From Psococerastis gibbosa (lineage: Eukaryota; Arthropoda; Insecta; Psocodea; Psocidae), in assembly GCA_963971405.1 (NCBI GenBank), contig OZ020484.1, positions 2,666,001 through 2,730,000 on the forward strand: a stretch of DNA of 64,000 nt. The letters run 5' to 3'. The notes under the pieces were generated by a model that saw nothing but the letters and a program-made list of their open reading frames with translations, was not told the origin of the DNA and searched no databases. A program made the translations under genes and the position numbers. Shown piece by piece: positions 1-64,000 of this stretch; the stretch's first letter is position 1; each line of letters begins with the position of its first letter.

Positions 1-802
1 TAACCCGCCTAAATTTAAAATATAATTTGAACTTTGTGGTTAATTCATATTTTATGCGGAACATGACTGAACTGAACTGAAATTTGCTGAACTGACTGCA
101 TTAGTCAGAGATCAGTTATTTTTAATTTAACTAATTTAGAATAAAATGCTTTCAAGAGAAGCCGTAGCAAAGAATAAAGGGAATTTTTATACTATTCAAA
201 ATATAAAAATTTGAATCAGTGCGCCAAAATCAAGCGCATGCGTGACAATGCGCATGGCAGACGATTTGACGCCATAATTGTTTACAAACTGAAAATATCA
301 TTTCTTTCGGGGGGAAGATGCAGGAAGAAAAATTTTCTTCCTGGAAATTAGGCTACTCATTTGCTTTCAATTTAATTTTGGATTCGTGCTTGACAAGAAA
401 AGAGTAAGAGGGGTGCTGTTAATAACTTTTAAATTTTCGGGATTAACCGGTTTAAGCGATATTATTCCAGAGTGTACAGTAAGTAGACCTTCGCTCTGTA
501 TTTTTTGTTCTGACATGTATTATTTTACTATGATAGAATAGTTAAGAAACTCTACAGTTATCGTAGTGTTTTTCGTTTTCTACTTGTGTTATATGTGTTC
601 CTAAGCAAACCCCACGAAATTTTGACTTTATTATTCATAATTTAGGCCTAGACTTCTTTTGTAAATGGTTTGTACAAATTAGAATACCACAATCTTATAT
701 CATAAAGTAGATACATGAACTGGATCATTTGCATAACTTATTTAGGCCCTATCACTACATCGCTACGAATATAAATACGGTAAAAACTAATAAATTAGAG
801 CG
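1..802. other. AT-rich stretch, no gene seen
   Basis: No ORF of note, no family motif and no clear repeat boundary in either strand. Confidence 0.5.
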
Positions 803-915
803 AGGTGGTAGCGTGTTTGTACTTGTGCGGAGACGTATCGTAACTCGATTCAATTACCTAATAGGTGACTTGCGGCGATTGAAGAGGATAATTGGATACA
901 TTCATTAAATTGTAT
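803..915 (-). repeat. dispersed repeat R1, copy 1
   Basis: Reverse copy of a ~140 bp element also present at 1273-1412, 51201-51347, 57897-58041 and 63456-63852. The shared core reads GACACGTCTCCGATCGCATG in the + copies. It ends in AT-rich sequence resembling the ATGAATGTATCC edge of the other copies. Possibly SINE-like, class unknown. Confidence 0.6.
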
Positions 916-1272
916 GCATGCGATTTAACCTTTTTAAATAAAGATAGTAAGAAATAAAGTTATTACCTATTCGGTAGGTACTTCAACGATTTATCAGTAC
1001 AGCTAGCTAATAGTAACGAAGTCTGCTAAGCTGTATGTACCAACTTGCGTCCTGCCAATCAGGTCCAACCGTGCTCAACCAATCATAATATTGGGATTTG
1101 ACGTAATTCCTCTATGCCGGATTTATATGTGACAGAAACTTCAATTTGAAAGGATTCTTATTGTAGGTATTAAATTTAAACCTTTATACGTATTCAATCA
1201 GTGTCCGCGAGGGTTTGATTTTGTTTTTTTGTTTTTTGTTTTTTAAAGAAAAGATTAATCGCATACAAACAA

Positions 1273-1412
1273 TTTAATGAATGTATCCGATTGACCTCTT
1301 CCAGTCGCCTCAGTAGGTTAGTACCCGTGTTGAGTTACGACACGTCTCCGATCGCATGACGTGTAAAGACTCGCACAACTGCACAAGTGCAAGCACGTTA
1401 CCACCTGGCCAT
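1273..1412 (+). repeat. dispersed repeat R1, copy 2
   Basis: Starts near AATGAATGTATCCGATTGAC and contains the core CGTCTCCGATCGCATG. Close match to the copy at 57897-58041, which sits just after sushi exon 1. Confidence 0.65.
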
Positions 1413-2668
1413 CGATTATTTTTTGCCTTTTGAACAAAGGGAGATGGGAATATAATTTTTGATGTTTTACTGCTTATGAGCATTCTTAGCTGACCCAACT
1501 GTGAACTACCAGAAAGCGAATCGTGGTACTTAATCCTTGGAATCACAGCAAAATTTTTACTTTTATATGTTGGCTCAAGGCTGAATAAGACCGGCATATA
1601 CGATACCTGTTACAGTGTTACAATGTGTCAGAAATAATAAACAAATCTTTGCTTGTCCATTGTCGGTTTTGTGAAATAAGACTCCATATGACTCACAATT
1701 TGCCTTGATCACCTATATGAATCATAATGAAATGAGCAGTTCTCCGAGCTGACCCTGATCCAATTTCGGGAGATAGTAAGTAGGAACAGGCGCCGAAAAC
1801 ATTAATTATAGTATTATTCGTTACCGTATATTATATTAGAGTGTTAATCAGTACCGTATTGTTTTACCGTCGTTCTATTCCGTTGGTTGAGGTTCGGTAG
1901 CTTTGTGAAACAACGACACGCTGGTTTCACCGTCCAGACCTGTAAATCAAGATCAAGGTCGGCGTTGACTGGTGGTGTTCTTTCCTTGTACCCTTTCGTG
2001 TTTTCGTGTCATCTGTCCAAAATATGTGAATTTCAATCCTTGGCCTGGCACTTATAAAAGGTAAGCTGCTAGTCCTTTCCTTCCATAGCAGCAACAGGTG
2101 TAGTCAGTTTAGGGATAGTGAGCCGGACTCTTTTTTAGACTACACGCCCCGCACGGACGTGTCACTTCGATGCATGATGCATATGACAATAGACAATTCC
2201 AATAATTAATTTTACAACCACAAGGTACATAGATACAGTGAGGCTCTCAGCATCGTCATACAATATAGCCTAGCTTAATTGAATTACAAATAATAAATAA
2301 TTGCAAATGTAAAAGACAAAAAATACAAATTAACATTATCAGTAGGCCTAATGTAATAGAATTGGTTGAATAAGGTATTACCTAAAAGACGTTTAGTAGA
2401 AATCCACAAGAAATTCGTTGACAAAGTAAGGATAATATCTCTTAGGGATATCACTTTTCGTTTGAAGGCGTTAGGGCAAATTTCCTGTCTTATCATATCC
2501 TGGGGTAGCTTGGCCTATTGCCAAGCTGAAGAGCTCTTCAGACTCTTTTTGGTTCCCCAAATCATTGTTATATATTGTTATATATTCAATGCCCAAATCG
2601 AGTCGCTCCTTCTCCGTGTACTAAGGAAGTGTATATCTTGGTTTCAGTGACCTGGTCCGTCTCTCCTA
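1413..2668. other. no gene seen
   Basis: Scattered short ORFs without family motifs. Nothing that can be supported as a gene or element. Confidence 0.45.
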
Positions 2669-2680
2669 ACATAAATTATC

Positions 2681-2970
2681 AATCATTGTTAAAAATAATA
2701 ACTTTGTATAGTTTTACGTAATAAAATAAAATAAAAACATACACAACCGGTTTCGGCTCACGCCATCGTCAAGTGCGATTGAAAACAGATAAAACAAAAA
2801 GGTATGCAAGCTAAAACAAAGCAAAACTCATTGTTAGCACTTGACGATGGCGTGAGCCGAAACCGGTTGTGTATGTTTTAATTTTATTTTATTACGTAAA
2901 ACTATACAAAGTTATTATTTTTAACAATGAGTGACAGCAAGTTTTACAAAGTTACTAAGGAGACTACTAT
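2681..2970 (+). mobile_element. palindromic Penelope-like stub with hammerhead-like core (family A)
   Basis: Two inverted arms: TCATTGTTAAAAATAATAAC on the left and its reverse complement near 2910-2930. They flank a core TTGACGA-T-GGC-GTGA-GCC-GAAACCGGT, present in both orientations. After the right arm comes an ATG with a coding-like tail (MSDSKFYKVTKETTM). The element is flanked by a 12 bp direct repeat ATAAATTATCAA at 2669-2680 and 2971-2982. Variable target duplications and truncation point to retrotransposition rather than a cut-and-paste MITE. The Penelope assignment is inference. Confidence 0.6.
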
Positions 2971-2982
2971 GTTTATAAATTA

Positions 2983-3364
2983 TCAAACCCAATTTGTAAA
3001 GGGGGCTGTTTTGGGGCTGCCTACATCGACCAGGTCGATCTGATTAACTTGCCAGTGAAGGACATGGCTGCCTGTTTTTTGACAGTTGATTGATTGGCAA
3101 TTGTCATAATATGAATAATTATGCTGTACAAAGAGTCCCATGACCTATGTCTGCTCAACTCTATAAATAATAATGTAAAGAGCAGGGAGTGTAAGGAAGG
3201 CAGTAGCACGAGGGAATGGTTGCCGGCACGGGACACACTGGACTTGTCTCCGGCCAGAAGTCGCGCAGCTTTCTCCTTCTGGTGGAAAACCGTAGCCAGG
3301 ACATGTAGAGTCAACCATTGTGCGCCGACAGGGCTGCCAGATTTAGTGATGTTATGATGTTAGT
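2983..3364. other. no gene assigned
   Basis: A 78-codon open stretch at 3121-3357 (+) has somewhat coding-like composition but matches no family I recognise and has no convincing splice context. Confidence 0.3.
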
Positions 3365-3365
3365 C

Positions 3366-3561
3366 GGGACTTGTGGAGTAGTGGTATAGACTCCGACTTT
3401 CACCCGAAAGGTTGTTGGTTCGAGTCTCACACTTGCTACATTTTCTGGCCATGCTTCGGAGGGCATGTAAAGCAGGGGTCCCAGGTCTTCCTAGTTGAGT
3501 GTAAGAGAGGGCTTTATAGCCCTAAATTCGCTAGGTTAGCTTAGTAATTGAACAAAAAATT
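3366..3561 (+). mobile_element. tRNA-Glu-like SINE, copy 1
   Basis: The 5' part resembles a tRNA with an anticodon-type loop CTTTCAC (as in tRNA-Glu TTC) and a box B GGTTCGAGTC. The body includes CTGGCCATGCTTCGGAGGGC and ends in CTAGGTTGGCTTAGTAAT-type sequence. Nine copies were found in the window. Confidence 0.8.
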
Positions 3562-4105
3562 CAGTGGAGTCCTGTTTGCCTATTTGCAAACTGCCAATAT
3601 TATCCGAAAATGCAATAGGGCAAAGTTCAATAGGCAAATAAAAAGCCTTCAAATTATCATAAGTGCTGCTCTGGGGCTTCTGTGGCCGGATATTAGATTA
3701 AACAAAATTTAGGTATCAAACGAGTACAAAGTCTACAATCCCGTTCCCCAGCTTCATTGTGCACAGTTTCGATAAGATATTGTTTTAGTTTCTTTGTTTT
3801 ACTTCGCAATTTTATCTAATCGAGCATAGGAAAAAATAATACAGTAGTATTTTATGAGCATTTGAATCAAATGTTATATAATTTAAGCTGGATAATGTGC
3901 GTAAATCTTGATAGTAGGCTAGTAGGTCCCTTAGAAATATTCATGTATCCGAAGTATTCCTAAAGATTAATTTTTTTTTCCTAACTGGTTACTCCACCAG
4001 CTAGGGGATTAAATTAATGCAATGCAAAGTAAATATATGCTTATTACAAATCACGACCACCCCAAAGCTTCCGCTTGTTAATAATAATAATAATAAAAAT
4101 ATTAA
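3562..4105. other. AT-rich stretch, no gene seen
   Basis: No supported feature. A short TAA-rich tract lies at about 4080-4100. Confidence 0.4.
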
Positions 4106-4113
4106 TAACTAAT

Positions 4114-4396
4114 GAGGAACCAGTAGAATCCGGGCTGATGGGCCGTGGTCGAAGTGAAAGTGAACTTCTATCCTATCTTGGAGGCTCAGCACAGTCGCTG
4201 TCGCTGTCGCACAGTCGCTGCTGAGCCTCCAAGATACAATCTTAGAAGTCTACGCAGTTCCACTGAAGATGTCGACCGCAGATGTTGACGAAACGTTTGG
4301 AAGTTCACTTTCACTTCGACCACGGCCCATCAGCCCGGATTCTACTGGTTCCTCATTCGACTCCGGCCGTGAAAGCCTTTGCAGTTATATTAATAA
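4114..4396 (+). mobile_element. hammerhead-like foldback stub (family B), copy 1
   Basis: The left arm GAACCAGTAGAATCCGGGCT is repeated inverted near 4330-4350. Between them lies CTGAAGAT-GTCGAC-CGCAGAT-GTTGAC-GAAACG, a CTGANGA/GAAAC core around a six-pair stem. The right end reads GGCCGTGAAAGCCTTTGCAG. Flanks share ATTAATAACTAA-type sequence on both sides. Other copies: 53294-53512, 35985-36112, a partial reverse one near 18725-18790 and a tail at 36585-36655. Confidence 0.6.
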
Positions 4397-4629
4397 CTAA
4401 ATAATAAGATTAATAATTAATAAAAGCGCAATCTGCCGGGACTGCAACGCAACTAGTTTCTTCTACTAAGTCCAACTTCGCAGCAAATATTCAATGTAGA
4501 GCTAGAAAAAAACCTGGTATTTCTCGACATTTTGATAGATGATATGTTACCATGACTAGTATCAATTGGCCACAATATTAAGAATTAATTTGTACAAAAA
4601 ATGGTTACCAAGGCAACCAATACCAACCT

Positions 4630-4790
4630 GCAGTCTGATCGAGGCGTTTATAATACCGGGTTTAAATAAATACCCTAGGATTATAACTGTAAACAAACAA
4701 ATTTTGAATAGCACTTTCCATTATAAAATTATCTTGTTTACCAGTGGATTAAATAAATACCGGTATTATAAACGCCCCGATCAGGCTGCT
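4630..4790. mobile_element. M1 foldback MITE, copy 1
   Basis: Near-perfect palindrome whose ends read CTGATCGAGGCG and CGCCCCGATCAG, with inner ACCGGTATTATAA-type arms. M1 copies also occur at 14653, 14947, 15906, 29203, 31063 and 40930. Confidence 0.75.
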
Positions 4791-4879
4791 GATGACAATA
4801 GAAAAGGGCGCTGCCAGATTTAATAGTTGGATTCGACTTGACTTCTTCTTCCTCAATTCACAACCGGCTGGCAGATTGG

Positions 4880-5080
4880 CAGCAACATATGGTATCGATC
4901 CCCTCCGATCCTGGCACGCCCTCTTCAGTCAGCTCCACATATGTATTGGCCCCTACATCCTCCATCATTTGCTGCTAATATTCTTTTCTCGGGCGCCCAG
5001 GTCGCTGACACCTTCTATGGTTCCTTCTCTGATCCAGCTGATGAATTTCTTGTCGCAAATGTTCTTATATTCAAATGTTC
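4880..5080 (-). pseudogene. LINE C-terminal relic (RTE-like)
   Basis: The reverse strand encodes a degenerate stretch (KFISWIREGTIEGVSD) resembling the arginine-rich tail that ends many RTE-type LINE polyproteins. It is short and broken. Family call by pattern only. Confidence 0.35.
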
Positions 5081-5274
5081 TGTGTTGTTATCGTAGAGTA
5101 AGAGGTGGGACGCCAAAGTGTCAGTAGTTCTTGAAAGCTACTTTGAAATCTCTGCGTTACGTCTGTGGACGCCGTCGTAGGTCTGTTAGTGATTAATTGA
5201 TCATCATTAAAATGATGATGTATGATCTCCTTATTAAATCTAGGCCTTCCAAATAGTAAAAAAGTAAAAAGTAG

Positions 5275-5470
5275 TAAAAGTAAAAAATTTCTTCTTCTTC
5301 TTCCGCCAAAGCCCGTCCTTGGCTGGTAGAGCATTTGACGCCGTGCCGCATAGTAGAGCTGGGCCATTCCCTTTTGTGTCGTTTTCTTCCTCTATGCCGT
5401 TGAAACTCAATATATGGTCTGTGTTTCCTTCCCCGTGGAAGCAGAGGGGGCATGTTATGATATTATGAAC
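5275..5470 (-). pseudogene. LINE C-terminal zinc-knuckle relic
   Basis: The reverse strand reads CPLCFHGEGNTDHILSFNG, like the Cys/His motif (CxxC...H) near the C-terminus of LINE reverse transcriptases. It is followed by Lys/Glu-rich sequence from a TTC repeat. 5' truncated. Confidence 0.5.
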
Positions 5471-5499
5471 CAATAAGGAGGGTGGGTTCCGATCGCATG

Positions 5500-6048
5500 A
5501 AAAGTCTCGGTAAAGAATGAATGAATGAATGAATGAATATATTTTAATACAATACAATGCAACAATACAACAAAAATTTATAAAAATCACACCACTGGGC
5601 AAATGCCAACAAATAAAAATGTACCGACAGAAAAACAGCCTGAATATATAAAAAAAGGGATTTCTTATATTATTAGCTTCCGACAGGTCCCATTGCTTTT
5701 TGGATTGTCTCGTTGGACTGAGCTGTCTTTAAATGAAGGTCTTGCATTATCCTTTATATGCTACTTCTTGACGGAAAAGCTAGTAAGACGCTGGTCTCAT
5801 TGCCTTTCTGGTTTGTCTCGTTGGACTGAGTCGTCTTTAACTGAAGACCTCGCATTATATTTTTGAAGTGAAAACTTCTTTAGGTGCACCACAGACACAG
5901 ATTTTAGCATTGTAGTATGTTGGACTGGTTCGACACGTGACATGCGACATGCTCGATAGAGTGAGGCGCACCACACACAGATTTTAGCAGACTGGACATA
6001 ATATCATAACATGCCCATTTAAATAGCATGCGCGGGTTAAAAGCAACT
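5500..6048. other. ATGA microsatellite and a short duplication, no gene
   Basis: An (ATGA)n tract sits at about 5513-5540. Two similar segments at about 5695-5745 and 5805-5855 both contain TCTCGTTGGACTGAG. Another pair near 5885 and 5970 shares GCACCACA-CACAGATTTTAGCA. Confidence 0.5.
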
Positions 6049-6773
6049 TTTTGGGCAGATGTAGAAGGCCTATCTCAATTTAAATTATACCCATGTCTAC
6101 TCTTCCTCTTTCTAGCTATGCTATACTTGTGATAGGGCCAGGGGTTCGACTTTGGGGGGTGGAAACGTGATGGGGTGCGCCCAAATTTGCCGATTTTAAG
6201 CGAAAATAGGCTTTTTTCAGCCGCGTTTTTGGAGGTGTTAATGTCAATCTGAAAACTTCAAACTGCTTTAGTTCTTTTCCGCATTTCTTACTCTTTCCAG
6301 GCATATATTTAGTTTTACTAGCCGCCTCTTCGTTCAGGCTCAGGTGAGTGTGTAAGCCATCCGTGTTTCGGCGGAAAACAGGTGGAAAGGGTACATTTCC
6401 AATTACATGCATAGAGTAAAAAAATTCCACAGCCTGCAATTTTCAACCGAAATGAATTTTTAAAGTCTCATTAGAAGCAGTATGAATTAAGTTTTCAAAC
6501 GACTATAAATACATATGTAGTTTCAAAATCACCCCTTAAACACGAGTGGAACACAAAATTTGGCTTTGGGGGTGGAAACGTCAGGGGGTGCGCACGATTT
6601 TCAACAAAAATAGGCCTCTTTCGGCCGCGTTATTATTATCATCTAGTTTAAAAATGCAAACTACTTAACTACTTAAAAGAATTATTTGTTTTACATTGTG
6701 AGACTAGTGTGTGTATTTAGCGGTTTGGTAATATTGAAAAATACTACATTTTTAAGAAAATAATATGCATTGA
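6049..6773 (+). repeat. left part of a duplicated non-coding block
   Basis: The block holds CACGAGTGGAACACAAAAT, GTGGAAACGT-GGGGTGCGC and TCTCATTAGAAGC. The same order recurs after the foldback at 6774-7430. A second start of the block is seen at about 6549 (GGGGTGCGCACGATTTTCAA). Confidence 0.6.
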
Positions 6774-7430
6774 GAAAAACCGAGTGTGTGCTTAAGACCG
6801 CACGGCAGAAGTGGAAACTTCATTGGCAATCCCAATCAATTTTATATGCATATAGTAAATAATATTATATATTATGCAGTATTATTAGGGACCGTAAATT
6901 GAATGAGAGATAAGTCAGAAATTAAAGTTAATATTTATTAAATTCTATATAAATCAAATTATTTTTTAGTATACCCAATTCTTACGTCTTAATTGTCTTT
7001 ATTAAATTAAAACCTGTAGTTGTAATTGATACGTAATGATTATTATTTTAACTATTATTTATATTTTCATATATAGTTATAATAGTATGAGATATGGAGA
7101 ACTACTGTCAACTGTCTTTTTAGATTGGAAAATCAACGATGCTGGATCAAAACAACAAACTTGATGACGAATTAAAAGGAAAGAGAAAATTAGCTAATAA
7201 TGCATGCTTAAAAAAACATCGTAGAAAATAATTTGATTTATATAGAATTTAATAAATATTAACTTTAATTTCGGACTTGTTTCTCATTCAATCTACGAAC
7301 ACGATCTCCAATAATACATTAATACTACAAAATACATAATATTATTTACCAAATACATATAAATTAATTGGGATTGCCAATGAAGTTTTCACTTCTGCCG
7401 TGCGGTCTTAAGCACACACTCGGTTTTTTT
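6774..7430. mobile_element. foldback element with ~190 bp inverted arms
   Basis: The left arm begins ACCGAGTGTGTGCTTAAGAC and the right arm ends with its reverse complement. Arms of roughly 6776-6965 and 7225-7428 match with few differences (shared GCACGGCAGAAGTG). The middle is AT-rich with no ORF. Confidence 0.8.
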
Positions 7431-7855
7431 TTTTTAAATATCTCATTAGAAGCCGCATGAATTAGGGTTTCAAACGAGTATAAATACATAGTTTCAAAAT
7501 CACCCCTTCATCCCTAAAACACGAGTGGAACACAAAATGACGCGGAAAAATTCATTTCCAGAAATCCCATTTGAATTGCATGAGCGGGTTTAAAGCAATT
7601 TTTTGAGCAGCTGTAGAAGGCTTATCTTAATTTCAATTCTACCCATGTCTTCGTCTATTCTTCTTCTTTCAGGCCATGCTATATTTGTGGTGATCAAGCA
7701 AGGGGTTTGGCTTTGAGGGTGTGAAACGTCAGGGGGTGCGCACGATTTTCAACAAAAATAGGTCTCTTTCGGCCACGTTATTATCTTATTAAAAAATTCT
7801 AACTACTTAAGGGCTTTTCCGCATTTCTTTCTCTTTCCAGCCTTATATTATTTAA
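7431..7855 (+). repeat. right part of the duplicated block
   Basis: Repeats TCTCATTAGAAGC, CACGAGTGGAACACAAAATG, GGGGTGCGCACGATTTTCAA and the CTTTTCCGCATTTCTT segment of 6049-6773. Confidence 0.6.
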
Positions 7856-8028
7856 GTTCATTAGTTAATTATGTTTAAGTTAATTTAGGCGTTGTCACGT
7901 TAAACTAACGTCCGTAAACCGACTTACAAACAACCATTTTTTTTTCTTTAAGAAATATCGTATATTGCCTATAGCTTTATTACATACTCAATCCATTTTA
8001 TTGTTGAATTATTTTAACTCAAAATATA

Positions 8029-8817
8029 GTGTTTCAAGCAGGGGTTTATGCAATTGACCACGCACTGAGATTGTGTGCTGACATCAATATCGAAAATAGG
8101 ACCATTGTCGTATGCAGTGTTAGCCACGCAGCTATAAAGGCTTTAATTCAACCAGCCGTCACATCCCATATCGTCAGAGAGTGCAAGGTGACAATAAACA
8201 AGTTTTCACGGAAGAACCAGATCAAGTTGATGTGGGTGCCGGGATATGAAGGAATCTCAGGCAACGAGGCTGCTGACGAATTGGCAAAGCATGGTGCTGA
8301 ACTAAGTCCCATTGGGCCAGAACCTTTCCTCCCCATAGCCTGGAGCCGCGTCAGAGCGTATGTACCCAGCTGGATCGCGGAAAAGTTTTCGCATGAGTGA
8401 GGTATGCAGTCGTTCCGGCATTCACCATTATGCATTGCCGGCCATTCGATGAAGCTGACAGAAGAGCTGCTGGGACTCGGGCGTATTGGCGCGCAGAGAG
8501 TAATTGCCCTCCTCACAGGGCACGGACCTTTTCGGCAACACCTATCACGAATCGGAATGCCGATCAATCCGGAGTGTCGCTATTGTGAGAGTGAAAACGA
8601 AACAGGGTGGCATATACTGGCAGACTGTCCAGCAATCTGGCGTTCACGTTTGGAACACTTGGAGTTTGGGGTGGCCGATGCAGAGTGTCAAATGAACCTT
8701 AGGCCACGGGAGCTTCTGAAGTTCAGCAATGTGATAAAATTGCAGTAGAAGAGCAGGGCGGACTTATGGGCCCGAATAGCGGCCTGAGTCCCTATGGCTC
8801 TTAACAGCAACTGCTAC
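8029..8817 (+). pseudogene. 5'-truncated LINE, RNase H and C-terminal domain
   Basis: The frame runs from 8029 to 8748 with one in-frame TGA at 8398-8400. The first part is an RNase H domain, with FQAGVYAI at the start and MWVPGYEGISGNEAADELA carrying the terminal catalytic Asp region. The second part has a CRYCESENETGWHILADCP zinc knuckle typical of the tail of Jockey/I-type LINEs. The fragment is flanked by a 14 bp target duplication TAACTCAAAATATA at 8015-8028 and 8818-8831. A single nonsense codon suggests a fairly young insertion. Confidence 0.85.
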
Positions 8818-8831
8818 TAACTCAAAATATA

Positions 8832-9310
8832 AGACCATAAACCCTTCTAGGTACATTCGCAGAGCTGGAACACCTTAAAAACGTACTGAGCTGCCTCATA
8901 GTAATATGTATGGCTATCATGAGCTTAAGGTAGCAATTCCCCGAGTATTTAATTTGTCTTCTAGAACTGGATAGCAGGGACGCCACAACGGACTCTTTCC
9001 AGGGGGGGGGGGGAAGCAAGAAACCACAAATTATACTATACTGTAGAATGTTTAAATAGGCTATATTAAGAAATTATATCACACTGACCCTTACCTAGAT
9101 ATTGCCGAAAACCGTGTGTCGGTACTCATTGGCACTAATGAATTCCGCTATCACTTTGTCTATGTCCAATTGACGCACACCTTTTTAATGCTATTTCAAA
9201 ATTTAGGCTTTTTTTTGGGGGGGGGGGTGGCAATGATTTCCAGGGGGGGGCAATTGGTTTCCAGGGGGGGGGGCAATGTACCCACCGCCCCCCCCCCTGC
9301 TGTTGCGTCC
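8832..9310. repeat. oligo-G/oligo-C rich unclassified repeat
   Basis: Runs of 8-12 G at about 9002, 9219, 9243 and 9265 and a C run at about 9288, with the phrase TTTCCAGGGGGG repeated. Probably a decayed transposon end. No protein motif. Confidence 0.45.
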
Positions 9311-10740
9311 CTGCTGGATAGCAACAATGCTGTAAAGCGAAATCTAGGGCACTGGCTGATAAATTGTTTAAATGATGGCGATGAATTTTTTTGATTTATT
9401 TTATTTTATAGGTACTGGATAACGTAAGGTAACTTAACTAACTTATATCACTTTAACTAACTATATAGCTGTGTTATTATTAATATTTTTTCTCTTGTAA
9501 TAATGTAGTTCGTACTCCCTATAACTGTTTATAGCCTTTTGGCGAATCCTGCCACAAGCCTCCCTTATGGGGCTCACATGCAGTATTCCGGTAACAACTA
9601 TTATTGTTAATATTGTATTGTATTCTTTCTATTAAATGCTTCCAGTTCTAGTGGGGGTGCCGGCTGGGGGAAAAAAATTATAAAAGCTAATCTGTTGTCT
9701 AATTATACGGAGACCTCTTATCGGAATTCGGAGCTGACCATGATAGTGTTCCGTCGTCTTTTACCGGGGTCACAACGATAACATTGAGAGTGCAGTTCTT
9801 TATTCAGTTTCAGCTAAACCTTAGTTCTAAATTACCTGCTGCTTTGCTACGTTCTTGAAAGAATTTTTTTGGTATGTAGGTACTGTTTATTTATAGTAAA
9901 TAATTATATACCGGTAGTTATATTTGCACAGCAGGCCTACTATGGCGATACATTTTAATCTTAACGTGGGATTAACAATGTAAAAAAGATAATTATTTTA
10001 GGGAGATTCATCTATACCTATCTATACCAATGTTCGACTTTCAAAGAATTTCCTCACAACTTTTCATTTCATGGCCCTCTGAAGTCTGAGCCTAAAACCA
10101 CCCTCCGTTCAAAATGTTATATACATCCAATATATGTATGGATGTATGTATTGTAAGGCCGGCATCTTCCCTCGTCTAACCTGCAAAGATTGCCTAACCT
10201 CACAAACTTCCCACTAGCCCAAACAATCAGCTGATCTGCTTAAACACTTTCAATGCATTCAGGACTTACTGCTAAGGAAAAACTCATTTACATCCTGGTT
10301 GCCATGTACGTTTATTTTTCTTTTATATTCATATATTATATTGACTATAATAATAATGCTACGATGAAAAGTCCATTTCGATTCATGACATCTTCCGTCC
10401 GATGCGATCCTCCTTTACTTGAATTATGACCTCTGAAGCGTCAGGGGCATTCCGACACTGGCAAGGCAGGCCGGTGTCGCAAATTATGGTTAAATCATCT
10501 TTGCTGGGAGCTTGAAATTAAGGGGGGCGGAGGGGGGTACTCCCGCCCCCAAGTCTTTGGTGTATATACTCACATTATACGATGTCGTAGACACTTGTAC
10601 ATCTTTAGTCAATACTCCATTTTTCACAATTTAAACTGATGCCTTTAGGTATAACTCAGGGCCTTCCTCTTAGCTGGCCTTTCTTTAAGTGCCTGGATAA
10701 TAAGTTTTCGAGACAGGTCTACAATTTTCGGCAGGAAAGC
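9311..10740. other. no gene seen
   Basis: AT-rich with a G run near 10521-10540. No supportable coding or repeat feature was recognised. Confidence 0.4.
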
Positions 10741-10747
10741 CGATAAG

Positions 10748-10784
10748 AAGCTAAGTATAGGGAAACCTATACTTAGCTTAGCTG
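10748..10784. repeat. short perfect hairpin
   Basis: AAGCTAAGTATAGG is followed at once by its inverted copy CCTATACTTAGCTT, with a GAAA spacer. Origin unknown. Confidence 0.6.
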
Positions 10785-10899
10785 TAGACGGATCTCACTC
10801 CTGATGACCTACAGCATTACCCGGAAAAGTCATCACTTAACTTAGATTTAACAGATTTGGATCATGCTATGACCAAATGAAGGAGGAAAACCACTGAGT

Positions 10900-12010
10900 G
10901 ACGCATAAGAGCGTCACACTATATCGATTTTAGGAAACTCTAACTTCCGTAGATATTATCCGATATTGGTGAAACTTGGGACAAAAATTGATCATACAAA
11001 TGTCTTGATCGAGTTCGTTAACCAGCAAGATCCGCTATTTTGTTCCATGATGGCGGCCGATTAAAACCTTATATAATTCATATCTCAGTTAATATTGATC
11101 GCAGAGGAATGAAATAAAATCTAACCCCTCTTGCCCCCAGAATCAAACTATCCATAAAACGACTTAGTGGTTCTTGTTAACAATGATAACGGAGAATGCC
11201 GAATTTAATCAGATTATATCGAGAATTTTTTCAAAAAGATCGACGGACATACCGACAGATATTTCGTAAAAATACATTTATTTTGAATTCCTGGGACCTC
11301 AAGACCTGTAAACCCGTTGAAATCGTCCCAAATCAAAAATTTCGACCACAGCTAAGTTTTAATAGTTGATTAATTAAAAAAGTATTATATTTTTTCCCCC
11401 CTAGGACCAAACTATGAAGGGACAAGTGATCTATTGCATTTTGTAACTCTAATAACGACTACAATATACCGTGTGTAAAGAAAATAGTTGGAGCCGTTTT
11501 TGAGAAAGATTATTTTAGCCGTATATTTTGGATTTTTTTAGGGTAAAATCTAAAAACACATTAATAAATGGTCCTGAAATATAATTCTTGTGAACCTACT
11601 TACCTAATTTCATCATAATTTACCTAGTATTATACATAACATTAAGGTGGCTCCATCAGCCCGTGAGGACCTCTCGTCTGTCGCACCAAGCCCCTCCAAA
11701 GCGCGCGATTCTCCGCCAACTCCCTCCATGCGTCGAAATGGATGCTGCAGGCCCTCAGATCCTCGAAGAGCTGTACCGACCATCTCTTCCTAGGTTGCCC
11801 CTGTGGTCGGTTGCCAGCTGGTTGGGCTTGCCATACCCTAGCCGCGGTCCAGGTTGGGGACATTTTTGAAAGGTGACCGGTCCATTGGAGTCTTCGTGCT
11901 CTTAGTTCTCGTTCTAGTTCTACCTAGCAGTTAATAACAAAACAACAAACAGACAGACAAATCGACAGATAGCAGACATTTCGTAAAACCGTGGCTTTCC
12001 TTAATCCTTA
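10900..12010 (+). repeat. dispersed repeat D1 (decayed), split by a LINE tail
   Basis: Carries the D1 hallmarks GTTGGAGCCGTTTTTGAGAA, ACAGACAGACA, CATTTCGTAAAA and TCCTGGGACCTCAAGAC in the usual order, apart from two overlapping partial copies. The insert at about 11640-11935 separates the AATTTCATCATAA part from the CAGACAGACAAATCGACAG part. Confidence 0.6.
11642..11863 (-). pseudogene. LINE C-terminal relic inside D1
   Basis: The reverse frame contains RVWQAQPAGNRPQGQPRKRW and WRELAENRALWRGLVR, the arginine-rich and WR motifs that end RTE-like LINE polyproteins. 5' truncated. Confidence 0.65.
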
Positions 12011-12073
12011 TACTAAAAACTCATTAAATAGGTACTTGTATAATAATAGTTATCGTCAAGTATCCAGAAAATC

Positions 12074-12293
12074 AGGACATGTAGAGTAGTGGAACGGACT
12101 CCAACTTTCAACCGAAAGTTTGTTGGTTCGAGTCCCACACTTGCTATATTTTCTGGCCATGCTTCGGAGGGCATGTAAAGCAGGCGATCCCGGGCTTTCC
12201 TAGTTGAGTATAAGAGAGAGCTTATAGCCCTAACTCCGCTAGGTTGGCTTAGTAATAGAACAAAAAAAAAAGTCGATATTTATTTATTTATTT
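12074..12293 (+). mobile_element. tRNA-Glu-like SINE, copy 2
   Basis: GACATGTAGAGTAGTGGAAC start, box B GGTTCGAGTCCC, shared body and an (ATTT)n tail. Confidence 0.85.
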
Positions 12294-12719
12294 AAAATCA
12301 AAATACTTTTTTCTTACTTTAATTTAGACAAGATTGGGTAAGGAATTGCAATACAGTGATTTCTCGTTGCCTTTTACAACCTTATGCCTTTAACTCTTCA
12401 TTGAGTTCCTCCATCAAGAGACGAAAGAGTGACCTGCACAGAAAATACTGTTTTTGCATCACTTACTCAAACTCGGTCACTTGTCTATTCAGTCGCAATA
12501 CTCAGAAGACGTAAATAAATTGATGCCATTGTTCGCTGCCGCAGTTTCAATAATTGACAGTTAGCCTAATCTGCGTTATAAATTGTGGGGCACTATTCGT
12601 GCGTGTAATACCTAGTGTTTAATGTAGCCATTGTAGTTTGGGGAGTCAACCGAGTGCAGTTGTGAGGCGACTGGGGCCGGGAAAGTCATGACCTTAAAAT
12701 ATCGTATTTCGCATGACCT
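12294..12719. other. no gene seen
   Basis: No ORF, motif or repeat boundary that can be supported. Confidence 0.4.
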
Positions 12720-12975
12720 TCATGACTATGCGAGCAATGGGTATTTTCATGGTAAATAGTTATTGTCCTAGGTCAAATTTCTATTGTCTTCAATTTCCCT
12801 ATCCCAAAGCACTGAATTGAGCAATGGGACGATTGCATAGTCGTGACCGGACATACCAATATATTACAACACAGTAATAATGTATTGGGGCATGATGGAT
12901 TATCCATAATTTCTTTTAAAAAATATTTTTTTTTATTCAAAACCTAAACTTTGCTTTGGAAAGCAACCTGCCAAC
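12720..12975 (+). repeat. dispersed repeat D1, 5' part
   Basis: Shares TATCCCAAAGCACTG, CATAATTTCTT and GGAAAGCAACCTG with the copies at 28490 and 34455. Confidence 0.55.
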
Positions 12976-13711
12976 GAAACCGCTCACTGCTCACTGTTGA
13001 CTAGCCCGAACATCTATTATAGTAGTTCAGGCAAATTATGCATTATAGCATCTCACATTAGTTAATTTCGTCTTAAACTTTCCCCTGGCCCACCCCCATA
13101 TATACGCAGGGACGGATCCAGCCCATTTTTTTTTTGGGGGGGGGTAGCTGAGGGTCAAAATAGGAAAAACTTATGTGGGATCGACTAAATTAGAGCGTAA
13201 TAACATAATTTACAATAGATTTACCAAATTTTTTTTTTTTTTGGGGGGGGGGGGGGTCCCTGTATCCGTCATTGTATATACGCCACTGACAGTATATACT
13301 ATATGGCGTACAGCGAAGCTTGACAAATACCGTAGATGGCCAGTATCGAAATTATAAATGATTGAGATGTTAAGCGAGATGATAGACAATGAATATAATT
13401 AATACTATTTTAGACAAAAAAAAAGTGGTATTGCTTATTAGCATACCGTAGCGTACATGCTGTTCCACCTCTGTCAAATTGCCATTTCTAAGTTCTCATA
13501 GTGTAAAACACATACTAAGCAAGGTAGGTCGTGTTTCATATTTGTCTATCATATTTATCTCTTATTCTCTAACACTTTCGACCCTTATGGAACACAAGTA
13601 CCATGGATACTAAAAAACTTCTGTTTGTTTACAGTTAACCCAAAATAGTATTAAAACAAGCGGGTTGTGACCCAGATTAAGCTTGCAGGTTCTCACCATA
13701 AGCAAAAGAAC
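12976..13711. other. oligo-G runs, no gene
   Basis: GGGACGGATCCAGCCC followed by T then G runs at about 13131-13142, and a second T/G junction near 13230-13256. Otherwise nothing recognisable. Confidence 0.4.
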
Positions 13712-13995
13712 CGGTCCTAGTTTACTCGAACATGCTTTCCAATTTTATCAAAATTAGTAGATAGAGAAAATGAGTCATTTCATGGTAAATATTTATTATG
13801 GTTAAATTTCCGATATCTCGGGGGGGGGGGGGGAGGGGTTGTCCCACCTGACGTCACTGGAGGTGAGGTAAATTCTAGATAGGTCAGACCAACACATTAC
13901 CACACAGCAATACTGGCAGGGCACGCAATGCATTTGAGCGTGAATTTTCTATCATTTTTTCGAAAAAAACATTTTTTTTCGCCGCTATCGGTCTT
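13712..13995 (+). repeat. dispersed repeat D1, 5' part with G run
   Basis: Starts ACCGGTCCTAGTTTACTCGA, then CATGCTTTCCAATTT, a G run at 13820-13832, ACCTGACGTCACTGGA and a terminal ATTTTCTATCAT. The reverse copy at 62690-62985 has the same order. Confidence 0.7.
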
Positions 13996-14077
13996 ACTTA
14001 GATCATGGGTAGGCGCCATCTTTTTTATTTATTAGCATGGTATCAAACTCAGCGGACGCCCATATTTATCAAACGCT

Positions 14078-14274
14078 TCATGAGTAGAGGAAGAAAAACG
14101 CAATGATCCACAGTAAAATACTTTAATAGTGACCGGTTTGGGATAAAATCCATCATCAGAGCCTGATGAAACCGGTCACTATTAAAGTATTTTACTGTGG
14201 ATCATTGCGTTCTTCTTTCTCTACTCATGATGTTCTCCAAATTCCACGAAGTCACCAAGGAAACTCTCATGAGG
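14078..14274 (+). mobile_element. hammerhead-like palindromic stub (family C)
   Basis: Inverted arms (AACGCAATGATCCACAGTAA and its complement). The left arm, read in reverse, contains CTGATGAT-GGAT-TTT-ATCC-CAAACCGGT. The right arm keeps CTGATGA-AACCGGTCAC with the stem deleted. After the right arm comes ATGATG and the tail SKFHEVTKETLM, matching the family A tail. A 14 bp target duplication ATTTATCAAACGCT lies at 14064-14077 and 14275-14288. Confidence 0.65.
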
Positions 14275-14288
14275 ATTTATCAAACGCT

Positions 14289-14652
14289 GCTGAGCAAGGC
14301 TTCTGGAGTACACCTTATCGTTTTGCACGTTATATTGTGTAGGTTTCTTCTATGTTAAAAATGTTTTCGTCAGAAAAAAGAATGTTCCGGTGTCCATTAT
14401 TTGAGTACTTCTTGAGAAAACATGAAGTATTATTAGGTTTTGATTAAGAATAGTTTTGAGTGTACTTCTCATGAGGGACATTTGGAAAGCCATGTCTTTT
14501 TGCTTCCGGTCGGAGTTTCGTTTGATACGGGACCTAACGGCTTGAACGACGGCTGGGGTGCGAACTGATCCTGGCCGACCCGATCTTTTTTGCCATTAAT
14601 GCTCCACCGTTGATAGTGTGTTAAACAAAGCTAAGCGATTCCTAGTTTCTGT
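14289..14652. other. no gene assigned
   Basis: Contains TTCCGGTCGGAGTTTCG-type sequence but no ORF or repeat that I can name. Confidence 0.35.
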
Positions 14653-14814
14653 GGGCCGATCATGGCGATTGGTATCAACTTACTCCTGGAGTTAAAACTG
14701 TAAACAAACAAATTTTGAATAGCACTTTCCATTGTAAAATTATCTTGTTTACATTTTTAATAGCAGGGTATTATATTAACCCCGGTATTATAATCGCCAT
14801 GATCGGGCCGCTGA
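14653..14814. mobile_element. M1 foldback MITE, copy 2
   Basis: GATCATGGCGATT left end and CGCCATGATCGG right end, with inner TGTAAACAAACAAATTTTGA. Confidence 0.75.
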
Positions 14815-14946
14815 AGCAACGCGAAAATGGCGAGTGCCCACATTTTGTGAAGCGCAATGACAGCAATGACATCTTCTTTCTAGCCTCATTCCATGGCTAA
14901 AATGTAAACGGGAAGACCAAGAAATTTTGGGACCTGATCATACTGT

Positions 14947-15118
14947 AGCAGCAGGCTTATCATGGCGATTATAATACCGGTATTTATTTAATCCCCTGGT
15001 ATTAAAAATGTGAACAAGATAATTTTATAATGGAAAGTGCTATTCAAAATTTGTTTGTTTACATTTTTAATACCAGGAGATTAAATAAATACCGGTATTA
15101 TCATGATCAGGCTGCTGG
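14947..15118. mobile_element. M1 foldback MITE, copy 3
   Basis: Palindrome from CAGGCTTATCATGGCGATT to ATCATGATCAGGCTGCTG, with ACCGGTATTTATTTAATCCC in the arm. Confidence 0.8.
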
Positions 15119-15905
15119 TAAGGTCCTCGTCCTCGAGAACACTATATTGTATATTCGGAACTTAATAACCGATCATTTTTTTGTTTTATAAGTCCGGGGG
15201 GGGGGGGGGGTTAAAAAAGCTGTAAGTGTAAAATACATTTTTTTTTTTAAATCTGATTACAACACATTTTAACCAAGTTTTCGCTAAAAGAAATAGATTT
15301 CATTTTCCAGTAAGACTATTCTCCCTAGCAGGGCTGCCTCCTTTTTTTGGATTTATGAATAATGCATTTTAAAATTTAAATTTCGGATCATTACTAGGTA
15401 TTTAAGAAACATGATATGTTTTCTTATTGCAACACTTGGCGGGCCCCAATCTCACCCTTGGGTTTTGGGCCAGTGGCCCAAATGGTCTCTAAGGCCCCGA
15501 TTTCAGGTTCAGGTACACTAGATTATTATATATATAATTAAGCCGGGATTTAGAAAAAAAGCAAACCTCTCTCAAATCTCTCAAAGGTTCATAAGGGCAT
15601 GCCATATAATTACGGGAATTTCCAACGCCCTGTTAGGATGGCTATGGATATTTTAATTGTAGTTGTTAGTGATGCGTACACAGTATGATACATGAGTATG
15701 GTCGGAGATTAATTCGACAGTACTAGTTTTTGCAATCTATCGAAGGCGACTCATAATATGCTAATGTTAATGATTCAGAATGTTTCTGATTTAAGTGGAC
15801 GTGGGATTTTCCAGTACGTCTCCGAATTTAAATATATTAGGCTCATTAATTGATCTCAATCAACCAAAGGAGTTCAATTAAGATCTAGATCGCTATAAGT
15901 ACTCC
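15119..15905. other. no gene seen
   Basis: G run at 15197-15210. No supportable coding feature. Confidence 0.4.
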
Positions 15906-16080
15906 TGCAGTCTGATCATGGCGATTATAATACCGGTATTTATTTAATCCCCTGGTATTAAAAATGTAAACAAGATAATTTTATAATGGAAAGTGATATT
16001 CAAAATTTGTTTGTTTACATTTTTAATACCAGGGGATTAAATAAATACCGGTATTATAATCGCCATGATCAGGCTGCTGG
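15906..16080. mobile_element. M1 foldback MITE, copy 4 (nearly perfect palindrome)
   Basis: The two ~85 bp arms are almost identical (GATCATGGCGATTATAATAC and complement), which suggests a recent insertion or gene-conversion-like repair. Confidence 0.85.
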
Positions 16081-16233
16081 TGCTATTGTAGATAGAATAT
16101 CAGTGTATTTGTAAAAGAAATAGGTAAAAAATCAAATTAGAAAGCTGTGCCCCCTCGAACCGCAGCAGGGTGGCACATGAACCCATTATAAATATTAAGA
16201 GAATATGCAACGTAGAAAACTGGCACCCCAAAA

Positions 16234-16555
16234 CTAAAGACTTTTCATTTTTTATTTCATTAACTCAACAAGTTATTAAAAATTTGGCTAATTTAAGTTG
16301 TTGAAGACTACTTCGTGCATCATATAATCGGGTATTTTTACTTTTCGATGTTGTAGTTTAACCAAAAATTCTATTTTACGCCAAATTTTAGACCCCAATG
16401 GTTTTTATGAAAGAACTAAGGTAGGTAGCAAAAATTAAAAAATCCCTATTATATGATGCATGAAGTAAATTTAGTCTTCTACAACTTAAATGGGCCAAAT
16501 CTTTAATATCGTTCTTTGTTAATTAAATAAAAAATAAGAAGTCTGTAAAAACAAC
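16234..16555. mobile_element. AT-rich foldback element
   Basis: Left arm TTTTTTATTTCATTAACTCA...TTGTTGAAGACTACTTCGTG. Right arm carries the diverged inverted copy (TTACTTCATGCATC, TAGTCTTCTACAACTTAAAT). Arms are about 110 bp around a 90 bp middle. Confidence 0.6.
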
Positions 16556-16645
16556 GGATTTTGGGATACTTATTTCCAATAGGACGTACACTCGTAAGTA
16601 TTACATTAAATAAAAAATATAACCCCACCTATTTTTGGGGGAGGA

Positions 16646-17003
16646 GCCAACGGCCTTACCATGTTGATTCCATTACAGCAGAGCATGTTTCAAACTGCGG
16701 CAACTTGGTAGTGTGCACAGCGTTGGCAGGGGAACATGGTGGGACATGATAACTCGCTTAGGCAGTATAAGTCGAGTCCTGGTCACCTCCGATTTAATCG
16801 TGTGACTTTACCATGTTCCCCAAGTGGTTCGGAATCCACTATAATCAGGAGGTCCACCCTGTTAGTCAACTCCCCTTTCCCCGAGGTGAAAGAGTCTGCC
16901 CTTAGGGTGCCTCAAGTTAACAAACAGACTCACCCCCCTCCCCCCCGCCAGGCTGACAGGGTTGCTTAAAGCAGAAATGCTGAAAGCAGGCGTTAGAAAC
17001 AAC
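16646..17003 (+). repeat. dispersed repeat R2, copy 1
   Basis: About 350 bp. Shares GCACAGCGTTGGCAGGGGAAC, TCCACTATAATCAGGAGGTC and CAGGCTGACAGGGTTGCTTA (reverse) with 35612-35972. A third, shorter reverse copy lies at 18835-19015. It ends about 150 bp upstream of the acyltransferase start exon. Confidence 0.7.
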
Positions 17004-17152
17004 AACAACAATTTTGGGGGAGGGGGGCCCAGGGCTGACAAATGTCAACTGCCGCCTTCCTCATAATATTGGGCTAAGCCGAGACTATTCAGCATTTTCC
17101 CTAGATATATTTGGACTAAATATTCTTATTGGGTATTGTTTTTGTGCAGAAA

Positions 17153-17340
17153 ATGAGTTTGGGGGCGCTGTGGCCCTGCCTGCCGGTGGTGATTTTGCTC
17201 ATCACCCCGTTCCTGTTCCGACAGAACTCTGCGTTCCACTACCATGGCAAATTTGTCCTCTTCTACCTGTACACTTCGTTCATGTCCGTCTTCTGCATTC
17301 CCTTCTTCTTGTTCAAATGGAGGAACATCGACAACTCGAG
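17153..17340 (+). CDS. AGPAT: AGPAT exon 1 (coding part)
   Basis: Acceptor TTTTGTGCAG ends at 17149 and the donor GTAAGT starts at 17341. Encodes residues 1-62 plus two bases. Signal-anchor-like start MSLGALWPCLPVVILLITP. Confidence 0.85.
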
Positions 17341-20300
17341 GTAAGTCCCGCAGAAAGGACATAATTGAAAAGCGAATTGGACGTCCCCAGCATCCGGTTT
17401 TTAACACTCAGAAGAAGAGAGATGTCAGGAGGTAAAAGTTCAAATACTGTGGCCAATCGGTGTTAGCGACGGGAACATATTGCATACCAAAATGTCGACT
17501 ATTTCTTTTATGAAGGAGAAGAAGAAAATGTCACATCCCTTAAAAGAAATAGGCTACTCTACATTTTGGTATGGGATATGTGGTTGTCACTAACACTCAT
17601 TGGCCACAGTATTTGAACTTCTACCTCCTGACATCTCTCTTCTTCTGAGGTCACAATCTCAACGATTGGTCAGCAGCAACTCCCTGCATATAATCCTCTA
17701 GCTCTCTTGGTCCTGCGTCTACCTCTTCAGCTCTTGGTGTGTTCCTTCAGTTGATCCATGAGTTCCTTCCACTCTGCTCTCAATGATGGTGTGTTCCAGA
17801 TTTTCGCTCCTCATCACATGGCCGAAGTATGTTAGTATCAGTTTCTTAACCGTCAGCGTCTTGAAGAACAAGTACTAGCAATTCTCGGCGAGGGCACAAT
17901 AATTCACAAGCCTTCATTGCATATATGCAAAAATGTACCCGCGAATTAAGGAAAATAAATAAATAATGAAAATAAATAAAAATATATTTCTGTTAAATTA
18001 AACAAAAAAAGGGGCACTTCACACTTTCGGGTCAGTCGAAAAGGCTCACTCACACTCGTATTCATAATAGTGCTGGGCTATGGTGATTACATATTAAGAT
18101 AATAGCTTATTTAACAATTCACCGATTAGTCGATTATATATGATAGGCCTACAGTACGATATCTATTATCTCTATGAACCGTATTATTTGAAAATTTTGT
18201 TACCTTGACACTGTCCCTATCTATTGTTAACCTCTGTTAATCAATGAATTTATTGTAGTACTACTGAATTAGTCTAGTATTATCAAACGCTTATCTAATG
18301 AGCATTCTGGTTAATCATAGGCTTCTATGTCTACATAATAAATCTACGTCAAGGGAGAATACTATAGAAAAGATAAGAAAGGATACTAAAGGATTTTAGT
18401 ACTTCCTATCCAACAACTTTTTTTGTAGTTTTGAGATTTTTCTCTGGTGGGTTGCATAGGCACTCCCTCACGCCATCCAATACTTAACTGACTTGGATCT
18501 GTAGCTCAAAATGTATGGCATGTTTTCTCTCTAACGCTGGCATGTCTGCGGTATATTTCATGCTTTCTTATATTTATAAGTTAGTGTAAGGAAAGGATAG
18601 TCAAAATTTCCGATTTCCGATATATTTTACACGCTTTATTAGGTCATTTGACAGCCTTCTTTCGATGTGGTCTCACCATGACAGTTGTCGGTCACGGGCT
18701 TTATCGACTATGCTAGCTGTAACAGCAAAGGCTTTCACGGCCGGAGTTGAATGAAGAACCAGTAGACCACAGCCCGGGTTCTAAGTAGAAGTAGTAGAAT
18801 GGTTGGACACAGTCCCAGGCCACGGTGTGGGCCCATAGAACAGTGGACCTCCTGATTATAGTGGATTCCGAACCACGAAGCACAGTGAAGTCACACGATT
18901 AGTTCGGAGGTGACCAGGACAAGTCCTACCATGTTCCCCTACCGGCACTGTGCACACGACCCAGTTATCTGCATCTTTGAACCTGCTCTGGTCCGCTGGA
19001 TTCAACTTGGTATGGCGGCCGGCTCAGCCCGGGTTCTACTGGCTCTTCATATGCTAGCTGCCTTCATCTCAGCTCTTATTTTGTCGTTCCGTCTCACACA
19101 GCACACAGTACATCAAAGCACCCCAAACAACTCGAAGGGTGTGTAAGCAAACCCAAACTTTGAATTCTCCTTAATGACTAGATTTAAGACCCCTCAGTGT
19201 TCTTGCGGGCTCATTGTACAACAGTATACAATTGACGTAATCACGAGATCATTATTTATTTTTATCTAAATTATTGGAAGAATATATCAGATGGCGATAC
19301 TTTTCGTTGCTCATCACATGGCCGAAGTATGTTTGTTTCCGTTTCTTAACCGTTAGCACCAACTAGGCTTCTGTATTCATTCGCTTTAGCAATTAAGTGC
19401 GTTGGTGTGCCCACGTTCCAAGCGTTTTTGACGATCTTTCGAGCCGAAATTCTTCAGTGGATTGGCCACGTATACTGTACTCCTGATAGCAGACCGACTA
19501 AAACTGTGTGGGAAACCTCCCCACATGGACCAAGACCTAGAGGAAGACCAAGACCTAGATAGGCAGACCAGTTACAGGAGGCCCGCCTCCATGTCGGCCT
19601 CGACACTGCAGCTTAGGGGCCAGTGGCTAAGGACCGCGTAAGGTGGAGGACTATTGTTAAAGCGGCCAAAAGTCCCTCTGGGCTGACTGCGCCAAATTAA
19701 GCTAAGCTTAAGCAAAGTGCCCAAATTGTTCGAAATAAAACTGGTACTTCTTATTATTGCAGGATTGGGGCGGGGCTCGTGGCACCGGTAGTGACAAGGC
19801 TGCTCGGCATCGAGTTCGAATTGCGAAACAAGGAGTTTTTGGCCGAGGAGAAAGGCGGCGCCATCGTTGTCACCAACCACCAGACTACCTTGGACATTCT
19901 AGGTAGGTTATTATATTAATGTTGTTTTAGGTTACATGTAATGTGGTGGTAAGGGCTGTGACTTTCACACAAAAAGTTGTTCGTTCTTGTCCCAAACTTT
20001 CTCTCTCTTGTCCCAAACTTTCTTTCTTGTCCCAAACTTTCCCTCTTGTCCCAAACTTTCTCTCTTGTCCCAAACTTTCTCTCTTGTCCCAAACTTTCTC
20101 TCTTGTCCCAAACCTTCTCTCTTGTCCCAAACTTTCTCTCTTGTCCCAAACTTTCTCTCTAGTCCCAAGCTTTCTCGCTTGTCCCAGACTATCTTGTCCC
20201 AAACTTTCTCTCTTGTCCCAAGCTTTCTCTCTTGTCCCAAGCTTTCTCTCTTGTACCAAGCTTTCTCTCTTGTCCGAAACTTTCTCTCTTGTCCCAAACT

Positions 20301-22465
20301 TTCTCTCTTGTCCCCTCACCCCCTTTTGATAGCCTGGCATTGGGGGAAAACAGCCCATTGATGGTTTGAGCGTGTGGACTGGTCCTCACTCTTGACCATT
20401 GCTCTATGTAGGATGTTGCGGTCGGCAACATGGGTGGCAGCCGCGTTTTTCTTCTAACAGTAAAGCTACGGTAAAGATTAGGGTTGGATTAAATTATGGT
20501 AGTGCTGAGCTGCAAGCTACTAGCAAGGTCACAGGTGGCGGATAGCGAAGAGGTCACCAAATATGGTGGCTAGCTGCAAATATAATGAATAAGCAGTCCC
20601 CGACCAAGCTGTCGCATAATCGGAGGGTGCTGTGGCAAGTCAGGTACAAATGGGGGCCCTAGTAGCGGTTGCTCTTTTAGTGACGGTAACTATTCGCCCC
20701 CGTCACATAGTAGGCTACTCTGGCTTTTTCTAGACAAACCTACTCTTAACACCACACCTTCCGATTACGCCGCAGCTTGTTTGGGAACTGCTTATTTGGT
20801 ATATTCGCGGCTAGTCAGCATATCTGGCGTATTTTCCTCTATCCGCTTCCTGCGACCCCGCTAGTAACCTATAAACAATAAGTATTATTAATTAAATTAA
20901 TCATGTTGCAGGCCAGTTCGCAGTTTGGCACATTCCTTATAGAGTGGCAGCCGTTGCCAAGCAGGAACTGCGTTACTTCTGGCCGTTTGGCCTGGCAGCC
21001 TGGCTCGCCGGGGTCGTTTTCATTGATCGTCGCAGCTCCAAAAACTCCTACAGGGTCTTGACTGAAGCCGCCAAACTTACCGGGCCTGATAAGGTTTGTA
21101 GCCTACTAATTCAGTGAAGGAATAAATAAATAAATGATAAGTCATAATAACAACAACAAAAGTGTCTCTTTTATGAGCATTCAAACACATGCTTATAAAA
21201 TTGCAATGGGAAAGAGGGCTTAATCTAAGAAAAACCTGATTGGAGTCTGATGACGGCCAATTTAGTTTTCATTATTACCTTTTTTTGTATAGTCTCGTTC
21301 GAGTTTTCAATTGTTATATGGGCTACGGCCCTTTTTATTGGTTACAGGCTAAAATTTGGTTTTTCGCTGAGGGAACGAGGAACAAAGATGCGAACAAAAC
21401 TAAAAAGCTGTTGCCATTGAAGAGGGGAGCATTTAAAATCGCGGTCGACTGCCAGGCTCCCGTTATACCTCTAGTCTACTCCCCCTACTACTTTTTGGAC
21501 ATCAACACCTACCGCTTTGATCCAGGTATGCATATAATTTATTTTTGCCCCGTGGTGGTCGAAAAAACAGATGCACAGTAGTAAGGCGGGCAATGCCGCA
21601 TTACACTCAACAAATCCTTAGAATGTAGGCCTATTAATAGCTTCGTTGAAATCTATAGGATCTATAAGATTGTTTGAGCATGATGTTTTGAACGCAGTCT
21701 AAGAAAATTAAGAATCTCGCCACGTTAGAATTCAAATGTTTTCTTTTTTGATAGAAAATGCTTTATAAAATGATGCGTGTTTTTTATATATTTAAATAAA
21801 TATTTGCAACCATTACACTCGCAATTATCCCACGCTCCGCCAATGATGTACAGTACAGCTCAAATCACAAGTTTATCGTCATAGGTCTGCTGCCTAGCAC
21901 GAGGAGGCTAAGTAATGACTAGCAGGTTATACCTCGACATGTAGCTCGCTGGCCTCGTCAGCGAGGATGGTGTGTCACTGAAACCAGATGATCTCAGGAA
22001 AGTCGGGCTGATACCAGAGGAAGTGATGAATTTATCCGAATGGGCGTGACAAGAGGGAGTTGGAAGAGGCTTATGTATCACACCCGGCAACTTGAGACGA
22101 TTGAAAACACTGACATGAATTAACTTTGGTTGAAAATTGTGAAAATTAGAGGAGCTTGTAGTCCAGCGGTTAAGATGACTCCCCGGTTAGGCGTAGATCG
22201 TGGGTTCGAATCCCGCCAAGCCCAGTTTTTTATATCCTCTAATTTTTCGATCATACTCAATATTATTTGTTTTCCTTTCTCAGGTAGGATAATAATGAAG
22301 GCGTTGCCGGCCATCGAGACCAAAGGCCTCACGGACGACGACATTCCGGACCTGATGGAGCGGACTGCGGCCGTCCTGCAGGAGGCGTACTCAGAGCTGT
22401 TTGCGGAGGTGGAGAAGTCGCTATTGCCCTCCCATCCCTTCCTCACAGGCCAGACGTCCACGTGA
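17153..22465 (+). CDS. AGPAT: 1-acyl-sn-glycerol-3-phosphate acyltransferase (AGPAT), 5 exons, 289 aa
   Basis: Joined exons 17153-17340, 19763-19902, 20912-21093, 21348-21525 and 22284-22465 keep phase throughout, use GT/AG borders and give 870 nt including the stop. The family moves an acyl group from acyl-CoA to lysophosphatidate, making phosphatidate at the ER membrane. Seen: a hydrophobic N-terminus (about 7-22 and 35-54) typical of membrane anchors; motif I NHQTTLD at 101-107 (the HX4D catalytic pair); motif II GVVFIDR at 143-149; motif III FFAEGTRN at 175-182; motif IV APVIPLVYS at 207-215. The length is usual for AGPAT1/2-type enzymes. The motif III Pro (FPEGTR) is Ala here, and an extra Lys/Asn-rich loop follows it. 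The ATG lies 3 nt after a splice acceptor, so a 5' UTR exon upstream is likely but was not found. The 3' UTR runs into an M2 MITE 95 nt after the stop. Confidence 0.95.
17407..17648. mobile_element. foldback element in AGPAT intron 1
   Basis: Arms ACTCAGAAGAAGAGAGATGT (left) and its inverted copy (right) continue through GTCAGGAGGTA and CAAATACTGTGGCCAAT. It starts 66 bp after exon 1. A single-arm match (ACTGTGGCCAATAATTGGCG) occurs near 43240. Confidence 0.75.
17649..17875 (-). pseudogene. RTE-like LINE tail
   Basis: Reverse strand reads LTYFGHVMR-like sequence followed by scrambled WR-rich tail motifs. The segment CACATGGCCGAAGTATGTTAG recurs at 19300-19355 and 32735-32790. Confidence 0.5.
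17876..18720. other. intronic sequence, nothing recognised
   Basis: Part of AGPAT intron 1. AT-rich, with no repeat or coding motif that I can support. Confidence 0.4.
18721..19015 (-). repeat. family B stub and R2 fragment
   Basis: 18725-18770 matches the family B right end in reverse (GGCTTTCACGGCCGGAGT, GAACCAGTAG). 18835-19015 matches R2 in reverse (TTATAGTGGATTCCGAA, GAGGTGACCAGGAC, GTGCACACGAC). Confidence 0.6.
19295..19700. pseudogene. two RTE-like LINE tail fragments
   Basis: 19300-19355 is the CACATGGCCGAAGTATGTT piece (- strand). 19430-19700 (+) encodes a broken WIGHVYCTPDSRP...PHGPRPRGRPR tail with stops, the Arg/Pro-rich end of RTE-like polyproteins. Confidence 0.6.
19763..19902 (+). 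CDS. AGPAT: AGPAT exon 2, motif I
   Basis: Acceptor TTATTATTGCAG; donor GTAGGT. Encodes residues 63-110 with NHQTTLD. Confidence 0.95.
19986..20313 (+). repeat. 19 bp minisatellite in AGPAT intron 2
   Basis: About 17 tandem copies of TTGTCCCAAACTTTCTCTC with point variants (AAGCTTTC, TCCGAAAC). It starts about 85 bp after exon 2. The matching open frames in several registers are a by-product of the repeat. Confidence 0.95.
20590..20760. repeat. dispersed repeat R3, copy 1
   Basis: Shares ACCAAGC-GCATA, GTTGCTC-TTTAGTG, CGTCACATAGT and TTTTTCTAGACAA with 31715-31905, partly in inverted order. Confidence 0.45.
20912..21093 (+). CDS. AGPAT: AGPAT exon 3, motif II
   Basis: Acceptor TCATGTTGCAG; donor GTTTGT. 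Encodes residues 110-170, with KQELRYFWPFG and GVVFIDR. Confidence 0.95.
21348..21525 (+). CDS. AGPAT: AGPAT exon 4, motifs III and IV
   Basis: Acceptor TTGGTTACAG; donor GTATGC. Encodes residues 171-230 with FFAEGTRN and APVIPLVYS. Intron 3 before it is short (254 nt). Confidence 0.95.
21526..22145. other. AGPAT intron 4, left part
   Basis: No host exon. 21900-22090 (+) has a broken LINE-tail-like reading (DDLRKVGLIPEEVMNLSEWA), too weak to classify. Confidence 0.35.
22146..22253 (+). mobile_element. second tRNA-derived SINE family (SINE2), copy 1
   Basis: tRNA-like: AGTCCAGCGGTTAAG (box A region), GGGTTCGAATCCCGCC (box B) and an acceptor-like end CAAGCCC. The tail is TTTTTTATATCCTCTAAT. 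Other copies: 37505-37582 (-), 48411-48535 (-) and 48752-48835 (+). It ends 30 nt before the exon 5 acceptor. Confidence 0.8.
22284..22465 (+). CDS. AGPAT: AGPAT exon 5, C-terminus
   Basis: Acceptor TTTTCCTTTCTCAG; stop TGA at 22463-22465. Encodes residues 230-289, including GLTDDDIPDLMERT, the conserved C-terminal Asp-rich turn of animal AGPATs. Confidence 0.92.
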
Positions 22466-22560
22466 TCTAGTCATTCTCAGTCTATGCGTGTCCTACTATG
22501 TGAGTGTTGATGTGATATTGTTTCCTAAATTTCGGTGGTCACTGATCAGTGGTTACGATT

Positions 22561-22716
22561 AGAGTTCTATGTATGTAGGAAAGATGGGACATTTGCTTTC
22601 CGCCAAAAATATTATTTGTTTCTGGCGCCACGTCTGCCAGTCATTGTAAAATACGTGGCAGGTTGCACCTGAAATCCCAAAAATATTTGGATTGTCCCAT
22701 CTCTCCTACGTACAAC
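22561..22716. mobile_element. M2 MITE, copy 1
   Basis: AGAGTTCTATGTATGTAGGA...GATGGGACAT left end, with an inverted CCCATCTCTCCTACGTA right end. Family members also lie at 24597, 24857, 25098, 26276 and 60354. Confidence 0.75.
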
Positions 22717-22949
22717 TGTAGTTACAGTGTTCACAAAATTATTTGTGTTTTTCATTCGTAAAAGGAAGCACTTAAGCGATTGCTCATAGTTTATGAGCAC
22801 CTAATTGTTGACCGAAAAACTATCAATATGATATAATTCGGTTCAGTAACCGCGGTGAGGCTACTTACTTTATTTTACTTTAACGGCGCCTTATCCCTCC
22901 CACGGGGTTGGTGGCACGGTCCTTAATCTTCCAGGTGGTTCGGTTTTAA

Positions 22950-23119
22950 TAAGGACTTTTTATTGTTTCTATTACTAAGCCAACCTAGCGGAGTTACGGC
23001 TATAAAGCCCTCTCTTACACTCAACTAGGTAGGCTCGGGACCGCCTGCTTTAGATGTCCTCCGAAGCATGGCCAGAAAATGTAGCCAGTGTGGGACTCGA
23101 ACCAACAACCTTTTGGGTA
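22950..23119 (-). mobile_element. tRNA-Glu-like SINE, copy 3 (truncated)
   Basis: Reverse copy running from the ACTAAGCCAACCTAGCGGAG end to GGACTCGAACCAACAACC (box B reversed). The tRNA 5' part is missing. Confidence 0.8.
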
Positions 23120-23365
23120 TCATCCGGCGAGAGACCGAGGGTCCTGAGGTCCTCCCTCACTTTCGTTTCAAGGGACATCCTCGGTCGTCCTATAGGTCTT
23201 GGGCCCTCCACCGTGTAGTCCCTCACACGTTGCACAATTGCTACTAAGTGCAAACTAGTTCTCTCCTTGATGCCAACCCACACCGACTACAATTGCCAAT
23301 GGGCAAGCTCAGACGTGCTTAACCTTGACATTGTATTAGGCGTTAGCTCGAGTTAACCAAGTAAG
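23120..23365 (-). pseudogene. LINE tail and R4 repeat
   Basis: The reverse frame gives VEGPRPIGRPRMSLETKVRE, an RTE-like tail. It is followed at 23278-23365 by a segment repeated at 56275-56365 (CACACCGACTACAA-TGCCAA). Confidence 0.6.
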
Positions 23366-23930
23366 TGAACGAGCTATTTCGTTATTAAGGAACGCATTTA
23401 GGCCTCAAATTCGTATTTTGGGAGTGGCTCGCAGAGAATGAACGTGACCGCTTGTCAATGACCCTCCATAATTGATTTGAAAAATCATCTAGTTTTTCTG
23501 AGAAACCATCGTAAAATGTTTTGTCCTGTTTAGTTTTAAAGCTTGTATCTCTAGTGTACTCGTATGTGTAGCATTGAATTTTTTTCATTTTGATGATCTA
23601 CTAGTTCATAGTGTTCGTAACGTCCATTACATACTCCTGTCGAAAATTGAACAAAGCATTATGTCGCATTTAACTGGCCATAAATTTTGCTGATTTTTTT
23701 AAATATTAATAATGTATGTTATTATTGTGATATGTAGGCTACCTACCCACCGGTTGGTTCCCACCAATACACGCGTACTTTTAGGTCATTTTATTTCAAA
23801 TTAATTATAGTTAATAACATTTAAAAACATATTTTTGTGAGATACTTGCTTACTGTTATTAGTGAGAAAGTTATAACTTCATAGAACACATGTTTTTAAG
23901 GCACAGCCACTAACTTTCTGCCGACGCATA
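23366..23930. other. no gene seen
   Basis: No supportable feature. Confidence 0.4.
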
Positions 23931-24048
23931 GCTCTACTGCTAACTTATTGCCAGGGTCAAAAATGTAAACAAAACAATTTTAGCACTTTCTAAAAATAGT
24001 TTATTTACATTTTTAACCCTGGCAATAAGTTAACCCCGTGCCATGTCT
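23931..24048. mobile_element. short foldback related to M1
   Basis: CTTATTGCCAGGGTCAAAAATGT versus its inverted copy ACATTTTTAACCCTGGCAAT. The internal AAACAAAACAATTTTAGCAC resembles M1. Confidence 0.65.
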
Positions 24049-24054
24049 GCAGCT

Positions 24055-24576
24055 CTACTATGGCGATTTGAGATCAGTTTAACACCGGGAATAGGATTAA
24101 ATTATTGTAAATAACCCCCAAGGTGCCTCGTGACGGTATTAAAAGCATTTAACTCATCAGCTTTTAATTCGCATTGATTTAATTGTTTTAAACAAGAGTG
24201 CAACATGGGTGGGAAATTCAAATTAATTAATTACTGGAATTCGAGAATATGGTTGGAATTGTTTTATAATACTTGAAGGAAATACAAATAAACATTCAAA
24301 TGTACAGGCATAATTTTGGAATATATTTAGGATTAATTAAATAATGTATCTTTCTAAATTTAAGGGAGAATAAATTAAAAACTCCCCAAAAATACAGCCA
24401 AGGATCAATTTATCAATATGCATTTTCCCGCGCATTTTGTTTAAAACAATTGAATCAGTGGAAATTAATTGCTCAGATAATTTAAATGATTTTAATACCG
24501 TCACGTGACACCTGATTATTTACAATAATTTCATCCTACTCCCGGTGTTAAGTTAATCTCAAATCGCCATAGTAGG
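24055..24576. mobile_element. foldback element, ~110 bp arms
   Basis: TACTATGGCGATTTGAGATC at the left with the inverted copy at the right. Arms include ACACCGGGA-TAGGAT-AAATTATTGTAAATAA and the TGACGGTATTAAAA block. Confidence 0.75.
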
Positions 24577-24596
24577 ACTACTACTAGGGCTTGGAC

Positions 24597-25270
24597 TAGA
24601 GTTCTACATTAGAGAGATGGGACATTCGCTTCCTGCCAAAAATATATATTTTTTTTATTTCTGGTGCCACTTTAGACATATCCTATGGTCAATCATTGAA
24701 AAGACGTGGCAGGTGGCACCAGGATTCAAAAACTTTTTTGGCGGGCCTGAATGTCCCATCTGTGCTACATAGAACTCTACCTACTTCGGAGCATAATCTT
24801 TCTTTCTCACCTAAAATATTCCTTAAGCACTGTGTCGAATAAGTATAGTTATTACTCAAGTTCTGTATAAGAAAGATAGGACATTCGAGCCCGCCAAAGG
24901 TATTTTTTGAACCCTGGGTTGTCACATGGGATGAGGCAGGAGGAATGAAAAATATATATTTTTTGGCGGGAAGGGAATGTCCCATCTCTCATAAATATAT
25001 ATATATATATATATAACTCTAGCTTGGTCCATAATCTTCCTTTCTCACTTACGGTTTTCCTTATGCACTGTGTCGCGAAGAACTATAGTTATTACTAGAG
25101 TTCTATATAGGAGTTATAGGAAATTCGAGCCCACGAAAAAAATGTTTTGAATCCTGGGTCCACTTGCAATGACTTTTCAATGGTTGGTCATAGGAGATGT
25201 GGCTGAAATTCAAAAATATATTATTGGCGGGAATCGTAGCCTATATCTCGTTAATCCTAGACCTCTAGTC
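24597..25270. mobile_element. three tandem-like M2 MITEs (copies 2-4)
   Basis: 24597-24778, 24857-25021 and 25098-25270. Each starts GTTCTA(C/T)AT..., has GGGACATTCG-like ends and GCCAAAA-type arms, and holds a CCACTTG/GTGGCAGGTGGC middle. The three lie in the same orientation and are spaced about 80 bp apart. The intervening TTTCTTTCTCACC segment is also repeated, so the block may have spread by tandem duplication. Confidence 0.7.
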
Positions 25271-26275
25271 ATGATTATTAATAATCGCCTATATATCGGT
25301 ACTTACACTATTTTAGTGTTTTCGATTAGCGGATAATACTTATAGATGTGCTTCTATATCTATACTAAAATACTTGACGTTACTATGGTTGTTGATAATG
25401 TACTCCTAAATCCTAATGCTACTTGCCTTTGAAATCGACTAGTAGAGTATAAGATAGTTTTTTTTTTAAATTCCACTTGGCTGATTCAGTAGCCTAATAG
25501 AACAAAAATCATATTACCCGACCACAATACCAACACACTTGGCGAGGCTTATTTTGTTTAATATAGAAAATACATATTCGTCATATTCAGAATTAGAATA
25601 ATTTCATTAGCAGTATAATTTCACACTCAATGACAACAACTTACAATAATGTAAGATAAAAAGGCATTATGACTTAATGCATTACAAAAATCCTCGCCAA
25701 GACGTGTGGTATTTTCATTTATTTCCTGGGTGTTGTAGGGTAGCTAAGTTACATATGCTAAAGCCAACTGCAGGCATAGCACGAACGGAGGATTATTAAA
25801 ACCGTTATATATCACGGTGTTAAAACTTTATCCGTTCGTTTGTAAATGAAGTGGAAGATATTCAAATGTTTTGCCATGCTGTCATGTCATACGTCTACCA
25901 TATAAAACAATGAATAACTACTAATCTCTGTTGATAAAAAATTTATATTTATAATTTTTAACAGACATTAAATATTAATCCCCATGAGAAAATTTGCATA
26001 CATTTGGGTTTATTTAGGTTGATTTACTTTTATGGTAAGTTATCCTTGTACATTGGTGCTGTGGTGCCTATGCAGTATGCAAGTAAAGGCCTTATATACA
26101 GTATATAACCTGCACCCTACTAAGTTGGCCTGACAATTATTTATCTGAATTTCACCGTATAGTTAGCCTAGAAATTCGTAACGGGCAACAACCGTATGAG
26201 TTCGGCCATCTTTTGTTTATACAATATTTGCCGGCGCCATTTCTACTACGGTAGGCGTTCTAGTTTGCGTTTGTG
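25271..26275. other. AT-rich, no gene seen
   Basis: Two segments near 25515 and 25685 share an inverted CTTGGCGAGG/CCTCGCCAAG pair, possibly the ends of a ~185 bp foldback. Nothing else. Confidence 0.4.
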
Positions 26276-27044
26276 TTCTATATAGGATAGATAGGGTATT
26301 CGATAAGGTCTTTTTTTAAATGTATGGTGTCACCTGCCACATATTCTTCGACTAATTAGAGCACCCTTTGGGTAGCTCTTTCCAAACAATAAGTAACAAA
26401 TCCCGTCGAAGCTGCAAGGCATGGTCAAAAGAAGACTTACCTATTGACTGAAACAGGCCCGTAACCATGTTTTTTTGCTGGGGCTGCGATCCTATTGTAT
26501 ATGTAAATAAATAACCATTTATTTGTTTGCAAACAGATCTAAAGCTGGCCATTCACGAGGGCTCCAAACGGACTCGCGCCAAGCCAAATGGCGCGTCCTG
26601 TTCCATTTCGCGTTAGCGCCATTTAGAGGGGTCATCACGACTACGCTGAACCAGTCGCTCCAAATCTTTCAAATTGTACAGTTTAAAATTACCTGTTCCA
26701 TATCGTCACGCTGTACGCCCTCTAAATGGCGCTAACGGCAAATGGAACAGGACGCGCCATTTGGCTTGGCGCGAGTCCGTTTGGAGCCCTCGTGAATGGC
26801 CAGCTTTAGAGTCCAATAAAATGCAAATCTATTACAGGAAATTTGAGCACAATTTTAATTCCTTCATGGTACAATTTTGCTTTACTAAATTACGTAAAAG
26901 GGCGCTCGTCTGGATAGAAATTTCATTTTATCTAGCCAACATTTCGGGGGGGGGGGGGGGGCTGAAGCTCTGATTGGTTTAAAGAAGTTGTGACAGGTAG
27001 AATGTCCCATTTATCCTATATTTAACTCTAGTTCGCGTAACGCC
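26276..27044. mobile_element. M2 MITE, copy 5, split by M3
   Basis: Ends GTTCTATATAGGATAGATAGG and ATGTCCCATTTATCCTATATT face each other across a 700 bp gap holding the M3 element and a G run at 26946-26960. Confidence 0.6.
26538..26810. mobile_element. M3 foldback MITE, ~88 bp GC-rich arms
   Basis: Left arm TCTAAAGCTGGCCATTCACG; the right arm is its near-exact inverse ending at 26810. Arms continue through CTCCAAACGGACTCGCGCCA and GTTAGCGCCATTTAGAGG. Near identity suggests youth. Confidence 0.9.
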
Positions 27045-27835
27045 ATCTTACATTCCTTTTTTCTGTTGTGTCAATGTCTTTATTAAGGGTACCTACCTAT
27101 GAATCGTTTGCTATGTTGTTTACTATTAGGATATTCGCAGCCGTCAAAAACTGTGGAATCATGTCATTTTTAGCTGAACTTCAAACATTTTGAGCAATCG
27201 AGCAACAAAATATATTATCTAGAAACTAAATGCCATATATAAGCTGTGTTTCTGGATTATATTTTCAGCCATTTCTTCATTAGATTCAGTAAAAATTATA
27301 AAATGGCGCTGCGCTGATAGAACAAATCTCGAGCTTAAAGTTGCTCATAATTAACTTAAATTATTGGTCTACTGGTTGATAGATACTATACCGTACTTAG
27401 CATTCATACTCCTATATAAATTATGTTGAATAAATTGAACAATTTTTGTAACCTTTTAAATGTATTTATTCACCAAACAATTTTAAACTCGGTGAAACAA
27501 ACAAATCAATGTTAGTTGTATTTTGTGTACGGTAAGTTAACTGATTCTTGCCTTCCTTGTCCACCATATTTGTCAACCAAAGATTAGATTTGTGTAACTC
27601 ATGGTTAGTTAATTATTAGTTGTAATTATTATTTTATTTATATTGTGTCATGAATCCTATAATAATACAGGTACCTGCCGTACCTTATGAATAGTAAGAG
27701 CTGCTGGTTTTTCTAATCCACCTAAACTGTCTAGTAGTACGATATGTCCCGTTCTGTATCATTGCCACTCATTTTATATAGGCTACCTTCAGTGTAGGTT
27801 ACTAGGGTATTATAAATGTACATATATACAAAATA
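27045..27835. other. AT-rich, no gene seen
   Basis: No supportable feature. Confidence 0.4.
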
Positions 27836-28338
27836 GGGGTCTTCACAGTGTTCGTGTTATCGAGTTATACCTAGTTAAGTGTGTTATATCAAGCTAAGTT
27901 AACACACCAGTAACCCGATAACCAGCTAACCAGCGTGCTATCCTAAACCCACTTCCAAGTTGGTTAACGTGTTATTTACCTTGCTATAGCTCAGGTTTGA
28001 CCGGTGCCATCTTTGTTTTTGTTGATTAATTTGAAACACGCGTTTAAAATTTTGTAGTATTTAAATTTATTTGTATAATCTATTATCACAAGCAATTACC
28101 GTAAATACTTAAAATTATAATAACAGAAATGAACCAAAAATATAAACAAATGTGGCACTAGAATAGAGTTCTACCACTTTCTTTAAACCCGTGCCACGAA
28201 CGTATGACTACTACCACGTTGTTTACTCTGTCGATATAGCATGATAACTCACTCCCGAGGTCCACTCACGATTGTGTGTTAACTTGAATAGCACATCTAA
28301 CTCGATAACTCGATAACACGAACACTGTGAAGACCCCT
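27836..28338. mobile_element. TIR element ending GGGGTCTTCACAGTG
   Basis: Inverted ends GGGGTCTTCACAGTGTTCGT / ACGAACACTGTGAAGACCCC with CGAGTTA arms (about 35-60 bp imperfect). The inside is AT-rich without an ORF, and TA-rich flanks are consistent with a TA target. Confidence 0.75.
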
Positions 28339-28484
28339 TATATATTGTAGATCTAGATAGAAAATCCGTGTATTAATCTAAAAGTAGGTACAACATAAAT
28401 TTACAAAGCTGTGCCCCGTCAAGCCGAAGCGAACCTATTATAAACGTTAACAATTTTTAAAATGCATACATGAACATGTAAAAA

Positions 28485-29460
28485 AGAACCGGTCCGAGTT
28501 TACTCGAACATGCTTACCAGTTGATCAATTATTAGGCAGATAATATGAGCAGTTTCATAATAAATAATTTTCCTATGGTTAAATTTGGGATCTCTCGTTG
28601 GTTATGCCCTTGATATCCCCTATCCCAAAACACTGGATTGGCCGATGGTATTCCAAATCCTAGAACGGGCACACCAATACATTTTAACATACGAATAGTA
28701 ATAATGGTAGGGAACGCAATGTATTGGAGCGTAAATTTTCCATACTTTCTTTAAAAACTATTTTTTTTTTGCACAAAAGTTAATATTTTTTGGGAATGGA
28801 ACTTTTTCAGTTTTTTTACTTTATTTAACACCTAAAACATACCAGAAGGTTGAAATCATCGACCGAAAGGTTCCACAGAAAAATTATTTTTTCATGAAAA
28901 TTGAGTTATTTTTATTCCCCCAGAAGCAAACTATCAAGGGGCAAGCAACCCCCGCATTTTATTAACATTAATAACGACTACAATATATGTGAATTTAAAA
29001 GAAATCGTTGGAGCCGTTTTTGAGAAATAATGTTTTAGACGTTTTTTGAGGGTTACCAAATAAAGAAATGTTCCCGATGTATATGATTTTTGTGAACCTA
29101 TAGATGCCAAATTTCATCAAAATCGACTGAGTAGTTTGCCCGGAAATCGATGAACAGACAGACAGACGGACATTTCTTAAAAAACACATTTTAGGGTTCC
29201 TGCAGCCTGATCATGGCGATTATAATACCGGTATTTATTTAATCCCCTGGGATTAAAAATGTAAACAAACAAATTTTGAATAGCTCCATTATAAAATGAT
29301 CTTGTTTAAATTTTTAATAGGCCTACTAGGGGACTAAATAAATACCGGTATTATTATCGCCATGATCAGGCTGCTGGGACCTCAAAACGTGTAAATCCGT
29401 TGAAATCTCGGAATCGAAAATTTTGACCATCACAAAGCTTTCCTTATAGGCTACTAGGCT
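28485..29460 (+). repeat. dispersed repeat D1, long copy
   Basis: Order: AACCGGTCCGAGTTTACTCG, TATCCCAAAACACTGGATTG, AATGTATTGGAGCGT, ATCGTTGGAGCCGTTTTTGA, GTGAACCTATAGATGCCAAA, AGACAGACAGACGGACATTT, then GGTTCCTG[M1]GGACCTCAAAACGTG. No reading frame persists. Confidence 0.8.
29203..29373. mobile_element. M1 foldback MITE, copy 5, inside D1
   Basis: It interrupts the D1 phrase GTTCCTGGGACCTC, which is intact at 35490. This dates M1 as younger than this D1 copy and defines the M1 ends as CAGCCTGATC...GATCAGGCTG, with a short CTG-type duplication. Confidence 0.85.
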
Positions 29461-29549
29461 ACGTATAAATTGGAAAGTGATAAGCAGACTATTGTCATTG
29501 TTATATTATACAACTGTGTTCAGGATGAAGGTGCAGGTTCGTTTATCGG

Positions 29550-29939
29550 TAAGGTGCCCATTCCATTGACCGGCTAGGGCTATTTCCAACAACGGTGACG
29601 TGGTAGCAGACATTCAAGACTTAGGTGGCGTTTCCACCGACCTCGCATTGCAGAATTGACGGAAATGTTTATTTTCCTCTATGCCATAGTTAAAATTGAT
29701 CAATAATCATACAGTAAAATCACGAACAAACAAACTAAAATTAAAAAATGGCTTCATGGGATATGTTAATTACAAACATTTTAATAGATTTCTATAAAAA
29801 GAAAAACATTCATTTCCGTCAATGTCATTTGCAATCTGCAATGCGAGTTCGATGGAAATGCTACCTAAGTCTTGAATGGCTGCTACCACGTCACCGTTGT
29901 TGGAAATAGCCATAGCCGGTCAATGGAATGGGCGCCTAA
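29550..29939. mobile_element. M4 MITE, copy 1
   Basis: TAAGGTGCCCATTCCATTGA with inverted CAATGGAATGGGCGCCTA. Arms of about 120 bp include GTGACGTGGTAGCAGACATT. The AT-rich core is inverted relative to the copy at 32002. Confidence 0.85.
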
Positions 29940-30310
29940 AATCATAAAATAAAATACAAATACAAATATAGGCCTACATATAGATGTGCGGTTTATCGGA
30001 ATCGATACTGTTTTATGGCCAAAACTGACATCCCTCTACGTGTATTTTGTACAAAGTCGAATTTCTCTTGAACTATCGATCAAAGAGCCATGAATATATG
30101 ATGCTATATAATGCTCCTCTACATTTTGATGCATAGTATATACGTAGCCGGCACTAACACGGGTTGGCCACGTTTTTATAAGACATGATTTTTTTTTGAA
30201 ATATGGAACTCTTGTCACCCATTTTATTTTTACATTTCATGGCCCCAGTATTGACAATGCATCCACCTAGGTGTGTTTGTCATTACAATCTAACATCACC
30301 TAACCCCACC
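29940..30310. other. no gene seen
   Basis: No supportable feature. Confidence 0.4.
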
Positions 30311-30312
30311 GT

Positions 30313-30565
30313 ATCTAAAAGAATCGGTCCGCGTTTACCCGAACATGCTTTCCAATTTATCAATTATTAGATAGAGGATATAAGTAATTTGATACTAGAT
30401 AATTTGTCTATGGTTAAATTTCGGATCCCTCAATATCCCCAGAGCACGCAATGTATTGGAGACACTGGAATTTTCCATAATTTCTTCAAAATATAATTGT
30501 TTGCACAAAACCAAATATTTTTTTGATGGCAACCTGTTCGGTTTTGTTCCTCTATTTAACACGAA
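30313..30565 (+). repeat. dispersed repeat D1, 5' part
   Basis: GAATCGGTCCGCGTTTACCC, GAACATGCTTTCC, AATGTATTGGAGACA, TTTTGATGGCAACCTGTTCGG. It lies directly 3' of the channel gene stop and probably supplies part of its 3' UTR. Confidence 0.65.
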
Positions 30566-30617
30566 AAACACCTATACCTACCCACCCCACAATCCATTTG
30601 AATTGTTAATTATATTT

Positions 30618-30898
30618 TCAATACTCCAAGTCTTTGGGGAATTTAGGAAAGTCGGTGGGGTAGTAGCCGGGTGGCCTAACCGTGAACGGTTTCCGAAACT
30701 CGGCTTCGTCCAGCCACGTCTTTTCCTCCGGCCTCGTGATAGTTTTGGGCAGTTTCTTCAAAAGAGCGGGCTTCTGTTTGCTGTTGTACCACAGCTCCTC
30801 TGTCGTCCGGTTGCGGTAGATGCAACAGTAGTAGACGATCTCCACGACGCTAAGCAGACTGGCTCCGAGGAACAGTCCTGCTGCGCCGCCCAGAGACA
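30618..30898 (-). CDS. channel exon 9: TM2, selectivity filter, C-terminal tail
   Basis: Acceptor CTATGGTTGCAG ends at 30899. The first two bases complete a Val codon with exon 8, giving LDLVVSLGGAAGLFLGASLL across the junction. The stop is TGA at 30618-30620. An ORF continuing further upstream is intronic. Confidence 0.95.
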
Positions 30899-33800
30899 CT
30901 GCAACCATAGACCCATAGAATATGACTGTAAACAGTACCCCTAAGTTACCCGCAGGAGCGCGACGAAGGACGAAGTGGTATGGGCGCTTCTACGACTCCT
31001 CAGCCCAGCTCAGTCGTTTAATGCCGGGAGCCTGGAATCCCCGAAGGTAATTTGACCAGCCTGCAGCCTGATCGAGGCGATATAATACCTCTTTAAGATT
31101 TTACATACTAAAAACCCATCCTACCTATCATCCTTATTTTAATATTTATCAGACTACCATAATTTCAATACAAGAGCTTCAAACAAACTTTCCATCCCTA
31201 ATCACCGAACTAACAACTACAACCATTCCTTTGTAGTGAATACCTCTAAACTTTGGAATTCCCTGACTGACGAAACAAGGACCGAGAGCAGCTTGGGGAG
31301 ATTTAAGGCAGCCTGCCATCAATTTCTGGGGAATGTTGTGTGCGAGTAAATGAGTGAGTGCATGAATTTTTCTTTTCTTATGTTGTTTAGGCTATCTTTA
31401 TTTTACAGGAAAACTATCTTGTTCAAAAAATTTAATGTAAACAAAAAATTGTGCAGGTTAGCTGGAAGAGTAGCCCTTCGGGGCTAAAGCTCGCCTGAAA
31501 ATAAAGACGATATTTCATTTCATTTCATTATAATACCGGGGTTAAATAAATACACTAGGATTATAACTGTAAACAAACAAATTTTGAATAGCACTTTCCA
31601 TTATAAAATTATCCTATTTACATTTTTATTACCAGGGGATTAAATAAATACCGGCATTATAATCGCCTCAATCAGGCTGCTCAGATATGGATAATTGGAT
31701 ATAGCTGTGAATAAAATGAGTAAAGGTAAGCAGTCTTCGACCAAGCAGCGGCATAGAGGGTATGTGGTGGTAAGTCTGGTGGTGCAGGCTTGTCTAGAAA
31801 AAGCCTCAGTGGCCCGGGGAGGACTATGTGACGGGACGAATGGTTGCTGCCACTAAATGAGCAACCACTATTAGGGCACTCTTTTTGTCCTGGTGTTGAT
31901 CGGCCGAAGGCGCAGGAACTCAATGATCAAGAGTCAACGGCATAAGGATGCAGAACAGGAAACCACTGCATTGTAATATCCTAGAACAGTAGTCATGCCG
32001 ACTAAGGCGCCCATTCCATTGACCGGCTAGGGCTATTTCCAACAACGGTGACGTGGTAGCAGACATTCAAGACTTAGGTGGCGTTTCCACCGACCTCGCA
32101 TTGCAGATTGCAAATGACATTGACGGAAATGTTTGTTTTTCTTTTTATAGAAATCTATTAAAATGTTTGTAATTAACATATCCCATGAAGCCATTTTTTA
32201 ATTTTAGTTTGTTTGTTTGTGATTTTACTGTATGATCATTGATCAATTTTAACTATGGCATAGAGGAAAATAAACATTTCCGTCAATTCTGCAATGCGAG
32301 GTCGGTGGAAACGTCACCTAAGTCTTGAATGTCTGCTACCACGTCACCGTTGTTGGAAATAGCCCTAGCCGGTCAATGGAATGGGCACCTAAGCACATTC
32401 TATACTCAACTAACCTGACTTCCTTTTGGGGAGTCTGAAGTACGTTATCTTAAATAAATAAATAAATAAATAAATGAGGACTTTTTTATTGTTTCTATTA
32501 CTAAGCCAACCTAGCGGAGTTAGGGCTATAAAGCCCTCTCTTACACTCAACTAGGATGACCCGGGACCACCTGCTTTACATGCCCTCCGAAGCATGGCCA
32601 GAAAATGTAGCCGCAGTGTGGGACTCGAACCAACAACCTTTCGGGTGAAAGTCAGAGTCCGCACCACTATACGCTACATGTCCTGTCATGTCTTTGTGTG
32701 ACGATTGCCATGATGATCGCCAATCTTCGATCCTCGTTCCTCATTACATGGCCAAAGTATGTTAGTTTCCGTTTCTTAACCGTCAATTACGGTATTGTAG
32801 TTAGCCTAAACTTACCAACTAGGTCAAGTTTGGTGCGAACAATATTCCGTATAAATCTCTCTTTAGAGAGAGAATCCGCTGATATCGTCAACAAGGCTTT
32901 GGTACCAGTTTTCAAATATCTGCAAAAGAATCAACAAATTTTGATTACAATAATATTGAGTTCTCTCTGCAGAAACATGGCTATGTAACAGTGGCAGGAC
33001 ACTGTTATCTTTTATGTTTCAACAGAGATGCATTCCGATTTTTTATTGAAAAAATATAATTTAATTTTGCCAGCGATTTTAAATGTTTTTATTGAGGCTA
33101 AGGAAAATGCTGTGAAATTATTAAGTGAGTAGTATAGCCTAGAGGCATACGCGGCGCAAAGATCTTTGGTGAGCAAAAACACTGCAGTTATAAGCCGAAA
33201 ACAAACCTACAACCAATCTAAAAACACGTCTTAGTCTAAGGTCCGAAGTATTTTTTTTTTTTTTTTTTTTTTTTTGCGGTGCCTCCTTAAGGTAAGGTTC
33301 GTTGCGTCGACCTTTGAGATCTATTGCAGCCGCTTAAGGTCCGAAGTATGATCTACCTGTTTAATTGAGGAGCTTGGTTATAAACATGGCCAACTCCATT
33401 TTTTTACAAAATTGGGTTTTGATTCTAGGACCTTGCAGAAAATTTTTATGTCCACCTGCACGTTTTAAAATAAAGTGACAAAAGCAGCCAGATTGCGCAC
33501 AGAAGCGCTGAGAAGTCTAGGGTTAGCTATAAACTTAATGCAATTTTCAACAGAAAATCCACTCTCCTGAAAAATTCTACAACTTAGAGTTGGCCATGTT
33601 TGTAAACAGCCTCCTCAGTTATGAAAAATATTTTCTAAGCAATTTATAAGGCTAAGAATTAGATAGGCTACAAACAAAATGGGTTCATTATTTAAAAAAA
33701 AAAAAAAAAATCGATTTTGAATTATATATTAATTATCTAGCCTGCCCAGGATATCTTCAGGCTACCCACATTTATTTTTATTTTTTATAATTCTTAGCAT

Positions 33801-36800
33801 ACTAAATTGCTTATAAAATAATTTTCATCCATTAAACAGATAGGTCGATCTTAATTGGGATCCCCTATATTAAGAATCTACTAATTAAGAATAAAATTCC
33901 CAAATATCGAACGATTCGACTTTGCACATGTAACATTATTGTAAATTTTAAATCAGCTTTAAATTAAATTAAATTAAATTAAATATTAAATTATATTAAA
34001 TATTGACTTTTTGTTCTATTACTAAGCCAACCTAGCGGAGTTAGGGCTGTAAAGCCCTCTCTTACACTCAACTAGGAAGACCCGGGACCGCCTGCTTTAC
34101 ATGCCCTCCGAAGCATGGCCAGAAAATGTATCAAGTGTGGGACTCGAACCAACAACCATTCGGGTGAAAGTCTGAGTCTGTACCACTATTCTACATGCCC
34201 TGACACCACTTTACAATGCAGCTCGCCAATTTTGGCTTACAGCTGGTGAATCCAACGGTGCCAATAAAAAAAATTGTGAAAAAGTGGGACTTTGCAGTTT
34301 GCAAGATTTCTTCCTGTACGCACAAAAGCGCCTGAAAGCAGCAATTTGCCAAGCCCTCCGCGCCCCACCACCACTGATTACATGAAGCCCCCACGTAAAT
34401 ACCTAACGGAGCAAATATCCGCATGGACCCCGTACCTTAAAAAGAATAGTAATAAAAAGAACCGGTCCGAGTTTACTCGAACATGCTTTCCAATTTATAA
34501 ATTAGCAGATATAGACATGTGTAATTTCATAGGAAATAATTTCCCTATGGTTAAATTTCAGAATCTTCGAGGGGGGGGGGGGGTCCACCTCAATATATTA
34601 AAACCCCTTAAAACTTAATGGCATATTCTGGAACGAACAGACCAATACATTGTAACAGTAGTAACAATGATACATGGCACGTAATGTATTGGAGCATGAA
34701 TTTTCCATAATTTCTCAAAAATAATTTTTTGCACACAAGGAAATATTTTTTTGGGAAAGCAACCTTTCCGTTTTTGTTACCCTATTGAACACCTAAAACA
34801 TACCTGAAGGTAGAAATGATGTATAGAAAGGTTCCGCAGAAAAATTATTTTTTAGTCATTTTTCATGAAAATTGAATTTTTCTTATTTTTTTACCCCCAG
34901 AAGCAAACTATCAATTGGCAAGCGACTACAAGCACAACGACTACAATATATATGTGAATTTAAAAGAAATCGTTGGAGCCGTTATTGAGAAATAATTTTT
35001 TTAGAAGTTTTTTTGGAGTTTTTTTGAGAATAAACCCCCCCCCCCATAATTTATTACTTTATAGCATTACTTTTTATTTTTATCATTACTTACCAACTAG
35101 ATAACTTGTATATACAACTTATTTATTTAATCTTCACATTGTCAATTAGATATACGATATACTGCTTATAATTATAATTGTACAATAGTTATGTATCACA
35201 CATGTAAATTATGATAAGCATAGTTAAGTAAGTTAAGTTAATTTGCATATTATTGGACATTGTCTGTTTGCAAATAAACGATTATTTATTTTATTTATTT
35301 ATTTAATTGAGTTAGCCCAACATAAAAAAATGATCTCGAGGTATGATTTTTGTGAACCTACATGCCAAATTTCATCTAAATCGACCGAGCAGTTTGCCCG
35401 GAAATCAACGCACAGACAGACATACAGACAGACATACACCTAGACAGACAGACAGACAGAGCAACAGACATTTCGTAAAAACCACTTTTTTGGGTTCCTG
35501 GGACCTGAAAACGTGTAAATCCATTGAAATCTCGGAATCGAAAATTTCGACTATCACAAAGCTTTCCTTAAACTACGTATAAATTGGAAAGCAATAAAAA
35601 GTGTTTCCCTCCCAAAAGCCGGCTTTCAGCATTTCTGCTTTAAGCAACCCTGTCAGCCTGGCGGGGGGAGTGAGTCTGTTTATTAACTTGAGGCACCCAA
35701 AGGGCAAACTCTTTCACCTCGGGGAGAAGGGGAGTTGGCTGCCAGGGTGGACTTCCTGCGCATGATTATAGTGGATTCCGAATCACTTGGGGAACATTAT
35801 AATAGTCACACAATTAATTCGGAGGTGACCAGGCCACACACATAGACTGACTGGTATAGTCTCAGCGCGTTATCATGTCCCACAATGTTCCCCCGCCAAC
35901 GCTGTGCACACGACCAAGTCCGTGGCAGTTTGAAACACGCTCTGTTCTCGTGGATTCAACTTGGTAAGGTCGTTGGCATAAAAATAAAAAGTGGATATCA
36001 CAGCCTGTTAAATTTAAACGTGTAACTGAAGATGTTGAACAGAGATGTTGGCAAAACGTCTGGAAAATTAAATATGCCTTCTAATCGACCGCGGATTCTA
36101 CTCCTTCATCAACCACATCAAAGTTATTGACCAGCGACTGGGTTTAATTATATTGGGGTAAAACCATGAGTTGAACGATACGTCGCAGTAGAAAAATCAA
36201 GACATTTTGACTAAGGCATAATGCGCAAGTTTTACGCGAACAACAGTCATCTTGCAAATAATATATGCGATGCGAGGCTTGCGAGCCACTGTCGGGAATA
36301 GTAAGTTAGTCAATATAAATTTCGCGAGTTTTTGGTTTTGCGTTTCAGTACAATTGATAATGATAGTAAATAACACTATTCTGTTTTTGGAATCATGTAA
36401 TGTGCCGGGCTAAAATAATGATCAATTCGAACAATAATAGAGTTGTAGGCCTATATTTTGTTCTGTAGGCCCTACATTAAACTTTGAAAATTAGGCTAAA
36501 TTCTGTGTTAAAATTAAAAAAAAAAAAAAAAACATACAAATTCAAAAAACCCGCGAAATTCAAATTAACTAACTCGATATTCCCGACACCACTCAGCCCG
36601 GATTGTACTGCTTCCTCATCTGATTCCGGTCACGCCTTTCTAATTATATTTCGCCGTGGTTGTCTTGGGAACAAAGTATTTACACTTACTGGACGTCATT
36701 TAAGGGTATGGCGTACTCGGTTTCCTCACAGGACGGCAGACAGTTGCATTCAATCCCTTTTTCATTGTAATTCATTGACCTGACTTGGTATATGGACTCC

Positions 36801-39800
36801 CTTTGGCGGTTTACACACCATAGTCCCGGGACGTCGCATTCTGTGTAGTTCAACTCGGACACTTAAACAATTTGGAAATACTTATGAAAAAAACATGTTC
36901 TGAAGGCCTTTTTACTGACTCACGCTTACTTTCGTTGCTTAACCTGTTATTGTATAGTACTATTTGGGAATTAAATTATTATTATTATAGCCTATATATT
37001 ATAATTAAGTAGTTCTGACCGCTAGTACTATAGCAGATAAGGAACTAAAGAAACTCGAAGCTTTCGAAATGTGGTGGTACAGAAGGATGCTACGGATCAG
37101 CTGGAGGGACCATGTGACTAATGAAAGAGTGCTAGACGCTATCGGGGAAGAAAGACAGTTAGTAGCCCAGATACGAATCAGGAGAGCGAAATGGATGGGG
37201 CATTTGCTAAGGCACGAAAATATGGTACACACTATTATCGAGGGCACAGTAGAGGGAAATAACCGAAGAGGACGGCAGAAGAAGGAATTCATGGATCAAG
37301 TAAAAGAAGACGCAGGAGCAATATCATATCAAGAACTGAAGAGGAAGATCGAGGACCGAGTAAACTGGAGGACGATATGCAGGGAGTTGCTGCCAACCAA
37401 TCGCTAAGATTGTAACCTTAAGAAGAAGAAGACCGCTAGTAAACTTGCTTTATATATCCACCCATCATACCGATTACAAATGCCAATCGGCTTCTATGGC
37501 AACCAAAATTAGAGGATATAGAAAAAAATAGATTTAGCGGGATTCGAACCCATGATCTACGCCTAACGTCATCTAAATCTTACATTATGTACTTATATGC
37601 TCTTTGACAAGTTTCATATTGCTAGCCAGGTTAGCACAACTACACAACTAACTAACAGAACAGTTCTGTGAGCTTACATAGCTATATAAGTATAGCTTAC
37701 TTTACTGATAGTTATACCATTGCATAGTGTATACTGGAAAGGAAAATGAATACAACTGTAGGCTTACCAGAGCCACGCATTTTCGCTATTTTTGAATAAA
37801 TATAGGGTATACATCCACACTCCTTTATGGCTGCTTCCATGTGACACTCTACAATACATGTGGAGAAGGCGTACGCCCCGAACAATTGACTCTGGCGCTC
37901 TGAGTGGAACAAGCAACCCCTCGCCTCGATAGGAACCTCCGCCACCAGATCTGGATCATTTACGATTTCCGTGGCCTGGAATGAAAGTATACCATACGCT
38001 AGTATTAGTTAACAAAGGGCCATGCCCAGGTTTTGATTTGGGGGGGGGGGGGTGCAAACAAACAATTTTTTTACGTAATTTATTAATGCATTAATGGATA
38101 AATTCTTCAAACCATACAGGTTTACATACAAAAATTTGGGGGGGGGGGGGGTCCGGACCCTATGGACCACCCCCCTGGGCACGGTCATGGGTTAGTTGAA
38201 CTGTAATATAGGCCTACCGAACTATAAACAACTTTTAAATAATAAATAATAGTAAAATATACACCTTCATACGTTTTATTTATAGCCTTCGCTTGTCTCA
38301 CAGGTGACCCTGATGTGTTTATATAAAAAAACACGCTGTCAAAGTCAGGGCCAAGGGGGCTTGTGCTCTAGAGACCGGGTAGCTGACCGGCCTGACCGAA
38401 ATTTAGTCAGTCTGTTGTAAGTCAATTATTCAAATATGAACAGGAGACATCTGCGTGTGATCACAGGATTCCTCTCTGGGCATTGCAACTTGAATGGACA
38501 TCTGACCAACATAGGTGTCAGAGAGTCTAGAGCATGCAGATTCTGTAACGAAGGAGCGGAGGACCCCGAGCATATCCTCCTTCACTGCGATGCAATCGCA
38601 CGTAGAAGAGCAGCATGCTTGGGAAACTTGCAATTACATGTAAAAGACCTACCACTTCTAAATCCCCTCAAGGTCCTGGCTCTCCTGAGGGAAATAGGCC
38701 TCGAGGAACTGATGTAGATATGTAGATTCTTTGTTGTAGGGGGCACAATAGGCCCAATAGGCTTAAGTGCACACAGGTAACACCTGTACCCCAATTTAAA
38801 AAAAAAAAAAAAAAAAAAAAAGTCAATTATTAATTACATCATAATTCAATCAATACTGAACACGTTTATTCCAAATTTTGACTCGCCGCTACCCCCCCCC
38901 CCCTTCCACAAATGGGCTCTGGATCTGTGGATCTGTCCCTGCGTAAGCCTGTATTTCATAATCTAAATATACAATGTTTATTGGTCTGTGAACTTGGCCG
39001 CTGACAATCATCAGGTGCCACGGGATTAGGCCTATAGGCGATTCTCGCAGGAGCAATTATAGCTGAAGACTTCTTGACGATTTCAGAAGCTGGCCTGAAG
39101 CTGACCCTACGAAAATGCTCAGGTTTCCCCTAGATACGCCGGATAGTAGAAATCTTCTGATGTAGACTCTGTTCTGTCTTATGAATTAACTTATTTAGGG
39201 AGGGGGGTCGTGACCCCGGACTCCCCCGTGGGTCCGCCATTGGCTACTAGATATATGTACCGCAATTCACATGCATGGGCAAAGGACCAAACTGTCAATG
39301 TGTATTTGAAGCTTATTGGCGCCCTGAGATGGTGGCAACAAGAACTGTAAGTAGAATCTCTTCGGGACAAGAGGCCAGAGGGTGCCTTAACTGTGGTGCC
39401 CTACCTTAATGTTTGCTGTATACCTTGTATGTGATAAGGTGGTTACAAGGCACGTGTGAAGCTTTGGACCACTCGTTGGATTCGCCCCCGTCAATGAGTA
39501 GGGTCTCCTCGGGAGATCTGATGTGTGTCTTAGCGGACGCGGTTAGCTCAAGGGTCATAGTTCCGGGGCCTGTACTTAGGTTAGAGTAGAAGTGGAGCTT
39601 ACGGTCATATTTAGGCGCATTCTGGTACCTAAAAGTCATTAATTTCAAAGTCAGCTAGCTCCTGGCCTACTAAACGGTACCATATTGTTTAAATTTTATA
39701 AAAATAAAAGTCACTCACCAAAAAAAAAACAACAACAACGTTGAAAATCAATTTCTTTCATATAATCGAACTACCTACTATAGTCCAAGCGCCGCAGCAA

Positions 39801-42800
39801 AAAAATTAGGTTCGCAAAACAATGTTCGGGACCGGGTATTTTTTTTTTTTTTTTAATATGTTCAGGGGTGTCCCCTGAATGTAAATCCAAGTTGGCGTCA
39901 TGGGGGGTGGAGAGCTTCAGGCGCCATCTTGAAAAACACGTTTTATTGAATATCTCGCGAACCGCGCATCGTACGATAAAACAGTAGAGCTTATTTTTAT
40001 AGATAGTAATATTTTCCAACTTTTTTATTTGAAACGTTTTTCTGTAAAATGCATAGTTTTTTATTTGTAGCGCTTCAAACGTTTTACAATATGGCTTTGC
40101 TAAATATTTAGTTAATGGTCAATGACAAGTTAAAAATGGTGGTAACGCGTTTGTAGAGCATAAAATTTCCTGTAAATTTCATTGGAAACTTTTTCCCGTA
40201 GCATTTATAGTTTATGAGCTATAACGCTGTACATGCCAAGTGATCGCAAAATAATGTTCGAGGTGCAAGTTTTACAAGCTGCAGCTCCTAAACTGTACAT
40301 GCTACGGAAAAAAGTTTCCAATTGAATTTATAGGAAATTTTATGCTCTACAAATGAGTTACCACCTATTTTTAATTTATCATTGACCATTAACTAAATAT
40401 TTAGCAAAACCATATTGTAAAACGTTTGAAGTGCTACAAATAAAAAACTATGCATTTTACAGAAAAAATTTCAAATAAAAACGATGGCAAATATTATTAT
40501 CTATAAAAATAAGCTCTTCTAATTTTATCATACGATGCGCGGTTCGCGAGATATTCAATAAAACGTGTTTTTTAGATGGCGGCTGAAGCTCCCCAACCCC
40601 CATGACGCCAACTTTGATTTACATTCAGGGGACACCCCTGAACATATTCCAAAAAAAATTCCCGGTCCCGAACGTTTCAAAAAAAAAAAAAAAAAAAAAA
40701 TACCCGACTACCCGACCACGATCGGCTGGCATTTGGTCCTTGGAACACTTATAAAAATCGAATAAATTCGGTGTTCCACTTATGCAAGTTTTCGAATAAA
40801 CGATGTGTTTCAAGTGCCATCCTAGCTGTCGTGTTCGGGTAGTAGGCTAGGTACTGGTATATAATAATATGTATGCAATGCATATACGATACAATAATTC
40901 CATAACAGAAGAATAAACAACAGAACAGAAGCCTGATCGAGGCGATTATAATACCGGGGTTAAATAAATACCCTAGGATTATAACTGTAAACAAACAAAT
41001 TTTCAATAGCACTTTCCATTATAAAATTATCTTGTTTACATTTTTAATACCAGGGGATTAAATGAATATACCGGTATTATAATCGCCTCGATCAGGCTGC
41101 TGAACGGTAAATGTTATTAGTAGGTCAATCAGACTTTTAATACAACTTACTGTGAACTGTGCATTGAGTTGACCGCATAGCAATATCCCTGTTCTGTGTA
41201 AATTGGTAGAAAATAGTCGCAACAGTTGAACGACTCGTTGTTCCATTTACAATTAGTTATCAATTTATCACACTTATAGTAGAACTGCAAAAGAATTGAT
41301 AAAAATAATTATAAAGAAGACAGAAATATTATTAAAGAACCAAAACCTTATTCTTTGGTTTGATTTTCCAGCGTAATAGGTACTATCTGTTCATCGTAGT
41401 TCCTTTGGGAAGAAAGTCAACCAGTATTACACCTTCTGCGTCCCAGAAAACCGTGGCCATGTGACCTTGAGGGCACTCTTCTGGGCCCTTTCGAGATCAT
41501 ACCGTAACTATCCAACCCCAGACATTTTCACCCTCAACTGCTAGGATATCCGAAAATGCTTGGGAAGTGTCCATTCGCCGCCTCATGTCAAAGGCGGAAC
41601 GATTTCGGGGGACCCAACACGCCGATACCTTGGACATATCCAGATATTCGTGTAGGATCTCTCCAATTCGCTCTTTACTAACGCCCACGGTTTCAGCTAG
41701 CTGCTAGACACTCAATCTTCTCTCTTCTAGGACTAGTTTTTCCACAAGCTCAACATTTTCGGCCGTAACTGCAGTTGACGGCCGACCACAGCGTGGGTCA
41801 TTTTGAAGGCTCTCCCTCCCCAACAAAAAATAGCGGCGCCATTGTGTTGTTGTTGTTGAGTAACTAGGGCAAGTTTCACCGTACACAGAAAGCATCAAAC
41901 TTCTGATCTCCTTCGCACTTTTCCCACACTTAGTGAAGAATTTAATAACGGCCCTGTACTCAATTTTGTGTTCAGGGTGACATCTAGACAAAATGGTGCA
42001 ACTCAAACGACTGGTATTTTCACTGGCCCATCAGAAATATCCCACGCTATGAACTTTTCAGTCACCCCTCGTAAGTAGAGAATATACAAGAATGGTGTGT
42101 TTTCGAGCATGTTTCAGTTCCAGAATAGCCACGTACCTGGCAAGAGTAGCAAATGCTTGGGGCCCCGCTCCGACGCCTGTCTGACCATAATAATAATGAA
42201 AATTTTAATATTAATTTTGATAGGAACGTTTTTCCGAAATATGTTCACGAGCACGATGCGATGGGCCAAGAACGTCTAAATCATCTGACTTTGTTGAATG
42301 ATTTGCTTAAAGAAGTCGATATTGAGAGTGTTATCTCTAAATTTTCCTATATTAAATCCAGAAAAATTTACTAGTTTTTATTTAATACCTTAAACTAGAG
42401 AACCTGCAACAAACCAGGGGCTCCTTGACCGATTTTGGCCTGGGACTGTCATGTTTGCTTACCCGTTGTAAATTCGCGTCAACGTGGGACACGTCGCACG
42501 TTTGGTTTCGACGAACGCAGAACGTGTAGCAATACGCACAGGTACCATCGTAAAACAGGTAGTCATTAAACAGTTGCGCATATTTATTTTCGTACTCGTC
42601 TGCATATAACCTGAACATTTTTTGAATTAATATTGTTTAAGTGACAATCGGAGCGAGAAAAACCTTATAAGTGCATTATTATCAAATATCTCAAGAAATG
42701 TCAATAGTATAGAGCTGCAAGAGATATCAGAACAAGCAGGAGATATTTTTCTGAGTATTTTGTTGATGCACGTACATATACATTCGCTCATGCAGGAGAA

Positions 42801-45800
42801 AAGTGACACATTTCAAAAAATTGCAAAATTGAGTTATTTATACAAAAATGTCGAGGAAAAAAGTTTAATTTGTTTCCATAAGATTGCGTTTTGTCACTGA
42901 TCCATTGTCAAGTTTGACTACTTCGGGTTTGGCAATCCTGACATAATGCGGAATGTGCTCCAGGCGTTGACGTGGTAATTACACTTCTCTTTCAAGTAAA
43001 CTGTCACATCTCAAAAGTATTAAGTGCCTCGATAGTACTACAAGTAAAAACTAAAAAATGGTCAGAACTAAAATTTGAATTATCTCAAAAGTCAATATTT
43101 AGAAATGTGTCACTTTTCTCGTGCATGAACGAATGCATCCTTTTTCTCACACAGTGACAGATTGCCACAATAAATAATTTTTGAATTTGATTTATACTAA
43201 AAACGATTGGTGTGGTAATCTAAAGGAAGTAGTTCAAGAACTGTGGCCAATAATTGGCGTTAGTGACTCTACCACTCAACCAGGTATTCGGTCCGAACAA
43301 GTCTACATTTTATGTAAAATATAATTATATATACTTGTAGGTAGCGAATCGTTGTTTTTTAGAGTACCACTAGACTTCTCACATATTTTACTACTTTATT
43401 TAAGTTGCATATAATATATACATATATATATGATACTTTATGTACCGTATATGCTGTATATTTATTATAAAAATGCTTATGACGGGATTAGGGATTGCTT
43501 AATTCATAATGTACTTTACCGCTAAAAATTAAATTACTAACTTCCTTGTTTTTTAAAGGTCGTTACAGGTACTTTTCTGTTAAATCACTCTAGCCTATAC
43601 CATGTCCTGATTCCCAATTTGTTTCTTTTCCTTCCAATAGCTTTGAGGGGGGTTGTCAACTAGCGCTACCAAGACTATGAGCTGAGTTCTTTTTAAACCA
43701 TCATAAGCACTTACATTCTTGCGAACGCGTCTATTTTACCATATTCTTTATGTTCGCAAATATATATAGCCGGGAAGGGTGTCTTCCAGTCCAAATATGT
43801 GGTCTCCGTGGCTATGCTGATGGGGTTCTCCCAGTAAGTCTGCAGTGTTGACTGAAACAGCAGGAATGTTCCGAACATGCTTAATGAGCACATTATGAGC
43901 CATATCAACCTGAAATGAACCATATCTCTTCTATTATATCCGAACTAAATTTAGAGACAGGTCTCAGTGTCGATATAGTCTCAGTTCCGAAGGGTTCTCG
44001 ATTTTTTGCAAAATAGTTGGACTAGCGTTTCTTGATGATGACATTGTAGTGTTCTGCAGTATAGTGGAATGAAGTACAAAAATCAGTTAGGCGGGGTTTT
44101 CATTGACCTCGATTTTAAACGTGAGCGAGATATTGACGTGGTAGCAGACATTAGAGACAGTCTAAAAATGTCTGCTACTACTTCGATATCTCGCTCACGT
44201 TCAAAAACGAGGTCAATGGAAACCCCGCCTCATTTATTGTTATTGTTATTATATGTCTGAAATGTTGACTGAAACAGCAGGAATGTTCCGAACATGCTTA
44301 ATGAGCACATTATCAGCCATATCAACCTGGAATGAACCATATCTCTTCTATTATATCCGAACTAAATTTAGAGACTAGGTCTCAGTCACGAAAGTCTCGG
44401 TTCCGAATGGTTCTGGATTTTTTGCAAATTAGTTGGCCTAGCGTTTCTTGATTATGACATTGTAGTGTTCTGCAGTATAGTGGAATGAAGTACAAAAATC
44501 AGTTAGGTGGGGTTTCCATTGACCTCGATTTTAAACGTGAGCGAGATATTGACGTGATAGCAGACATTAGAGACAGTCTAAAAATGTCTGCTACTACTTC
44601 GATATCTCGCTCACGTTCAAAAACGAGGTCAATGGAAACCCCGCCTTATTTATTGTTATTGTTGTTATGTCTGAAATGTTGACTGAAACATCAGGAATGT
44701 TCCGAAAATGCTTAATGAGAACATTATCAGCCATATCAACCTGAAATGAACCATATCTCTTCTATTATATATCCGAACTAAATTTAGAATAAGTTCTTTT
44801 TATGCATTGTTAGAATAAGATTGTTTACGTTAAGCGTATGTATTTTGTAAATTTTATTGTTTTTGGATGTGGGTTAGGCAGAAAAAGACTTTCTAGTCTT
44901 AAGTCTCGCCCCGTAAATATAAGACGTTTATTATTATTATTATTATTATTATTAGAGACTAGGTCTCAGTGTCGATAGTCTCGGTTCCGAAGGGTTCTGG
45001 ATTTTTTGCAAGATAGTTGGACTAGCGTTTCTTGATGATGACATTGTAGTGTTCTGCAGTATAGTGGAATGAAGTACAAAAATCAGTTAGGCGGGGTTTC
45101 CACTGACCTCGTTTTTGAACGTGAGGGAGAAATTGACGTGGTAGCAGACATTAAAGACAGTCTAAAAATGTCTGCTACCACTTCAATATCTCGCTCACGT
45201 TCAAAAACGAGGTCGATGGAAACCCCACTTTATTTATTGTTAGTGTTGTTATGCCTGAAATGTTGACTGAAACAGCATATCAACCTGAAATGAACCATAT
45301 CTCTTCTATTATATCCGAACTAGATACTAAGGTCTCAGTCTCGATAGTCTCTGTTTCAAAGGGTTCTGGATTTTTTGCAAAATGATAGCAGGACAAGCAT
45401 TTCATGATAAGATTATTATTATTATTATTATTATAGTCGTACTGCAGTAGGCCTATAGTGGAATGCAGTAAAAATAATATTTATTAACAGTTATCTTGGG
45501 TGGATTCAAAGCAGAGGCTTCAGTTCAATATTTTAAGCCAGGGGGGGGGGGGCTAGATGGCAATTCGGTGTATTTTTAAACACGGTTGAAACGATTTCCT
45601 AGTTAATTCAGGTCAATGACGTGTTGTTTTCCGATTGCAGGTGGGCAATTGAGCCCCCTCTGGGACCCCAAATGACACCTCAGATCCAAATGAAGTGATG
45701 GAGTGAGTGACTTTTCCACAACTTGTGCTGGATTTTTGCTTTCCAATTTTTAGTTTGTGATGGTCGAAATTTTCGATACCGTGATTTCAACGGATTTACA

Positions 45801-46757
45801 CTTTTTGAGGTCCCAGGAACCGAAAAAAGTGTTTTTTACGAAATGTCTGTCTATCGCTCTGTCTGTCTGTTCACCGATTTGCGGCCAAACTACTCAGTGC
45901 ATTTGGATGAAATTTGGCATATAGGTTCAAAAACATCATACTTCGGGGTAATTTTTTTAATTTTAGGCTAACTCAATTTGGGGGGTTTTTAATCATCAAA
46001 AAACTTTAAAAACAAAAAGATGTCTAAAAAAAAACGTCTCAAAAACGGCTTCAGCGATTTCTTTTAAATTCACATACAGTATATTGTAGTCGTTATTAAT
46101 TTTAACAAAATGCAGTGGGTCGCTTCAAGGCCGTAGCCAGGATTTTTTTCGGGGGGGGGGGGGGTTTAGAAATTTCATTGGGTATTACATAGTGGTTTTT
46201 ATTTTTCCTATCAAAATCCGATTCTATATAGTATCAAGCCATTTCATTTCGGGGGGGGGGGGGGGGGGGTTAACCGCCATGAACCCTCCCTTGGCTACGG
46301 CCTTGGGTCACTTGTCCCTTTATAGTTTGCTTCTGGGGGTAAAAAAAAAAAATAACTAAATTTTCATGAGAAATGACTAAAAAGTAATTTTTCTCCTGAA
46401 CCTTTCTAACGGTGATTTCTGAATGAAATGATGATGATGAAAACCAACTCGGTTGCTTTTCCAAAAAAATAATTGGTTCTCTGCAAAAAATTATTTTTTG
46501 AAGAAATTATGGAAAATTCACGCTCTAATACATTGCGTGCCCTGTCATTGTTACTACTGTTACAATGTATGAGTCTGTTTGTTCCAGAATATGCAATCCC
46601 ATCGATCAATTCGTTGCATTGGAACAGGCCGTAGACATAAGGAACCCCCCCCCCCCCTAAGTGTTTGCAGTTTAAAGGTTTTTTAATATATTGGGGTTGT
46701 CAGATGGACCCCCCCCCCAAGAGCCTACTTCTATGTGTGTATATAAATAGTATTCTG

Positions 46758-46788
<31 letters not shown>

Positions 46789-48162
46789 ACGCTGTACCTA
46801 TAGTACAATATATATCCGTAAGACTACACTTTCAGTCTGTTTCTTTTAGACTCCCATATTTCACACTCGAATATTGTTTCTACATATTCTTATACATATA
46901 TACTTCTAGATATATTATTATATTATAAAATATGTGTCCGAGAAAAATTCAAAAGTGTATTAGGCTACCTAAATTTAGATTCAAATCGTATAGGTACTTC
47001 AACATAAACATTCCAAAGATTTCAGTGTACGAGTACATGCAGTTTCACCGTACCTAATAAAAAAAAAAAACTGGAAAACGTTTCACACTTCTCCGATACC
47101 ATGAGACAAGCGAGACTATAGAGACACCCATCAGCGGACAACCTAATAAAACTGAGTTGCCTCCCGACAATCAAGATAGAGCCACAGGAAGGTAGCGGAT
47201 CAGACTTCAAATCCCTTTCATAAGAAATTTCACTAATAACTTTATAAGGTAATTGATTTTTTTTAAACATACTGTATTTTTTATATAGGCCTACTTTATC
47301 TTTAAAAGTACCTAATGAACTTTTTTTTTTTTTTTTTTTTCTTCGTGGGGCCTACTCGTTTGAGTTCCTATAAGCGTCGACCTAGAAGGTCTTTTGCTTC
47401 CACGTTTGCCGTCTACGCCCATCTTATAACACCAGTCTTTTTGATAAATCCTAGTGTTTTTGTGATGGGATTAGATCGGATGGTTTCCTCTTCAGACCTA
47501 GGGTGGCCAAGAGCTTGGTATCGAGTTTGTCCCAGCGCTTCACATTCAAAGAGAATGTGTTCAGCTGTTTCTTCTTCAACATCACACAGTCTGCATCTAC
47601 TGTCGTTTTTCACGCCAACCCTATGCATGTGTTTGTTGAAGTGGCCGTGGTCCGTAAGCGTGCCAACCACCCTTCTAGCTTGCTCTCTACTTAAAGAGAG
47701 AAGCTGCTCGGTGAGCTTTTTACTAGGACCCGGAATAACCTTCTTAGCAAATCTGCTTTCCGGGACTTTCTTCCATTCCTCTACAGTTTTTCTCTGCACC
47801 CATTTTTGTACAGAAGTACGGGCCTGGCAGTAAGCCATCCCGTACTTAGGTTCTGCACCAATGAATGGCGTTTCTGCACCTTTTCGAGCCAGCTCGTCGG
47901 CTCTTTCATTCCCATCAAAGTTCGAGTGCGCCGGGACCCAAATCAGCGAGACTGAGTTTTCCCGACACACCTTTATTAGGAGGTTGGTGCAGGCCTACTT
48001 TATCTTTAAAAGTACCTAATGAACTTACTTCTCCAAAATAAAAGTCTCGTGGTCAACAATGTAGCGAAGTCCGTGGATAGAAGAATTGCTCAAGTACAAA
48101 GTTGTTCGGCTGACTATTACTTGTGGCACTCTTATACATATTTTGAATAGAGTCTCCAACAT
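30618..48162 (-). CDS. DEG/ENaC cation channel (pickpocket-like), 9 exons, 519 aa, complete
   Basis: Exons in order: 48162-48029, 43909-43715, 42610-42463, 41284-41151, 39628-39424, 37975-37768, 36840-36690, 32919-32816, 30898-30618. All borders are GT/AG and every junction codon is sensible. The total is 1560 nt with stop, normal for insect pickpockets, which are amiloride-type Na+ channels at the plasma membrane. Seen: HG gating motif at residues 30-31; TM1 about 46-71; FPAIYIC after TM1; Cys-rich extracellular loop with FYDGTCAYCYTFC, the CDYFLPIYTEQGYCY signature, RGCLF, the thumb cysteines CGCIP and CNCLPSC; then GGAAGLFLGASLLSVVEIVYY, TM2 with the GAS (GxS) filter at 438-440. The 63-residue tail holds PPGY (502-505), a possible WW-domain PY motif. 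An in-frame TAG precedes the start ATG. Which pickpocket subgroup it belongs to cannot be told. Confidence 0.95.
30945..31062. other. channel intron 8, nothing assigned
   Basis: GC-richer than its surroundings. A short + strand frame (RRRTKWYGRFYDSSAQLSRL) looks transposon-like but cannot be placed. Confidence 0.3.
31063..31679. mobile_element. M1 MITE, copy 6, split by a LINE
   Basis: M1 ends CAGCCTGATCGAGGCGATA and CGCCTCAATCAGGCTG, separated by the LINE at 31090-31528. The 9 bp TATAATACC of M1 is duplicated on both sides (31081-31089, 31529-31537). Confidence 0.85.
31090..31528 (+). mobile_element. LINE 3' end with TTTCA tail
   Basis: Encodes a fragment LWNSLTDETRTESSLGRFKA, like the C-terminus of CR1/L2-type LINEs. 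A 3' UTR with GAGTAGCCCTTCGGGGCTAA follows, then a (ATTTC)n tail. Related 3' ends lie at 44865-44955, 49655-49730, 54897-54990 (-) and 57225-57515. Confidence 0.75.
31715..31905. repeat. dispersed repeat R3, copy 2
   Basis: ACCAAGCAGCGGCATAGAGG, TTGTCTAGAAAAAGCC, GACTATGTGACGGGACGAA and TGAGCAACCACTA match pieces of 20590-20760. Confidence 0.45.
32002..32393. mobile_element. M4 MITE, copy 2
   Basis: CTAAGGCGCCCATTCCATTG with inverted CAATGGAATGGGCACCTAAG. Arms carry GACGTGGTAGCAGACATTCA and TTTCCACCGACCTCGCATTG. Confidence 0.9.
32456..32692 (-). mobile_element. tRNA-Glu-like SINE, copy 4
   Basis: (AAAT)n tail at the left, CTAAGCCAACCTAGCGGAGT, reversed box B GGACTCGAACC and terminal ACATGTCCTG. 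Confidence 0.88.
32735..32790 (-). pseudogene. RTE-like LINE scrap
   Basis: TACATGGCCAAAGTATGTTAG, the same piece as at 17820 and 19315. It lies 26 bp past the donor of channel exon 8. Confidence 0.5.
32816..32919 (-). CDS. channel exon 8: pre-TM2 segment
   Basis: Acceptor GATTCTTTTGCAG, donor GTAAGT. Encodes residues 392-427, YLKTGTKALLTISADSLSKE then RFIRNIVRTKLDLV. Only 104 nt and hidden from ORF searches. Phase 1 in and 1 out, matching exons 7 and 9. Confidence 0.93.
33252..33334 (-). mobile_element. 83 bp LINE 3' stub with poly-A and target duplication
   Basis: Poly-T followed by a short 3' UTR piece (GCGTCGACCTTTGAGATCT). The 15 bp TAAGGTCCGAAGTAT is present at 33237-33251 and 33335-33349. 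The 3' UTR resembles that of the LINE at 47323-47990 (shared GCGTCGACCT). Confidence 0.85.
33350..34004. other. channel intron 7, no feature
   Basis: A poly-A run near 33694-33709 and an (AATTA)n tract near 33960-33990 lead into the next SINE. Confidence 0.4.
34005..34204 (-). mobile_element. tRNA-Glu-like SINE, copy 5
   Basis: CTATTACTAAGCCAACCTAG, reversed box B GGACTCGAACC and terminal ACATGCCCTG. Confidence 0.88.
34455..35600 (+). repeat. dispersed repeat D1, long copy with an AT-rich insert
   Basis: AACCGGTCCGAGTTTACTCG at the left, a G run at 34570-34582, GTTGGAGCCGTTATTGAGAA, then an insert of about 300 bp (35030-35325, ending TGCAAATAAACGATTATTTA). It continues with TGATTTTTGTGAACCTACAT, ACAGACAGACAG and TTCCTGGGACCTGAAAAC. 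Confidence 0.75.
35612..35972 (-). repeat. dispersed repeat R2, copy 2
   Basis: Reverse of 16646-17003: TTTCAGCATTTCTGCTTTAA, AACCCTGTCAGCCTGGCGGG, TTATAGTGGATTCCGAATCA. Confidence 0.75.
35985..36112 (+). mobile_element. family B hammerhead-like stub, degenerate copy
   Basis: CTGAAGATGTTGAACAGAGATG then TTGGCAAAACGTCTGG: the same CTGANGA / (G)AAACG plan as 4114-4396 with one core G changed to C. Followed by ATTCTACTCCTTCATCA. Confidence 0.5.
36113..36580. other. channel intron 7, no feature
   Basis: AT-rich. Poly-A near 36517-36531. No exon required by the channel phase is missing here. Confidence 0.4.
36585..36655 (+). repeat. family B tail fragment
   Basis: CAGCCCGGATTGTACTGCTTC and CTCATCTGATTCCGGTCACG match the right end of family B. 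It ends 35 bp before the donor side of exon 7. Confidence 0.5.
36690..36840 (-). CDS. channel exon 7: thumb cysteines
   Basis: Acceptor AACTACACAG, donor GTAAGT. Encodes residues 342-392 with CDVPGLWCVNRQRE and CNCLPSCEETEYAIPLNDV, the hallmark Cys cluster of the family. The acceptor tract is weak. An alternative AG at 36781/36780 would break the phase with exon 6. Confidence 0.92.
37028..37430 (+). mobile_element. RTE-like LINE 3' fragment with target duplication
   Basis: Open frame through 37407 encodes MWWYRRMLRISWRDHVTNE, RAKWMGHLLRHENMVHTIIE and EDRVNWRTICREL: the C-terminal region of RTE-type endonuclease/reverse transcriptases. It ends in an (AAG)n tail. The 11 bp GACCGCTAGTA flanks it at 37017-37027 and 37431-37441. 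No stop within the preserved part, so young. Confidence 0.9.
37505..37582 (-). mobile_element. SINE2, copy 2 (partial)
   Basis: TTAGAGGATATAG tail, reversed box B GGGATTCGAACCC, then GATCTACGCCTAAC. The 5' tRNA half is missing. Confidence 0.75.
37768..37975 (-). CDS. channel exon 6: RGCLF and CGCIP
   Basis: Acceptor TTTCATTCCAG, donor GTAAGC. Encodes residues 273-341: ATEIVNDPDLVAEVPIEARG, CLFHSE, then CIVECHMEAAIKECGCIPYI. Read-through into the intron is not coding. Confidence 0.95.
38030..38180. repeat. oligo-G rich repeat scrap
   Basis: G runs at 38040-38052 and 38139-38150 with CACCCCCCTGGGCACGG. On the gene strand these are C runs 65-175 nt upstream of exon 6. Confidence 0.5.
38431..38819 (+). 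mobile_element. 5'-truncated LINE C-terminus with poly-A and target duplication
   Basis: Open frame 38436-38717 (HLRVITGFLSGHCNLNGHL, ACRFCNEGAEDPEHILLHC): the zinc-knuckle end of a Jockey/I-like LINE. A 3' UTR and A22 tail follow. AAGTCAATTATT lies at 38419-38430 and 38820-38831. No inactivating change in the preserved part. Confidence 0.9.
38832..39423. other. channel intron 5, right part
   Basis: A C run at 38892-38904 and GGCTCTGGATCTGTGG scraps. No coding motif. Confidence 0.4.
39424..39628 (-). CDS. channel exon 5: palm/finger segment
   Basis: Acceptor AATGACTTTTAG, donor GTATAC. Encodes residues 204-272: YQNAPKYDRKLHFYSNLSTG, PGTMTLELTASAKTHIRSPEE, PCNHLITYK. The GPG..L...HSPEE-like pattern is typical. 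Confidence 0.9.
39821..40676. mobile_element. ~856 bp foldback palindrome in channel intron 4
   Basis: Left end AATGTTCGGGACCGGGTATT; right end CCCGGTCCCGAACGTT. Arms match over about 400 bp each to a centre near 40248: GGGTGTCCCCTGAATGTAAA, ATATCTCGCGAACCGCGCAT, GTTTTACAATATGG. No coding capacity. Confidence 0.9.
40930..41100. mobile_element. M1 foldback MITE, copy 7
   Basis: GCCTGATCGAGGCGATTATA to CGCCTCGATCAGGC. It ends 50 bp from the donor of channel exon 4. Confidence 0.85.
41151..41284 (-). CDS. channel exon 4: GYCY signature
   Basis: Acceptor AATTCTTTTGCAG, donor GTAAGT. Encodes residues 160-204: FYYKCDKLITNCKWNNESFN then CCDYFLPIYTEQGYCYAVNS. Hidden in a shadow frame. Phase 0 in, 2 out, fitting exons 3 and 5. 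Confidence 0.94.
41395..42055 (-). pseudogene. mariner-like transposase relic
   Basis: The N-terminal half reads YRAVIKFFTKCGKSAKEI, VYGETCPSYSTTTTQWRRYF, LGRESLQNDPRCGRPSTAVT, then after a stop GVSKERIGEILHEYLDMSKV. Near 41400-41450 comes HMATVFWDAEGVILVDFLPK. The catalytic DDD-bearing middle is lost by deletion and stops break the frame. Sits in channel intron 3. Confidence 0.9.
42150..42374 (+). pseudogene. hAT-type transposase C-terminal fragment
   Basis: Frame ending DAMGQERLNHLTLLNDLLKE then VDIESVISKFSYIKSRKIY-stop resembles the C-terminal end (ERLN...I...F...K.R) of hAT/ZMYM-type transposases. Family by pattern only. Confidence 0.55.
42463..42610 (-). CDS. channel exon 3
   Basis: Donor GTAAGC; acceptor AAAAAATGTTCAG (poor pyrimidine tract). 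Encodes residues 110-159: LYADEYENKYAQLFNDYLFY, DGTCAYCYTFCVRRNQTCDV. The GTC..C...C pattern matches Nach/pickpocket proteins. Confidence 0.9.
42615..43200. repeat. diverged repeat pair
   Basis: GTGACACATTTC / GAAATGTGTCAC and TGCATGAACGAATGCAT-like segments near 42630-42830 and 43000-43160 form an imperfect inverted pair. AT-rich foldback, unnamed. Confidence 0.45.
43715..43909 (-). CDS. channel exon 2: TM1 and post-TM1 FPAIYIC
   Basis: Acceptor GGTTCATTTCAG, donor GTAAGT. Encodes residues 45-110: LIWLIMCSLSMFGTFLLFQS (TM1), WKTPFPAIYICEHKEYG. Its 5' 64 bases and acceptor recur three times upstream in a tandem array. Confidence 0.95.
43846..45480 (-). repeat. tandem array carrying partial copies of the TM1 exon
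   Basis: Units start at 43846 (real exon), 44263, 44677 and 45261, so lengths are 417, 414 and 584 bp plus a partial fourth. Each holds TTGACTGAAACAGCAGGAAT (or a variant), the acceptor side CATATCAACCTG-AATGAACC, CTCTTCTATTATATCCGAAC and a hairpin. Unit 3 is longer because a LINE 3' end (44780-44955) has inserted. Unit 4 keeps only the first bases of the exon and the acceptor. Confidence 0.92.
44071..44230. mobile_element. compact hairpin MITE within the array (x3)
   Basis: GGCGGGGTTTTCATTGACCT with inverted AGGTCAATGGAAACCCCGCC. Copies are at 44071-44230, 44487-44645 and 45071-45232. Shares TGACGTGGTAGCAGACATT and GTTTCC-(A/C)-GACCTCG with the larger M4 family. Confidence 0.85.
45500..45740. 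other. G run and unclassified sequence
   Basis: G run at 45541-45552. Intron 1 of the channel gene. Confidence 0.4.
45745..46640 (-). repeat. dispersed repeat D1, reverse copy
   Basis: GAGGTCCCAGGAACC, TTACGAAATGTCTGTCTATC, AACTACTCAGTGCATTTGGA, AAAACGGCTTCAGCGATTTC, then an insert with two G runs (46149-46162, 46250-46269). It ends with TCACGCTCTAATACATTGCG and a C run. Confidence 0.75.
46641..47286. other. channel intron 1: (TATG)n tract, no exon
   Basis: (TATG)n at about 46761-46786. A 47022-47270 reverse frame has fair composition but no recognised motif, and the channel phase needs no exon here. Confidence 0.4.
47323..47990 (-). mobile_element. young 5'-truncated LINE (RNase H end) next to a splice donor
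   Basis: An uninterrupted frame runs from 47990 to 47413. It has the RNase H end (IWVPAHSNFDGNERADELAR) and a CRLCDVEEETAEHILFECEA zinc knuckle, then a short 3' UTR and an A20 tail. A 36 bp duplication starting AGGCCTACTTTATC is exact at 47287-47322 and 47991-48026. The right copy ends at the G/T of the channel exon 1 donor, supplying all intron bases after GT. Confidence 0.93.
48029..48162 (-). CDS. channel exon 1: start, HG gating motif
   Basis: ATG at 48162-48160, preceded by an in-frame TAG 27 nt upstream. Donor GTAAGT. Encodes residues 1-45, ending SNSSIHGLRYIVDHETFILEK. The His-Gly pair is the conserved gating residue pair of DEG/ENaC channels. Confidence 0.92.
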
Positions 48163-48410
48163 TTTGTATAGAACTCTGTTTTCCTACCGTTGCGTCACTT
48201 TTGTTGCAAATCAACAAGAATAATTTTGATTTTTGATTGGTGAACTCGTGAAAAGTTGCAAGATTTGCGCGCGATGGTTCAACATCCGGTTTTGGTTTCC
48301 GGTTCCATTAAAATGCACTGTTCTAAAATCTAGATTGAAAAAATGGCGGAATGCCACATGAATTATTATTTTATACTTTCAGTTTAATACATACCGTATT
48401 AAAATAGCAG
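48163..48410. other. upstream of the channel start
   Basis: Likely 5' UTR or promoter side of the channel gene. No TATA or initiator can be assigned with confidence. Confidence 0.3.
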
Positions 48411-48535
48411 AAATTAGAGGTTATTATAGAAAAACTGACTTGGTGGGATTCGAACCCATGATCTACATCCAACCGGGGCGTCGCCTTAACCGCTGGACCA
48501 CAAGCCCCGATAAGTGCAGTCCTTCTAATTCCTCT
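48411..48535 (-). mobile_element. SINE2, copy 3 (full tRNA-like head)
   Basis: In reverse: GGGGCTTGTGGTCCAGCGGT, TAAGGCGACGCCCCGG, GGGTTCGAATCCCACC, then the tail ATATAACCTCTAATTTC-like. It has tRNA box A and box B, but the arms do not close well enough for a functional tRNA. Confidence 0.8.
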
Positions 48536-48751
48536 AATTATATACTCTTATTGACAATATTAAAATAGTGCAAGTTTGCACATTTATAACATCTTAATTT
48601 TCAAACTATGTTCAAACTATATGAGTGTTTGTTTTACGTATTATATTAGAGTACTTGTTCGGTTAGATAGTTGTGTAGTTGTGCTAACCTGTCTAACATA
48701 ACGAATCATATCAATACGAACATATAAGTAGAGAATACACATCAACTGTCC

Positions 48752-48835
48752 TTGTCGGGGCTTGTGGTCCAGTGGTTAGGCGTAGATCATGGGTTCGAAT
48801 CCCGCCAAGCCCAGTTTTTCTATATCCTCTAATTT
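48752..48835 (+). mobile_element. SINE2, copy 4 (anticodon arm deleted)
   Basis: GGGGCTTGTGGTCCAGTGGTTA then directly GGCGTAGATCATGGGTTCGA and CAAGCCC. Faces copy 3 as an inverted pair about 220 bp apart. Confidence 0.8.
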
Positions 48836-49395
48836 CGTATTTATGTGAGTTTGTACTATGCAAAGCTATGATATAATCATTGGGCCCGTCCCAAAACACT
48901 CAGGAATGTTTGTGTGAGGGTTATTGGAAGCACTCCTATGGCCCAATGCATAGCAGCGCCTCCAGTATTCCTCTCAAAAACATTTTTAAAAGTGGTGGGA
49001 CCGTTTAAGCCTACAATAATATTGAAATGTAAAATGAAAGTTAGGCCCTCACCAGCGGTGTGAAACAAGTGATAAATACCAGTAAGTAAGGCTATACTAT
49101 ATATTTAGGCTATACTCTATATTTATAGGATATTTTATAGAATTTATAGGATTATATAGATGCGATATATGAGTACGAGCGCGCCAAAAATTCTGAGGCC
49201 ACTTGAAGAGTGCAGGGTAATAACGGGCTTATAGAAAAAAAAAACCAAATTCGTGGCATATGGAAATTCAACTTAGAAACTTACTGTACCTATACATTAT
49301 TAGTGTTATTGAGTCTCTTCTTATAGAAAGAGGCCAGTCTTGTTTTTAGCCAGTCTTTTAGCCAGCTTTTTTTCAGGAAAAACTTTATGTTCAGG
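48836..49395. other. no gene assigned
   Basis: A 48877-49068 reverse frame (HWAIGVLPITLTQTFLSVLG) looks transposon- or exon-like but cannot be matched. Confidence 0.3.
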
Positions 49396-49735
49396 TCAGG
49401 ACATGTAGAGTAGTGGTACGGACTCTGACTTTCACCCGAAAGGTTGTTGGTTCGAGTCCTACACTCCCTACATTTTCTGGCCATGCTTCGGAGGGCATGT
49501 AAAGCAGGCGGTCCCGGGCCTTCCTAGTTTAGTGTAAGAGAGGGCTTTATAGCCCTAACTCCGCTAGGTTGGCTTAGTAATAGAACAAAAAAGTCCTTAT
49601 TTATTTATTTATTTATTTATGTTCATAATTTAAAAAATAATTTATGAACTAAAATAGGTTAGCTCGTAGAGTAGCCCTTCGGGGCTAGAGCTAGCCTAAT
49701 ATAAAGACGTTTGTCATTTCATTTCATTTCTAAGC
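49396..49735 (+). mobile_element. tRNA-Glu-like SINE (copy 6) followed by a LINE 3' end
   Basis: SINE at 49396-49622 with (TTTA)n tail. LINE end at 49655-49730 with GTAGCCCTTCGGGGCTAGAG and an (ATTTC)n tail. Confidence 0.85.
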
Positions 49736-50220
49736 TAAAAAGCAGAACTATATGCCAACTCCAAGCCATAGATTAGCATAGCTAACTCAAAAATTATTTT
49801 CTTTGTGACTTTTTGCAACCCGATATTCCCCTGACCTGCACTCTTCACTTCTCCTATCACTTCCCCTTTGGCCAGTCATTATAAAGACGAAGATGTAATA
49901 TATCAGATATAGACTGGGATACAGTAGGCACATAATTACTTTGGAAACGTTTACAACAGCACCGCACACACTATACCAAGCTACTGCAAGGTAACCCAAC
50001 AGTACGATGAAACGAATAGGGTAAGGGGGCGGGGCAATGCGGAGACATAAGTGATATTTGTTGTAGTCATTAAAAGAGTAGGTGTAATAGAAAAGGTGTT
50101 GCGTGACTATGAGGCAAGTCATCACTAAAACTACTCATAATGATGATACATCCGCTGTTTATTTGTACATTGTGAAGATTAAACCTTTTTGCTTTCATAT
50201 CGTATATATTCAGTACCGGG
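49736..50220. other. no gene seen
   Basis: No supportable feature. Confidence 0.35.
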
Positions 50221-50690
50221 TTTAGCCTTGTGTGAAGTTTGAAGTTGTGTGGGAGCCAAGGCCGTAGGCAAGGGGGGGGGGGGCTTATTGGGCTGCAGCC
50301 CCCCCCCCGAAATGAACACTTTTGATAAACATTTCCGCCGGGGGGGGGACCCTCGGGCCCCCCTGTTTGCAGATATATGAATATGCATGCCTTTGTAAGC
50401 TTTGCTGCTGTAAAACCCCACTGTTTTGCACTTATATGTGGATTTTTTTCCCCGGGGGAGGCCCCCCTCTGGTTTATAAATGCAATATTATTTCTATGAG
50501 TAAGTATTCCGTTGTAAGCTTTGTAAAATCTATCTTTTGCTGCTGTTAAAATGCGTAAAACCCCATTTTTTTGCACTAATATTTTCAAATTTTCCCCCCG
50601 GGGGAGACCCCCGAACCCCCCATTTGGGTTGAAATGCAATATTATTTCTATTCAATCTAAACCGTCGTAATGGTAACATTAGGATTTAGT
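50221..50690. repeat. oligo-G/C-rich tandem-like repeat
   Basis: GCCGTAGGCAAGGGGGG start, then three blocks with (C)n or CCCCGGGGGAG, TGCAATATTATTTCTAT and GTAAAACCCCA-TTTTTTGCAC. Probably a decayed DNA transposon also seen at 52915-54120. Confidence 0.5.
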
Positions 50691-51200
50691 CTGCACTTCC
50701 GCAAAATAGTGTGTGTCAGTGTTCGCACCAAAACTAAGTCCGCCTAGAAATTGACGTTTGGTGTGCTATCATATATACTCAGTAACACCATAACCTCAAA
50801 AGAATACACTAGATACAATTGAATTCAAGAAATTTTTTTACACTGGATAGGATCACAGTTGCCGCAGCCACCCCCGAAAAAAAATCCTGGCTACGGGCTT
50901 GGACTGGGAGCCCTTTCACGGGGGGAGCCGTTTTATGTACCCTTTTGGCTTAGACGAATATAATATCAATCATAAAATAGAGTCCCAAAGTCCCGCAAAA
51001 TATTTCTGCAAATTTATTTGATTTGATTTTTTTAGTCTATTGTAATTTTGTACTTTGTTACTATATTTGTGGAGGCCTCCCTTTTGTAGGGGCCCTGGGT
51101 CCATAACCCACCTGGTCCCATAGACAAACCCGTCAGGAAGACAAAAGAATTTACAATAGTATAGAATAATTTTTTTTTAACACGATTATTCGCATATGAA

Positions 51201-51347
51201 CAATTCAATAAATAATAAATGTATCTGAATAACCCCTTCCGTTGCCTGTGTAAGTAATACCTGTGTTGCGTTCCGACTGGTCACCGATCGCATGATGCGT
51301 AGAGACTCGCACAAGTACGAACAAGCTACTCACATGCCATCGAAGTC
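51201..51347 (+). repeat. dispersed repeat R1, copy 3
   Basis: ATAAATGTATCTGAATAACC, GTCACCGATCGCATGATGCG, GAGACTCGCACAAGTACGA. Confidence 0.6.
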
Positions 51348-51784
51348 CTTAGTTAGGGTAGTATTGAGAGGTTGGGAGTGAGTTTAATAATAACAACAAA
51401 GTCTGTATTGAAAAAATACAAATATATGTAGATACTGCGAGATTAGGGCCTATCTTACACCTAACTGTACATATCAACTATAGTTCAATTGAGATATAAT
51501 TTAAAAACTGCATTCATACAGAATATCAGTCATACCTTCCATTCAAGATAACAGTCACACTAATTCACATTCGCTGCCATCTTCGTTCACACGCACATTT
51601 TCTCACACATTCACACGCAACTTCGCCTTGTTCAACCGGTGACAGTGGTTTACTGACTAAGGAGAAACTTGTAATATTTGTTTTTAAATACGCTGAGAGA
51701 AGGAAAGGCACGAATTTCTATGGATATCGAGTTCCATAGTGTAGAGGAAGAGATGAGAAATGAAGAGTGGAAGATTTGGGAATT
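51348..51784. other. no gene seen
   Basis: No supportable feature. Confidence 0.4.
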
Positions 51785-51793
51785 AGAGAAATG

Positions 51794-51953
51794 AACATAA
51801 TAGTCTCCTTAGAAACTTTGTAAAACTTGCTGTCACTCATTGTTAAAAAATAACTTAGTTCAGTTTTACGTAATAAAATAAAAAACCAAACCGGTTGTGT
51901 GTTTTTTAATTTATTACGTAAAACTGTACTAAGTTGTTTTTTAACAATGAATG
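51794..51953 (-). mobile_element. family A palindromic stub, copy 2
   Basis: In reverse: arm, ACCGGTTTGG core remnant, inverted arm, AACAATGAGTGACAGCAAGT and TCTAAGGAGACTAT. A 9 bp duplication AGAGAAATG lies at 51785-51793 and 51954-51962. The hammerhead-like core is mostly deleted. Confidence 0.65.
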
Positions 51954-51962
51954 AGAGAAATG

Positions 51963-52502
51963 GGTTAGAAGGAAGTGGTCCCCACGAGTATTACAGGCTC
52001 GCGAGGAGAGTAGTGTAAGGGACGAGAATAGGTAGGTAGGGGATTGGGTATGCAGCACTTTGAAGAACAGGCATGCCTGTTGAAGTTGACGCCAAAGTTG
52101 GAGATTCAGCCAGGCCAGAGCGTTCAGGAGTGGAGATATGTGGTCTCTGTACGACTTGACATTCATTACGAACCTAATGCAGTTATTTTATAAGAAGAGT
52201 AAGGGAAAAAGCCATTGAAAACATTAATACTAGTAATAATAGGCTATTTACTATTGGGGTGCAATTAATCGGTCTTGCAAGACTTTGGAAACCACCAGTT
52301 TGAGTTATCTGCAGGGCCGGAAGTGTCTATCTCCCATAACGCTATCTTCTCCCGGCCTTTTCTCATCTCAGTAGTATGTGGTATGTGGCCAACTGTAATG
52401 TGCTAAAAATATCTGCTGTCACTGTTAATACTCCGCATAAGGTAAACATCAAAATACTGCCACGGTCATGGGCATGTAAAGTAGTGGCAAATAAATACAT
52501 AA
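51963..52502. other. no gene assigned
   Basis: A reverse frame at 51906-52166 (NALAWLNLQLWRQLQQACLF) resembles a LINE tail weakly. Not called. Confidence 0.3.
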
Positions 52503-52706
52503 GCCAGGACATGCAGAGCAGCTCGGACTTTCACCCGAAAAGTTGTTGGTTCGAGTCCTACACCATAGTTACATTTTCTGGCCATCCTTTGGAGGGCATG
52601 TAAAGTAGGCGGTCCCGGGTCTTCTTAGTTATATGTAATAGAGGGCTTTATACCCCGCTAGGTTGGCTAAGTAATAAAACGAAAAGCCAATAATTATTTA
52701 TTTATG
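52503..52706 (+). mobile_element. tRNA-Glu-like SINE, copy 7
   Basis: GGACATGCAGAGCAGCTCGGA, box B GGTTCGAGTCC, TGGAGGGCATGTAAAGTAGG. Confidence 0.85.
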
Positions 52707-52914
52707 ATTTAAAATCAAATCGTTCACTCATAAAACGATAGAGATTTTAGAGAAAGGTTGAAAATTGAAGCCCCAATATTAAAACTGTCCCTTTTGACCC
52801 TGAAGAACAAATGTATACGTATCTTGAAAACAAACAAGTGTTACAACTGATGTAATACAGTGGGAAATTAGGTCTTCTCATAATAATTCAACATATTGGC
52901 GTAAATTCCCAAAA

Positions 52915-54125
52915 TTTCTAGGGGGCTTTAGGACCCCAAGACTTTGATCCCCCGGAGAAAAAAATGGAGATGTGGGCCCAAATTAATGAGGTTTTACGAA
53001 TATGCTACCCTGGAGAAAGGGGAGCCCGGGGGTCTCCCCCGGAGAAAAAAAATGATGAATAGGCCCAAATTAGGGAGGTTTTACAAATTTTACAAGCAGT
53101 ATAGTTGAGATTTTGAATAAAATCATCACTGCAGGGGGCTCGGAGGTCTCCCTCAAAGAAAAAATTTGAAAAAGATAGGTCTGAAATATTGGTGTTTTAA
53201 GCATTTTGAGTAATATATTTTTGTGAAAGTACTTGGTCAATATGTTCATTATTTTCATGATGTCTTTCATGTGAAATAAGTATACTAAGAATTAGGAACC
53301 AGTAGAATCCGGGCTGATGGGCCGTGAGACACAGTCGCTGCTGAGCCTCCGAGATACAATCTTAGAAGTCTACGCAGTTCCACTGAAGATGTCGACCGCA
53401 GATGTTGACGAAACGTTTGGAAGTTCTCTTTCACTTCGACCACGGCCCATCAGCCCGGATTCTACTGGTTCCTCATTCGACTCCGGCCGTGAAAGCCTTT
53501 GCAGTTATATTATACCAAGAATTAATTTCCCTTTCGTTATTGTGGATTGTATTGGATTGTATTGTCCTATCGCCTCTATAACGTCTTTGTCACCAGAAAT
53601 CCTGGGGGGGGGGGGGGTACGGGTGCTTTTGAGGGGGAGGCTTAGCACAGGACCTCCCCATTTACGCCAATGTATGTAAGCAGTACAATTGAGATATTAT
53701 GACGACGAATAAACCTACCATTCAGGGGGCCCGGAGAAAAAAAACACTGATAAATAGGCCTAAATTAGGGAGGTTTTACGCATTTTGCAAACAGAATAGT
53801 TGGGATTTTACAGACGAATAAAATTACCACTGAGGGGGGCCCGGGGGTCTCCCCCGAAGAAAAAATTTGAAAAAATAGGTCAGAAGTATTGGGGTTTTAA
53901 GCATTTTGAGTAATATATCGTATTTTTTGTGAAAATACTTGGTCAATATGTTGATTTTTTTCATGTAAAATAAGCAAACTAAGAATTAATTTCCCTTTCA
54001 TTATTGTGGATACTATGCCTTTAGCCTCCATAACGTCTTTGTCACCAGAAATCCTGGGGGGGGGGCTACGGGTGGACCTGGGGGGCTTAGCCTCCCCCCC
54101 CCCAGGATCCTCCTATTTACGCCAA
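52915..54125 (+). repeat. tandemly duplicated oligo-G transposon-like unit
   Basis: 53136-53600 and 53825-54065 share AAAAATTTGAAAAA, TTAAGCATTTTGAGTAATAT, ACTTGGTCAATATGTT, CCATAACGTCTTTGTCACC and AGAAATCCTGGGGGG. The first copy is broken by a family B stub; the second shows the empty site. Confidence 0.75.
53294..53512 (+). mobile_element. family B hammerhead-like stub, copy 2, with empty-site proof
   Basis: GGAACCAGTAGAATCCGGGC to the GTTATATTATACC end. AAGAATTA is duplicated on both sides, whereas the related unit at about 53980 reads AAGAATTAATTTCCC uninterrupted. Core CTGAAGAT-GTCGAC-CGCAGAT-GTTGAC-GAAACG is intact. Confidence 0.75.
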
Positions 54126-54666
54126 TGATTCAATATCTTAAGAAGAGGAAGATTTTACCACCTGGTTTCTTTCAGAAAACATCCATTCCCCCGGGGGGAG
54201 GAGGGGGGGGGGGTGTTTGGGAAGGGTTTTTCCGGCACATTATTTTATGCTTAGCTAGAAACAAAGTAGGGGTACCAACAGACAATCATTTTTTTTCTTA
54301 CAGGTTTTTAGGCATGAAGAGGGAAGTTTACGTTATAAAGTCGAAATATGAAGCACTTGTTGTGCAAATTCCAGTTTGATTGTTAGATTTTTTGAATATT
54401 CACTTCAAATTATGCCGCCAAATTTAAACGTTTTCCACAAGTTTTTCTGTTTTTATTTTAGGAACCAACACAAGTTTCCAAAACTCAAAATTTCAACCAG
54501 ACCGAAAAATATCGGTGGTGCAGTCTTATTATACCTACGTATTATTATTATTGATGGGCCTACTTTGTAGTCTGTCCCTTGTCCTGCCAACGACCCCATT
54601 GGTTGCTTGGTATTGTTTCTGCATGGATTTCTAGCCATTGGCAAACTGTTTTATGAAATGAAATGA
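54126..54666. other. no gene assigned
   Basis: Two exon-like openings follow good acceptors (TTTTTTTCTTACAG before 54303, TTTTTATTTTAG before 54463), but neither open stretch matches a family nor joins a neighbour. Confidence 0.3.
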
Positions 54667-54990
54667 ATAATAAATAAATAAATAAATAAATAATGACTTT
54701 TTGTTCTATTACAAGGCCAACCTAGCGGATTTTGGGCTATAAAGCCCTCTCTTACACGCAACTAGGAAAGCCCGGGACTGCCTGCTTTACATGCCCTCTG
54801 AAGCATGGCCAGAAAATGTAGCTAGTACAGGACACGAACCAACAACCTTTCGTGTCAAAGTCAGAGTCCGTTTCACTACTCTACATGTCCTGACATGAAT
54901 GAAATGAAATAAAATGAAAAAATGAAAAACGTCTTGAAATTGTGGGAGCTTTAGCCTCGAAGGACTACTTTAGTAGCTAATCTATTTTGG
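54667..54990 (-). mobile_element. tRNA-Glu-like SINE (copy 8) and LINE 3' end
   Basis: SINE 54667-54895 (reversed box B GGACACGAACC, mutated). LINE tail 54897-54990 with (TGAAA)n then GGGAGCTTTAGCCTCGAAGG. Confidence 0.8.
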
Positions 54991-56274
54991 TATACAAATT
55001 ATTTTTAATATGAAAATCAAAACATTTTATCCCTTAAACAAACAGCAAAAGAGAGATACAGAAAAATAGATGGTACAGGCAATCATTCACAGGGACGGTT
55101 TCAGAAAAAGTTTTCGGGGGGGGGGGGGGGGGGCGGGCGGTGGCCTGAATGAAAAATTTCGCGATTCTTTTACTTGAGTAATAATTTTTTTTTTAATTTC
55201 CTTCAAAAGTCCATTATTTCTAGTATAAAGCTATTTCTCTCCACCCCCCCCCCCCCCCAAAGATCCATCCCTGCTCATTCATTCAGTCTCACACTTCACT
55301 CCCCAGAAACTGATGGCAGGCTGTCTAAATTAAAAACTAATGTTAGTGGGATGAACTAGTAAAAAATAATATATATTTCAAGTAGGCTGCTAACGGTACA
55401 GTAAATTGTGCGGTATGTAGAATGTATTCCTCGATAAATAAATTTTACTTTACTTTACTTTACCTTTTTGGCACCGATTTTTGTAATGTAATTTGTAATG
55501 TTTTTTTTATTTATAAATACAACAATTATTATTATTATCATTAAATGTCTGTCGTCGCTTCTTCTGGCACGGAATTCCAAAGCCTAGAGGTATTCGTTGC
55601 GAGTGAATGCATGGTTGCAGTAATTTGTTCGGTTTCTAGGAAAGTTTGTTAGAAGCGATTGTGTTGAAATTGTGGTAGGCTAATTAGACAAGTATGTGAA
55701 TAAGGATGCTACTGATAGGAAAGATAGGTTTTTGGTGTGTAATGTCTAATAGTGTAAGTATAAATAGATAGCCTAGATAGAAATATAGATAGATGCTTCG
55801 CGTATTTTGACATCGTTTTGCAAGAGTATTTTGCCAAAAACTGTTTCCCCTCAAGGCGGAGCGCGTGAGGGTGGCACATCAGTATGCAATATATTAAATA
55901 TTTAAAAATGTACCTGTTCAAAGCAGACTACGTTCATTGTTATTACAATCATACATTAAAATACAATACGATAGTCAATACCCAGTATGGAGTCATGATA
56001 TAGTATGAGGTTAGTTCAAATTACACAATTCACCCTCCAGCCAGTGTACAATGTCACGTTTACAACCCTGAATTGTTTTTGATGGTGCATTGCTAATGTT
56101 GGTGTGTTTATTTGTGTAATTGTATTGTGTTACTGCTTGGTAGAGCAGTGAGTGCCGCGAGTTCGTCTTCTTCCAATTAAGGAGTGGTAGTACTTGATAA
56201 GTAGTAGATCTAGTGGTAGCTGGATGTTATAGTATAGCAGGGCATGTTGCTTTCTTTCTTTCTATCCTCGAAGT
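54991..56274. other. oligo-G/C runs, otherwise no gene
   Basis: G run 55117-55134 preceded by CAGGGACGGTTTCAG; C run 55243-55258. A (TTTAC)n tract at about 55447-55465. Confidence 0.4.
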
Positions 56275-56365
56275 TATCCCACACCGACTACAAGTGCCAA
56301 TGGACAAGCTGAGATCTGCTTATCGTTGACATTGCAACCGGTGTTAGCTCGATTTAACCAAGTAT
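56275..56365. repeat. R4 repeat, second copy
   Basis: CACACCGACTACAAGTGCCAA, GTGTTAGCTCGATTTAACCA; matches 23278-23365. Confidence 0.6.
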
Positions 56366-56689
56366 GGTAGCGGAAGGCTCTAAGAGGAGGACATCCGTGA
56401 GTTTGTCTGTGACGGCTCCATGTGCAAGAACAAGCACAGAAATGGCTTATTTAAGTCTGACGTGCCTGACGCCAGGACCTATGTACTCAATCGCCGGGAC
56501 AGTAGTACTTACGGTGGCTACCTCGTGATCTAGTGTGTTGGATTGGTAAGTGCCGAAAATTTAAATTATTCTGAACCTGTTCAATCTGAAATCATAAATA
56601 TAAGTTAGTTTACCACATCTAGAGTATCCCTCCTCAGCTCCGAGGGAGTCAATAAATAAATGTAGAACCGGTACGAATGAGCTTTCTAA

Positions 56690-56945
56690 TTATCAATTAT
56701 GACACGTACTGCAGTCGTTCCTTCGTTAATAATTGTCCTAGGATTAAATTTAGGTTTTGGTTTAAACTTCGAGTTTTCCTATCCCAAAGTATTGACATAC
56801 AGACAGAGTGAGACAGATATTTAGTAAAGACCATGTTTTTTGGTTCCTGGGACCTCAAAATGTATAAATGCACTGAAATGCCGAAATCGTTAATTTCAAC
56901 CATCACAAAGCTTTCCTTATGTGTAAATAGGAGAGCAACGACATA
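56690..56945 (+). repeat. dispersed repeat D1, short copy
   Basis: CTATCCCAAAGTATTGACAT, CAGACAGAGTGAGACAGATA, TTCCTGGGACCTCAAAATGT, CACAAAGCTTTCCTTATG. A large internal deletion. Confidence 0.65.
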
Positions 56946-57224
56946 ATTTTAGAAAGGAAAGTTTTATTCAAAACTTGGTCTATTTCCAATTTTTTAACCT
57001 AAAGAATAAAAACTAAATTAATAAACGGCACACTGATTGAATGCATGTGATATGTCCATTGGCGGACTGGGACTAGGGCTGGAAATCGGCCATGGCAGGT
57101 GGACGCGGCGCGCTTACATTTATTAAAAACGCAGTTGAAATGCTTGTTATTAAGACAAATTTTATTTTATATTATTTTTAAATATGTGTCGATTTTTTTC
57201 CTTTGAACACCTGACCCCAAGGAA

Positions 57225-57515
57225 CTATTTTTGGCTTTGAAATTCCTTGCTAGAAGAACCGTGAACAGATAATAATTTGGAGAGATTTAGGACAGCCTGC
57301 CATTTAGGTTCTAGGCTCTGGAGAGTCAACTGTGAGAATGAATGAATGAATGAGTGAGTGAATGAATGAGTTGATTTTCTATTTTTTTTTCTTTTTTTAG
57401 AAAATAAATTGTAAATAGGTTAGCTGATAGAGTACCCCTTCGGGGCTAATTCTCGCCTAGTATAAAGACGTTTTTCATTTCATTTCATTTCATATCATTT
57501 CATTTCATTTCAAGA
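57225..57515 (+). mobile_element. LINE 3' end with long TTTCA tail
   Basis: Degenerate copy of the 31090-31528 tail: GGAGAGATTTAGGACAGCCTG, (GAATGAAT)n, TACCCCTTCGGGGCTAATTC, then (TTTCA)n to 57515. Lies about 110 bp upstream of sushi exon 1. Confidence 0.7.
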
Positions 57516-57630
57516 GCCACACCCAATGACTCAAAGAGCCGCATGAAGCTCGCGAGCCTCACGTTGCCGACAAATCAGGACAGGGTACCATCATGACGCA
57601 CCTTGGCATTTGCAATTGTTCGCAGGCGAG

Positions 57631-57856
57631 ATGGGGCTGGTTCTGATGCTGTTGCTGTGTTTCCTGCTGGAATTTTCAACAGCAGACGACGACGGATATG
57701 ACAGAGATGACTGTCCTGTCAGACGACTCGATAACGGCCGAGCACGGGGTCGACTCAACGCCAGGTACATATGTAAGAGGGGCTACCAACTCGTCGGCCC
57801 CAAATTCGCCCACTGCGTTCAAGGTGTCTGGGATGTAGATATGCCTGTTTGCACCA
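57631..57856 (+). CDS. sushi protein exon 1: signal peptide and sushi 1
   Basis: Donor GTAAGTAT after ACC-A. The open frame runs on in the intron to 57882, but the splice site and domain end favour 57856. Confidence 0.88.
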
Positions 57857-60329
57857 GTAAGTATCTGCTTCAAAAGGATTAATTACTGTACATGCAAATA
57901 ATTTAATGAATGTATCCGATTGACCTCTTCAGTCGCCTCTGTAGGTTAGTACCCGTGTTGAGTTGCGATACGTCTCCGATCGCATCGCGTGTAGAGACTC
58001 GTACAAGTACAAGCACGATACCACCTTGCCATCGAAGATCTGTGTTGCTGTTGCCAGTGGGGTATACATGACAAGCCCCCCCCCCCTTGAAATGGGAAAC
58101 TATTAGAAGAACTACTGTGAGTGCAAAATTAGACAGATCTACTAGTAATAGATGTAATAGATAGGGGTAAGCGTCATCTGGGACCTCTACCCGTGGCATC
58201 AAGTTTATAGCTACGAGTAGTGGCGATCGGATCTTGCCCCCCCCCCTCCAAACAATATTTGATAAGTTTAATATTTTATATATATATATAGTATAGGCTA
58301 TTTATACAGTACATACACAATATATCTTATATTTGATCGTACCTCCTTAAACATTTTAAATACCGTAGCTTAGGCGCCAATTCCATTGACCGGCTAGGGC
58401 TATTTCCAAAAACAGTGACGTGGTAGCAGACATTCAAGTCTTAGGTTGCGTTTCCATCGATCTCGCATTGCAGAATGCAAATGACATTGACGGAAATTAG
58501 AATTTTTCTTTTTATATAGAAATCTATTAAAATGTTTGTACTTAACATATCCCATGACGCTATTTTTTTAATTTTAGTTTGTTTGTTTGTGATTTTACTG
58601 TATGATCATTGATCAATTTTAACTATGGCATAAAGGAAAATAAACATTTCCGCCAATTCTGCAATGCGAGGTCGGTGGAAACGCCACCTAAGTCTTGAAT
58701 GTCTGCTACCACGTCACCGTTTTTGGAAATAGCCCTAGCCGGTCAATGGAATTGGCGCCTAAGCTACGGTATTTAAAATGTTTAAGGAGGTACGATCAAA
58801 TATAAGATGTATTGTGTATATACTGTATAAATAGCCTATACTATATATATATATATAAAATATTAAACTTATCAAATATTGTTTGGAGGGGGGGGGGGGC
58901 AAGATCCGATCGCCACTACTCGTAGCTATAAACTTATACCATAGAATGATTATCATCCAGCTATGAAACTCAAAGGGTGCTAGATTTCCTCATCAATGTC
59001 AGGTTGCTACATGGTTCTTCATTAGCTAAAACGTAACACACTGCTAACCGTAAATAAAACACAGAGTGCGTTATTTAGGATACTAGAAGTCTATAGTTGT
59101 CTAGTATAACGTATTGGAGGATTTATTAGTAATATACATAATTATAACACCTTCTAAGACCAGCAAGTGGATTTCATAGAGGGAAGAATGGAGAACAAGC
59201 AGCCGCAATGGTTCGACCACGTCCAAAGGATGGACGAGAACAGAACCACCCGGAGGTTGGCGGAAGCAAGGCCGCAAGGAAGAAGACCCATCGGCAGACC
59301 GAGGACAACCCTCGAGGAAAGGATTGAACAACTCGCCGGAGCAAGAGGGAAAACAATGGCCGAGCTCAAGGTGTTAACGTCCGACCGGGGCGAGTTCAGG
59401 AAATGGGTTTGAGGCGACCCCCTCACGCTGCGCAAGCGGCACTAAGGGGAAAAAAGAAGAATAACACCTTTTTGAAAAACAACCCTAGGTACCAGTGGCG
59501 TAAATAACTTCTGCTGCCCCCCCCCACCCGCACAAGACCTTTGGTGCGCCACTACCGAGCGGCGTAACAATAGATTTTCGAAGGGGGCGGTGTATAATTT
59601 GGCGCCCCCCCCCAATTATCACAAAAGTTTTAAAAAGACTCATGGACGCACGCAGCTTTTAAATTAATGACCTTAGTGTCCTTTACGCAGGAGGCTCAGG
59701 GTTCTGGAGTCCTGCAGCGGGGCCTGGGGATGAAAAAGTGGGATTTTACGCAAGAAGAAGAAGAAGAAGAAGGAGAAGAAGAAGAAAAAGAAGAAGAAAA
59801 GGAAGAAGAAGAAGAAGAAGAAGAAGAAGAAGAAGAAGAAGAAAAAGAAGAAGAAGAAGAAGAAGAAGAAAAAGAAGAAGAAAAAGAAGAAGAAGAAGAA
59901 GAAAAAGAAGAAAAAGAAGAAGAAGAAGAAGAAAAAGAAGAAAAAGAAGAAAAAGAAGAAGAAGAAAAAGAAGAAGAAGGAGAAGAAGAAGAAAAAGAAG
60001 AAAAAGAAGAAGAAAAAGAAGAAGAAAAAGAAGAAAAAGAAGAAGAAGAAGAAGAAGAAGAAGAAGAAGAAGAAAGAAAGGTTCAAAATTGCATTTCCTT
60101 ACAAGTAAAGAGGTCATCATTTTCAGGACCGTCTTGCTATTAATCGTAATATTTGTTTCAGAGCCGGGTTGCCCACGGTCCAATGCGCAGTTCATCAATG
60201 GGATCTTTTCGGAAACTTACCGGGGAGCTGTCGTACGAGTGATCTGCGCCCCCGGGTATCAGACCAAAGGTACGCCTGTGGTCTACTGCAACGGCAGGCG
60301 CTGGAACGACACATTTCCTGTATGCACCG
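57631..60329 (+). CDS. secreted sushi (CCP)-domain protein, first two coding exons (incomplete)
   Basis: Exons 57631-57856 and 60162-60329 join in phase 1. Residues 1-18 (MGLVLMLLLCFLLEFSTA) form a clear signal peptide, so the product is secreted or on the cell surface. An acidic stretch follows, then sushi domain 1 with Cys 28, 48, 62, 74 and Trp 67, and sushi domain 2 with Cys 79, 104, 118, 130 and Trp 123. Both show the C..GY....C.....W...P.C order. Exon 2 is 168 nt with phase 1 on both sides, the usual modular sushi exon, so more such exons probably follow beyond 60329. I found none before the window end. An upstream 5' UTR exon is likely because the ATG lies 5 nt after the acceptor TTGTTCGCAG. 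The specific orthologue cannot be named. Confidence 0.88.
57897..58041 (+). repeat. dispersed repeat R1, copy 4
   Basis: AATTTAATGAATGTATCCGA, GTACCCGTGTTGAGTTGCGA, CGTCTCCGATCGCATCGCG. Confidence 0.65.
58201..58935. mobile_element. 735 bp nested palindrome with M4 at its centre
   Basis: Outer arms 58201-58367 and 58765-58935 are near-exact inverse copies (AGTTTATAGCTACGAGTAGT, ACAATATTTGATAAGTTTAA, (TA)n, ATTTGATCGTACCTCC). The M4 element 58368-58764 occupies the exact middle. Confidence 0.9.
59154..59460 (+). mobile_element. RTE-like LINE tail with target duplication
   Basis: Open frame to 59412: NKQPQWFDHVQRMDENRTTR, RLAEARPQGRRPIGRPRTTL. Ends in an A-rich (AAGA) tail. ATAACACCTT lies at 59144-59153 and 59461-59470. 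Confidence 0.88.
59500..59620. repeat. oligo-C rich scrap
   Basis: C runs at 59517-59525 and 59605-59613 with GTGCGCCAC and AAGGGGGCGG. Unclassified. Confidence 0.4.
59755..60076 (+). repeat. (GAA)n / purine microsatellite in sushi intron 1
   Basis: About 320 bp of GAA with AAAGAA and AGGAGAA variants, all purine on the + strand. It ends 86 nt before sushi exon 2. The Glu-, Arg- and Phe-rich frames across it are artefacts. Confidence 0.97.
60162..60329 (+). CDS. sushi protein exon 2: sushi 2
   Basis: Acceptor ATATTTGTTTCAG, donor GTGAGA. Residues 76-132. Confidence 0.9.
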
Positions 60330-60353
60330 GTGAGAATAAACTGCATGTGTCTT

Positions 60354-60530
60354 CATAGAGGTCTATATAGGAAAAATGGGACATTCGTTTCTCGCTGAAA
60401 ATTTAGTAACTTATAATTAAATTGCTGACGCCACTCGCTATATCTTCTGTGACCAGCAATTGCATAAACATAGCAGGTGGCCCTACAATTAAAAAAAGTA
60501 TTCTTAGTGCAGTCTCAGAGCTACACAACT
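60354..60530. mobile_element. M2 MITE, copy 6 (right end eroded)
   Basis: AGAGGTCTATATAGGAAAAAT then GGGACATTCGTTTCTCGC; the middle GCAGGTGGCCCTA resembles other M2. Right end not clear. Confidence 0.55.
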
Positions 60531-61200
60531 AGGTATCTAACCCAAGGGTGGGGAACCTGAGGCTCCGAAGTACTTCTGGTTGGTGTAGCTGCACTCGGCT
60601 AAGCTACATCAATGCCTACTTTTCCACAGAAAATAAATAATAATTCCTTTAAAAAAATTACTGATTATACTTACTCGTACTAGACTCTTATCTGTACTTG
60701 GTTAAGTCATGCTTTTGCCTGTTTCAATGCGTCAATGGTAAGCTAGTCTTAGCCATTATCGCATGTAGCCGGTGAAGGTTGACATCGTGAACAATGCCAA
60801 TGACCAAAAATGAATACGGAAACAATAAAAATAATGTTCAAAATTCATGGGGTCGTTGGTATAGGACAAGGGACCCATTATGGACCACTATAAGTAGGCC
60901 TGGGTCCATAAAAAATCTTTAAAACATAACATGGCATTATTGTATTGAATTATTATTACTATTATATTGAATTATAATGCTCAATACTCGTACCTAGTCC
61001 CTAGTAATGCACACGTAGGATCTGTGCTTTCAAATGCTAAAATGTTTACCCTGCTTCATTTCATTTCAATATACACTACGTATAGCTCTCATAAGGTTTG
61101 TAAATTGCTAAAACCGTGAAAATTGTCTCCATGTAAAAAAAGATTCCCGACCCGAACAGGTCTGTGAGCTTACTTTATTGCATAAAGCCAATGCTTTATT
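60531..61200. other. no gene seen
   Basis: No further sushi exon found. Confidence 0.4.
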
Positions 61201-61204
61201 CAAT

Positions 61205-61680
61205 ACATGTCAGTATTATATATACCATATAATACGGACATGTATTAAACCGTTGAAGTGGCCCTGGATCGATAGTAACTAATAGCTTGTTTCGATTCAG
61301 CACATTAACCCACGCAGAGGTCCATTCAAGATGCATGGTAACGTGGGTAGTAACTTACTTGCACGATAACGTAACTCGACAATTTCAACATGGGAAAAAG
61401 GCGGCTATTCCACTTGTCATTTTTTCTTCATTTGTGCATTAAAAATTGATGAGATTTTTGTTTTAAGGAGACTATTATGTGGATACTTAACTTACAGGTA
61501 TATATATATATTATAGGTACCATATAATATTGCAATTCGATCGATAGTAATAGCTTGTTTCAATGCAGCACAGAAACCCACGCAGAGGTCCATTCACCAT
61601 GCATGGTAATGTGGGTAGGCTAGCACTTTTACGATAACGTAACTCGATAATTTCATCATCGGGAATACCCTTACAGCGTA
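61205..61680 (+). repeat. direct duplication of a ~290 bp unit
   Basis: TCGATAGTAACTAATAGCTT, CCACGCAGAGGTCCATTCA, GCATGGTAACGTGGGTAG and CGATAACGTAACTCGA recur at about 61540-61655. Confidence 0.75.
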
Positions 61681-62159
61681 GTTGCTGACCTAACCATTTT
61701 TGTCATTCAAGCAATTTTTTGGGTGGGTTATAAACAATTGACATCTTGAGAATGAGAAGTAGACATCCCCGGCAGCCATATTGGAATACCATTCTGAACC
61801 TGTGCCAAATTACAAACCTCGCTAGACATTCACCTATCCAGCATTTTTAACCCGAGGTAAATTATTTTCACCCACCACTGACTATCGCATATTTTTATAG
61901 GATTATGCAGTCTCCTCTATAAATTTTCTCGTTTCTCACTCTGTTGGGTTTCCCGTTTTTTACGAATTTGGTTCAGCGATTCTTTTGTTAATTGGGTGAG
62001 TGTACAAATTATACTTACGAGAAAACTATCAGAGCTTAAATAAATTAGTTTCATGAGCAATTTTTAGTCTAATGGCAACGAAGTTACGAAGTCAGAAGTT
62101 ATGACAAAGCAACAGCCAACTTTTGAACCCCCATGAACCCCCCTTGGCCACGGCCTTGT
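61681..62159. other. no gene seen
   Basis: No supportable feature. Confidence 0.4.
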
Positions 62160-62533
62160 TCCTGATATAATATGTAGCCCGAGATCAGGATGTTTGTAAG
62201 TGTTCTTCTATAATGGCCGGTCTCCAGCTTCCACTCTGAACCTTAAAAACTCGCGAAAGTTGCCTTCGTTGTCCTCATCGATTCAGTATGTAACAGGCTT
62301 CCATAGTTTCGAGGACGTCTGAATGGAATATTTTGTCGCCCCCAGCAAATCACAGACTTAATTATGGCAATTATCCGCTCTCTATTTTCCATTATCTTGT
62401 GCAATCGTGATGTTTCAATAACATTTCTTAGGCCCAACTTTGGGTCCGTAAACGCTTTTAATAAATCATCTGCACTCTGCACACTTTCTGTGTGATATTC
62501 CAGTGTTTGGTGATGGCTCAAGTAGGTATCCAT
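62160..62533 (-). pseudogene. hAT-like (DUF4371-type) transposase relic
   Basis: Frame 1: NVIETSRLHKIMENRERIIA, IIKSVICWGRQNIPFRRPRN. After a frameshift: EDNEGNFREFLRFRVEAGDR, then a stop. These match the conserved CGRQNI.LRGHRD...EGNF..LL.FR run of ZMYM/52K-type hAT transposases. Confidence 0.8.
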
Positions 62534-62689
62534 CTTTGCCAGTCAGTTTATTGTATCTATTCAAAAAAATTGGAGTTAAAAAATATTTTTTTTTCACAAT
62601 TTTTTTTTATAATTTTTAAAAAATTAATATTTTCTCGGGAGCGATCGCCCCAAAATCGAAATCGGACAGGTTTCTTTCCCAGAAAAGTA

Positions 62690-62990
62690 TTTGGTTTTGT
62701 ACAAAAATATGTTTTTTTTAAACAATGATAGAAAATTCACGCTCAAACGCATTGCGTGCCCTGCCGGTATTGCTGTGTGTTAATTTATTGGTCTGACCTA
62801 TCTAGAATTTACCTCACATCCAGTGACGTCAGGTGGACACCCCCCCCCCTTAGATATCGGAAATTTAACAATAGGAAAATTATTTACCATGAAATTACTC
62901 ATTTTCTCTAACTACTAATTTTGATAAATTGGAAAGCATATTCGAGTAAACTCGGACCGGTTCTTCTATCTATGACGGTATCTATACTAA
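62690..62990 (-). repeat. dispersed repeat D1, reverse 5' part
   Basis: ATTCACGCTCAAACGCATTG, GTGACGTCAGGTGG, C run 62840-62849, CATGAAATTACTCATTTTCT, AGTAAACTCGGACCGGTTCT. Confidence 0.75.
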
Positions 62991-63455
62991 TTGATAAATA
63001 GGAAAGCATGTACGGGTTCTTTTCTTTACTTCGTCAGCGGCGAAATGATAGATGCAGCAGCGACCCAAGCCAACAAACACTAGAAAAATTGAACACCTTG
63101 TATAGAAGTATCTATGGCATACACATAGTAACTTTTACAAAATCTTACCAGAACGGCGATACATAACGCAAAAATAATTTATATTATTAGATGTTTGCCC
63201 ACCTGGATCTATGTCAATAAATAAATTCTCAAAATTCTCTCTGGAATGACTGAAGGGACGCAAAGAGGTGTAATCCTTATTTGAAATAGTACAATTAGAC
63301 TGTTCGTTATGTGGGGTTTGTTATTAATTTGTAAGTTTATTTGCAACATTTTTAATTTAATTTTAATTTTCATTTTAGGGTAAAGAAAATTGTTTAGTGA
63401 CCTACATTATTGTGCATTTTTGTTATTTATACACGTCTACTTACTTCGACTTCGG
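62991..63455. other. no gene seen
   Basis: No supportable feature. Confidence 0.4.
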
Positions 63456-63852
63456 TGGCCAGGTGATAACGTGCTTGTACTTGTGTGAGTCTCTACACAC
63501 CTTGCGATTGGATTTGAAGACGTGTCGTAACTCGACACAAGTACCTATTAGATTAAATAAATAAATAAATTAATAAATTAATAAATATCGACTTTTTTTG
63601 TTCTATTACTAAGCCAACCTAACGGAGTTAGGACTATAAAGCCCTCTCTTATACGCTCAACTAGGAAAGCCCGGGACCGCCTGTTTTACATGCCCTCCGA
63701 AGCATGGCCAGAAAATATAGTAAGTGTAGGACTCGAACCAACAACCTTTCGGGTGAAAGTTGGAGTCCATTCCACTACACTACATGTCCTGACCTAGATT
63801 ACTTAGTCAAGCGATTGTAAAGGTTATTCGGATACATTCATTACATTGTTTG
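63456..63852 (-). repeat. dispersed repeat R1, copy 5, split by a SINE
   Basis: GTGATAACGTGCTTGTACTT and GACGTGTCGTAACTCGACAC lie left of the SINE; GCGATTGTAAAGGTTATTCGG and ATACATTCATTACATT lie right of it. Confidence 0.7.
63551..63795 (-). mobile_element. tRNA-Glu-like SINE, copy 9, inside R1
   Basis: (AAAT)n tail, CTAAGCCAACCTAACGGAGT, reversed box B GGACTCGAACC, ACATGTCCTG. TAGATTA is duplicated at the two ends. Confidence 0.85.
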
Positions 63853-64000
63853 TACGCGCTATATTAAAAACAAAACAAAACACAAAACTTACTTACTTAC
63901 TTAATCCATTGGAATCCACTTTCCTGGCGCTTACCTACAGATGGTCGAAGTTAAGATATAATCTTACACCCGTCCGCGCTATAGCTTCTTATAGAAGCCT
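63853..64000. other. window edge, no gene seen
   Basis: Short (CTTA)n near 63890-63902. Confidence 0.4.

Follow-up and report, generated by a model that had tools for sequence, protein, structure and literature searches.

A tandem array of intron–exon boundary copies, interleaved with a hairpin element, in a predicted DEG/ENaC channel gene of Psococerastis gibbosa

What becomes of a gene when the boundary between an intron and the following exon is copied several times in tandem, and through which events could such copies arise? This question is raised by a stretch of 64,000 nucleotides of Psococerastis gibbosa DNA (hereafter the window), in which the end of intron 1 of a minus-strand gene contains four tandem copies of the gene's own intron 1/exon 2 boundary. 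As judged from its predicted peptides, the gene is a DEG/ENaC (ASC) channel of the pickpocket type, and its first three exons are as follows:

48029..48162, minus strand, exon 1, its start modelled at an in-frame ATG (the gene may begin further upstream)
43715..43909, minus strand, true exon 2, encoding TM1 and the beginning of the extracellular domain and closing the array on the downstream side (Pfam ASC match of 1.3e-11 alone)
42463..42610, minus strand, exon 3, in frame with exon 2

When joined, these exons form a single open frame of 159 residues, whose peptide matches the Pfam ASC profile with an E-value of 1.8e-19. Four other exon peptides match the same profile at 1.2e-8, 2.1e-11, 7.7e-5 (22.3 bits, under the curated cut-off of 23.6) and 3.6e-6, and the best matches among solved chains are 9pzn_A, an amiloride-sensitive Na+ channel (6.5e-8), and 9pzn_B, Pickpocket 26 (1.3e-7). 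The gene model is incomplete, since positions 102-146, 185-272 and 372-427 of the ASC profile were not located. Exon 2 carries the acceptor ttcag/G and the donor AAT/gtaagt (the slash marks the splice point).

The gene's introns also hold remains of other elements. A perfect 36-bp direct repeat in intron 1 (47287-47322 and 47991-48026) encloses matches to RNase H and zf-RVT together with a poly-A end, features by which the stretch between the repeats is identified as a truncated non-LTR retroelement; the repeat starts 3 bases inside intron 1, and the exon 1 donor GTAAGT is intact. In the intron past exon 3, a minus-strand fragment at 41707-42030 matches the HTH domain of the Mos1 transposase (6.6e-6). 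Elsewhere in the window, the plus strand has an Acyltransferase (PF01553) match at 21240-21578 (2.1e-8), which probably belongs to an exon of a different host gene, and a Sushi repeat match at 57547-57879 (1.1e-4). A minisatellite of 17.5 copies of a 19-base unit lies at 19985-20314, and an AAG-rich purine repeat of 323 bases at 59752-60074 creates long artificial ORFs on both strands. Rfam gave two tRNA-like matches only (22152 and 48758), both outside the array.

The array itself was called by TRF at 43838-44788 (period 416, 2.3 copies, 94% matches, score 1703), and a repeat search, which returned unit spacings of 417, 414 and 584, added copies upstream of that call, the spacing of 584 corresponding to a 416-bp unit plus a 168-bp insertion. 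The copies stand head to tail and each holds the end of the intron and the start of the exon, as in a tandem genomic duplication, and the region 43700-45600 has no BLAST match at E 1e-10 or better in the rest of the window with the low-complexity filter on. Aligning, dissecting and folding the units gave the following parts:

43910..44089, minus strand, unit 1 intron segment with the true acceptor (unit alignment)
44090..44229, minus strand, hairpin copy a, 140 nt, TGA and TAA at its sides (unit dissection, folding)
44255..44326, minus strand, unit 2 exon stub, 72 nt, acceptor ttccag/G (unit alignment)
44327..44505, minus strand, unit 2 intron segment (unit alignment)
44506..44645, minus strand, hairpin copy b, 140 nt, TAA on both sides (unit dissection, folding)
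44669..44740, minus strand, unit 3 exon stub, 72 nt, acceptor ttcag/G (unit alignment)
44741..45089, minus strand, unit 3 intron segment including the 168-bp insertion (unit alignment)
45090..45229, minus strand, hairpin copy c, 140 nt, TAA on both sides (unit dissection, folding)
45253..45284, minus strand, unit 4 exon stub, 32 nt after a 40-bp deletion, acceptor ttcag/G (unit alignment)
45285..45483, minus strand, unit 4 intron segment, the most diverged, its left edge uncertain by about 10 bases (unit alignment)

Read on the minus strand, the array runs from the unit 4 intron segment through its 32-nt stub, a flank and hairpin c to the unit 3 intron segment with its insertion, and from there through the 72-nt stub of unit 3, a flank, hairpin b, the unit 2 intron segment, a further 72-nt stub, a flank, hairpin a and the unit 1 intron segment to true exon 2. 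The first exonic bases of the four boundary copies are 45284, 44740, 44326 and, for the true one, 43909. The stubs of units 2 and 3 comprise the first 72 nt of the 195-nt exon 2 and keep the TM1-like readings LIWLIMCSLSMFGTFLLFQS (unit 2) and LIWLIMFSLSIFGTFLMFQS (unit 3); the stub of unit 4, 32 nt long, has undergone a 40-bp internal deletion that took most of this reading. All three stubs have a joint in common, in which CAGAC (two of three) or CAGGC (one) is followed by 23-25 nt of AT-rich flank leading to the hairpin. The 168-bp insertion in unit 3 (about 44784-44951) is flanked by TCTAA at either side, ends in (TTA)n on the plus strand, and is perhaps a truncated retroelement.

A preliminary description of this DNA had proposed that the edge of a DEG/ENaC exon was copied in tandem, and TRF, the repeat search and the alignment of four units agree with it; similarity between the aligned units, one of the two checks on which it had staked the claim, is present across all four. 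It had correctly placed exon 2 at 43715-43909, at the end of the array and, as we find, in frame with exons 1 and 3, and its spacings of 417, 414 and 584 hold, the last including the insertion. The array extends slightly beyond the span it gave (43846..45480), with limits of about 43835-45483 and maybe some 10 bases more upstream. The copies lack the 3' part of the exon and its donor as described, although this part is not a half, the copied portion being 72 of 195 nt. Units 2 and 3 do keep an acceptor and a TM1-like reading, but there are three decoy acceptors rather than two, because the most upstream copy also keeps its acceptor; likewise, hairpins are present, but not in every unit, with three for four boundary copies. 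Its view that no copy is a functional exon stands, the exon 2 donor being missing from all three copies and stops lying behind each.

Over its 140 nt, each copy of the element forms a single hairpin (folding energies of -95.6, -95.6 and -101 kcal/mol, with z from -18.6 to -18.8), with arms of 75 nt that are 85-87% complementary, and in three of three joints it sits between a stub and the next intron segment. PIF/Harbinger-like MITEs have terminal inverted repeats and a 3-bp TAA/TTA target duplication. The hairpin has inverted repeats at its ends and a TAA duplication, with TAA on both sides of copies b and c (two of three) and TGA and TAA beside copy a, and by these flanks we take it to be PIF/Harbinger-like. 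The name MITE is provisional, because no copy of the hairpin lies outside the array in the 64-kb window: a 27-base pattern searched with up to 3 mismatches has six matches in the window, all within the array (mean of 0.00 in 100 shuffles). Exact searches returned 0 matches for the 27-base pattern in viral contigs and 0 for a 20-base pattern in genome contigs; both collections are viral or prokaryotic, and the result says little on animal genomes. No hairpin was found to the left of unit 4, the most upstream unit. The alignment of the 5' hairpin flanks with the left edge of unit 4, where an empty site would be expected, is weak (shuffle p of 0.061, 0.021 and 0.0895 for the three flanks), so a hairpin may have been lost from the left end.

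The units differ from one another to very different degrees. Between intron segments, the divergence is about 2-12%, and the array is therefore not one molecule repeated by the assembler: mismatches number 3 between units 1 and 3, 9 between units 2 and 3, 10 between units 1 and 2, and 14-19, plus 7-8 gaps, between unit 4 and the others. The exon parts differ at 3/72 positions for units 1 and 2 and for units 2 and 3, and at 6/72 for units 1 and 3, and the hairpins at 3/140 (a and b), 12/140 (a and c) and 13/140 (b and c). Among 156 gap-free intron columns, 20 separate unit 4 alone (some of them falling in a (TAA)n stretch), 7 to 8 separate unit 2, and 1 or 2 each separate units 1 and 3. After unit 4, the order is a mosaic, with introns grouping units 1 and 3 and hairpins grouping a and b against c, and the relative-rate counts between units are too few to order the later duplications.

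In our assessment, these observations are probably best explained by a tandem duplication over the intron–exon boundary, followed by insertion of the hairpin and then by unequal exchange, with the decoys being skipped in splicing. As to the order of events, we infer that a tandem genomic duplication would have copied some 270-280 bp, running from the last part of intron 1 through nucleotide 72 of exon 2. The intact boundary would have stayed at the downstream end, so that exon 1 could go on being spliced to the true acceptor, with the duplicated stretch carried as intron. The 140-bp hairpin element would then have inserted at the joint between stub and intron, and unequal exchange between homologous units would have brought the boundary to four copies, the 168-bp insertion in unit 3 and the 40-bp deletion in the unit 4 stub presumably coming afterwards.

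Could the array instead be an artefact, in which haplotypes or reads were stitched together by the assembly? The introns of units 1 and 3 (3 mismatches) and hairpins a and b (3/140) are indeed as close as two haplotypes; however, the divergence of unit 4 and its joint is far greater (14-19 intron mismatches and 7-8 gaps), and one insertion is found in unit 3 alone and one deletion in unit 4 alone, which makes this explanation highly improbable. The sequence comparison confirms the boundary array as assembled: at least one duplication must be real on this evidence. Units 1 and 3, or hairpins a and b, are similar enough for one of the units to stem from haplotype stitching, but this does not hold for unit 4. 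A different matter is whether the hairpin came first and drove the amplification (e.g. through breaks or fork stalling), in the manner of a transposon-seeded tandem array. This would fit with the presence, in three of three inter-unit joints, of a hairpin of -95.6 to -101 kcal/mol (z of about -18.7) and with the tandem arrays of coral CMITEs, which have similar spacers and are ascribed to replication slippage in PMC2872659. However, a pre-existing hairpin should remain to the left of the leftmost unit, where there is none, and the hairpins sit inside the joint, although the empty-site alignment is weak. The hairpin was rejected as the first driver on its position in the joint, and it is because the empty-site test is weak that we keep its priority as a rival, albeit an unlikely one. 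The preliminary description had suggested that the hairpin drove the amplification, which finds no support in its place at the stub/intron joint and its absence to the left of the most diverged, most upstream unit. The missing hairpin to the left of this unit makes it most likely that the first duplication predates the element, and duplication first with the hairpin later is thus the likely order on the arrangement of the units. The hairpin is more likely a passenger than a driver of the amplification, and it may have had a role in later rounds.

Over the last 40 bases of the intron, the decoys hardly differ from the true acceptor, and decoy splicing is possible as far as these signals go. Six splices were modelled, from exon 1 to the acceptor of unit 2, 3 or 4 with either read-through to exon 2 or the hairpin gtgagc as donor, and all six meet a premature stop, at residue 76, 69 and 62 for the acceptors of units 2, 3 and 4, respectively. 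Donors were scored with a position matrix, on which the six real donors reach 2.95-5.23; the best donor-like GT behind stubs 2 and 3, AAC/gtgagc in the hairpin, scores 2.4, and GAG/gtcagt behind stub 4 scores 3.5, above two of the six real donors, a score of at least 2.5 being attained by about 3% of 3408 GT sites on this strand. Intron gain by tandem duplication would call for a newly spliced intron whose donor lies in the upstream copy, and these GT sites of 2.4 and 3.5 are the candidates for such a donor. Since no good donor stands behind them, the decoy acceptors of units 2 and 3 would probably be skipped under exon definition, and we infer that their occasional use would lead to a premature stop and probably to nonsense-mediated decay. 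Two other candidates were rejected. A ratchet site consists of an acceptor followed immediately by the consensus donor GTAAGT; GTTGAT follows the acceptor in four of four units, and a recursive splice site was set aside on that account. A whole-exon duplication, with alternative exons, was set aside on the missing exon 2 donor of the three copies and the stops at residues 62-76.

It may also be asked whether the decoys are functional, in the sense of a regulated unproductive splicing (a poison exon or an extended exon 2) that tunes channel expression. In 45 gap-free columns round the acceptor, a window picked after seeing the data, the changes that separate unit 4 from units 1, 2 and 3 number 0, 1 and 0, compared with 27, 28 and 26 in the 143 columns elsewhere (18, 19 and 17 of 124 when the (TAA)n stretch is left out), and behind each stub the hairpin offers a donor-like gtgagc. 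Permutation of the longest invariant run, for the unit 4 pairs and all four units, gives p of 0.0003 to 0.17 depending on the pair and the columns, so that in some tests the acceptor stretch of unit 4 has changed less than expected under even drift, which weakly hints at selection or conversion. However, the first, wider acceptor window is without significance (Fisher p of 0.059, 0.111 and 0.092 for the unit 4 pairs, and 0.129 for units 1-3 alone), as are the invariant runs among the younger units 1-3 (p 0.10-0.36); conversion from the true boundary would look alike, stubs 2 and 3 have a weak donor behind them (2.4), and 40 bp are lost from stub 4. We accordingly regard functional decoys as having very little probability. 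A bolder variant, to which we give barely more credit, would see here a boundary that has been duplicated and is on its way to the gain of an intron or exon, whose acceptors are kept by selection or conversion and whose stubs, with the hairpin gtgagc, act as poison exons throttling the channel gene.

The array was not found described in the open-licence literature searched, and it has close precedents. In the RdRp gene of potato, a tandem duplication over the boundary of the first intron and second exon made a new intron, according to PMC4974935, which counts ten differences between the copies and reports that a cryptic donor in the copied exon part is used, the new intron being shown by RNA-seq. 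Here, by comparison, the sequence shows three extra copies, each followed by stops, with one hairpin per joint and without a strong donor in either stub 2 or stub 3. Coral CMITEs (PMC2872659) are full-length hairpin-type elements in tandem with a similar spacer, for which slippage was proposed; the array shares with them the repetition of a hairpin-type element together with a similar spacer, but they have TTAA duplications and are piggyBac-like, whereas the duplication here is TAA and the spacer is a host intron–exon boundary. As to size, PMC2891723 cites 1901 duplications in 15 fly lines (Emerson et al.), mostly tandem and with a median of 367 nt, 624 of which included some exonic sequence and no whole gene. 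The duplication proposed here resembles them, as they are summarized there, in its size class and in including part of an exon, but those are single polymorphic events and the present array is diverged and in four copies. The array is real, but as an outcome of local DNA duplication it is fairly ordinary; only its repetition, its divergence and the hairpins between its units set it apart. It offers a compact natural test of acceptor choice among four nearly identical sites, the first three of which are truncating decoys.
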